This document shows positions 1 through 36,487 of a stretch of 36,487 nucleotides of DNA, in pieces (the stretch's first letter is position 1; each line of letters starts with the position of its first letter). The stretch lies in assembly GCA_028280905.1 (NCBI GenBank), contig JANQKW010000328.1, forward strand, positions 1 through 36,487, read 5' to 3'. The notes below the pieces were generated by a model. That model ran no database searches, was not told the origin of the DNA, and saw only the letters and a list, made by a program, of their open reading frames with translations. The stretch comes from Porticoccaceae bacterium. Lineage in GTDB: Bacteria > Pseudomonadota > Gammaproteobacteria > Pseudomonadales > Porticoccaceae. The translations under genes were made by a program, and so were the position numbers.

Positions 1-1908
1 ATTCCCTCCATCGATCCGTCTATTGGTACCTCATTGGATGGCGTTCCCCTTCCTTCAAACACCGGTGTGATACTGGATGCCTTTGATCTCGGGAGTATCG
101 AGGTGTTGCGCGGCCCTCAGGGCGTTTTGTTCGGGCGCAACGTTACCGGTGGAGCGGTCCTGGTCAATACCAAAAGGCCCACCGAGGAATTCGAGGCAGA
201 GTTTCGCGCGCGGGTTGACTCGGGTTTCCGTGGAACCGGAGAGGCCGTCACCTACAGCGGTGTAATAACCGGGCCGCTGACTGAACGCGTCAGAGGAAAG
301 CTGGCGCTTTACCGCAGCGACGACGACGGTTGGTTTGAGAATCAATTTAACGGTGACAACTATGGCAAAACCGATGTGTTTCTCGCGCGCGTGGGACTCG
401 AGTTTGACGTCACTGAAAACGTCAACCTATTGGTCCAGTATGAAAACGGCGATCAGGAAGGAGATGGCATCGCCAGCCAACAACATGACAGGCCGGAAAC
501 CTCACTAGACGGACTGTTTTCACGGGATAGCCACGATCTGAGCTTGGACTTTCCCACGCAGTATGATCCGGAATGGCAACAACTGACAACGACCACCACG
601 GTGGATGTGAACTTTGGTGACGGCATTATCACCAATATTCTCGCTTGGCGAGACTTCGAAACGGTGTTTGCCTCTGACATTGACGGTACGCCTGTCTCCT
701 CATTCCATGCGATCGGTGGCACGGAGATCGAGTTCTGGAGTAATGAGTTGAGATATAACGGAACCTTCGGTAATCACTATATTACGACGGGCATTTATTA
801 CCAGGATTATGATTTGGTGTACCAGGAGAGCAGAACATTGCTCGAAGACTCCAGGGCTCCGAATCCTCCGGTATTCCGTTCCGGCGGAGGAGAACAGCAA
901 GCAGAAACCCTCGGGGTCTTTTTTAACACCGATTACACGGTAAATGAAGATTGGACGGTTTCTGCTGGAATACGCTACACGACAGAAGAAAAAGATGTTG
1001 TAACAGCGGCCCAGAACCTAAACCCGCAATTTCCCACTGCCCCCAATCACAATGGCCTCTGTGGTCCCGTTATTGGTCCGGTGGACTGCCTTGTTGACTT
1101 CGAAGGCGGCGATGAATGGAGCAATGTCTCCTACAATTTGGGCGTGCGCTACCAAATGAGCGAAACTACCATGCTGTACAGTTCGCTTTCCCGCAGCTTT
1201 AGGGCCGGGGGCTATAATGTCCGCCGCGCTACTTTTGCCAGTGGCAGGGACCCGTTTGACGAAGAGCAGGTGGACCAGTGGGAGATCGGGATAAAAGCTG
1301 ATATCACAGATAACGTGCGATTGAACGTCGCCGGCTTCTATATGAAGGGACAGGACATGCAGCGAGTTGCCATTGTTTCGACGCCGGATGGGGTCGCGCA
1401 AAATATTTTCAATGCTGCGGAAGTAAGCCACAAGGGTGTGGAGGCAGATGTCCAAATAGTGCTGGCCGAAAATCTTGTCTTTTCGGCAGCCGTAGGTTAC
1501 CTGGATGCGCAGTATGAAGAAATTGATGTTGACCTAAACGGTGATGACGTTATTGATGGTCGAGACAAGGATCTGGATGTGCCCTTTGTTACCGACTTCA
1601 ATAGCACCGCGTCATTAACGCACGATCTTGCCCTGGGTGACTGGGGTTACCTGACCTCGCAATTGCGCTACAGTCGCCGTAATGACCGAACGAACCAAGA
1701 CAACACGCAGGTTATTCCGTCACAGGATTTATTTGACGTGAATTTCTCTCTTGTCCCGAGTGACGCCAATTGGGAAATCTCAATATTCGGTAAAAACCTG
1801 AAAGATGAGGTGAACTGGGCCAATGAAACCGGAATCTTTGGTACGGCTGTGGCACCCATAAATAAAGGGAGGACTTACGGCATCGAGTTTATTTACCGAA
1901 CGCAGTAA
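1..1908 (+). CDS. TonB-dependent receptor, 5' end missing
   Basis: Outer-membrane TonB-dependent receptor that enters the window already in frame; no true start is present, and the TTG at 34 is internal. The first residues belong to the plug domain: DGVPLP, then the typical VLRGPQGVLFGRN stretch followed by TGGAVLVNTKRP. The rest is a beta-barrel rich in alternating aromatic and polar residues, with the late signature SRSFRAGGYN near residue 400 and a C-terminal end of the form GRTYGIEFIYRTQ. About 635 residues are visible, so roughly 100 to 150 N-terminal residues (signal peptide, TonB box, first part of the plug) lie upstream. Such receptors of the iron-complex and outer-membrane-receptor type import siderophores or other bulky substrates. 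The substrate cannot be read from the sequence. A strong terminator follows directly, so it probably ends its transcript. The family call is firm. Confidence 0.95.
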   Translation: MPSIDPSIGTSLDGVPLPSNTGVILDAFDLGSIEVLRGPQGVLFGRNVTGGAVLVNTKRPTEEFEAEFRARVDSGFRGTGEAVTYSGVITGPLTERVRGKLALYRSDDDGWFENQFNGDNYGKTDVFLARVGLEFDVTENVNLLVQYENGDQEGDGIASQQHDRPETSLDGLFSRDSHDLSLDFPTQYDPEWQQLTTTTTVDVNFGDGIITNILAWRDFETVFASDIDGTPVSSFHAIGGTEIEFWSNELRYNGTFGNHYITTGIYYQDYDLVYQESRTLLEDSRAPNPPVFRSGGGEQQAETLGVFFNTDYTVNEDWTVSAGIRYTTEEKDVVTAAQNLNPQFPTAPNHNGLCGPVIGPVDCLVDFEGGDEWSNVSYNLGVRYQMSETTMLYSSLSRSFRAGGYNVRRATFASGRDPFDEEQVDQWEIGIKADITDNVRLNVAGFYMKGQDMQRVAIVSTPDGVAQNIFNAAEVSHKGVEADVQIVLAENLVFSAAVGYLDAQYEEIDVDLNGDDVIDGRDKDLDVPFVTDFNSTASLTHDLALGDWGYLTSQLRYSRRNDRTNQDNTQVIPSQDLFDVNFSLVPSDANWEISIFGKNLKDEVNWANETGIFGTAVAPINKGRTYGIEFIYRTQ

Positions 1909-1931
1909 TTTCCCCTATCACGTGTAACAAT

Positions 1932-1966
1932 AACGCCACAATGGATCATCTGTTGTGGCGTTTTTT
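1932..1966 (+). terminator. Rho-independent terminator after the first TonB receptor
   Basis: A perfect 10-bp stem (AACGCCACAA at 1932-1941 with TTGTGGCGTT at 1953-1962), an 11-nt loop, and further T residues to 1966. It lies 24 bp after the receptor stop, which separates the receptor from the aldolase genes downstream. Confidence 0.9.
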
Positions 1967-2051
1967 CCCGCCATTTTTGTACCATGTACGATAGCCACAC
2001 AGGCTATTCCCCAAAGGGAATCAACTTCAGCCGGATATAAGAGAGATTGCA

Positions 2052-2891
2052 ATGAAAACCATTCAGTTCGTAACGGGATTTATGTTGGCACTGGCGTTCA
2101 GCGCTGGTTGCGTGGCTGGCGAAGGCAAGGTTACCCATAACCATGTCAAGAACCTGTTAGCGGATGGAAAACCGGTTATCGGCAGCCGTTTATACCTTCC
2201 GAGTCCGGCTGCAACGGAGGTTATGGCGCGTTCGGGTTTTGATTTTTTGTTTATCGATCTGGAGCACATCGCGCTTAACCCTGAAACGGTCGCGCAGATG
2301 GTCCGCGCTATGAAGGGCAGCAATGCTGTCCCATTCGTGCGTCTTCCGGGAAAAGATCAATGGCTGGCGAAGCTTGTACTGGATATAGGCGCAAAAGGGG
2401 TTGTCGTACCTAACGTCAAATCAAAGGAAGAAGCCATCGATGCCGTGGCGTCTGTTCGCTATCCTCCCGAAGGTGTGCGAGGCATTGGGCCAAAGGTCGC
2501 AGCTGACAATTGGGATCTCTCGGTTCTCGATTACCTGAAGGTGGCGAACAAAGCGATTATGGCCGCGGTACTTATCGAGCATATCGATGCCGTTAATCGG
2601 ATTGACGATATATTGTCGGTTCCGGGAATTGATGTGGTTATGGTGGGCCCCAACGACCTGGCGGCCTCAATGGGTTTGTTGGGTCAACTGAGGCATCCGC
2701 AGCAAGAGAAGGCGATCCAGACGGTGTTGGATGCGGCGAAAAAAGCGAGGATACCTGCCGGCACCATAGCGACCAATGCAGAAGACGCCAACAACAGAAT
2801 CAAACAGGGTTTCCAATTGATTTTGATCAGCCAGGACGCAGGGCTCTTGGAAGCTGGTGCAAAAGCGGTTCTCGGGCAGATCAACCGGTAA
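2052..2891 (+). CDS. HpcH/HpaI-family aldolase with N-terminal export signal (paralogue 1)
   Basis: Class II pyruvate aldolase fold of the HpcH/HpaI family, which cleaves or forms 4-hydroxy-2-oxo acids with a divalent metal. Compared with E. coli HpaI, the key positions are all present: the IDLEH motif (Asp42 and His45 equivalents), VRLPG (Arg70), LIEH (metal-binding Glu149) and VGPNDLAAS (metal-binding Asp175). The length of 279 residues equals HpaI (about 262) plus an N-terminal hydrophobic segment, residues 3-22, ending near AGC-VAG. That segment looks like a signal peptide. The Cys might suggest a lipoprotein, but the lipobox lacks Leu at -3. Family members are normally cytoplasmic, so the export signal is unusual. 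The ATG has a purine-rich AGAGAG about 10 bases before it. It is followed by a close paralogue and lies behind a TonB receptor. The substrate is unknown. Confidence 0.85.
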   Translation: MKTIQFVTGFMLALAFSAGCVAGEGKVTHNHVKNLLADGKPVIGSRLYLPSPAATEVMARSGFDFLFIDLEHIALNPETVAQMVRAMKGSNAVPFVRLPGKDQWLAKLVLDIGAKGVVVPNVKSKEEAIDAVASVRYPPEGVRGIGPKVAADNWDLSVLDYLKVANKAIMAAVLIEHIDAVNRIDDILSVPGIDVVMVGPNDLAASMGLLGQLRHPQQEKAIQTVLDAAKKARIPAGTIATNAEDANNRIKQGFQLILISQDAGLLEAGAKAVLGQINR

Positions 2892-2980
2892 GTGGTGCTA
2901 TCCACATCCCGAGGGTATAGCACGCCCCCTCCTTTTTACCCGTGTTTTTAACTAATCGGAAGCGTTTGAACAGGACAAAA

Positions 2981-3850
2981 ATGGCTGATAGAAAGCGCGA
3001 GAGTATAGTTTGTTGCCGAACGGTATTGGTTAGAGCACTTTGCATTGTGGTGATCCTGTTTGGAAGCACACTGACAAGCGCACAAGAACCTCAGCATAAC
3101 CATTTCAAGAAGCGGCTGATACAGGGTAAGGCGGCCGTGGGAACCCACTTGTCCCTATCCAGTCCGAAGGCCACCGAAATCGTGGCGCGCGCCGGGTTTG
3201 ACTGGCTATTCGTCGATTTGGAAAACACCGCCGCTGATCCCGAGACGCTGCAGCGAATTATCGGCGCGACCAAGGATGCTGACGCAGCGGTCATTGTTCG
3301 GCTGGCGGGTGAAGATCAATGGTTGGCAAAGCCTGTGTTGGACATGGGCGCTATGGGCGCGGTAATGCCGGCGATCCGCACCAGGGAGGATGCCGCCCGT
3401 GCGGTGGCGGCGGTTCGCTATCCGCCCCAGGGCATAAGGGGAATCGGCCCGACCGCAGCCGCGCGGCACTGGGGGATATCAGTACTTGATTATTTAAAAG
3501 TGGCCAACGATGAAATACTGGCGATGATTCTAATAGAACATATAGAAGCGGCGAACAACATAGACGAGATACTCACGGTGCCCGGGATCGACACGATTCT
3601 GGTTGGCGCGGGTGATCTGGCGGCATCAATGGGCCTGCTCGGCCAGTCGACGCACCCCCGGGTTGAAGCCGTCATTCAAAAAATTCATGCAGCCGCGAAA
3701 AAATCCGGCGTGCCAACCGGTGCGCTGGCCTATTCGCCGGAAGATGCCAACAGAAGAATTGCTCAGGGATTTCAAGCCATTCTGATGAGCCATGACGTGG
3801 CCTTTCTCAAAGCGGGTGCCGAGGGCGTTGTGGAAAAAATAGAGCGGTAG
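2981..3850 (+). CDS. HpcH/HpaI-family aldolase-like protein with signal peptide, catalytic His replaced (paralogue 2)
   Basis: Tandem paralogue of the preceding gene, 289 residues from the ATG at 2981. An in-frame GTG at 2942 would add 13 residues before the signal peptide and is less likely. The N-terminus has Arg/Lys residues, a hydrophobic core (about residues 15-32) and a good signal peptidase I site, LTSA-QEP, so export to the periplasm is expected. Retained HpaI-like positions are VRLAGED (Arg70), LIEH (Glu149) and VGAGDLAAS (Asp175). The motif that reads IDLEH in paralogue 1 reads VDLEN here, so the His45 equivalent is Asn. The protein may have a changed activity, bind a substrate without turnover, or be losing function. 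Both proteins keep the same HNHxK segment just after the predicted signal peptide, so the copy arose after export was acquired. Confidence 0.82.
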   Translation: MADRKRESIVCCRTVLVRALCIVVILFGSTLTSAQEPQHNHFKKRLIQGKAAVGTHLSLSSPKATEIVARAGFDWLFVDLENTAADPETLQRIIGATKDADAAVIVRLAGEDQWLAKPVLDMGAMGAVMPAIRTREDAARAVAAVRYPPQGIRGIGPTAAARHWGISVLDYLKVANDEILAMILIEHIEAANNIDEILTVPGIDTILVGAGDLAASMGLLGQSTHPRVEAVIQKIHAAAKKSGVPTGALAYSPEDANRRIAQGFQAILMSHDVAFLKAGAEGVVEKIER

Positions 3851-3886
3851 GGGGCTATCGGGAGTTTTCCAGAATGAAATCATTAT

Positions 3887-5545
3887 TCAGTTTATGGGTT
3901 GTTCCCAGACAATAGTCGACGCTTCGGAGTTAATAAGCGCCTGAAAGTGTTGTTCGGTTTTCTTTCGCTTCACTTTAAGCGTGGGCGTGAGCAGCCCACT
4001 CTCCATGGTCCACTCGTCAGTTGTCACAAAGATGCGACTGATCCGTTCGTGCGCGGGAAGGTTGCGGTTGATTTCTTTGAGGGAGTTTTCGAGGCGCTGC
4101 TGAAGGTCATTCCCTGCCAACGCCTGCCCGTATTCGGAGAGGCTGGCCAAAAGAGCGGGCTGGTCCATTCCGTGCCCGAAGACCAGTAACTGGCTCAATT
4201 CCGGCAGGTTGCCAAACTGCTCTTCCAGGTGCTCGGGATGAATAAACTTCCCCTTGGTGGTTTTGAATATGGAGCCCAATCGCCCGGTAACCCATAGGTT
4301 GCCGTCGTCATCAACATAGCCGGAATCGCCGGTTTTGTACCATCCATCCTCAATGACTTCCCTGGTGGCTTCGAGATTTTTATAGTACCCCACCATCAAT
4401 CCGTCAGTTTTTATCCATACCTCTCCCTCCTTGCTGATCTTCACATCGGAGACATCTCCGCCCTTGCCCACACAACCGGGGATGGGATCGGCATCCGCCG
4501 GAAAGGTAGCGCCCACGCCAAAAGTCTCTGTCATACCATATCCCTCACGCAGGCAAATGCCCATAGCCAAAAACCATTTCTGCAGCTCCGGGGCGAGGGG
4601 TGCTGAAGAACTGAGCACAAATCTGGCCTGGTTAAGTCCGAGGCTTTTTCTAATCGACTCTCTCTGTTGCTCATCGAGTTGCGCCTGGACGGCTGGCGGG
4701 ATTTTTGCGTCCACTCCGGCTTTGAATTTTGCCCAGAGTCGGGGTACCGCAAAAAAGAAAGTTGGCTGCACCGACTGGATTTCAGACGGAAAGCTATCGA
4801 GCCCGGCCGAGAATGAAATGGTGGAATTTGAATATAGGCCATTAAATGCGACCAGCAGCCGTTCTGCAATATGGGATAGCGGCAGGAATGAAAGCAAGCG
4901 GTTTCGCTCGCCGCTAAAGTCCGCATCTGCCACCTCGATCTTTGCCGATTGTAAGGCCCTGCCAACCAGTTTTGCCGGTGTGCCATAGGCATGCATCACT
5001 CCCTTGGGATTGCCCGTGGTTCCGGATGAGTAGATGATGGTGAATAACGCCTGCGGCGAATGTGATGGCGAGTCTTCCATCCGTTCAGTTGTCTGCAGAA
5101 TATCTTCCAGTTGGTAGTCGGCGTGTCCCTCGTAACCCCGAATCGCTACTCTATGTACGTCGGGTAGTACCGCGATATCGCTCTGTCCCATCTGGTCAAA
5201 CGCCCCGAGGAAAATCAGCTCCATTTCGCTGTGCCGCTGGATGTAGTGGGCAGAATCCATGTCCTGACCGGGGTAGATGGGAACGCTGATGTGGCCGGAC
5301 ATCATGATCGCCAGGTCGGCGACAATCCAGTCAGCGCAATTAGCGGACCAGATTCCTATCCTTGTTCCCGGCGACAGCTGCTGATTTTGAAGAAACGCCG
5401 CCAGGCGCCTGACCCGGTCCGCTGTTTCCGACCAGGTGTATTCGAGCCATTCTCCCGTTCCCAGCGATTGACGCAGGAACACCATGGACGGCACGTCTTT
5501 TTCCCAGCGATAAAATATATCCAGCGGAAGCAATGTGTTATTCAT
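3887..5545 (-). CDS. AMP-forming acyl-CoA synthetase (long-chain fatty acid CoA ligase type)
   Basis: ANL-superfamily adenylating enzyme that activates a carboxylic acid to its CoA thioester through an acyl-AMP. The AMP-binding P-loop IIYSSGTTGNPKG lies at about residues 167-179, the EGYGMTETFG motif near 335, and the hinge region YKTGDSGYVDDDGNLWVTGR at about 402-421. A C-terminal Lys in LTPTLKVKRK provides the usual A10 lysine. At 552 residues it is nearer the bacterial long-chain acyl-CoA synthetases than the benzoate or acetate enzymes; no membrane segment is seen. It is the last gene of a five-gene minus-strand operon, 31 bp after the DUF2855 gene. In this context it probably activates the acid made or imported by the neighbouring gene products. 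The exact substrate is not readable. Class is firm, chain-length preference is not. Confidence 0.92.
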   Translation of the reverse strand: MNNTLLPLDIFYRWEKDVPSMVFLRQSLGTGEWLEYTWSETADRVRRLAAFLQNQQLSPGTRIGIWSANCADWIVADLAIMMSGHISVPIYPGQDMDSAHYIQRHSEMELIFLGAFDQMGQSDIAVLPDVHRVAIRGYEGHADYQLEDILQTTERMEDSPSHSPQALFTIIYSSGTTGNPKGVMHAYGTPAKLVGRALQSAKIEVADADFSGERNRLLSFLPLSHIAERLLVAFNGLYSNSTISFSAGLDSFPSEIQSVQPTFFFAVPRLWAKFKAGVDAKIPPAVQAQLDEQQRESIRKSLGLNQARFVLSSSAPLAPELQKWFLAMGICLREGYGMTETFGVGATFPADADPIPGCVGKGGDVSDVKISKEGEVWIKTDGLMVGYYKNLEATREVIEDGWYKTGDSGYVDDDGNLWVTGRLGSIFKTTKGKFIHPEHLEEQFGNLPELSQLLVFGHGMDQPALLASLSEYGQALAGNDLQQRLENSLKEINRNLPAHERISRIFVTTDEWTMESGLLTPTLKVKRKKTEQHFQALINSEASTIVWEQPIN

Positions 5546-5576
5546 ATGAACCTGTCCGGTGATTTTCCTGTAGTGG

Positions 5577-6692
5577 TTAGTTTTCCCAAAGCGACAAAAT
5601 GTGGCCCGTCGAAGGGATGAATCGGCCAGCCAGTACCTCGAGATATACCTGTTCTACCGCATCCCGGCCCGCCCCCTCACTGACCGACATCCAGCCCGAG
5701 ACGAATTCGGTAAAATGGTGCCACTGCCCGGCGAGCCGCTGTTGAAACTGCATCGCTCCCCATTCCTGCAGTCGCTTTTCAGCTTGTGTCGGGGCGAAAA
5801 ACAGGATAGGTGCGGGGCCGTCCAGTTCGTTGCGCGAGCCGCCACGTTGATCCCAGTGCGCGGCCCCTACCAGGCAGCTGTGTTTGAGTCGATCACCGTA
5901 ATGGGCATGCAGGCGCTTTAAAATTTCGCCGTTACCGGCGAAATCCACGCTGACGGATGGGCAATCTGCATCCAGTTGTTCAATCTGGTCGTAGGTCAAG
6001 ACGCTGTCGTAGCAAGCGAGCCCCTCGACAAATGCCCGATTGTTCTCGGACGTGAGTCCCACGATCTCATAATTGCTGCTCCGTTTGGCGCGGTTGTTGT
6101 GCAGACAGAAAGCCATACCCAATGCGGTCTTGCTGGATGCGCTGGTCAATAGAATCGTTTGCGCACCAAAGAACCGGTTGTCTTCCAGAAAGTCGTCGAG
6201 CAGGAAGGAGGTGGTGAACAGGGGACGCAACAGCATCTGCAATGCCTCGGCATCGGCCCGGTACAGGGGGTCGGCGGAGCAGCGAACATATTGGTTGTAG
6301 ATGACCGACAATGGTTGTCGGTGTTCGGCACCATCGACAAAGCCAGCGGCGCTTCTCACCGTCGGTTCCACCAGTAGATGGGTGGCCATCGGATAGTATC
6401 CGTAGAAGCGCTCGCCGGCACTGATGCCTTCGCACCTGGATTCGAGCACATCGGCAAAGCCCCAGACCGGTATCACGCCCATGCCCTCCCTAGCGGGAAA
6501 AAAGTTCCAGTAACGGAAGGATTCTCCGGTGGCGGCGTAGCTGATATTGTTGGCGGTAAACGAAAAACGATCCACCTTCATCAGCACCTGTCCAGGCTTC
6601 AGATCGTCAGCACGGGGAGCCGGTACGGTGATTTCGATCCGGACGTTGTCGAACTGCTTTCTATTAACGAGAAATCGGGATTGGGTTGCCAC
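5577..6692 (-). CDS. DUF2855 family protein (MDR-like fold)
   Basis: A 371-residue protein recognised as DUF2855. The overall plan recalls medium-chain dehydrogenase/reductases: an N-terminal beta-rich part containing MKVDRFSFTANNISYA and GVIPVWGFADVLES, then a Rossmann-like second half with ILLTSASSKTALGMAF (about residues 184-199) and VSVDFAGNGEILKRL. No zinc ligands of alcohol dehydrogenases are seen. The biochemical role of the family is not known to me. The start is GTG at 6692, 9 bp after the stop of the upstream gene, so translation is probably coupled. Its place between an enoyl-reductase-like gene and an acyl-CoA synthetase suggests a redox or handling step on a fatty, isoprenoid or steroid-like acid, which is inference only. 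Confidence 0.85.
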   Translation of the reverse strand: MATQSRFLVNRKQFDNVRIEITVPAPRADDLKPGQVLMKVDRFSFTANNISYAATGESFRYWNFFPAREGMGVIPVWGFADVLESRCEGISAGERFYGYYPMATHLLVEPTVRSAAGFVDGAEHRQPLSVIYNQYVRCSADPLYRADAEALQMLLRPLFTTSFLLDDFLEDNRFFGAQTILLTSASSKTALGMAFCLHNNRAKRSSNYEIVGLTSENNRAFVEGLACYDSVLTYDQIEQLDADCPSVSVDFAGNGEILKRLHAHYGDRLKHSCLVGAAHWDQRGGSRNELDGPAPILFFAPTQAEKRLQEWGAMQFQQRLAGQWHHFTEFVSGWMSVSEGAGRDAVEQVYLEVLAGRFIPSTGHILSLWEN

Positions 6693-6701
6693 TCTGTTAT
6701 C

Positions 6702-7877
6702 TCACTCGGTTTTAAATACCAGGCCCGCGTGCTCGGTCAGTCGCTCGATCAACTTGTCTCCCATGGCGGCTGCGGGTGTCCATATGCCACCGGGAGTAGG
6801 GATATTGTCCAGGGCCAGCGCCAGGGCGCTCTCGGTGATCATCCGTGATGTGGAACCATAGCCGGGGTCGCGGTCACCGGATACGGAAACGCGGATACGC
6901 TCGCCGGTTTCAGAATCTCCGAGAAACACCAGGTCGTAAAAGCCCGCCTCCTGTTCTTCACGGCTGGGGCCCTCGCCGGGTTTGACCTTATCGCCCTCTG
7001 CCGCTAGCGTGGGAGTGGCCATGGCCTTTGCCCTGGCTTCGCCTTCTTCGCCCGGGCCGGTCAACACCATTTCGGAATAGCTAAAGTCCCTGCCGTAGGC
7101 GTGATTGAGCAGGGCGTTTGATCGATGCACGTTGGGAATATTGATGACGGCCATGACAAAGGGCGCCGCCCAGCTATTCAATTCCTTATCGAAAGTGGGT
7201 TTGTTGCTATTCGGTTGCGGCGGCCCTGCAAAACCCGGTGCCAGCGAGAATGGATTTTTCAACAGTTCCTGCAGCTCGGGATCCCTGGCTGCCGCCGCCA
7301 TGGTGGCCTGCATGCTCGCCAGGGTCCCGCCCGATGCGAAACCCCGCATACCTCGGACACGACCTTTAACCTGGGACAGCGTGCCTCCGGTCCTTTCGCG
7401 CGCAACTCGCTGCAGATAATAGACACCGAGGTCGGAGGGAATGGAATCAAAGCCGCAGGAGAATACGATGCGGGCGCCGCTGCGCTCCGCATCGCCCTGG
7501 TGGCGGTCGATCATCTCCCGCATCCAGGTCGGCTCGCCGCACAGATCCACATAATCGGTTCCGGTTTTGACACAGGCTTCCACCAGTGTTGAGCCATAGA
7601 GCTGGTAAGGGCCGACAGCGCTTAATACCACCGAACCGCGCCTGGCCATGTCGGTCAACGCTTCCAGATCGTTGGCGTCCGCGCTGATTATGGGGGTGTC
7701 GGCCGGCAGCCCCGACTCGGCCACCATTTGCGCAATTTTAGCCTTATTGCGGCCGGCCAATGCCCAGCGCAGCTCTTTGCTGTCACCGTGGTGTTGAGTC
7801 AGGTACTCGGCGATCAGGCGGCCGGTGAATCCGCTGGCGCCGTAAATGATAACGTTAAATTCTCTTGTGTCCTTCAT
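6702..7877 (-). CDS. Saccharopine dehydrogenase-like NAD(P)-binding protein (trans-acting enoyl reductase type)
   Basis: 391 residues from the ATG at 7877. A TTG five codons upstream is rejected because GGAGG lies 8 bases before the ATG. The N-terminus has a Rossmann nucleotide-binding motif, IYGASGFTGRLIAEYL, followed by WALAGRNKAKI, VVLSAVGPYQLYG, YVDLCGEPTWMREMID and SCGFDSIPSDLG. This is the signature of the saccharopine-dehydrogenase-like subgroup that includes mycobacterial trans-acting enoyl reductases. It is not a lysine-pathway enzyme by context. The upstream SDR gene stops one base before this start, and this gene's ribosome site lies in the SDR's last codons, so the two are translationally coupled. 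A reduction on a lipid-like intermediate is likely; the substrate is unknown. Confidence 0.88.
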   Translation of the reverse strand: MKDTREFNVIIYGASGFTGRLIAEYLTQHHGDSKELRWALAGRNKAKIAQMVAESGLPADTPIISADANDLEALTDMARRGSVVLSAVGPYQLYGSTLVEACVKTGTDYVDLCGEPTWMREMIDRHQGDAERSGARIVFSCGFDSIPSDLGVYYLQRVARERTGGTLSQVKGRVRGMRGFASGGTLASMQATMAAAARDPELQELLKNPFSLAPGFAGPPQPNSNKPTFDKELNSWAAPFVMAVINIPNVHRSNALLNHAYGRDFSYSEMVLTGPGEEGEARAKAMATPTLAAEGDKVKPGEGPSREEQEAGFYDLVFLGDSETGERIRVSVSGDRDPGYGSTSRMITESALALALDNIPTPGGIWTPAAAMGDKLIERLTEHAGLVFKTE

Positions 7878-7878
7878 G

Positions 7879-8763
7879 CTATTGGCCTCCAAAGTTCAGG
7901 ACATTCTGTTGCTTGATGTCTTTCAGAAACGGGCTGTCGGAAGCGCGCTGGAATGCTTCTGCTATGGCTGCCGAGCGGCGGTCGGTTACGGGTTGATAGT
8001 TAGGGTGCGTAAATATGTAAAACTCGCCGGCCTCCAGCGCCTCAATAAACCGCTGGCCAACAATGTTCACGTCGATCCCGTTCTTCACCGCTTGTGTGGT
8101 TGCGTCCGCCACTTTCACTACATCCGCAGAGGGTTCAATATGACTGGCGTAGCGCCGCTGCCGATTGCGGTTACATTGATGGATTCGCGTGCGGACAAAC
8201 GCGGGAGCCAGCACTGAAACCTGGACGGCTTGGTCCTTTAGCTCCTGCGCCCAGGCTTCCGATAAGGCGACAACGGCCGCTTTCGTGGCGGTGTAGGCGC
8301 CGCCAAGGGGAACACCGCACATGCCGGCCATGGATGCGACATTGATCAACCAGCTCGGTTCGCCGTGTTCTCTTAACAGCGGAACAAAAACATTGGCGCC
8401 GTAGACAACGCCCATAAGGTTGACGTCGATCAACCATCGCCAACTTGCTTCGTCCAACGTCTCCACGCTTCCCACGCCGCCGCTGACACCGGCGTTATTG
8501 ATAAGCATGTGAATATCGCCAAAGCGCTCGCGGGCCGCCTTTGCCGTGCGCTCCCAATCCGACTTTCTGGCGACATCCATTTCGATCGCCAGCACCGAAA
8601 CGCCCAATCCGGTTAGCTCCTGCTCCGCTTCTGCAAGCGGTTGTTTTTCAATGTCGGCAATGACGATATTCATTCCCTCCTGGCCAAGTGCTTTGGCGAG
8701 ACTCTTTCCAATGCCGTCGGCACCGCCGCTGATAACGGCCGTTTTTCCAATAAATTGGCTCAT
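7879..8763 (-). CDS. SDR family NAD(P)-dependent oxidoreductase
   Basis: Classical short-chain dehydrogenase/reductase of 294 residues. It has the cofactor motif SGGADGIG (residues 12-19), INNAG (88-92), the catalytic Ser144 in NVASM, and the Tyr157/Lys161 pair in GAYTATKAA. Acidic Asp37 and Glu39 after the second strand (IADIEK) suggest NAD rather than NADP. The C-terminal tail of about 100 residues is longer than in the smallest SDRs. It lies second in the operon, 33 bp after the MAPEG gene, and overlaps functionally with the next gene through a shared ribosome site. It probably oxidises an alcohol or reduces a ketone on the operon's substrate; family is certain, reaction is not. Confidence 0.93.
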   Translation of the reverse strand: MSQFIGKTAVISGGADGIGKSLAKALGQEGMNIVIADIEKQPLAEAEQELTGLGVSVLAIEMDVARKSDWERTAKAARERFGDIHMLINNAGVSGGVGSVETLDEASWRWLIDVNLMGVVYGANVFVPLLREHGEPSWLINVASMAGMCGVPLGGAYTATKAAVVALSEAWAQELKDQAVQVSVLAPAFVRTRIHQCNRNRQRRYASHIEPSADVVKVADATTQAVKNGIDVNIVGQRFIEALEAGEFYIFTHPNYQPVTDRRSAAIAEAFQRASDSPFLKDIKQQNVLNFGGQ

Positions 8764-8796
8764 GAACGGATATCTCGCTGGTGTTAGTGCAGGGAT

Positions 8797-9219
8797 TTAG
8801 ATTAGGGACAGTCCGGCTTGTATCAACAGGGCGACGTTGGCGATCAGTGCCAGGAGGAAAAAATACGACCTCGGGCTTGGGTTTTGCTCTGTCGCAATGC
8901 CATAGTAGAGCGCCATGTGCGCCAGCCGCGAGAGGGCGTAGATCCAGACCCAAAGACCGGCCCAGAAAGGATCCGCTGCTGCAAAAATTGCCAGAAAACC
9001 CGCGCCCAGTATGCCGGGCGCATTCTCCACGGAATTGCCGAACGTTCGATTGGCGCGGAATACGAACGAGCCGTGGCTCAGGTCGGCGTCGATCTTGCCG
9101 GGAATGGCGCCGGGCTGCCTGGCTTTGGAGATTGACGCGACCATCATCTGTACGACAATAGTTACAATGATTACCAGTATTCCTAATAGCAGAATATTGT
9201 AGTTTTCCATGTGAGCCAT
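8797..9219 (-). CDS. MAPEG family membrane protein
   Basis: 140-residue integral membrane protein with four predicted membrane segments, matching the MAPEG family (glutathione S-transferase-like and eicosanoid-metabolism proteins). The diagnostic stretch is RTFGNSVENAPGILG, equivalent to the RxxxNxxExxP pattern that helps bind glutathione. The ATG at 9219 is chosen because GAGGAG lies 6 bases upstream; a longer reading to 9312 would run through the promoter and operator and has no support. First gene of the TetR-controlled operon. Bacterial MAPEG proteins are often detoxification or lipid-peroxide enzymes, but here the role could equally be modification of the operon's hydrophobic substrate. 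Confidence 0.88.
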   Translation of the reverse strand: MAHMENYNILLLGILVIIVTIVVQMMVASISKARQPGAIPGKIDADLSHGSFVFRANRTFGNSVENAPGILGAGFLAIFAAADPFWAGLWVWIYALSRLAHMALYYGIATEQNPSPRSYFFLLALIANVALLIQAGLSLI

Positions 9220-9282
9220 CGAATGCTCCTCAGATTGCCGCTCTCCCGAGCTTGGCACGGTGTTGTGTTGATCGTTGCTGAA

Positions 9283-9312
9283 ATAATATACGAGCGAGCG
9301 CTCGCTCGTCAA
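9283..9312 (-). promoter_or_regulatory. Promoter of the MAPEG-SDR-reductase-DUF2855-ligase operon
   Basis: Read on the minus strand, TTGACG (9307-9312) and TATTAT (9283-9288) are separated by 18 bp; a 17-bp spacing to ATATTA is also possible. The spacer is filled by a 20-bp palindrome, so a bound repressor would block RNA polymerase. The layout repeats before the TonB receptor at 10214-10242. Confidence 0.7.
9290..9309. promoter_or_regulatory. Palindromic TetR operator, copy 1
   Basis: The perfect 20-bp palindrome ACGAGCGAGCGCTCGCTCGT lies in the divergent region between the MAPEG operon and the tetR-type gene. It overlaps the operon promoter and lies just before a possible -10 (TATAGT, 9325-9330) for the regulator gene, so it probably serves both repression and autoregulation. 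The same sequence with one change is found before the second TonB receptor. Confidence 0.8.
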
Positions 9313-9418
9313 TCAAAAATACGCTATAGTAAACACTGTTTGGATCAGGATCGCCCTGGGTCGGCAAAGAATCACGCGGGTGCTTCAACAAAAAACCTAG
9401 CCATTTAGAGGTGTTGGA

Positions 9419-10156
9419 ATGAACTCTCCTACAGATATCGAGCAAAATATACGAGGCTGGCACCCGGGTATGACGTTGGAAGAGTTTCGACTGGTCCTTC
9501 CGCTTAATAACGAGAACGTATATCAGTACTTTTTTGAAGCCAATCTGGATCGCATCAAGGTGCAAAACGCCAAACTTGCGTTACCGAAAATAAAGCAGAT
9601 TCTGGAAGCAACCTTCAAAATTTCACAACGGGGCGGTTTCCACGCCATGTCCCTTCGCGACCTTTGCCGAGAGGCGGATATCAGCATGGGGGGGATGTAT
9701 AACTACATCAGTAGCAAAGAAGAACTTTCAAAGATGGTGACGGAATTCGTCGGCGTTACCTTCTCGGACATTAACTTAGAGTTTTTACCGCCGAGAGAAA
9801 AGATCAGTGAGCGGTTGGAAGCTGTTATTCGCGCGCAAATCTACATGACCGAATTGTTTCAACCCTGGTACTTCTTCGTGTATATGGAGGCCAAGAATCT
9901 ACCGTCGGAGCAGATAAAAAGGGCGATGGAGGTAGAGAACAATGTACTGCACCAGATGCGGGTCTCTATCGACGACGGAATTGAAACCGGTATTTTTAGA
10001 GCGATCGACAGCGCAGTAGCCGCCTCCGCGATCCTAGCTATGGTTCAAAACTGGTATTTGAAGGACTGGCATTTCAGGAACAGCGATATGGATGCGACCC
10101 GCTACGCGAAATTCGTGCTCGACGCCGCTCACGGCATGCTAGGAATGAATGGTTAA
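9419..10156 (+). CDS. TetR/AcrR family transcriptional regulator
   Basis: 245-residue regulator. The DNA-binding domain lies at about residues 57-104: KIKQILEATFKISQRGGF, then the helix-turn-helix MSLRDLCREADISMGGMYNYISSKEEL. The C-terminal all-helical ligand domain follows. An N-terminal extension of about 50 residues before the helix-turn-helix is longer than usual for the family. AGAGG lies 7 bases before the ATG. It is divergent from the MAPEG operon, with a perfect palindrome between them, and the same palindrome precedes the TonB receptor downstream, so it is the likely repressor of both. The ligand is unknown but is probably the substrate or an acyl-CoA from the operon's pathway. Confidence 0.93.
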   Translation: MNSPTDIEQNIRGWHPGMTLEEFRLVLPLNNENVYQYFFEANLDRIKVQNAKLALPKIKQILEATFKISQRGGFHAMSLRDLCREADISMGGMYNYISSKEELSKMVTEFVGVTFSDINLEFLPPREKISERLEAVIRAQIYMTELFQPWYFFVYMEAKNLPSEQIKRAMEVENNVLHQMRVSIDDGIETGIFRAIDSAVAASAILAMVQNWYLKDWHFRNSDMDATRYAKFVLDAAHGMLGMNG

Positions 10157-10213
10157 AAGCGCTCGGTATTCAAGTTCGACCAGCAGTGTGAGCCAATTAT
10201 ATGATAATTTTGC

Positions 10214-10242
10214 TTGACTAGCGAGCGCTCGCTCGTTATTAT
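10214..10242 (+). promoter_or_regulatory. Promoter of the TonB receptor with TetR operator in its spacer
   Basis: TTGACT (10214-10219), a 17-bp spacer and TATTAT (10237-10242) form a near-consensus sigma70 promoter. The spacer and last -35 bases hold the operator, giving the same architecture as the MAPEG operon promoter. Confidence 0.82.
10217..10236. promoter_or_regulatory. Palindromic TetR operator, copy 2
   Basis: ACTAGCGAGCGCTCGCTCGT matches operator copy 1 at 19 of 20 positions; the central 14 bp are a perfect palindrome. Its place in the promoter spacer indicates repression by the TetR-type protein encoded just upstream. Confidence 0.8.
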
Positions 10243-10367
10243 CGCCAAAATCTCTACAGACAGACCTGCCCGTGCAGTATCAGGTTAGGGTCCAAACATA
10301 AAAACCAGGTAGTTAAGAGTGAATACTTGTAGGGGTTTTGTTCCTGCGATGCACCGATCTTTATAGA

Positions 10368-10419
10368 CGCACAAGTGAATAATCACTTTAGGTGGTGTGC
10401 GAATCAGGTTCTTTTTTTT
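10368..10419 (+). promoter_or_regulatory. Leader hairpin with downstream T-run (possible attenuator)
   Basis: CGCACA (10368-10373) pairs with TGTGCG (10396-10401), and inside it AGTGA (10374-10378) pairs with TCACT (10383-10387) around the loop ATAA, leaving an 8-nt bulge. Eight T start 10 nt later. The gap is too long for a classic terminator, so a regulatory role is only possible. Confidence 0.3.
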
Positions 10420-10478
10420 AAATAAACCAAATTAATCAACCAGTTAGAGGTTACTGTAAAAGCCTAGGGAGTCAACAT

Positions 10479-12848
10479 ATGCACAAATCAATCAAGTGTC
10501 GTTATTTTTCAATGGCCGTTGCCGCAAGCTGTTTAGCATTATCGACTGCGGTGAGTGCGGATAGCGTAATGGAAGAGGTGATCGTAACCGCGGCAAAACG
10601 CCAGCAAACATTGCAGGATATCCCGGTTGCTGTCTCTGTGACATCTGGCGAGACCGTCGAACAGGCGGCGATAGTGGACATCAATGATTTACAATCCGTG
10701 GTGCCGACCCTGCGAGTTACCCAATTACAGTCTTCAAACAATACCAATTTCTCCATTCGGGGCTTCGGAAACGGTACCAACAACGTGGGCATAGAATCAT
10801 CCGTCGGCATCTTCATAGACGGCGTTTATCGGTCCCGCTCCGGTGCGGCGATTTCTGATTTACCGCGTCTTGAAAGGGTAGAGGTGCTGAGCGGCCCACA
10901 AAGCACCCTGTTTGGCAAGAATGCCTCAGCGGGCGTTGTCAGCGTGGTAACCCCGACCCCATCCGGTGACACCGGTGGTTTTATCAGCGGGGGAATTTCA
11001 AATTTCAGTGGTTATACCGCTTCCGGCCTTTATGAAAGCGCCCTGTCCGACGATCTCAGTTTTGACATCTCGGGCAATGTTAACGTGCGTGACGGCTATT
11101 TCGATAACTCCTTTGACGGCAGCGAACAGAATGAGCGCGATCGCTGGGGCATCCGGGGCCAGGTGTTCTACACCCCAACCGAGTCGACCAGTATCCGGGT
11201 AATTGCCGATTACGATGAAATCGATGAGGTCTGTTGTGGTACAACCAATCTGCTGAGCGGCCCCACTGAAGGCGCCGTCAGGTTTGTGGGCGGCGATCTG
11301 GTGCCCAATGCCCCTTTCTCCCGCGACTCTTACCTGGATGTCACGCCATTTAACGAAATCGAAAACGGCGGTATTTCTATTCAGGCGGATATCGACTATG
11401 AACGTTTTACCTTGACCTCTATCACCGCCTACCGAATCAGTGATGTGTTTAAGGACGTGGATATTGACTACACCAGTGCATCAATATCTTCTGGTGGACA
11501 GCAAGAACTCGAGCTGGATACATTCACCCAGGAGTTTCGCCTGACATCCAACAGCGATGGAAATATAGACTGGATGGTTGGCGCCTTCTATTTTCAGGAA
11601 GACCTAGACTTTTCCGACCAGGTTATCTGGGGCGACGATGCCAGGGGTTATTTCGATGCCCTGGTTGCCGCGCTCGGCGCTCCCGGCGCCCTCGATTTGC
11701 TCGAAGCAGGAGCAATGATTCCAGCCGGGACTTTCTTTGCTTCCGGCAGCGGTGTGCAGGAAGCGATGACTCAGGATGATGAGTCCTACTCCTTTTTTGG
11801 CCAGTTCGACTTTCATTTAAGCGACGTCCTGACCGCCACCGTCGGGCTAAACTACACCAAGGCAGAGAAAGAGGTAACCATCCAGCAGGACAATACCAAC
11901 CTGTTTGCGCAATTGCCCGCAGCGTTGGTCGGGCCGTTGAGCGTCTTGCAGTTGCTGCCGCCCATTGTAGACCTGCCCAATTCAGTGGAAGATAACACCA
12001 CAGATGACGAGGATGTGACCTATACCGTAAGGCTCGCCTGGGATGTGACTGAGGGTATCAATGTCTACGCCAGCACCAACACGGGCTTTAAGGCCAGTTC
12101 CTGGAACCTGTCAAGGGATACGCTGCCGAACGCTAACGACCTCGCCGCGCTTACGGCTGCCGGGTTAACCGCGTGTTGTGCTAACCTGGAAACCGGACAG
12201 CGTTTTGCGGGTCCGGAAGAATCAACGGTGTATGAAATTGGTTTGAAGGCCAGGTTTCAGCGCGGGACATTCAACATAGCGATCTTCGATCAGGAAATTG
12301 AAGGCTTCCAGTCGGCGATTTTCAATGGAACCGGATTCGACCTGCGAAATGCGGGTAAGCAATCCACTGAAGGTGTCGAGTTTGACCTGGTTTACTACCC
12401 CATCGACAGTCTGAAACTGACGCTGTCGGGAGTTTTCCTGGATCCGATATACGACTCATTCCCGTTGGGTGAGGACCCCAATGGCGTACCCGATTTAAGC
12501 GGCGAACAACCCGCCGGTATTCACGAGGTCAGTGTATCGACATCCGCCACCTACTACTTCCAGATCGGCGAGAATGACGTCTATGTACGAGGCGATTATC
12601 AGTACGAAGATGAAATTCAGGTCGTCGACAATATTGCAGAGAGCATTGCGTCGAGAGAAGTGAAACTGCTCAACCTGAGTGCCGGACTGAGCACCCCCGA
12701 TGGCTGGGACTTTACTGTTTGGGCGAAAAATGTCACCGATGAAGACTACCTGTTGAGCGCGTTTCCGACACCTGCGCAAAACGGCAGTTTCAATGGTTAT
12801 CCCAACCAGCCGCGCACTTATGGTTTGGGCGTGAGGAGGAACTTCTGA
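10479..12848 (+). CDS. TonB-dependent receptor
   Basis: Complete 789-residue outer-membrane receptor. The signal peptide covers residues 1-27 (cleavage after AVSA) and is followed by the TonB box EEVIVTA at 32-38. The plug domain has IPVAVSVTSGE, NFSIRGFG, VGIFIDGVYRSRSGA and the VEVLSGPQSTLFGKN-ASAGVVSVVT stretch. The barrel fills the rest, with the late motif NTGFKASSWNLSRD and a terminal Phe in YGLGVRRNF, as expected for barrel insertion. Import is energised by TonB/ExbBD, which are not in the window. The gene is controlled by a TetR operator shared with the MAPEG-to-ligase operon, so its cargo is probably the hydrophobic or acidic compound that the operon metabolises rather than iron. That link is inference. 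Confidence 0.95.
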   Translation: MHKSIKCRYFSMAVAASCLALSTAVSADSVMEEVIVTAAKRQQTLQDIPVAVSVTSGETVEQAAIVDINDLQSVVPTLRVTQLQSSNNTNFSIRGFGNGTNNVGIESSVGIFIDGVYRSRSGAAISDLPRLERVEVLSGPQSTLFGKNASAGVVSVVTPTPSGDTGGFISGGISNFSGYTASGLYESALSDDLSFDISGNVNVRDGYFDNSFDGSEQNERDRWGIRGQVFYTPTESTSIRVIADYDEIDEVCCGTTNLLSGPTEGAVRFVGGDLVPNAPFSRDSYLDVTPFNEIENGGISIQADIDYERFTLTSITAYRISDVFKDVDIDYTSASISSGGQQELELDTFTQEFRLTSNSDGNIDWMVGAFYFQEDLDFSDQVIWGDDARGYFDALVAALGAPGALDLLEAGAMIPAGTFFASGSGVQEAMTQDDESYSFFGQFDFHLSDVLTATVGLNYTKAEKEVTIQQDNTNLFAQLPAALVGPLSVLQLLPPIVDLPNSVEDNTTDDEDVTYTVRLAWDVTEGINVYASTNTGFKASSWNLSRDTLPNANDLAALTAAGLTACCANLETGQRFAGPEESTVYEIGLKARFQRGTFNIAIFDQEIEGFQSAIFNGTGFDLRNAGKQSTEGVEFDLVYYPIDSLKLTLSGVFLDPIYDSFPLGEDPNGVPDLSGEQPAGIHEVSVSTSATYYFQIGENDVYVRGDYQYEDEIQVVDNIAESIASREVKLLNLSAGLSTPDGWDFTVWAKNVTDEDYLLSAFPTPAQNGSFNGYPNQPRTYGLGVRRNF

Positions 12849-12873
12849 TACACCGCAGCAAAGCAGAGCTGTT

Positions 12874-12900
12874 ACAGCGCCGGGTTACCCCCGGCGCTGT
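12874..12900 (+). terminator. GC-rich hairpin after the TonB receptor, probable terminator
   Basis: An 11-bp perfect stem (ACAGCGCCGGG at 12874-12884 with CCCGGCGCTGT at 12890-12900) with a 5-nt loop lies 26 bp after the stop. No T-run follows, so it may protect the mRNA end or terminate weakly. Confidence 0.6.
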
Positions 12901-13096
12901 CTCTACCTACCTGGTTTAAAGAATAAAGTACTTGATCCCATATAAATAAGACTTTATGGTTCTAACGCTATATAGCGGCGCACCAGCATATATTCACGGA
13001 TAGACCGAGGGAATGGTGATATAGACATGACGGAACTTCCTTTCCCTACTGATGTTCTTCGAAAAAAATAAACTGGTTTACCCGATAATAATGATT

Positions 13097-13115
13097 ATGA
13101 GGTCGAAGACCTCAT
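13097..13115. repeat. Short perfect hairpin
   Basis: ATGAGGTC (13097-13104) and GACCTCAT (13108-13115) form an 8-bp stem around GAA, about 55 bp before the DUF1428 start. It could be an operator or a transcript end; nothing decides. Confidence 0.4.
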
Positions 13116-13169
13116 TAAACTACTGTTATACGGAATGCACAAACTTGGATAACAAATTTGGAGGGTCGT

Positions 13170-13562
13170 ATGACGAACTATATTGACGGCTTTGTACTAC
13201 CTGTGCCGCACGACCAGATAGATACATATAGAGAAGTCGTTGAAAAGGTTGCGAAGATTTGGAAGGAACATGGTGCGCTCGATTATTCAGAATATGTTAT
13301 TGACGATTCAAAGTTGGAAGGCACCCGATCGTTCAATGATGCTGTGAACACTAAAGAGGACGAAGCTGTAGTTTTCGGGTGGGTTGTATTCGAATCTCGT
13401 GAGGCGCGTGATCTTGCAAATAAAAGAGTCGCAGCCGATCCAAGGATGACGGATTTGATCAATCCACTGACTAATACATCGAGGCCGATCTTTGATGCTG
13501 AACGGATGGTGTATGGCGGGTTCCGGTCGCTTGTTCAATCACCCAATCAGAGCACTGTATAA
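13170..13562 (+). CDS. DUF1428 domain-containing protein
   Basis: 130-residue cytoplasmic protein of the DUF1428 family, a small alpha/beta dimeric ferredoxin-like fold. Recognisable parts are the N-terminal DGFVLPVP, YREVVEKVAKIWKEHGALDYSEYV, the central DEAVVFGWVVFESREARDLANKRVAADPRM, and the C-terminal DAERMVYGGFRSLV. The start at 13170 is chosen because GGAGG lies 5 bases upstream; a TTG four codons earlier is inside that site. The function of the family is unknown to me. Its TAA stop is part of the inverse core of an integron attC-like site, exactly the arrangement seen in gene cassettes, which suggests arrival as a mobile cassette. Confidence 0.88.
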   Translation: MTNYIDGFVLPVPHDQIDTYREVVEKVAKIWKEHGALDYSEYVIDDSKLEGTRSFNDAVNTKEDEAVVFGWVVFESREARDLANKRVAADPRMTDLINPLTNTSRPIFDAERMVYGGFRSLVQSPNQSTV

Positions 13563-13628
13563 CAAGTGCTTGCACTCGACATTTTTTCCGCTACGCTGCA
13601 AAAATGCGAGTGAACCAAAGCGTTAGGT
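13557..13628 (+). mobile_element. Integron attC-like recombination site
   Basis: A 72-bp site running from GTATAAC (6 of 7 to the inverse core RYYYAAC) to GTTAGGT (7 of 7 to the core GTTRRRY). Between them CACTCG (13573-13578) pairs with CGAGTG (13607-13612), and CATTTTT (13580-13586) pairs with AAAAATG (13600-13606). The single unpaired A at 13579 is like the extrahelical bases that guide integrase. The loop is 13 nt. TAAC/GTTA and GCTT/AAGC pair at the base. It overlaps the stop of the DUF1428 gene and ends 23 bp before the next ATG, as in cassette arrays. No integrase gene is present in the window. Confidence 0.75.
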
Positions 13629-13651
13629 GAACCAAAACCGAAGAATTCTCT

Positions 13652-14527
13652 ATGGAAAACAAGGCCGCTGAATACACCGTTTTGGGCAACTCTACGTTAT
13701 TAGGCAAGGAACAGCTAGGGTTCATACTGCTGGCTACGGTGCTTTCATGGCCGATAATGATACTTGTATGGGCAGGCTTGCCTCCAGATTTTCAACCTGG
13801 TGATGCCAAAGGAATAGAGGAAGCATTGGGGAGTTGGCCAATGCTGTTTGGAGCGGGGCCAATGTTATCGGCGATTCTTATAACAGCATTGTTTCGCGGC
13901 AAGACAGGTACTGTCGAACTAGTCAAACGTGTGTTTATCTGGCGAGTAAACCCTAAATGGTTTCTAATTGCTCTGACATTGCCCTTGATATACCAGTGGC
14001 TTGGGTTATCGGTTTGGGCTAGTGTCACCGGAACAGCAATCGACTACCCTGAATTATCAGGTTACATTTTCAGTTGGCTTCAAATAGCGGTGATAAGCGG
14101 CCTCTATTTCATTACAGAAGAACTAGGTTGGCGTGGTTTTTTGCTTCCTAGAATGCTTACTCAACATCACTGGTTAAAAGCCTCCCTGTATCTCGGGGTT
14201 ATTTGGGCAATCTGGCATTATCCCTATTGGTTGATATCATCTTGGGGTTATACCGGAAGTTGGACAGAGTCCGCCAGTATGGCGATGGCTTCCACAATTT
14301 TTGCAATATCGTTGTGTGTTATGTTGACATGGATATTCAAAAACACGAAAGGCAGTGTTCTGCTTGCAATGATTTTTCATGGTTCTAACAATGCGAACTT
14401 CAACAAAATGTTCTCCGTAGCTGGAGACGATGCGCTTAGCTTAAACTTTTTGGCAACTCATGCGTTCACGGCTGCACTGGTAGCTCTGCTACTAGTCGCA
14501 TTCGTAATTTTTCGACCGCTAGAGTAA
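13652..14527 (+). CDS. CPBP family intramembrane metalloprotease (CAAX protease-like)
   Basis: 291-residue polytopic membrane protein with about eight hydrophobic segments. It carries the three CPBP (Abi/CAAX) motifs: EELGWRG with Glu156, Glu157 and Arg161; WAIWHYPYW with His189; and IFHGSNNAN with His243. These residues form the metal site of the Rce1-like proteases. Bacterial members serve in bacteriocin self-immunity, maturation of peptides or unknown roles. The ATG is 23 bp after the attC-like site, with only a weak GAAG before it, a layout common for cassette genes read from an upstream promoter. No second attC is seen after its stop. Composition is A+T-richer than the flanking metabolic genes. 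Confidence 0.88.
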   Translation: MENKAAEYTVLGNSTLLGKEQLGFILLATVLSWPIMILVWAGLPPDFQPGDAKGIEEALGSWPMLFGAGPMLSAILITALFRGKTGTVELVKRVFIWRVNPKWFLIALTLPLIYQWLGLSVWASVTGTAIDYPELSGYIFSWLQIAVISGLYFITEELGWRGFLLPRMLTQHHWLKASLYLGVIWAIWHYPYWLISSWGYTGSWTESASMAMASTIFAISLCVMLTWIFKNTKGSVLLAMIFHGSNNANFNKMFSVAGDDALSLNFLATHAFTAALVALLLVAFVIFRPLE

Positions 14528-14540
14528 AAACGAGAATAAA

Positions 14541-14611
14541 AACGGGGTCAGAGACCATTTAGGTTTACTCGGGCATAACAGTGAAGCACAAAAATCGTCT
14601 CTGACCCCATT
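14541..14611. repeat. 71-bp inverted-repeat element of the GGGGTCAGAG type
   Basis: Two 20-bp arms (14541-14560 and 14592-14611) are inverted copies with 18 of 20 matches; the central 12 bp GGGGTCAGAGAC and GTCTCTGACCCC match perfectly. A 31-nt spacer separates them. From memory, closely similar GGGGTCAGAG palindromes are dispersed in many proteobacterial genomes, like REP or MITE elements. It lies between two convergent genes and could also stop transcription in both directions. Confidence 0.75.
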
Positions 14612-14626
14612 CTCCATGTGATATTT

Positions 14627-14824
14627 CTACTCTGCGTCATGCTGAAAAATGTCTTCTATGAACAAACCAAATAACTTGGCGGCTTTGAACGCCAAAGGCA
14701 AGCTAGGGTCGAACTTGCCTTTCTCTATAGCATTGATTGTCTGTCGGGAAACTTCCAACTTGGCAGCTAAGTCGGCCTGAGTCCAGTTTCGTTCGGCACG
14801 CAGTACTTTTAGTCGGTTTTTCAT
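14627..14824 (-). CDS. Small XRE/Cro-CI family DNA-binding protein
   Basis: 65 residues made up almost entirely of one Cro/CI helix-turn-helix domain: MKNRLKVLRAERNWTQADLAAKLEVS then RQTINAIEKGKFDPSLPLAFKAAKLF. This compact regulator type often sits beside a small membrane protein gene and represses its own operon. Its ATG overlaps the TGA of the upstream membrane protein gene by 4 bases, so the pair is translationally coupled. A palindrome overlapping the promoter of the pair is the likely operator. No toxin-like partner is recognised. Confidence 0.9.
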   Translation of the reverse strand: MKNRLKVLRAERNWTQADLAAKLEVSRQTINAIEKGKFDPSLPLAFKAAKLFGLFIEDIFQHDAE

Positions 14825-15246
14825 CGGTGTCTAAGCACTCCGATTATATTTCCTATAGCCATTCCCAACCCGGCAAGTACTGCTAACAGCGCTACTTCCC
14901 AGGAATCTATATGTATTAATTCCGCTGAGTGCAGTATCAACAGGCTACCGAAAGCTACCCATAGTGCACCCAAAGCCATTGCCATGGCCTCTAATTGTAT
15001 TTTTCGCTGCATTTCATCCAGGGTTTCGAGCAAGCGTATATGGGCTCTAATCGCGCCGAGGCCGATACCCACGTGAATGAATAGTGCAAAAATACCAAGG
15101 AACAATTTGGACGCCGGAAGAAACATGACGCCAGCGCAGCCCAATGGGATAGACACCCCCCATGCCAAAGACCAATATGCTGCGTACCTTGATGTCTTTT
15201 TCTCGCGAGCAGAATACTCATTAGGGTTAGCACTTGTATTGTTCAC
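14821..15246 (-). CDS. Four-helix membrane protein, partner of the XRE regulator
   Basis: 141-residue protein with four predicted membrane segments (about residues 24-44, 48-68, 86-106, 113-136). The conserved-looking stretch LLETLDEMQRKIQLEAMAMALG lies before the third. The start is GTG at 15246, supported by AAAGGAG 8 bases upstream. I do not recognise a characterised family. The pairing of a small XRE repressor with such a membrane protein is common in bacteria and the membrane partner may sense or modulate the regulator, but nothing here shows that. First gene of a two-gene operon under a probable autoregulated promoter. Confidence 0.82.
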   Translation of the reverse strand: MNNTSANPNEYSAREKKTSRYAAYWSLAWGVSIPLGCAGVMFLPASKLFLGIFALFIHVGIGLGAIRAHIRLLETLDEMQRKIQLEAMAMALGALWVAFGSLLILHSAELIHIDSWEVALLAVLAGLGMAIGNIIGVLRHR

Positions 15247-15267
15247 AAGTCAATCTCCTTTGATTAA

Positions 15268-15287
15268 AAGTAAAGCAAACTTTACTT
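15268..15287. promoter_or_regulatory. Palindromic operator of the XRE-membrane protein operon
   Basis: AAGTAAAG (15268-15275), CAAA and CTTTACTT (15280-15287) form a perfect inverted repeat that covers the -10 of the operon promoter. A partial repeat, AAGCAGACTTTAC, lies at 15306-15318 around the -35. The small XRE protein is the obvious candidate to bind. Confidence 0.65.
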
Positions 15288-15307
15288 AATGGCATATTGT
15301 ATGTCAA
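15279..15307 (-). promoter_or_regulatory. Promoter of the XRE-membrane protein operon
   Basis: On the minus strand, a perfect TTGACA (15302-15307), a 17-bp spacer and TAAAGT (15279-15284) lie just before the GTG at 15246. The -10 is inside the palindromic operator. Confidence 0.7.
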
Positions 15308-15429
15308 GCAGACTTTACAAATTTTCATATTGGTCAGATACTGGGTAAAGAAATAAAGCGGGACACTCATGGAATCACATAACAAATTGCTATAGCGCTA
15401 GGAATCAAAACTAAACAGGAGAGTGAACC

Positions 15430-15831
15430 ATGACGCTCAATCTTTTACTCTGGGGGGTATACGCGGTTTTTGCTGCGTTGGTGTTCTATTTCAATTGGCA
15501 TCAGAATATTTTCGTGTTTGATGGGGCCTATGGTTTTATTAAAGCCATTGTGTGGGCTAGCTATCTTGGTTTTCTTGTTTACAGCATTCATTGCAGTCTG
15601 AAAGAGAATATCTTTAAGAGTGTGCCCAAAATAGCGGGTTTTCATTGGGGGCGGCAGATCGGGCTGGATCTATATCTTGGTTTGATGCTCTTCCTTTTTA
15701 TTATCTATTTTCACGAGGGGCCTTATGCCGTCGTCCTTTGGTTGTTACCGACATTGGCGTTTGCCAATCTAGCGACATTGTTATATTTTGCCGTTCACTT
15801 TGAATCTATTGTTAGCAGGTTGGCAATATAA
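15430..15831 (+). CDS. Hypothetical four-helix membrane protein
   Basis: 133-residue membrane protein with four hydrophobic segments (about residues 3-22, 34-53, 78-94, 97-123) and a charged stretch SLKENIFKSVPKIAGFHWGRQIGLD before the third. ACAGGAG lies 8 bases before the ATG. I do not recognise a family. It is transcribed away from the XRE operon, alone, and is followed by the convergent MFS gene after 60 bp. It belongs to the A+T-richer accessory stretch by composition. Its coding nature rests on the ribosome site, the clean frame and the helix pattern. Confidence 0.75.
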   Translation: MTLNLLLWGVYAVFAALVFYFNWHQNIFVFDGAYGFIKAIVWASYLGFLVYSIHCSLKENIFKSVPKIAGFHWGRQIGLDLYLGLMLFLFIIYFHEGPYAVVLWLLPTLAFANLATLLYFAVHFESIVSRLAI

Positions 15832-15891
15832 ATTGAGAATATGCCTAGAACCGGGCGGCATGATTGAAATATTGCAAAAACTCTGCGCGCT

Positions 15892-17187
15892 TTAAAGTGG
15901 TTGGGGCGCGTTTTGGGCGCGCCGTTCAATGGCGCCACCGGCGCGTATAAAAAAGGGCCCGATACAGGCCAGACCCAGGAACACGGTAAAGGTTAAGAAG
16001 GCCGCGTTGTAGCTGCCGGTATTGTCGTAAACAAAACCCGCCAGGGGCGAGGCGACGACCGCGAACGGCAGTTCCAGCCACTTTAACAGCCCGAGCGCTG
16101 CGCCGAGGGAGCGATTGCCAAGGCTGGTGGAGATCGCGAAGGTACGCATGGACGACAGGGCCGCGTAGCCGAACCCAAACAGGGAGGCGGCGACAAGACA
16201 TTGCCAGAACAGTGAAATTTGAGTGAACAGCACCAGCGCCAGTATCTGCGACACCAACGCGATCCAAATGGTGATACGGGCTCCGAGGAAATCCGCCATT
16301 AACCCGATGACCGGCTTTCCGATCGCCGATAGGATCGCCACCGTCGACAGCACCAGCGCCGCCCTCTCCGTTGTCAATCCCATATCCACGATGTGACCGA
16401 ACAAATGCACCATGATCGCGAGATAGACACAGACCATCGGCCCGAAAATCAATCCGATGGCCCAAAAAGTCGGGTTTTTGATTAACCCTTGCCAGGTCCA
16501 TTCTCTCTCCTCAAGGTCCGATTGAACCGGCCTGACTTCTGCTCGATTGACATAGTTGTGGCCGTCGCGCACTTCACCGATGTCTTCCGGACGGTCTTTC
16601 ATAAGAAAGTAAACCAGAGGCAGCAATATCGCTCCGGTGGCCAGCGCAAACACCAGGAAAGTTAGCCGCCATCCCAGCTCGTTGACAATTGTGTTAATGA
16701 TGGGCGGAAAGAAAATGCCCGCGAGAGAGGCGCCAAGAACGGAAATACCGAGCGCCCTTCCGCGCCAGTGATCAAACCAATTAATCACCACGCGATTGCG
16801 GGTCAGAGGCCCTATCAGGGTTATCCCCACCCCGAAAACAACGCCTTTGGCAAGGAAGAACTGCCACACCGACTGAACCCTGGCGATCATCACATAGGAC
16901 ACGGCCGTAATGACGATGCCAATCAGGATGGCCTTGCGCGGAGAGTGAGTATCCACAAATCGCCCCACCGCAGGGGCGATAATGGCGGCAACAATGGTGA
17001 CAATGGAATAGCCGAGTGCGATTTCACCGCGACTGCCGTCAGCCAGTGTGTCCGCCAGGTAAGGCAGCATAATGCCGTTGGAATAGGCGGAGAGTCCGGT
17101 GCCTAATATACCCATCATCACTGCGATGCCGACGATGTTCCAACCGTAAAAAACATTCCCCAACTTTTTAATGACGCTCTCCCCCAT
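15892..17187 (-). CDS. MFS transporter (oxalate/formate antiporter or monocarboxylate type)
   Basis: 431-residue major facilitator with 12 predicted membrane helices. It begins with VFYGWNIVGIAVMMGILGTG, typical for the OFA and monocarboxylate-porter branch, has the loop RFVDTHSPRKAILIG, and a long central cytoplasmic loop after KDRPEDIGEVRDG with WTWQGLIKNPTFW. Such carriers often move small carboxylates. It lies 176 bp after avtA on the same strand, so it may be transcribed separately. A 15-bp palindrome precedes the start. Given the 2-oxo and hydroxy acid enzymes upstream, import or export of a short organic acid is a reasonable guess. Confidence 0.88.
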   Translation of the reverse strand: MGESVIKKLGNVFYGWNIVGIAVMMGILGTGLSAYSNGIMLPYLADTLADGSRGEIALGYSIVTIVAAIIAPAVGRFVDTHSPRKAILIGIVITAVSYVMIARVQSVWQFFLAKGVVFGVGITLIGPLTRNRVVINWFDHWRGRALGISVLGASLAGIFFPPIINTIVNELGWRLTFLVFALATGAILLPLVYFLMKDRPEDIGEVRDGHNYVNRAEVRPVQSDLEEREWTWQGLIKNPTFWAIGLIFGPMVCVYLAIMVHLFGHIVDMGLTTERAALVLSTVAILSAIGKPVIGLMADFLGARITIWIALVSQILALVLFTQISLFWQCLVAASLFGFGYAALSSMRTFAISTSLGNRSLGAALGLLKWLELPFAVVASPLAGFVYDNTGSYNAAFLTFTVFLGLACIGPFFIRAGGAIERRAQNAPQPL

Positions 17188-17207
17188 TCACAGCTATTGA
17201 ATGCCGA

Positions 17208-17222
17208 CGCCGTTTAACGGCG
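17208..17222. promoter_or_regulatory. Palindrome before the MFS gene, possible operator
   Basis: CGCCGTT and AACGGCG flank a single T (17208-17222), 21 bp upstream of the MFS start codon. It could be an operator or a small hairpin; no promoter is clear beside it. Confidence 0.3.
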
Positions 17223-17363
17223 CTTCACACCGGTTTAAACAGCAGACCTGCCCAGTATACCCATATTGCTCGCCTGACTTAGTCGGCGCGTTTACATTTC
17301 TACAATTGCGGTGCTCATTACCAAGTTTCCCGATTGCCCGTCAATCGTCGTATGGCTGCCTGC

Positions 17364-18623
17364 TTAGGTTGCACGGTAACTCTCTCTGACAGTATCCGCT
17401 ATGATTTTCAATCCCTGTTCAACAACGGCTATATCCGTCGCGTAATTGACGCGAATACACTGGTATTTGTGGGGCCAATCCTCGTCCAATCCGGGGTAAA
17501 AATGGTGACCGGCAAGGATAAACACGCCCCGATCCTTCAGTTTTTGGTAGAGTTGCTCACTGGTTATCGGCAAGTTCTCAAACCACAACCAGACAAACAG
17601 CGCGCCCTCCGGTTGGTGTATCCATACCGGTAAGTCACCCATGATCGACCGAACACAATCGACCACATGCTCCATTTTTCTCTTGTAGTAAGGCCGAATA
17701 ATTTCATTGCATAGGTCCAGTAGAGAATCATCTTCCAGCAATGCGGCGACCAATTCGGGACCCACTCGCCCCGGCGCCAGGCTGTTGATGGCATTGGCGT
17801 TTCGCACCAGCCTAATGAATTCCGGCCGGGCGACAATAATTCCGGCCCGCACCCCGGGCAATCCCAATTTCGACAGGCTGAGGCACAGAATGATATTGGG
17901 TTCCCACAGGGGTTGCGCTTCGGTAAAGATGATGCCGGGAAAGGGCAGGCCGTAGGCGCCGTCGATAACCAGCGGTACATCCGCTTCCCGACAGCGACGG
18001 GCCAGTTCTTGCAGTTCAGCGTCGGTTACCACATTGCCGGTGGGGTTGGTGGGGCGAGACACACACACGGCGCCGTAGCGGTCGTCAATCGTCAGGGAAT
18101 CCAAGTCGATGTGGTACTTAAAAAAGCCGCCGGGCAATTTCGCTATGGTTGGCCGGTGGCCTTCAAACAGCGGCTTGTCGTAGATGCCCACATCGGAATA
18201 GCCGATGTATTCGGGGGTGATGGGCAACAGCACCCGGCGAAAACGACCGTCGTCGAACTCGCCGGCAAGTGAGTTGAAAATCAGCCCGAAACTGCTTTGG
18301 CTGCCGTTGGTAATAGCGATATTTTCAGGGCCCAGCGGCCAACCGAATTTCCGGTTTAACAGCGATGCTAAGGCGGTTGTAAATTCCACATTGCCCTGGG
18401 GAACATCATAGTCGCCCACCATGCGTCCAAACGCTGCGCTATCGGAAGCGATGCGCAGCATTTCCCGCTGGAAAATAGACTGTACTTCGGGGATATGCGC
18501 CGGGTTCCCCCCGCCCAGCATATAGACCGGGCCCCGGGTACGGCGAGCCGCCCCGAGATCTTCCATAAGCTGCACGGTGCCGCTGCCGGAGTCAAAGCGC
18601 TTAGCGTATCGGGAAAATTTCAT
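17364..18623 (-). CDS. avtA: Valine--pyruvate aminotransferase (AvtA)
   Basis: PLP-dependent class I/II aminotransferase interconverting 2-oxoisovalerate plus alanine with valine plus pyruvate. The sequence follows E. coli AvtA closely along its length: LMEDL, MLGGGNPAHIPE, ITNGSQSSFGLIFN, PEYIGYSD, CVSRPTNPTGNV, DGAYGLPFPGIIF and SLSKLGLPGVRAG. The PLP lysine is Lys252 in the last motif. From the ATG at 18623 the protein has 419 residues, and MKFSRYAKRF aligns without a gap to the E. coli N-terminus; an ATG four codons earlier has no ribosome site. It is placed 44 bp after ilvD, whose product 2-oxoisovalerate is its substrate, so the pair can make valine in two steps. Orthology is confident. 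Confidence 0.93.
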   Translation of the reverse strand: MKFSRYAKRFDSGSGTVQLMEDLGAARRTRGPVYMLGGGNPAHIPEVQSIFQREMLRIASDSAAFGRMVGDYDVPQGNVEFTTALASLLNRKFGWPLGPENIAITNGSQSSFGLIFNSLAGEFDDGRFRRVLLPITPEYIGYSDVGIYDKPLFEGHRPTIAKLPGGFFKYHIDLDSLTIDDRYGAVCVSRPTNPTGNVVTDAELQELARRCREADVPLVIDGAYGLPFPGIIFTEAQPLWEPNIILCLSLSKLGLPGVRAGIIVARPEFIRLVRNANAINSLAPGRVGPELVAALLEDDSLLDLCNEIIRPYYKRKMEHVVDCVRSIMGDLPVWIHQPEGALFVWLWFENLPITSEQLYQKLKDRGVFILAGHHFYPGLDEDWPHKYQCIRVNYATDIAVVEQGLKIIADTVRESYRAT

Positions 18624-18667
18624 TGTCTTGCCCATAAGGGCGGATATTAGTGCAGTTTCTTGTCGCG

Positions 18668-20509
18668 TTAAAGGTCTCTGAACCCGCCGCGGTCGGCGCT
18701 GCTGGCAAATGCCGCATAGGCCTTTAGCGACCGGGTAATAACGCGGGTGCGTTCGCCCACCGGCTGCCAGGCCCGGTCGGCGGGCAAGGCTTCCATAGCG
18801 GCGCGGCGCCCGGCCAGCTCCTCATCGCTGATATCCACATTGATACTGCGCGCGGGGATATCGATAACAATGCGATCGCCGTCCCTCACCAGCGCCAATG
18901 CCCCTTTATTGGCCGCTTCCGGCGATACATGTCCAATAGACAGACCCGCTGATGCGCCAGAGTACCGACCGTCGGTAATCAGCGCGCAGCTATGGTCAAT
19001 TTTTTGTGCTTTCAGACTCATCGAGGGCTTCAGCATTTCCTGCATGCCGGGCCCACCTTTGGGGCCTTCGTAGCGAATAATAATTGCGGTGCCGTCCTCA
19101 ATTTCGCCGTTGTCGATGGCATTCAACGCGGTTTCCTGCTGGTCAAAAACCCTGGCAGTGGCCGTGTATCGGTACATATGCTCGGGTACGGCGCCGGTTT
19201 TGACGATACAGCCGTTTTCCGAAATATTGCCATATAGGACGGCGAGGCCGCCTTCTTTACTGTAAGGGTGGTCATAGTCGCGAATGCAGCCGGCGACGCG
19301 ATCCAGGTCCATATCTTCCCAGCGGCTGGCCTGGCTATAGGGTTTGATGGTTTTCACCCCGGCGGGAGCCGCGCGATAAAAGTGGTTCACATCCGGGTCG
19401 CCGCTGCGCAAATAATCCCAGTGTTCCAGTTGCTCGCCTAGCGTGGTTCCCGATACGGTGGCTACAGAGGTGTCTATTTTACCCGCGCGTTCCAGCTCAC
19501 CCATCAGGCCCATTATCCCGCCGGCGCGATGCACGTCTTCCATATAGTAATCATAGGTGGCGGGGGACACCTTGCACAGATGGGGAACTTCCCGCGAAAG
19601 CTGGTCCATATCGGCCATGGTAAAGTCCACCTCTGCTTCCTGGGCCATCGCGAGTAAATGGAGGATGGTATTGGTTGAGCCACCCATGGCGATATCGACT
19701 CTCATGGCATTCTCGAAAGCGGCTCGCGTCGCGATACTGCGGGGCAGGACGCTGGCATCTTCGTCCCGATAGTAGCGCAGGGCGTTTTCCACAATCTTTT
19801 TTGCGCCGCGAATAAACAACTGCTTGCGGTCGGCATGGGTTGCCAGCAACGAGCCATTGCCGGGCAATGCGAGCCCCAGCGCCTCTGACAGGCAATTCAT
19901 AGAGTTTGCGGTAAACATCCCGGAGCAGGAACCACAGGTGGGGCAGGCATTCTGCTCCAGTTCGACGACGTCTTTGGCTATCAGGTCTTTATCAAAGGCA
20001 GCGACATAGGTGTCTACCGGATCCAGCCGGCGCAATTTGCCGTCCTTTTCGACCCTGCCGGCTTCCATAGGGCCACCTGATACATAAATAACGGGGATAT
20101 TCAGGCGCAGTCCCGCCATCAGCATTCCCGGTGTGATCTTGTCGCAGTTGGAAAGGCAAATAATGGCATCGGCGCAATGGGCATTGACCATATATTCGAT
20201 ACTGTCGGCAATAATTTCGCGACTGGGCAGGCTGTACAGCATACCGTCGTGCCCCATGGCGATACCATCGTCAACGGCGATAGTGTTGAATTCGCGGGGA
20301 ATGCCGCCCGCTTGCCAAATGGTTTGGCTGACAAGCCGTCCCACCTCTTGTAAATGCACGTGGCCCGGCACAAACTCGGTAAACGAGTTGGCTATGGCAA
20401 TCACCGGTTTGCCGAAGTCGTCGGGTTTAACACCGCCCGCTTGCCAGAGTGCTCGCGCGGCCGCGGCGGTTTTTCCTTTGGTGACTTTATCGGATCTATA
20501 TGCTGGCAT
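18668..20509 (-). CDS. ilvD: Dihydroxy-acid dehydratase (IlvD)
   Basis: Iron-sulphur dehydratase that converts 2,3-dihydroxyisovalerate and 2,3-dihydroxy-3-methylvalerate to 2-oxo acids in branched-chain amino acid synthesis. At 613 residues it equals the E. coli enzyme (616). Cluster and active-site motifs are present: [11 protein letters not shown] with Cys122, [19 protein letters not shown] with the cysteine near 195, and [26 protein letters not shown] lies 6 bases before the ATG. Sugar-acid dehydratases (Edd, xylonate type) share the fold, but the closeness to E. coli IlvD and the adjacency to avtA favour IlvD. It stands in an operon with a permease and catabolic genes rather than with ilvC, ilvB or ilvA, so a dissimilatory use is possible. 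Confidence 0.94.
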
Positions 20510-20571
20510 CTGTAGCCTCCTGAAACACGTTTCTTAGGCGTTGGCCACCGGAATTCGATGGCTTAATGCTG

Positions 20572-21534
20572 TTACCCCTTGGGTGGGATAACGGGTGTAA
20601 TGAGGGTGCCGCTGTTAATAAAACTTGTTAGGTTTTCCAGCGCACAGCGGGCCATATCAGCCCGGCATTCCGCGGACGCCGAGCCGATGTGCGGCAGCAA
20701 GGTTACATTGTCGAATTTCATCAGTTCCGGGCTAACCTCGGGCTCGAATTCGTAAACATCCAGTCCGGCTGCGCCAAGATGCCCGTTGCGCAACGCTGTT
20801 ATAAGCGCCGCTTCGTCTATGAGGGGCCCGCGCCCGGTGTTGATCAGCACGGCACCTTTTTTCATCTTCGCCAGGGTGCCGGCATTCATAAGGTGGTGGG
20901 TGCTTTCGAATAAACCACAGTTCAGGGAAACTATGTCTGCGTTACCTAACAGGTCGTCCAAATTTTCCATAAATCTGGCGCCCACTTTCGCTTCGGCTTC
21001 CGGCTTGCGGGTCGGGTCGTGGTAAATCACTTGCATATCAAAACCCTTGGCACGATTGGCGACGGCCTGACCGATGGCGCCGAAGCCGATAACCCCCAAG
21101 GTTTTCCCGTGGACTCTATGGCCCATAATGGTGCCGGCGTCGCCCCACCGATTGTCGCGCAGCAGGCGCTCGCAAATACTCAACTTGCGAGCAGTCGCCA
21201 GCAGCAACGCGAATGTCAGGTCGGCTGTATCTTCGGTTACTACGGGTGTATTGCTGACGGCGATACCTCTTTGCTCGGCGGCGTCCAGATCAATGTGATC
21301 GACGCCTATTCCAACCGATGCGATCAGTTTTATGCTGTTTGGAAAACTCTCGATCAACGCCTTGGATACCGCATCAAAGGCAGTGGTAAAGTAAATGGAG
21401 ACCCCTGACATAAGCGATGCGTCGGGAATCGGATTTTCGTGTATGTTCGCTACACGAATATCACCCAAGGCCGCTACTGCTTCCGCGAAATTAGAGGGGA
21501 GTTCGCGTGGAATCATGATGGTGGGCTTGGTCAT
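20572..21534 (-). CDS. D-2-hydroxyacid dehydrogenase (NAD(P)-dependent)
   Basis: 320-residue member of the D-isomer 2-hydroxyacid dehydrogenase family, which reduces 2-oxo acids to D-2-hydroxy acids or the reverse. It has the Rossmann motif GVIGFGAIG (147-155), and the catalytic triad Arg235 (NTGRGPLID), Glu264 (YEFEPE) and His282 (LLPHIGSAS). The substrate loop VGIGVDHIDLDAA resembles glyoxylate/hydroxypyruvate reductases. Asp173 after strand 2 (YHDPTRKP) is compatible with NAD. Its ribosome site is the last codons of the GntP gene (GAGG then 8 bases to the ATG), so the two are coupled. A hydroxy acid brought in by the permease may be its substrate. Confidence 0.92.
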   Translation of the reverse strand: MTKPTIMIPRELPSNFAEAVAALGDIRVANIHENPIPDASLMSGVSIYFTTAFDAVSKALIESFPNSIKLIASVGIGVDHIDLDAAEQRGIAVSNTPVVTEDTADLTFALLLATARKLSICERLLRDNRWGDAGTIMGHRVHGKTLGVIGFGAIGQAVANRAKGFDMQVIYHDPTRKPEAEAKVGARFMENLDDLLGNADIVSLNCGLFESTHHLMNAGTLAKMKKGAVLINTGRGPLIDEAALITALRNGHLGAAGLDVYEFEPEVSPELMKFDNVTLLPHIGSASAECRADMARCALENLTSFINSGTLITPVIPPKG

Positions 21535-21542
21535 AAGACGAT

Positions 21543-22916
21543 TTACCTCAGCATTTCTACTGCGATTAACAGGGCTGTCGCCATCAGAGGTATGGCTATG
21601 GTGATTACCGCCATATCTTTGTAGGCGCCCTTATGGGTTTGGCCGGTGATGGTCAGAATGGCAATTATCACGCCACAGTGGGGCAGGGAATCAAAACATC
21701 CGCTCGCCATAGTGGCTAGGCGGTGGAGCACTCCCGCATCGATGCCCATGGCCAGGTAGGCAGGCGCCATTGACTGCATAAAAATCTGCAGCCCGCCCGA
21801 CGCCGACCCGGTAATGGCTGAAACCACACTGACAGAGGTGAACATGGAAATCAGCGGAGGTAGGCCGGAATCGAGCAGCAGCGTCGAGAATGTGGCGAAC
21901 CCCTGGGTTTGGGTGACAACACCGGCGTAGCCGATCACCACCGAGGTGTTGATCAACGGATGGACAGCGTCTTGTGCCCCGTTACCAACGACGGAGAGCG
22001 CCTTTTTCCGCAACTGGTCGAAAAGACAACACGCGATAAGGGTGCCTATGGCTAAAGCCATGCTCGGCCACAGGACTCGCTGGCTGTTGGCAAATCTGGT
22101 CAGGTCGTAAAAAGCGCCTTCACTTATCGCGACCGTGTCTTTTCCAACGGACAAGGTGATCAACCTTGGGAGCAAAATCACCAGCAATACTGTGAGCATG
22201 GGTATCAGTGATTTTACCCAGGAGGGATACTCGGAGTCTTCGATAGTAGAGATGGTATCGTTGGGGCTTGCAACAAAACTCTCGCCGTTTGCTTCGGCTT
22301 TCAAGCGTTGACGTTCCAGGTACCAAATACCCAAAGCAAACATCAGGGCGCCGCCAATCAGGCCGTGCCAAAATCCGGCGTACAGATCAGTTCCCAGCCC
22401 GTTGGCGGAAATAACGTTCTGTACCGATGGCGTGCCCGGCAGGGCGCTCAGCGTAAACGTCCCCGCACCCAGCGTGAGGGCGGCGGTGAACAGCCGCTTG
22501 GGAATATTGGCTTCCTGCAATAGCTTCAACCCAAGGGGATAGACCGCAAAGATCACCACGAAAACCGCCACGCCGCCATAGGTCAGTAGCGCACAGGCGA
22601 GGGTAATGATCCACAGGGCGCGGTGGCCGCCCAGCGCCCTTACCATTGCCAGCGCGATACTGGATGCGGCGTGACTCTCACCCATAACACGGCCAAAGGC
22701 GGCGCCGGCAGCGAACAGAAAAAAGTAATTACCGGCAAAGGTAAACGCGCCCAACGGCCCGGCGGCATAATGCCTTGTCAGGCTCTCAGCGATATCCAGT
22801 TGGTTGGTCAAGATAACGATGAGTGAACACAGCAGGCTGGCGATGATAATATTGACCCCTCGCAACGCCAGCCACATCAGCAGGGCGACACTTGCTAGCA
22901 GGCCTGCATACATCAT
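21543..22916 (-). CDS. GntP family permease (gluconate/hydroxy acid:H+ symporter type)
   Basis: 457-residue inner-membrane transporter with about 12 to 14 helices, of the GntP family. Typical parts are the N-terminal ALRGVNIIIASLLCSLIVILTN, FLFAAGAAFGRVMGESHAASSIA, LLTYGGVAVFVVIFAVYPLG, and the C-terminal HCGVIIAILTITGQTHKGAYKDM. GntP members carry gluconate, D-serine, glycerate or 3-hydroxybutyrate. The branch with long GNYFFLF and TLSALPGTPSVQN motifs resembles 3-hydroxybutyrate or hydroxy-acid permeases. GAGGGAA lies 6 bases before the first ATG. It follows the ferredoxin oxidoreductase gene by 27 bp and is coupled to the hydroxyacid dehydrogenase. A short hydroxy acid is the likely cargo. 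Confidence 0.9.
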   Translation of the reverse strand: MMYAGLLASVALLMWLALRGVNIIIASLLCSLIVILTNQLDIAESLTRHYAAGPLGAFTFAGNYFFLFAAGAAFGRVMGESHAASSIALAMVRALGGHRALWIITLACALLTYGGVAVFVVIFAVYPLGLKLLQEANIPKRLFTAALTLGAGTFTLSALPGTPSVQNVISANGLGTDLYAGFWHGLIGGALMFALGIWYLERQRLKAEANGESFVASPNDTISTIEDSEYPSWVKSLIPMLTVLLVILLPRLITLSVGKDTVAISEGAFYDLTRFANSQRVLWPSMALAIGTLIACCLFDQLRKKALSVVGNGAQDAVHPLINTSVVIGYAGVVTQTQGFATFSTLLLDSGLPPLISMFTSVSVVSAITGSASGGLQIFMQSMAPAYLAMGIDAGVLHRLATMASGCFDSLPHCGVIIAILTITGQTHKGAYKDMAVITIAIPLMATALLIAVEMLR

Positions 22917-22943
22917 AGGGGTTCCCTCAGCTTATTATGCCGG

Positions 22944-25900
22944 TCATACAGCTTTTAGCGGTTCTACAACTTGAACAACCTGAGGGCCTTCTTCCATCTC
23001 CTTTAGAAGCGCGGCCTGTTGTTGTTTGACGACCGCCAGTTTCTGCTCCTTCACATGACCGAAACCTTTAATATCCATGGGTGATTCGGCGAGCCGCACA
23101 GCTATGCCCAGGTTGTCGGCGGTGAGTTTGCTCAGTGCTCTGTCCATCAGATCGGCAAACTCATGGCTGAGTTGGCGTTCCATTCTTCGCTCCGGAAAAT
23201 AGCCGAAGATATCAAATGGCGTTCCGCGCAGCCCTTTGAATTTGGCCAGCAGCGCAAATGCTTTCATCATCCAGCCGCTGAATTCGCGTTTGCGGGGCAG
23301 GCCGGTATGTGGGTCTTTCCTGGAAATAATCGGCGGCGCCAGGTTGAAACGAAGCTTAAAGTCGCCCTCAAACTGCTGTTTGAGTCGCACCATAAAAACG
23401 GGGTCGCTGTGCAGGCGGGCGACTTCATATTCATCCTTATAGGCCATCAATTTGGCCATGCTATTGGCGGTGGTAACGGCCAGTTTTTCAGAACCGGGAG
23501 CTAGTTGCTGTTCGCTGGCCGCAACCTTGTCCACCAAATCGATAAAACGGTCCGCGTAGGCCGCATTCTGATAACGGGTCAGCCACTCGATACCCTGTGC
23601 TTTTGCTTTTTCCAGTGTATCGGGCAATTGGTCATTTTCGCTTGGCCCAGGTAGGTATGCCGTCAACGCGCTTGGGTCGTGGGCATAAAGACGCCCGAGT
23701 TGGAAGGATTTTTGGTTAAAGGGTACTGCCGTGCCGTTGAGTTCTATCGCTTTTAGAAGCGCTTCCTTGCTGATCGGCAACAAGCCAAGCTGCGAGGCAT
23801 AACCCACCATAAACATATTGGCGCCTATGGTATTGCCGAGTAGGGTCAGCGCTATCCCGGTTGCATCGACGTAACGGGTATTGTCCGCACCCACTTTTTC
23901 ATCCAGTCGTTTGATTAGCAGCGAGTCGTCAACTTTGCTGCCGGGCTGCAGCTGGAATGATACGGTTTGGGTAACCTCACTGTTTCCCAGCACCCGGGTG
24001 CCTTGCTTGAGGCTGCGGAAGGCGTCATCGGCTATGGACGCCACCAGGTCGAAGCCCATCAGCAAATTTGCATCGCCCAGCCCCAGTTTTGGGGCGCCGA
24101 GCCGCTCCGGGGCTTCGGCAATCTTGAGGTGACTGAATACCGCGCCATTCTTCTGCGAGAGCCCCGTCATATCAAATATGGAACACGCCTTGCCATCAAT
24201 GTGGGCCGCCATGCCCATAACCGCACTAACGGTAATCACCCCGGTGCCACCAACACCCGCTACCATCACGCCATAGCTGTCATCCGTTTCCAACTGGTTT
24301 GGCTCGGGCAATTCGCCAAAGGCACTATCATCAAGTTCGGCCGCCTCCGGTTTTTTAAGCTGACCGCCTAGCACGGTAACAAATGAGGGGCAAAAACCCT
24401 TGTTGCAGCTGTAGTCCTTATTGCAGGAACTCTGGTCGATCGAGCGTTTGGTGCCCTTGTAGGTTTCCAGCGGTTCGATGCTGACACAGGTGGATTGAAC
24501 CGAGCAGTCGCCGCAGCCTTCGCACACTTCATGGTTGATAAACATGCGCTTGGCCGGGTCCGGGAATTCGCCCTTTTTGCGGCGGCGGCGTTTCTCCGCC
24601 GCGCAAGTCTGCTCATAAATAATTACCGTGGTGCCCTCGGTATCGCGCATGATGCGCTGCACGTAATCCATATCGTCGCGGTGATAAATCTCCGAGCCGG
24701 GGGGCAGCTCGCCAAGCTTAAATTTCTCCGGGTCATCACTGACCAGCACCAGCTTGCTGATACCTTCTGCCGTCACCTGCTTGGCCATCTCGTACACGGA
24801 TATCGGGCCGTCAACCGGCTGGCCGCCGGTCATGGCAACCGCATCATTGTATAAAATCTTGTAGGTGATATTCGCGCCGCAGGCAACGGAGTTGCGCACA
24901 CACATCAGCCCGGAGTGATAGTAGGTGCCGTCGCCCAGGTTCTGAAATACGTGCTTAGTCTCAGTAAAAGGGTACAAACCGTTCCAGTGGCCGCCCTCGC
25001 CGCCCATCTGCGCAGGCGAAATCGTATCGGGCCGGTACACACCCGCCATCCAGTGGCAGCCGATACCCGCCATAGCCGTGCTGCCCTCCGGCACCTTGGT
25101 GGAGGTATTGTGCGGGCAACCCGAACAAAAGTAGGGGCTGCGATTGGCGTAAGCGATAGTATCGAGTTGTTGTTGCGGAGCATTTAGTAGCTGCAGCCTT
25201 GCCGTCAAAGCGTCGTCGCTAACGCCACACGCGGCCAAACGCTCAACAATTCGCTGTGCAACAACTAACGGTTCTAGTTGAACATCCGATGGCAATAACC
25301 GGTTACCTCGCAAATCCGTTTTTCCGATGATCCGGGGACGGCTAGACTGGTTATAGAGAATTCTCGCCGCCTGATCTTCCATGAAGGCCTTTTTTTCCTC
25401 AACGAAAAACAGTTCTTCTTGGCCTTCCGCAAACCTCTTTATTCCCTCGGGTTCAAGCGGCCAAATCATCCCGACTTTGTAGACAGAGAGACCCAGCTGC
25501 TCGGCACGGCTTTTATCGATACCCAACAATTGAAAAGCCTGCATCACGTCCATATAGGCTTTGCCGGCCGTGATAATCCCTATTTTTTTGCGGCTGCTTG
25601 CAAGAGGCGTTTTATCAACATTGTTGGCGCGGACAAACTTGTGTAACAGCGGATAGCGAAATTTATGGACGTTAATTTCATGTCGAAGCGCGGGATAGAT
25701 CCATTCGTTATCGTTGACATTGACCGAGTTCCGCGGCAGTTCACCACGCTCCGGCAACTCAATCTGCAGATTGTCCAGGTCAATCTCGATGGTCGCCGTT
25801 TGCTCAACCGTTTCATTGACCGTTTTGTAACCCACCCATAAACCTGTGTAGCGAGACATCGCCCAACCGATCAAGCCGAACTCGAGAAACTCGGATACAT

Positions 25901-26438
25901 TTGCCGGATACAACGAGGGCACGCCGTTTGCCGCCAGGGCTTGCTCGCTTTGGTGGGCTACCGTCGACGATTTACCGGGGTGGTCATCGCCGTACAACAA
26001 CAAAACACCGCCGTTTTCATTGGTGCCGTTGTAATTGCCGTGTTTCATTGGGTCGCCGGAGCGATCAACGCCCGGGCCTTTGCCGTACCAATAGGAAAAC
26101 ACACCGTCATATTTTGCGCCGTCAACGGTAGCCAACAGTTGTGTTCCCCACACCGCCGTCATGGCAAGATCTTCATTAACCCCGGGCTGAAAAATAATGT
26201 TGTGATCTTTGAGCCGCCGCTGTTCCCTCCAAAGTGCCGAATCCAGCCCGCCGAGGGGGGATCCGCGGTAACCGGTCAGATAGCCGGCGGTGTTGAGTCC
26301 GTTCTGCTTATCCAGCTCCTGTTGCAACAGCGGCAGCCGAACCAATGCCTGATTGCCGTTGATAAAGATACGGCCACTGCGGGCATTGAATTTGTCGTCC
26401 AGGGTAATACTGGCTTGCTTGGCTGTGTTTTCGGTCAT
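22944..26438 (-). CDS. Indolepyruvate ferredoxin oxidoreductase, fused type
   Basis: 1164-residue fused 2-oxo acid:ferredoxin oxidoreductase that oxidatively decarboxylates aryl- or branched 2-oxo acids to acyl-CoA with ferredoxin reduction. Domains in order: N-terminal TPP enzyme domain (from INGNQALVRLP to GDDHPGKSSTVAHQSE, up to about 250); TPP-binding domain with YFCSGCPHNTST at about 435-446 and GIGCHWMAG; a two-cluster ferredoxin segment with VCEGCGDC at about 637-644 and further cysteines to GFCPS; the gamma-like domain starting at VAGVGGTGVITVSAV near 725; and a C-terminal DUF6537-like region from about 900. Usual length for this fused family. First gene of the operon with the GntP permease, hydroxyacid dehydrogenase, ilvD and avtA; a Crp-like box precedes its promoter. 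Confidence 0.93.
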   Translation of the reverse strand: MTENTAKQASITLDDKFNARSGRIFINGNQALVRLPLLQQELDKQNGLNTAGYLTGYRGSPLGGLDSALWREQRRLKDHNIIFQPGVNEDLAMTAVWGTQLLATVDGAKYDGVFSYWYGKGPGVDRSGDPMKHGNYNGTNENGGVLLLYGDDHPGKSSTVAHQSEQALAANGVPSLYPANVSEFLEFGLIGWAMSRYTGLWVGYKTVNETVEQTATIEIDLDNLQIELPERGELPRNSVNVNDNEWIYPALRHEINVHKFRYPLLHKFVRANNVDKTPLASSRKKIGIITAGKAYMDVMQAFQLLGIDKSRAEQLGLSVYKVGMIWPLEPEGIKRFAEGQEELFFVEEKKAFMEDQAARILYNQSSRPRIIGKTDLRGNRLLPSDVQLEPLVVAQRIVERLAACGVSDDALTARLQLLNAPQQQLDTIAYANRSPYFCSGCPHNTSTKVPEGSTAMAGIGCHWMAGVYRPDTISPAQMGGEGGHWNGLYPFTETKHVFQNLGDGTYYHSGLMCVRNSVACGANITYKILYNDAVAMTGGQPVDGPISVYEMAKQVTAEGISKLVLVSDDPEKFKLGELPPGSEIYHRDDMDYVQRIMRDTEGTTVIIYEQTCAAEKRRRRKKGEFPDPAKRMFINHEVCEGCGDCSVQSTCVSIEPLETYKGTKRSIDQSSCNKDYSCNKGFCPSFVTVLGGQLKKPEAAELDDSAFGELPEPNQLETDDSYGVMVAGVGGTGVITVSAVMGMAAHIDGKACSIFDMTGLSQKNGAVFSHLKIAEAPERLGAPKLGLGDANLLMGFDLVASIADDAFRSLKQGTRVLGNSEVTQTVSFQLQPGSKVDDSLLIKRLDEKVGADNTRYVDATGIALTLLGNTIGANMFMVGYASQLGLLPISKEALLKAIELNGTAVPFNQKSFQLGRLYAHDPSALTAYLPGPSENDQLPDTLEKAKAQGIEWLTRYQNAAYADRFIDLVDKVAASEQQLAPGSEKLAVTTANSMAKLMAYKDEYEVARLHSDPVFMVRLKQQFEGDFKLRFNLAPPIISRKDPHTGLPRKREFSGWMMKAFALLAKFKGLRGTPFDIFGYFPERRMERQLSHEFADLMDRALSKLTADNLGIAVRLAESPMDIKGFGHVKEQKLAVVKQQQAALLKEMEEGPQVVQVVEPLKAV

Positions 26439-26515
26439 CAGAAAATCTCTCGGCCTCTACTCTCGCCCTCTACAAGGCACCAAGCGCCTTGAGGCAATAT
26501 TGTTTTCAATCGAGG

Positions 26516-26521
26516 ACTATA
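26516..26521 (-). promoter_or_regulatory. -10 hexamer of the ferredoxin oxidoreductase operon
   Basis: On the minus strand this reads TATAGT. It lies 29 nt from the centre of the Crp-like box at 26543-26558, which puts that box at about -41.5, the class II activator position. No -35 hexamer stands at the usual distance, consistent with activator dependence. The transcript start would be near 26509. Confidence 0.6.
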
Positions 26522-26542
26522 GAGTTACAGCTTTGCAAGATA

Positions 26543-26558
26543 TGTCATAAAGTTAACA
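26543..26558. promoter_or_regulatory. Crp/Fnr-like box A, TGTCA-N6-TAACA
   Basis: TGTCATAAAGTTAACA, flanked by ATA and ATT. It is the first of four related boxes in the window, all in front of minus-strand genes, with the half-site geometry of Crp sites (TGTGA-N6-TCACA) but different bases. It lies just after the phaC stop and 105 bp before the ferredoxin oxidoreductase start. Confidence 0.72.
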
Positions 26559-26568
26559 ATTAGCCCCG

Positions 26569-28380
26569 CTAGCCGAGTACATAACTGCCGGGTGCATTGC
26601 CGATAATCTTAACCCCCTTGCGAGATCCGCCGGTCTTTGGCGGTGCAACTCTCTCGCTGATATGGTTGTCCAGCCAAGCGTCCCAGGCTGGCCACCATGA
26701 ACCCTGATGTACCTCGGTATTTTTGACCCACTCGTCGGGGGAAATATACTTATCACCAGCTTGACGGGTATGGATTCTGTGGTGCCGACGCGGGTGTGCG
26801 GGGCCGCAGATAACCCCGGCGTTGTGACCGCCGCTGGTCAAGGCGAAAGTGAATTCATGGTGAGTCAGTCCCTGGAGTTTGTAGACGGACTTCCATGGGG
26901 CCACATGGTCGCCCTCAGTGCCCAGGGAAAAAGTTGGGACCCTTAAATCCGCCAGTGAGATGGGCCTTGCGCCAACCTCAAATTTATTGGTGGCAAGCTC
27001 ATTGCGGAGGTACAGCTTGTGCAAATATTCGGTGTGCATGCGGTAGGGCATGCGGGTGCCGTCGGCATTCCAGGCCATCAAGTCATTGTATTGATGGTCG
27101 TTCCCCATCAGATACCGATTGACGGCGGTGCCGTAAATAAGGTCGCTGGCGCGAAGCGCGCCGAACGAGCCCCCCATTTCCTCGCTGCCGAGCAGGCCCT
27201 TTTTCCACATCAGCTTGTCGGCGAATTCCAACTGACTGTCGCTGATAAAGCGCATCACTTCACCCGCCTCGGAGAAATCACCCTGTGCGGTGAATAGAGA
27301 AAGGCTGTTTAGCCGGTCGTCGCCATTGCGAGCCATAGTCGCTGCGCCGATCAGTGCAAGGGTGCCGCCAATACAATAGCCGGTGAGGTTGATTTTGCGG
27401 TTGGGTACGATTTTTTCGACTATATCAATCGCGCTCAGCAGCCCCTCTGTCACGTAATCCTCGAAACCAGTATCCCGGTCTTCCGGCCCCGGGTTTTTCC
27501 AGGAAATAATGAACACGGTTTTGCCCTGCTCAACCAGATACTTCACCATGGAATTTTTGGGGGACAAATCCAGGATGTAGTATTTCATTATCCAGGCAGG
27601 GCAAAACAGCACCGGCTCCGCGCCGACGGTTTCCGTGGTGGGGGTATATTGAATTAGCTCTAGCAGGTCGTTTCTAAATACCACTTTGCCCGGTGTAACG
27701 CCTACAGCTTTGCCAACCTGAAAGTCGGTGGAGGGCGCCGCGGGTTTTCCGGTTAGTGTCTGTACGATATCTTTTTTCAGAAAGTTGGCCCCTCTTGCCA
27801 GATTCTGTCCCTTTTCAACGCGGGTTTGTTGGTGGACATCCGGGTTGGTTAACAGATGATTCGCCGGCGACAGGAAATCCATAACCTGCTCCGCAATAAA
27901 TTTCACCAATTCCTGGTGGCTGTCCGTAACACCGGCGACATCACTGGTGGCCTCGTTGACGAAATCCTTTGCCAGCTGATGGGCCTGGGCAAGCAAGTTA
28001 AACGGCAGGCGCTGCCAGTTTTCACCGTTTACCCGGGCTTCCAGTTGGGCATTCGGCTTTTCGATTTGCCGTTCGAGCAGCAGCGCAATTCCGTAAAGCC
28101 CTAATTGTGAGCATTTTTTTGTGAAACTCTGCGCTAACTGAAGCTGTCTGCCGGGTGAGATAGCCAGGTGGCTTAACCAGTCGAGGTAAGCGATTGCTAT
28201 TTCAATAGGGGACATGCCCAGGAATATTTTTGCAACCGCCGCCTTGAACTCATGGTCGAGTTTCGACGCCCTGGCATCGCCAATCAGTTGGACATCAGCT
28301 AGCTGCTGCGCGATGCCGCTCAGGTCAGCTAAGTCAGCGGCGTTTTTAATTGTGCTGCCGTCATTGACGCGTTGATCCAT
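26569..28380 (-). CDS. phaC: Class I poly(3-hydroxyalkanoate) synthase
   Basis: Polymerises (R)-3-hydroxyacyl-CoA to polyhydroxyalkanoate on the granule surface. At 603 residues it fits class I synthases. The N-terminal part is variable; the alpha/beta-hydrolase core has CPAWIMKYYILDLSPKNS, FIISWKNPGPEDRDTGFEDYV, and the lipase-like box GYCIGG with the nucleophile Cys near 336. The catalytic Asp is in TEGDHVAPW (about 490) and the His in SGGHNAGVI (about 519). It lies 25 bp after phaJ in one operon, so the (R)-hydroxyacyl-CoA made from beta-oxidation intermediates goes straight to the synthase. No depolymerase, phasin, phaA or phaB is in the window. Confidence 0.94.
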   Translation of the reverse strand: MDQRVNDGSTIKNAADLADLSGIAQQLADVQLIGDARASKLDHEFKAAVAKIFLGMSPIEIAIAYLDWLSHLAISPGRQLQLAQSFTKKCSQLGLYGIALLLERQIEKPNAQLEARVNGENWQRLPFNLLAQAHQLAKDFVNEATSDVAGVTDSHQELVKFIAEQVMDFLSPANHLLTNPDVHQQTRVEKGQNLARGANFLKKDIVQTLTGKPAAPSTDFQVGKAVGVTPGKVVFRNDLLELIQYTPTTETVGAEPVLFCPAWIMKYYILDLSPKNSMVKYLVEQGKTVFIISWKNPGPEDRDTGFEDYVTEGLLSAIDIVEKIVPNRKINLTGYCIGGTLALIGAATMARNGDDRLNSLSLFTAQGDFSEAGEVMRFISDSQLEFADKLMWKKGLLGSEEMGGSFGALRASDLIYGTAVNRYLMGNDHQYNDLMAWNADGTRMPYRMHTEYLHKLYLRNELATNKFEVGARPISLADLRVPTFSLGTEGDHVAPWKSVYKLQGLTHHEFTFALTSGGHNAGVICGPAHPRRHHRIHTRQAGDKYISPDEWVKNTEVHQGSWWPAWDAWLDNHISERVAPPKTGGSRKGVKIIGNAPGSYVLG

Positions 28381-28405
28381 AGTGGTGTTCCTTGATCCAA
28401 ACCCG

Positions 28406-28810
28406 CTAGGAAAATTTTACGATGGCTTCGCCGTCCACCACGGTTTCGCCGGCTTCATTAGTGCAATAGGTTCGTAACTTGGCGATGGATTTGTCCTTGC
28501 GGATTTCTATCACCTCGACCGTGGCGGTTACTGCAACACCCAGAAAAACCGGAGCTTTGAAACTGAGGTTTTGCCCCAGGTAGATGGAGCCCTCCCCCGG
28601 CAGCTCGACGCCAAGCAGGCCGGAAAACAGGCTTGCCACTGCCATGCCGTGTACCACGCGCTGTTCGAAAACCGATTTTTCCGCAACGGACTGGTCGAGA
28701 TGAATGGGGTTGGTGTCTTTCGATACGCCGGCAAATTGCTCTACATCCTCGGATGAGAAGACGTGGGTCAGCGACGCTTTGTCGCCAATGCTCAGTTCTT
28801 TTTTTGCCAT
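28406..28810 (-). CDS. phaJ: (R)-specific enoyl-CoA hydratase, MaoC-like (PhaJ)
   Basis: 134-residue hot-dog protein that hydrates trans-2-enoyl-CoA to (R)-3-hydroxyacyl-CoA. The hydratase 2 motif FAGVSKDTNPIHLD holds the catalytic Asp32 and His37, followed by VVHGMAVASLFSGLLG. The length is that of single-domain bacterial PhaJ. The gene is the first of a phaJ-phaC operon, so it links fatty acid beta-oxidation to polymer synthesis. An activator-type promoter with box B lies about 110 bp upstream. The family is certain; the gene name follows from the adjacency to phaC. Confidence 0.92.
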   Translation of the reverse strand: MAKKELSIGDKASLTHVFSSEDVEQFAGVSKDTNPIHLDQSVAEKSVFEQRVVHGMAVASLFSGLLGVELPGEGSIYLGQNLSFKAPVFLGVAVTATVEVIEIRKDKSIAKLRTYCTNEAGETVVDGEAIVKFS

Positions 28811-28894
28811 AACTTACTCGCCTTGAGTTGCTTTTGTAAAAATCTGGTGTATTCGCGCATTTGCTGATTTAAAACGTCTTTATCCTTTCTGATA

Positions 28895-28900
28895 AATATA
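28895..28900 (-). promoter_or_regulatory. -10 hexamer of phaJC
   Basis: TATATT on the minus strand, within the context CTCTATATT that is also found before the first Crp/Fnr gene. It is 29 nt from the centre of box B. The start of the transcript would be near 28888, leaving a leader of about 80 nt before phaJ. Confidence 0.62.
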
Positions 28901-28921
28901 GAGGCGGTCTTACTTTTGTTA

Positions 28922-28937
28922 TGTCATTAAGTTAACA
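28922..28937. promoter_or_regulatory. Crp/Fnr-like box B before phaJC
   Basis: TGTCATTAAGTTAACA differs from box A by one base in the unconserved middle, and the ATT after it is also the same. Its centre lies at about -41.5 of the predicted phaJC promoter. Confidence 0.75.
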
Positions 28938-29034
28938 ATTAGCGGGAGACCTTTCGTTGTATTCGTTTTGCGGAACTGTCTGATCAACTAAAACAGTTGG
29001 ATAAATGCGAACGGTGTAGCTCGTCGAGCTAGTA

Positions 29035-29739
29035 TTATCGAGTGATCAACTCTTCAGGTCCCATCAAGTTGGCATAGGTGTGATTCAGCGCCTCAAGATC
29101 GGAGATAAAGATTTTGCCGTAGCGCATTTCGATATAGTTCTGCTGCTCCAGGTTTCTCAGCTCTTTGCTGATGCTCTGGCGGGTGGCGCCCAGCAAATTA
29201 CCCAGCGCTTCATGGGAGGTTTCCAAATAAAGCTGACCGGTGTGGTCCGCAATTGCGTGGCTGTAGGCCATTCTTCGAATTGTGCGCGCCAGGCGTTCTT
29301 GTAGACTGAGTGTGGCGGCATCTTCCGCGATATGGTACAGAAAGCGGATGCGGCGGCTAAGATTGATATTGATCTGCTTACTGAGGGCAGGGTGTTTTTT
29401 GTACAGCCGCCCGAAATTCTTCCCGTCTATCACGCGTAAGTGTACCGAACTGACAGCCACCGCGTGCGCCAACCTGGGAAGTTGGTCATAAAAGCCTAGG
29501 TCGCCAAAGCAATCCCCCGGCTTGAAAATAAAAAGCACCACCTCCTTGCCTTCATGGGAATAATTGCATAGCTTGGCATTACCCCTGCGAAGTTCGTAGA
29601 CTTCGTTGGACGGGTCCCCTTGGCGGTAAATATACTCCCCGTCTTTGAATTCTCGCCAGGTGGATTCTCGCTCTATTTCCTCGCGAATCTCTTGGGGGAG
29701 GGTGGCGATGAAATTGTGAAGGTTATTGATAGGTAACAC
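29035..29739 (-). CDS. Crp/Fnr family transcriptional regulator (tandem copy 1)
   Basis: 234 residues from the GTG at 29739, a start that matches the first residues of the tandem paralogue (LPI-x2-LHN). A TTG at 29784 would lie upstream of the predicted transcript start and inside the -10, so it is rejected. An N-terminal cyclic-nucleotide-binding-like beta-barrel includes FKPGDCFGDLGFYDQLPRLAH, then a long helix, then a helix-turn-helix: ETSHEALGNLLGATRQSISKELRNLEQQ. There is no N-terminal cysteine cluster, so it is not an oxygen sensor of the Fnr type. The Crp-like pocket Glu is Asp in this copy, the pocket Arg is kept. A box at about -41.5 of its own promoter suggests autoregulation or control by its paralogue. 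Confidence 0.9.
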   Translation of the reverse strand: MLPINNLHNFIATLPQEIREEIERESTWREFKDGEYIYRQGDPSNEVYELRRGNAKLCNYSHEGKEVVLFIFKPGDCFGDLGFYDQLPRLAHAVAVSSVHLRVIDGKNFGRLYKKHPALSKQININLSRRIRFLYHIAEDAATLSLQERLARTIRRMAYSHAIADHTGQLYLETSHEALGNLLGATRQSISKELRNLEQQNYIEMRYGKIFISDLEALNHTYANLMGPEELITR

Positions 29740-29782
29740 TATATTTTTTGGGTCTTGAGGCCGGGTGATTGCGGAGCCGATC

Positions 29783-29788
29783 AATATA
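29783..29788 (-). promoter_or_regulatory. -10 hexamer of Crp/Fnr gene 1
   Basis: TATATT on the minus strand, 29 nt from the centre of box C, the same spacing as at the phaJC and ferredoxin oxidoreductase promoters. The predicted transcript start near 29776 supports the GTG start at 29739. Confidence 0.62.
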
Positions 29789-29809
29789 GAGATTACGCCG
29801 GTTGAGATA

Positions 29810-29825
29810 TGTCAAGAGGTTAACA
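29810..29825. promoter_or_regulatory. Crp/Fnr-like box C before Crp/Fnr gene 1
   Basis: TGTCAAGAGGTTAACA, flanked by ATA and ATT as in box A. It lies 71 bp before the chosen GTG start and 39 bp after the stop of Crp/Fnr gene 2. Confidence 0.72.
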
Positions 29826-29863
29826 ATTTCAGGTAGGCCGAATGCTGCGGCTCCGTGCGTTTT

Positions 29864-30562
29864 TCAGGTAAGTTCTTCAGGTCCCATCAAATCAGCATAG
29901 TTTCGATTTAATTTCTCCAGATCGGAGAGAAAAATCTTGCCATACATCACCTTGATGCAACCCTCTTGCTCCAAGCCTCTAAGTTCTTTGCTGATGCTTT
30001 GCCGAGAAGCGCCCAGCAGGTTGCCAAGGCCCTCATGTGAGGTTTCCAGATAAAGTTGACCGTTTTCATCCTCAATCGCGTGGCTATAGGCCATTCTTCG
30101 GAGTGTGCGGGCCAAGCGTTCGTGCAGGCTCAAGGTGCTGGCATCTTCGGCGATATGGTAAAAAAAGCGGATGCGGTGGCTGAGGTTGATATTGATTTGT
30201 CTGCTGATTGCCGGATGCTTTTCATATAAGTGGGTGAAGTCTTTGCCGTTGATTATTTTCAATTTGACCGAGCCGATGGCTACCGTGTGACCCAAGCGGG
30301 GGAGTTGATCTAAAAAACCCAGTTCGCCGAAGCAATCTCTCGGCCTAAAAATATACAGTACCACTTCCTTGCCGTCGCGGGAGTAATTGCATATTTTGAC
30401 ATTGCCGTTGATCACTTGGTATACGTGGTCGGCCGAGTCTCCCTGGCGATAGACGAATTCACCGTCGCTGAATTCCCGCCAGGTGGCGATTCGGTCGATT
30501 TCGTCGCGAATTTCCTGGGGAAGTGGGTCAAAATAGTTGTGCAGGCTCTCGATAGGTAGCAT
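29864..30562 (-). CDS. Crp/Fnr family transcriptional regulator (tandem copy 2)
   Basis: 232-residue paralogue of copy 1, about three quarters identical by eye over the full length. The effector domain has CFGELGFLDQLPRLGHT, where Glu80 and Arg89 stand at the positions that bind cyclic AMP in Crp; a neighbouring Ser of Crp is Leu. The helix-turn-helix reads ETSHEGLGNLLGASRQSISKELRGLEQ, with Arg187 and Gln188 in place of the Arg-Glu pair of Crp. No cysteine cluster is present. Upstream there is no TGTCA-N6-TAACA box, so this copy may be expressed constitutively and drive the others. No clear ribosome site precedes the ATG. Confidence 0.9.
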   Translation of the reverse strand: MLPIESLHNYFDPLPQEIRDEIDRIATWREFSDGEFVYRQGDSADHVYQVINGNVKICNYSRDGKEVVLYIFRPRDCFGELGFLDQLPRLGHTVAIGSVKLKIINGKDFTHLYEKHPAISRQININLSHRIRFFYHIAEDASTLSLHERLARTLRRMAYSHAIEDENGQLYLETSHEGLGNLLGASRQSISKELRGLEQEGCIKVMYGKIFLSDLEKLNRNYADLMGPEELT

Positions 30563-30735
30563 TGTTTTATTCGACGCATCGTTTTATTTATATGTCGACT
30601 GCCAATGGTAAAACACCGAACAGATGGAGGACACAATATACCTGTTTATTCAGTTAAATCAACGTGTGAATCTGCCGGTAGAAAGCTTTTTAACTAAGCG
30701 CTTTGCCCGGGTGTCCGGAAAGCTCAAGAAGCCGT

Positions 30736-31983
30736 TTAAAAGAAGCGCCAGACTACGTAAAAACCACTAAATAACAGGAGTGAGGCGAAACACGCCCAGG
30801 TATACATCATGTAGTTGGCATTGAGGCGCAATTCACCGGGAACATTGGGTAAATGCATGGCTTTAATGTTTAACAGCGCGAAGAATGGCGCCGCGACAAA
30901 TGAAATCGTAGTGGCAAAATCTACCAAGGCTTTTAGTTGGCCGGCAAACAGATAGATAACTATCCATCCCCCCAGGGCTATTGCGACTACAGAGGTTCCA
31001 TGCCAGCGCTTATGCAGCGATTTGGCGGAATGGAAATGCTTCTCCGCAGCGCGGGTAATAACCTGGGCGAACCCGTCAGCAACGGCGATACAGGTAGAGA
31101 ACATGGCGACAAATATCAGCACGCTGGCTACCGGTTTGCTCCATTCGCCAAGCGCTTGGGTAAAGATGCCGATTAACTGCGCGGAAAATGCCACGGCATC
31201 GGAACTGAGGGACAGCCCCTGTCCAAACAACAGCTTAGCTCCCAACACCATAAAAAGTAGCGCGAAAACCATACAGAACAGATAACTGAAGTTGAAATCG
31301 AATAGGGTTTCGTCGGTTTGGTCCCGTCTGGATTCCCTGTGGACATCCGTATTGTGTTCCACCACCCAAAATGAGTGCCAGACTGAGACCTCGATGGTGG
31401 TAGGCATCCAACCGATCAGCGCTACCATAAAAGCGATGCTGCCGGCAGACAAAAGGTCAACTTCTTTGCCGGTGGTTGACGCCAAATCACTGTTGGCAAG
31501 CACGGCAACCAGGGTAACAATGCAGCCGAGAGCAAAAATCACCATCATAACTTTCAACAGCCGGTCCAACAACCGGTAACCGCCGGTTACCAGTAGGCCT
31601 ATGACCACCAGAAGCAAGACCGCCGCCCAAACGAATACACTCCAACCGTTGTCAAAAATGGAAGTGATCAATCCCGCGGCTACGATTGTCACGGTCGCTT
31701 GGACGATAAACATTGTCGACAAGGTAAAGAGTAAAAATAGCTTATAGGCCCACTCACCGATTTTTTGGTAAGCATCCAATAAACTTTCCCCGGTTGCAGT
31801 TGCGTAGCGCGGTCCCATCTGAAAAAACGGCAATTTAATCAGGTGCGCTAGAACGATCAGCAGTGCAAGATAGTAGCCAAAGTCGGCGCCGGCGCGTGTA
31901 GATTGCACCACATGTGAAACGCCGATGCTGGTGGCCGCAAATACAATTCCCGGCCCTAATGCCGCCAAAAGTTTCCGAATCAT
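30736..31983 (-). CDS. Nramp-like transporter lacking canonical metal-binding motifs
   Basis: 415 residues with about 11 helices from the ATG at 31983; a TTG at 32049 would add a hydrophilic tail without support. The fold signature GPGIVFAATSIGVSHVVQST-RAGADFG aligns with the first helix of Nramp proteins, but the metal-binding DPGN motif is GVSH (residues 21-24). The TM6 motif, normally MPH, is MPTT (residues 193-196). Canonical Nramp proteins import Mn2+ or Fe2+ with protons through these residues, so a different ion or substrate is likely. Similar GVSH-type proteins are, to my memory, common in proteobacteria and often annotated as divalent metal transporters. Box D stands before its promoter, which places it in the same presumed regulon as phaJC. 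Confidence 0.85.
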   Translation of the reverse strand: MIRKLLAALGPGIVFAATSIGVSHVVQSTRAGADFGYYLALLIVLAHLIKLPFFQMGPRYATATGESLLDAYQKIGEWAYKLFLLFTLSTMFIVQATVTIVAAGLITSIFDNGWSVFVWAAVLLLVVIGLLVTGGYRLLDRLLKVMMVIFALGCIVTLVAVLANSDLASTTGKEVDLLSAGSIAFMVALIGWMPTTIEVSVWHSFWVVEHNTDVHRESRRDQTDETLFDFNFSYLFCMVFALLFMVLGAKLLFGQGLSLSSDAVAFSAQLIGIFTQALGEWSKPVASVLIFVAMFSTCIAVADGFAQVITRAAEKHFHSAKSLHKRWHGTSVVAIALGGWIVIYLFAGQLKALVDFATTISFVAAPFFALLNIKAMHLPNVPGELRLNANYMMYTWACFASLLLFSGFYVVWRFF

Positions 31984-32074
31984 AAGTTGTTTACTCTCTG
32001 TATTTTTGTAGTTCGGATACCGTGAAAGACGGCTTACGGGAATTTGCAAGGAAACCCGACTAGTACCTCGATAT

Positions 32075-32080
32075 ATTTTA
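32075..32080 (-). promoter_or_regulatory. -10 hexamer of the Nramp-like gene
   Basis: TAAAAT on the minus strand, 30 nt from the centre of box D, one base more than at the other three promoters. Confidence 0.45.
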
Positions 32081-32102
32081 GGGTCCCCGCCGAACGGATA
32101 AC

Positions 32103-32118
32103 TGTCAGATACCTAACA
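32103..32118. promoter_or_regulatory. Crp/Fnr-like box D before the Nramp-like gene
   Basis: TGTCAGATACCTAACA keeps both half-sites and the AAT that follows them as in boxes A to C, while the six middle bases differ. It is the most divergent of the four. Confidence 0.6.
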
Positions 32119-32297
32119 ATCTATCCCAAACGCGCCATTCTTTTTGTCTTTCGCGGATGTATAAAAATAACCCCGTGTCACGTTGGTTCGCCGTAATATC
32201 GTCCTGAAGCGAAAACTGGCGATAACAGTGTGAGTTGTGATTCAATTAATTAACCCGCCCCGCTTTGCAGTTACTTGATAAAAAATGAGGTGAATAG

Positions 32298-33635
32298 ATG
32301 CCAACTCCTGAATTGACACGCCAAATAGCGGAACTAGCCGTTTCATACAGTTTCGACACGCTGCCCGGCGATGTGCTGGAAACCGCAAAGCTGTCGATCC
32401 TGGACAATCTGGGTTGTGCGATTCGTGGCTCCCGCGAAGAGCTGGTGCAGTTGCTTGGCGAGGAGCTTTTCGGCCGTGCGATCGAAGCCGAGGAGCTGCT
32501 TCCGGGCGCGCTGCGGGAGGGAATGCCTCAAGCCCGTGCGATGCTGCATGCCGCGGCCGGCCATGCGATTGACTTTGACGATACCTTTCGTCCCGCCAAA
32601 TCGGCCCATGCCGGCAGCGCGGTGGTAGGCAGCCTGTTAGCATTACTGCCACACACCAAAGCCTCGGGGGAAGAGCTGATTAGCGCGTTGGTCGCCGGTT
32701 ATGAGGTGGGCGCGCGGGTCGGCGAGCTGCTGCATCCCAACCACTATCTGAACGGCTTTCATCCTACCTGCACGGTAGGGGTGTTTGCCGCGGCGGCGGC
32801 GAGCGCCAAACTGTTGCAACTGGATGCGACGCAAACCGCAATGGCGTTGGGCTTGGCCGCTACCCAGGCATCCGGCCTGAAGTGCACCTTTGGCACCATG
32901 GCCAAACCCTTTAACGCCGCCAACGCCGCCTGGAGCGGCGTGCTGGCAGCCCGCCTGGCGGCTCGGGGCTATACGGCGCCGAGCAACGCCTTGGAAGCCG
33001 AAAAGGGCTACCTGGAGCTGTTCCTGGGCTTGCCGGCGTCCGATTGGTCTATCGACGGCCGCGATGTTTTTCGCATCCGGCAAAATATGTTTAAGGCCTA
33101 CGCCGCCTGCCACGCCACGCACGGTTTGATCCAGGGCGTTGAGGGCATGATGCATGATTATCAATTTGGCGCAGAGGATGTGGACAGTGTGGAACTGCAT
33201 ATCGCCGATCTGGCGATCAAGACCGCCAGTGTCGTTGCGCCGAAATCCGGGCTGGAATGCAAGTTTTCGTTCAACCAGGTGGTTGCATCAGTGCTGTGCG
33301 GTCTGGATATGGCGGCCGATGCTACCTACAGTGATGAGGTGCTCCAAAATCAGGCGGTAAATGCGATGCGCGAGAAGGTCGCCGTTAAAATCAATCCCGA
33401 GTATACGACCGCGCAGGTTGCGGCGGATATAGCACTGAAATCAGGTGAGCGTCATTCCAGATATTTTGATTACACCGAGCGAGCCAATAACCCGGTGAGG
33501 GATGACGAGGCGATGGAAACAAAATTTTTAGCGAATTGCCGATGGGCGCTCGGCGAGGCGCGCAGTGAGCAATTAATGTCGGCAATCCGGCGGATAGATG
33601 CGTCACCGGATGCGTTAGCCGCGCTGCATGTTTAG
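32298..33635 (+). CDS. MmgE/PrpD family protein
   Basis: 445-residue member of the MmgE/PrpD family, which includes 2-methylcitrate dehydratase, aconitate-like isomerases and itaconate-pathway proteins. Recognisable parts are ILDNLGCAIRGS, the active-site region HAIDFDDTFRPAKSAHAGSAVVGSLLAL, ALVAGYEVGARVGELL, GFHPTCTVGVFAAAAASAKLL and QASGLKCTFGTMAKPFNAANAAWSGVLAA. GAGGTGA lies 5 bases before the ATG. It is not next to prpC or prpB, so the methylcitrate cycle is not implied. The acyl-CoA dehydrogenase and CoA-transferase beyond the MarR gene suggest a role in breaking down a di- or tricarboxylic acid, but the substrate is open. Confidence 0.9.
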   Translation: MPTPELTRQIAELAVSYSFDTLPGDVLETAKLSILDNLGCAIRGSREELVQLLGEELFGRAIEAEELLPGALREGMPQARAMLHAAAGHAIDFDDTFRPAKSAHAGSAVVGSLLALLPHTKASGEELISALVAGYEVGARVGELLHPNHYLNGFHPTCTVGVFAAAAASAKLLQLDATQTAMALGLAATQASGLKCTFGTMAKPFNAANAAWSGVLAARLAARGYTAPSNALEAEKGYLELFLGLPASDWSIDGRDVFRIRQNMFKAYAACHATHGLIQGVEGMMHDYQFGAEDVDSVELHIADLAIKTASVVAPKSGLECKFSFNQVVASVLCGLDMAADATYSDEVLQNQAVNAMREKVAVKINPEYTTAQVAADIALKSGERHSRYFDYTERANNPVRDDEAMETKFLANCRWALGEARSEQLMSAIRRIDASPDALAALHV

Positions 33636-33643
33636 GCGATCGA

Positions 33644-34129
33644 TCAATCCAAACTTTGCAGTTGATCGCGCAGCCGGGAGAGAACCTCCGTGGCGTTTGA
33701 TACCTCGTTTGCCGTAAATTGATCCTCAAGCGTGGCATAAAACTCAAGGTAACGCCCGCGGCGCTTCCGGAACTCCCGCTTGCCTTTTTCCGTGAGCGCG
33801 AGCAGCTTTGATCGCTTGTGTGCCGGATTTTCCAGGGTTTTCAAAAAGCCTTTATCTATTAGGCTGGTTGCCTGTTGTTGCAGGTATTGCCTTGAACAAT
33901 TCAGATATTCCGCCAAACGGGGCATGGTAATGGGTCCGCGCCGCGCGATGATCGCCATGGTCCTGAATCCGCCAAACCCCTCGCCGAAGAAAACGTCATA
34001 GTCGTATAAAAATTTCTTGACCGCATAATAGGAACGACCCACCTCGCGGGCCAGCGTTTCCAACTCATACGCTATGTCGGGTAGATTATTCTGGGTTGTC
34101 GAGGGACTTTTGTCTTTCCGGGGTGCCAT
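33644..34129 (-). CDS. MarR family transcriptional regulator
   Basis: 161-residue winged-helix regulator. The DNA-binding region is GGFRTMAIIARRGPITMPRLAEYLNCSRQYLQQQATSLIDKGF followed by the wing LENPAHKRSKLLALTEKGKREF. An N-terminal tail of about 15 residues is polar. It is convergent with the PrpD-like gene (8 bp apart) and divergent from the acyl-CoA dehydrogenase gene, with a very A+T-rich 249-bp region between, so it most likely controls that gene and itself. Ligands of the family are often aromatic or CoA-linked compounds; none can be named here. Confidence 0.93.
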   Translation of the reverse strand: MAPRKDKSPSTTQNNLPDIAYELETLAREVGRSYYAVKKFLYDYDVFFGEGFGGFRTMAIIARRGPITMPRLAEYLNCSRQYLQQQATSLIDKGFLKTLENPAHKRSKLLALTEKGKREFRKRRGRYLEFYATLEDQFTANEVSNATEVLSRLRDQLQSLD

Positions 34130-34196
34130 TTGTGTTGTACTTGCCTATTCGCTAATTATCTGCAACGCCGGTAGATTGTTTCACTCGCGAATCGGT

Positions 34197-34256
34197 TTGA
34201 CAAATTTTTTGTACAATGCAAAATGACAAGTAAGTTGACAATATAAAATTTATCAA
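34197..34256. promoter_or_regulatory. A+T-rich divergent promoter region with probable MarR operator
   Basis: Two TTGACA hexamers (34197-34202 and 34235-34240) lie in A+T-rich DNA between the MarR and acyl-CoA dehydrogenase genes. From 34235 to 34256 the sequence begins TTGACAA and ends TATCAA, with imperfect dyad symmetry (13 of 22), fitting a MarR-type site. The -10 elements are not clear. Confidence 0.4.
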
Positions 34257-34378
34257 TTATTCTCCACTGCAAATAACAAAGCGATTTTCCTGTAGGGCCG
34301 TATAGTTAATCCGCTGCGCCCTTATGTCGCTATCGCCTAGCACTTAGAACAAACCACCCGAACAATAGGGGATGTACC

Positions 34379-35536
34379 ATGAATTTTGAATTATCCGAAG
34401 AACACCAAATGCTGAAAGATTTGGTCGCCAAGTTCGTTAAGAATGAACTATTGCCGCTGGAGCCCAATATTCTCGAACGCGAAGCCAAGGGCGAATACGC
34501 CAATGTTAATGCCGAAGAGCGCGACCATCTATACGCCAAGGCCAAGGAGCTTGGGCTCTGGGGGTTGGATGCGCCGGTTGAATGCGGCGGCATGGATTTA
34601 CCGGCGCAAGCATTGGTCGGCGTAAATGAGGAATTGGGCAGGACTGCGATTTACTTTGCCTTCCCGCCGGATTCGCCCAACCTGCAGATGTTGCTGGCCG
34701 TCGGCAGTGACGAGCAGAAGAAAAACTATATGGAGCCCATGGCAAGAGGTGAGCTTAACTCCTCGATGGCGATTTCGGAGCCCGGTGCGGGTGGCGATCC
34801 CAGAGGCATGACCACCAAAGCCGTTCTGGACGGCGATGAATGGGTCCTGAATGGCCGCAAAATATGGATCAGCCGGGTGCCGGCGGCGGATTTTCTGATT
34901 GTGATGGCGGTAACCGATCCGGATGAGAAATACGACCGCATCTCGGCGTTCCTGGTTGATAAGGACACCCCCGGGTTCGAGGTGTCGAGGGAGATTTACA
35001 TGATGGCTGGCCAGCGAACCTGGGAGCTGACCTTTGATGACTGTCGAATCCCCAAGGAAAACCTGCTTGGAGAACGGGGTAAGGGATTTGCGCCGATGCA
35101 ATTGCGCCTGACGGTGCGGCGCCTGCAATTGTCGGCGTTTTGCGTGGGCATGGCGGAGCGTGCACTGGAAATGCTGGTGGAACACGCCAAGGAGCGCAAA
35201 ACCTTCGGTGAATACCTGAAAGACCGCCAGGCCATCCAGTGGTTTATCGCCGATGCGGAAACCCGGATTCACGCCTGCCGGTTGATGCTGTATCACGCTG
35301 CCTGGCGGAATGATAAGGGAGAAGATGTGCGCCAGGAGGCGTCTATGATTAAAGTATTTGCCACGGAAATGGCCCAGGATGTCGTCGATTATGCCATTCA
35401 GACCCTGGGTGCGATGGGTTGTACCAAAGAGCTGCCGCTGGCGTTTATGGCGCAGCGCATAAGAACCAATCGAATTCTGGAAGGCCCGTCCGAAGTGCAC
35501 CGGGTGCAGGTGGCCAAAGCGCGTTTGCGCAGATAA
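34379..35536 (+). CDS. Acyl-CoA dehydrogenase
   Basis: 385-residue FAD-dependent acyl-CoA dehydrogenase that introduces a 2,3 double bond into an acyl-CoA. It starts MNFELSEEHQMLKDLVAKFVKNEL, has the flavin loop ISEPGAGGDPRGMTTKA, WVLNGRKIWISRV, the C-terminal FATEMAQDVVDYAIQTLGAMG and the catalytic Glu in RILEGPSEVHR, at the position of Glu376 in medium-chain enzymes. TAGGGG lies about 8 bases before the ATG. It is 69 bp before a CoA-transferase gene on the same strand, so activation by CoA transfer followed by dehydrogenation is a natural pathway. The acyl chain is unknown. Confidence 0.94.
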   Translation: MNFELSEEHQMLKDLVAKFVKNELLPLEPNILEREAKGEYANVNAEERDHLYAKAKELGLWGLDAPVECGGMDLPAQALVGVNEELGRTAIYFAFPPDSPNLQMLLAVGSDEQKKNYMEPMARGELNSSMAISEPGAGGDPRGMTTKAVLDGDEWVLNGRKIWISRVPAADFLIVMAVTDPDEKYDRISAFLVDKDTPGFEVSREIYMMAGQRTWELTFDDCRIPKENLLGERGKGFAPMQLRLTVRRLQLSAFCVGMAERALEMLVEHAKERKTFGEYLKDRQAIQWFIADAETRIHACRLMLYHAAWRNDKGEDVRQEASMIKVFATEMAQDVVDYAIQTLGAMGCTKELPLAFMAQRIRTNRILEGPSEVHRVQVAKARLRR

Positions 35537-35605
35537 ACAAGGCCGCCGCCAAATTGGGTCAATTAATTGCGAGCTGCCGGTTGCGGCTCCGGGAGAAGTA
35601 AGGTT

Positions 35606-36487
35606 ATGAACTTTTTGACATCCTTTGAGCTACTGCAGGTCTCCGCTGGCAATCCGTCGAAAACCACCCTTCGCGCGATTGATTTTTTGGGGCAGATTGC
35701 GCGCAGCTGCGGCGCCACGGTGCTGGTGGCGCCGGATTTTCCAAGCGATAAAGATGCTTTTACCGGTCGCGGCAAATCCGCCTGGACACCGGCAGCCGGT
35801 GAAACGTCCGGCGACTGGGCCGCCGCCAAACCCAACCGCATATTGCTGGTGGCCAATTCGGACGCAAGCCTGGATGGGGTGCTCAGCGGCAATGATGTGA
35901 GCGCGGTGGAAATTTTTATGGAATCCTGGCAGAGCGAGAACACCTTGTTTGCATCCTCGGCGATCGCACACCTGCTGGGGGAGCCGGACCGGGAACCGCT
36001 GGTCCCGGCGGGCCACGTGGCGGCCTGCTCGATTGCCTATGCCGGCTATACCGCGCTGGCGGCCCTGGTCAATAGTATGCGGCGCATGGGCACCAAGGAT
36101 ATCGCCAGGGTGAACGGCGTCGCCGCGATGTCCTGGGTCAATTGGAAAGCCGCGGAAGTGGCGGGCACCCCCTCGGAGATGCATCGCCGCGGCAATGCCG
36201 CATCCTGGCCGGTGGTCGAGGCAAAGGACGGCTTCTTCACGTTTAACTACTCCGACGGGCATTGGCCCGGCTTCCTGGAGATGGTCGATGACGAGGCGTT
36301 TAAGGCGCCGATTTTTGAGACGCCGGCCAAGGTGCGTGAGAACCAGGCCGAAGTGAATGCCGCGATTCGAAGATGGGCGGCAACCAAGACCTGCGCGGAG
36401 TTGGTTGCGCTTTGCGCAGGCCACGGCGTTCCTGGCGCGCCTGCCATTACCGCCGGCGAAACCATGGAGGACCCGCTGTTCCTGCAC
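35606..36487 (+). CDS. CaiB/BaiF-type (family III) CoA-transferase, 3' end missing
   Basis: An open frame of 294 codons from the ATG at 35606 to the window edge without a stop. The N-terminal pattern LQVSAGNPSKTTLRAIDFLG with SCGATVLVAPD matches the family start (an AGP loop, then a dG-AdVikvE-like strand). Later parts are LLGEPDREPLVPAGHVAACSIAYAGYTALAALV, MHRRGNAASWPVVEAKDGFF, and KVRENQAEVNAAIRRWAATKTCAELVALCAGHGVPGAPA. Family members move CoA between carboxylic acids. The part before GEPD is about 50 residues shorter than usual, and the position that normally holds the catalytic Asp seems to be Glu111, by alignment from memory. AAGG stands shortly before the ATG. It follows the acyl-CoA dehydrogenase. 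The antisense frame on this stretch is a shadow. Confidence 0.85.
   Translation, partial: MNFLTSFELLQVSAGNPSKTTLRAIDFLGQIARSCGATVLVAPDFPSDKDAFTGRGKSAWTPAAGETSGDWAAAKPNRILLVANSDASLDGVLSGNDVSAVEIFMESWQSENTLFASSAIAHLLGEPDREPLVPAGHVAACSIAYAGYTALAALVNSMRRMGTKDIARVNGVAAMSWVNWKAAEVAGTPSEMHRRGNAASWPVVEAKDGFFTFNYSDGHWPGFLEMVDDEAFKAPIFETPAKVRENQAEVNAAIRRWAATKTCAELVALCAGHGVPGAPAITAGETMEDPLFLH

Follow-up and report, generated by a model that had tools for sequence, protein, structure and literature searches.

The window analyzed here, the whole stretch of 36,487 nucleotides from a Porticoccaceae genome, very probably contains a relic integron platform, which from its sequence consists of the remnant of an integron integrase gene (psi-intI), an attI site, a DUF1428 cassette with its attC, and a CPBP cassette. 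The layout is the standard divergent one, with psi-intI on the minus strand opposite attI and the array. We give an even chance to a broader proposal, namely, that the locus is one port of a multi-port integron in which one integrase, maybe repeatedly gained and lost, loads several dispersed attI ports lacking intI in the Porticoccaceae and their relatives, with an attI hairpin that is kept by compensatory changes and may be used in recombination or in a leader RNA. The features of the locus are as follows.

12919 to 13028, minus strand: psi-intI, what is left of the 5' end of an integron integrase gene: about 37 codons, split over two frames, and nothing of the remainder.
13085 to 13128, plus strand: attI, with the hairpin ATGAGGTC-GAA-GACCTCAT and the core GTTA.
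13126 to 13622, plus strand: first cassette (497 bp), bounded by the cuts in attI and attC.
13170 to 13562, plus strand: DUF1428 family gene, 130 amino acids, with GGAGGG ahead of it (Pfam PF07237, E 7e-34).
13557 to 13628, plus strand: attC of the first cassette, the last 6 bases of which (TTAGGT) derive from the second cassette.
13623 to 14527, plus strand: second cassette, comprising the CPBP gene with no recognizable attC after it.
13652 to 14527, plus strand: gene for a CPBP (CAAX protease/Rce1-like) membrane protein, 291 amino acids (Pfam PF02517, E 2e-13).
14541 to 14611, no strand assigned: palindromic element with 20-nt arms (GGGGTCAGAGACC...), from an inverted-repeat search.

The site at 13557 to 13628 is a genuine attC. 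Every letter that a first-pass annotation had reported for an attC-like site is present, with R'' GTATAAC at 13557 to 13563, R' GTTAGGT at 13622 to 13628, and two pairs of arms (CACTCG/CGAGTG and CATTTTT/AAAAATG) that leave a single unpaired A at 13580, and the cassette layout was also found as claimed, since the DUF1428 stop codon TAA (13560 to 13562) lies inside R'' and the CPBP ATG (13652) follows 23 bp past the site. The covariance-model search proposed at that time raises the site from attC-like to attC: model R1 matched it with 52.6 bits (E 2e-12 in 116 kb), and across the 3.74-Mb genome it was the top of 20 R1 matches (E 7e-11; these and the other Infernal E-values come from a shortened calibration). 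R1 was trained on 29 attC-like sites, collected by pattern in other genomes belonging to the order, aligned, and checked for pairing, with the window excluded; the training pattern also fits the window site, which makes the bit score circular to some degree in sequence, though not in structure. A search with the pattern RTATAACAAN{40,70}GCGTTAGRY returned 1 match in the genome and 0 in the reversed control. Integron integrases use the bottom strand of attC, and here the bottom strand folded with a z score of -2.8 (1 of 200 shuffles was equally good) and the top strand with -1.6. Neither an Rfam scan of the window at the gathering threshold nor a tRNA search gave a match.

Upstream of the array, an attI lies next to the integrase remnant at 13085 to 13128, where covariance model R2, built from attI sites beside the integrase genes of relatives together with a remnant on contig C20 of the same genome (window excluded), gave 58.9 bits (E 2.5e-7 in 148 kb and 6e-6 genome-wide). 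Its cut is expected between G13125 and T13126, and positions 13064 to 13128 share about 80% identity, across 65 bp, with the attI that adjoins the C20 psi-intI (TAATAATTATTATGAGGTCGAAGACCTCATTAACATGCTGTTA). On the L side the window attI departs from the consensus (TTAAACTACTG in place of TTAACATACTG), and only 57 bp separate it from intI, versus about 190 to 210 bp in relatives whose IntI, of the same clade, is intact; given this deviation and the shortened spacer, the window's own port may be dead.

The integrase remnant reads in two frames (MSISPFPRSIREYMLVRRY and YSVRTIKSYLYGIKYFIL, then a stop) with a frameshift near 12972. In a tblastn search with 28 IntI proteins, positions 13013 to 12972 were up to 92% identical to IntI codons 1 to 14 and positions 12972 to 12919 up to 89% identical to codons 14 to 31, for a joint E of 1.4e-6 against 0.02 for the best reversed-protein control. 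Strand and position are as expected for a divergent integrase gene, the broken end of which abuts a TonB receptor gene; the statement that no integrase is in the window therefore needs correction. An intact intI with the IntI-specific extra domain is absent from the window, where about codons 1 to 37 remain with the frameshift, and what is left, intI homology with disabling lesions beside adjacent att sites, is that of a relic, or pseudo-integron.

The joint between attI and the first cassette fixes the boundaries of the latter. Integration of a circular cassette at attI places bases of that cassette directly past the cut, and these should complement the R'' of the same cassette. The window junction GTTATAC (13125 to 13131), with its G|TT joint, is the exact reverse complement of R'' GTATAAC, and the two are both off consensus yet complementary, so the first cassette runs from 13126 to 13622, with its attC in the same orientation 431 bp past attI. 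The same rule, applied to the three variable bases, held at 32 of 39 attI loci with a downstream attC, compared to a mean of 2.3 and a maximum of 9 with shuffled partners, and 53 of 54 attC matches around attI loci fell on the array side and strand. The exact joint and the attC model match bear out the earlier suggestion that the DUF1428 and CPBP genes arrived as integron cassettes. The two are not ordinary neighbors either: among 58 genomes, the study genome included, relatives with a homolog of one gene do not overlap with those bearing a homolog of the other. Copies of the DUF1428 gene elsewhere in the study genome adjoin attC sites on contigs C20, C21, C111, and C269; a DUF1428 homolog in G007 and three others have no adjoining attC, so this family is not cassette-borne everywhere. 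The same four contigs (L025 to L028) carry near-identical DUF1428 cassette copies in their first ~240 bases, where the contigs end; a cassette array was probably broken there in assembly by this repeat.

The CPBP gene opens in the manner of a true second cassette, but R1 found no further attC in the window up to E 5. The palindromic element starts 14 bp past the CPBP stop codon; it is REP/MITE-like, sits where the second attC would be expected, and may have replaced or interrupted the CPBP attC. Beyond it, at 14627 to 15246 on the minus strand, an XRE-like regulator (65 amino acids) overlaps a membrane protein open reading frame (141 amino acids, no Pfam match), and the pair may represent either one more decayed cassette or ordinary genes. 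A synteny search for an empty site yielded none: relatives of the TonB receptor (63 to 64% identical) were found in three genomes, without linkage to other window genes.

The study genome holds several other integron parts. An R2 search located five attI sites, on C20, C250, C332, C401, and the window, and 12 of the 20 attC-model matches had an E of <0.01. The earlier description of the window site as a lone attC, possibly left from a lost array, thus does not hold for the genome, where cassette arrays are present on several other contigs (six attC sites on C212, others on C374, C99, C21, C140, and C111, and weaker ones elsewhere) along with four other attI sites. Several consecutive pairs obey the cassette rule, as in C212 (GTTAGAGC then GCTCTAAC) and C99 (GTTACGTG then CACGTAAC), and other consecutive pairs break it. 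Full-length intI is absent from the assembly, in which nothing matched above the TIGR02249 cut-off; as this is a draft (420 contigs, 3.74 Mb, 93% complete, 2.35% contamination), an intact intI may merely be missing from it. The top integron-integrase match is a broken gene on C20, adjoining gatB, in which codons 1 to 43 are fused to codons 198 to 278 and the IntI-specific stretch is kept. Integrase-like contigs C98 and C340 were rejected as other tyrosine recombinases, their matches being weak and piecewise and of a kind recovered likewise in 14 of 14 control genomes.

Ports of this type are shared by relatives. Of 80 sources searched, 39 contained the R2 element, 37 of these being intI loci of named genomes, and its hosts include Porticoccus, Marinobacterium, Methylophaga, Spongiibacter, Nitrincola, and others. 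Among 112 genomes of the same family, 23 carry attI of this type in 1 to 6 copies each, and 22, only in part the same ones, carry an IntI above the curated cut-off. The family is probably the Porticoccaceae, to judge from named relatives in this set: G010 and Porticoccus sp. W117 have identical IntI proteins. Across 54 attI loci (49 from relatives and 5 from the study genome), the adjoining intI was full-length at 7 and an N-terminal fragment at 21, and 2 loci fell at contig edges; none was detected by tblastn at 24, a class that includes very short stumps and in which absence means absence from assemblies. Within one genome, the 44-bp attI copies are on average 88% identical, compared to 54% for the adjoining 30 bp and 35 to 40% for the next 170 bp (ungapped).

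The attI hairpin, ATGAGGYC-NNN-GRCCTCAT (alignment A5: the window at 13085 to 13128, C20 [L025] at 2988 to 3031, and L117 to L194), has 8 pairs, 6 of which have changed on both sides; 98.7% of cells are paired in an alignment that was fitted to the structure, and no shuffle was as good. When 54 distinct 44-mers were aligned by length only, 98.1% of cells still paired, versus 17 to 52% with one side slid. To judge from these alignments, compensatory changes maintain the hairpin across the gammaproteobacterial integrons that have an IntI of this clade. It may serve as a structured site for recombination, as a hairpin in the 5' leader of the cassette mRNA, or as a terminator-like insulator before intI. 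A sigma-70-like scan of the plus strand from psi-intI to the DUF1428 start gave no match and is uninformative about a Pc promoter either way. Palindromes were seen in the putative integrase promoter region on C20 (GTGAATGATTCAC, L025, at about 3130) and on C250 (GTGAGCGATTCAC, L203, upstream of attI); these are not LexA-type boxes and are possibly a regulator site.

What bears most directly on the multi-port proposal is the behavior of orthologous orphan ports in sister species (L222, L218, L265, and L247, and L264, L228, L252, L227, and L248), at which 1.3 to 1.5 kb of upstream sequence is 90 to 97% identical up to attI while the first 900 bp of the array is unrelated, one pair excepted. In one group (G014, G384, G032, and G024), 1.5 kb upstream is 91 to 95% identical right up to attI, intI is undetectable in all four, and the first 900 bp downstream is unrelated in every pair. 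In a second group (G032, G058, G014, G388, and G024), about 1.2 to 1.5 kb of common upstream sequence ends in the same intI fragment and the arrays differ, with two ports having part of the array in common; two further port pairs behave in the same way. Because these ports share the loss of intI and carry different arrays, the loss is older than the present cassettes, and an integrase was therefore needed after it. Cassettes at these sister-species ports thus turned over at attI when the local intI was already gone, and the likeliest means is exchange by an integrase acting in trans; the general reading, that an IntI elsewhere in the cell swaps cassettes at ports without their own intI, appears to us moderately probable.

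The following sequence of events would account for the window. First, an integron integrase would have joined circular cassettes to attI, cutting between the G and TT of GTTRRRY and using the folded bottom strand of attC as the substrate; the chemistry of integron recombination is established, and the joints here are read from the sequence. The local integrase gene would then have been reduced to its first ~37 codons and frameshifted, and the attC of the last cassette lost. With intI in this state and the last attC gone, the locus cannot now move its own cassettes. Finally, such ports may be served, now or formerly, in trans by an IntI encoded elsewhere, which for the window's own port we infer from its relatives.

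A possible alternative, though on the doubtful side, is that the window and its counterparts are dead relics only, the leftovers of several integrons, in which attI has been kept for a cassette promoter, a 5'-leader, or a terminator hairpin rather than for continued use by an integrase. About half of the attI-bearing genomes lack a full-length IntI match at E 1e-40, including G021 and G024, which are each assembled in one contig; a minus-strand scan scored the hairpin, together with its AT-rich tail, as terminator-like; and nearly one third of intI genes have been reported to be pseudogenes, in a survey where 20% of bacteria had more than one intI (PMC2426708). This account is difficult to reconcile with orthologous orphan ports that share the loss of intI and yet have wholly different first cassettes with exact joints, and the junction rule is obeyed at many orphan ports. 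It is improbable that the multiple platforms are an artefact of misassembly or of binning different strains or organisms together, as the draft, MAG-like nature of the assembly (420 contigs, 2.35% contamination) and the contig breaks at DUF1428 repeats might suggest, given that attI is also multi-copy in the one-contig relatives G021 (three identical copies) and G024 (four copies) and that the window features are internal to a 36-kb contig. More improbable still is the earlier suggestion that an IntI placed these cassettes in a secondary (attG) site without a platform; such insertions are known (PMC12444791, PMC12901181), but here an attI confirmed by the R2 model and the stump of the divergent intI are found immediately upstream, so the cassettes occupy a primary attI and we rejected secondary-site insertion. 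The possibility that two ordinary genes simply have a chance inverted repeat or a terminator between them can be dismissed almost entirely, for although GTTRRRY alone is common (60 in the window versus 64 expected, a count uninformative in itself) and the folding energy alone gives z scores of only -1.6 to -2.8, the whole-site model match (E 7e-11), the uniqueness of the pattern in the genome, and the exact cassette boundary at attI all speak against it.

The locus can be placed by comparison with known systems. As in a sedentary chromosomal integron (intI, attI, and cassette array), intI and the array diverge, attI directly precedes the first cassette, the attC has the R''/L''/L'/R' organization, and the G|TT joints are exact; unlike in such an integron, intI is reduced to its first ~37 codons, one attC is left, and there are several attI ports per genome. 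IntegronFinder 2.0 work describes integrons as typically having one attI, with attI outside class 1 undetected (PMC9024848). The loss of intI by frameshift or deletion with cassettes remaining is also a feature of pseudo-integrons and inactivated integrons (PMC2426708), including Xanthomonas, with inactivated intI and stable arrays (PMC12444791), and Treponema, with integron remnants (PMC3607928). In those reports the loss took place at the canonical intI locus (in Xanthomonas with CALINs elsewhere), whereas here many attI ports are dispersed, most of them next to no intI or to its N-terminal stump, and ports that are orthologous appear to keep exchanging cassettes after the loss. A CALIN, or cluster of attC sites lacking an integrase, likewise has attC without an intact integrase, but we rejected this class because the locus has one attC plus an attI and the default is two or more attC sites (IntegronFinder 2.0.5 as used in PMC12444791). 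Extra attI-derived sites that recombine are also known from the delta-attI gene cassettes and attG of mobile integrons (PMC12901181), where attI pieces end cassettes inside class 1 arrays; the sites described here are instead complete attI with a conserved hairpin at separate chromosomal loci. The window thus very probably holds a relic of a kind already known, set apart by the multi-port pattern and by an attI hairpin that covaries; of this variant we found no description in the openly accessible literature searched.

If several ports per genome can indeed be loaded in trans once they have lost their own integrase, a platform without intI is not frozen, cassette genes could be expressed from several places, and many seemingly ordinary neighbors, such as the DUF1428 and CPBP genes, would be captured cassettes missed by annotation. 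The covarying hairpin would offer a handle for finding attI outside class 1 and a structure to probe.

Among the other ports of the study genome, the C250 attI has about the first seven intI codons readable by eye alongside it. On C332 (L204; attI at 2187 to 2230, also 4619 to 4691), the first genes encode proteins similar to a short-chain dehydrogenase and to a RibD-like reductase, and the contig also carries an MFS paralog 54% identical to the one at 15892 to 17187 of the window.
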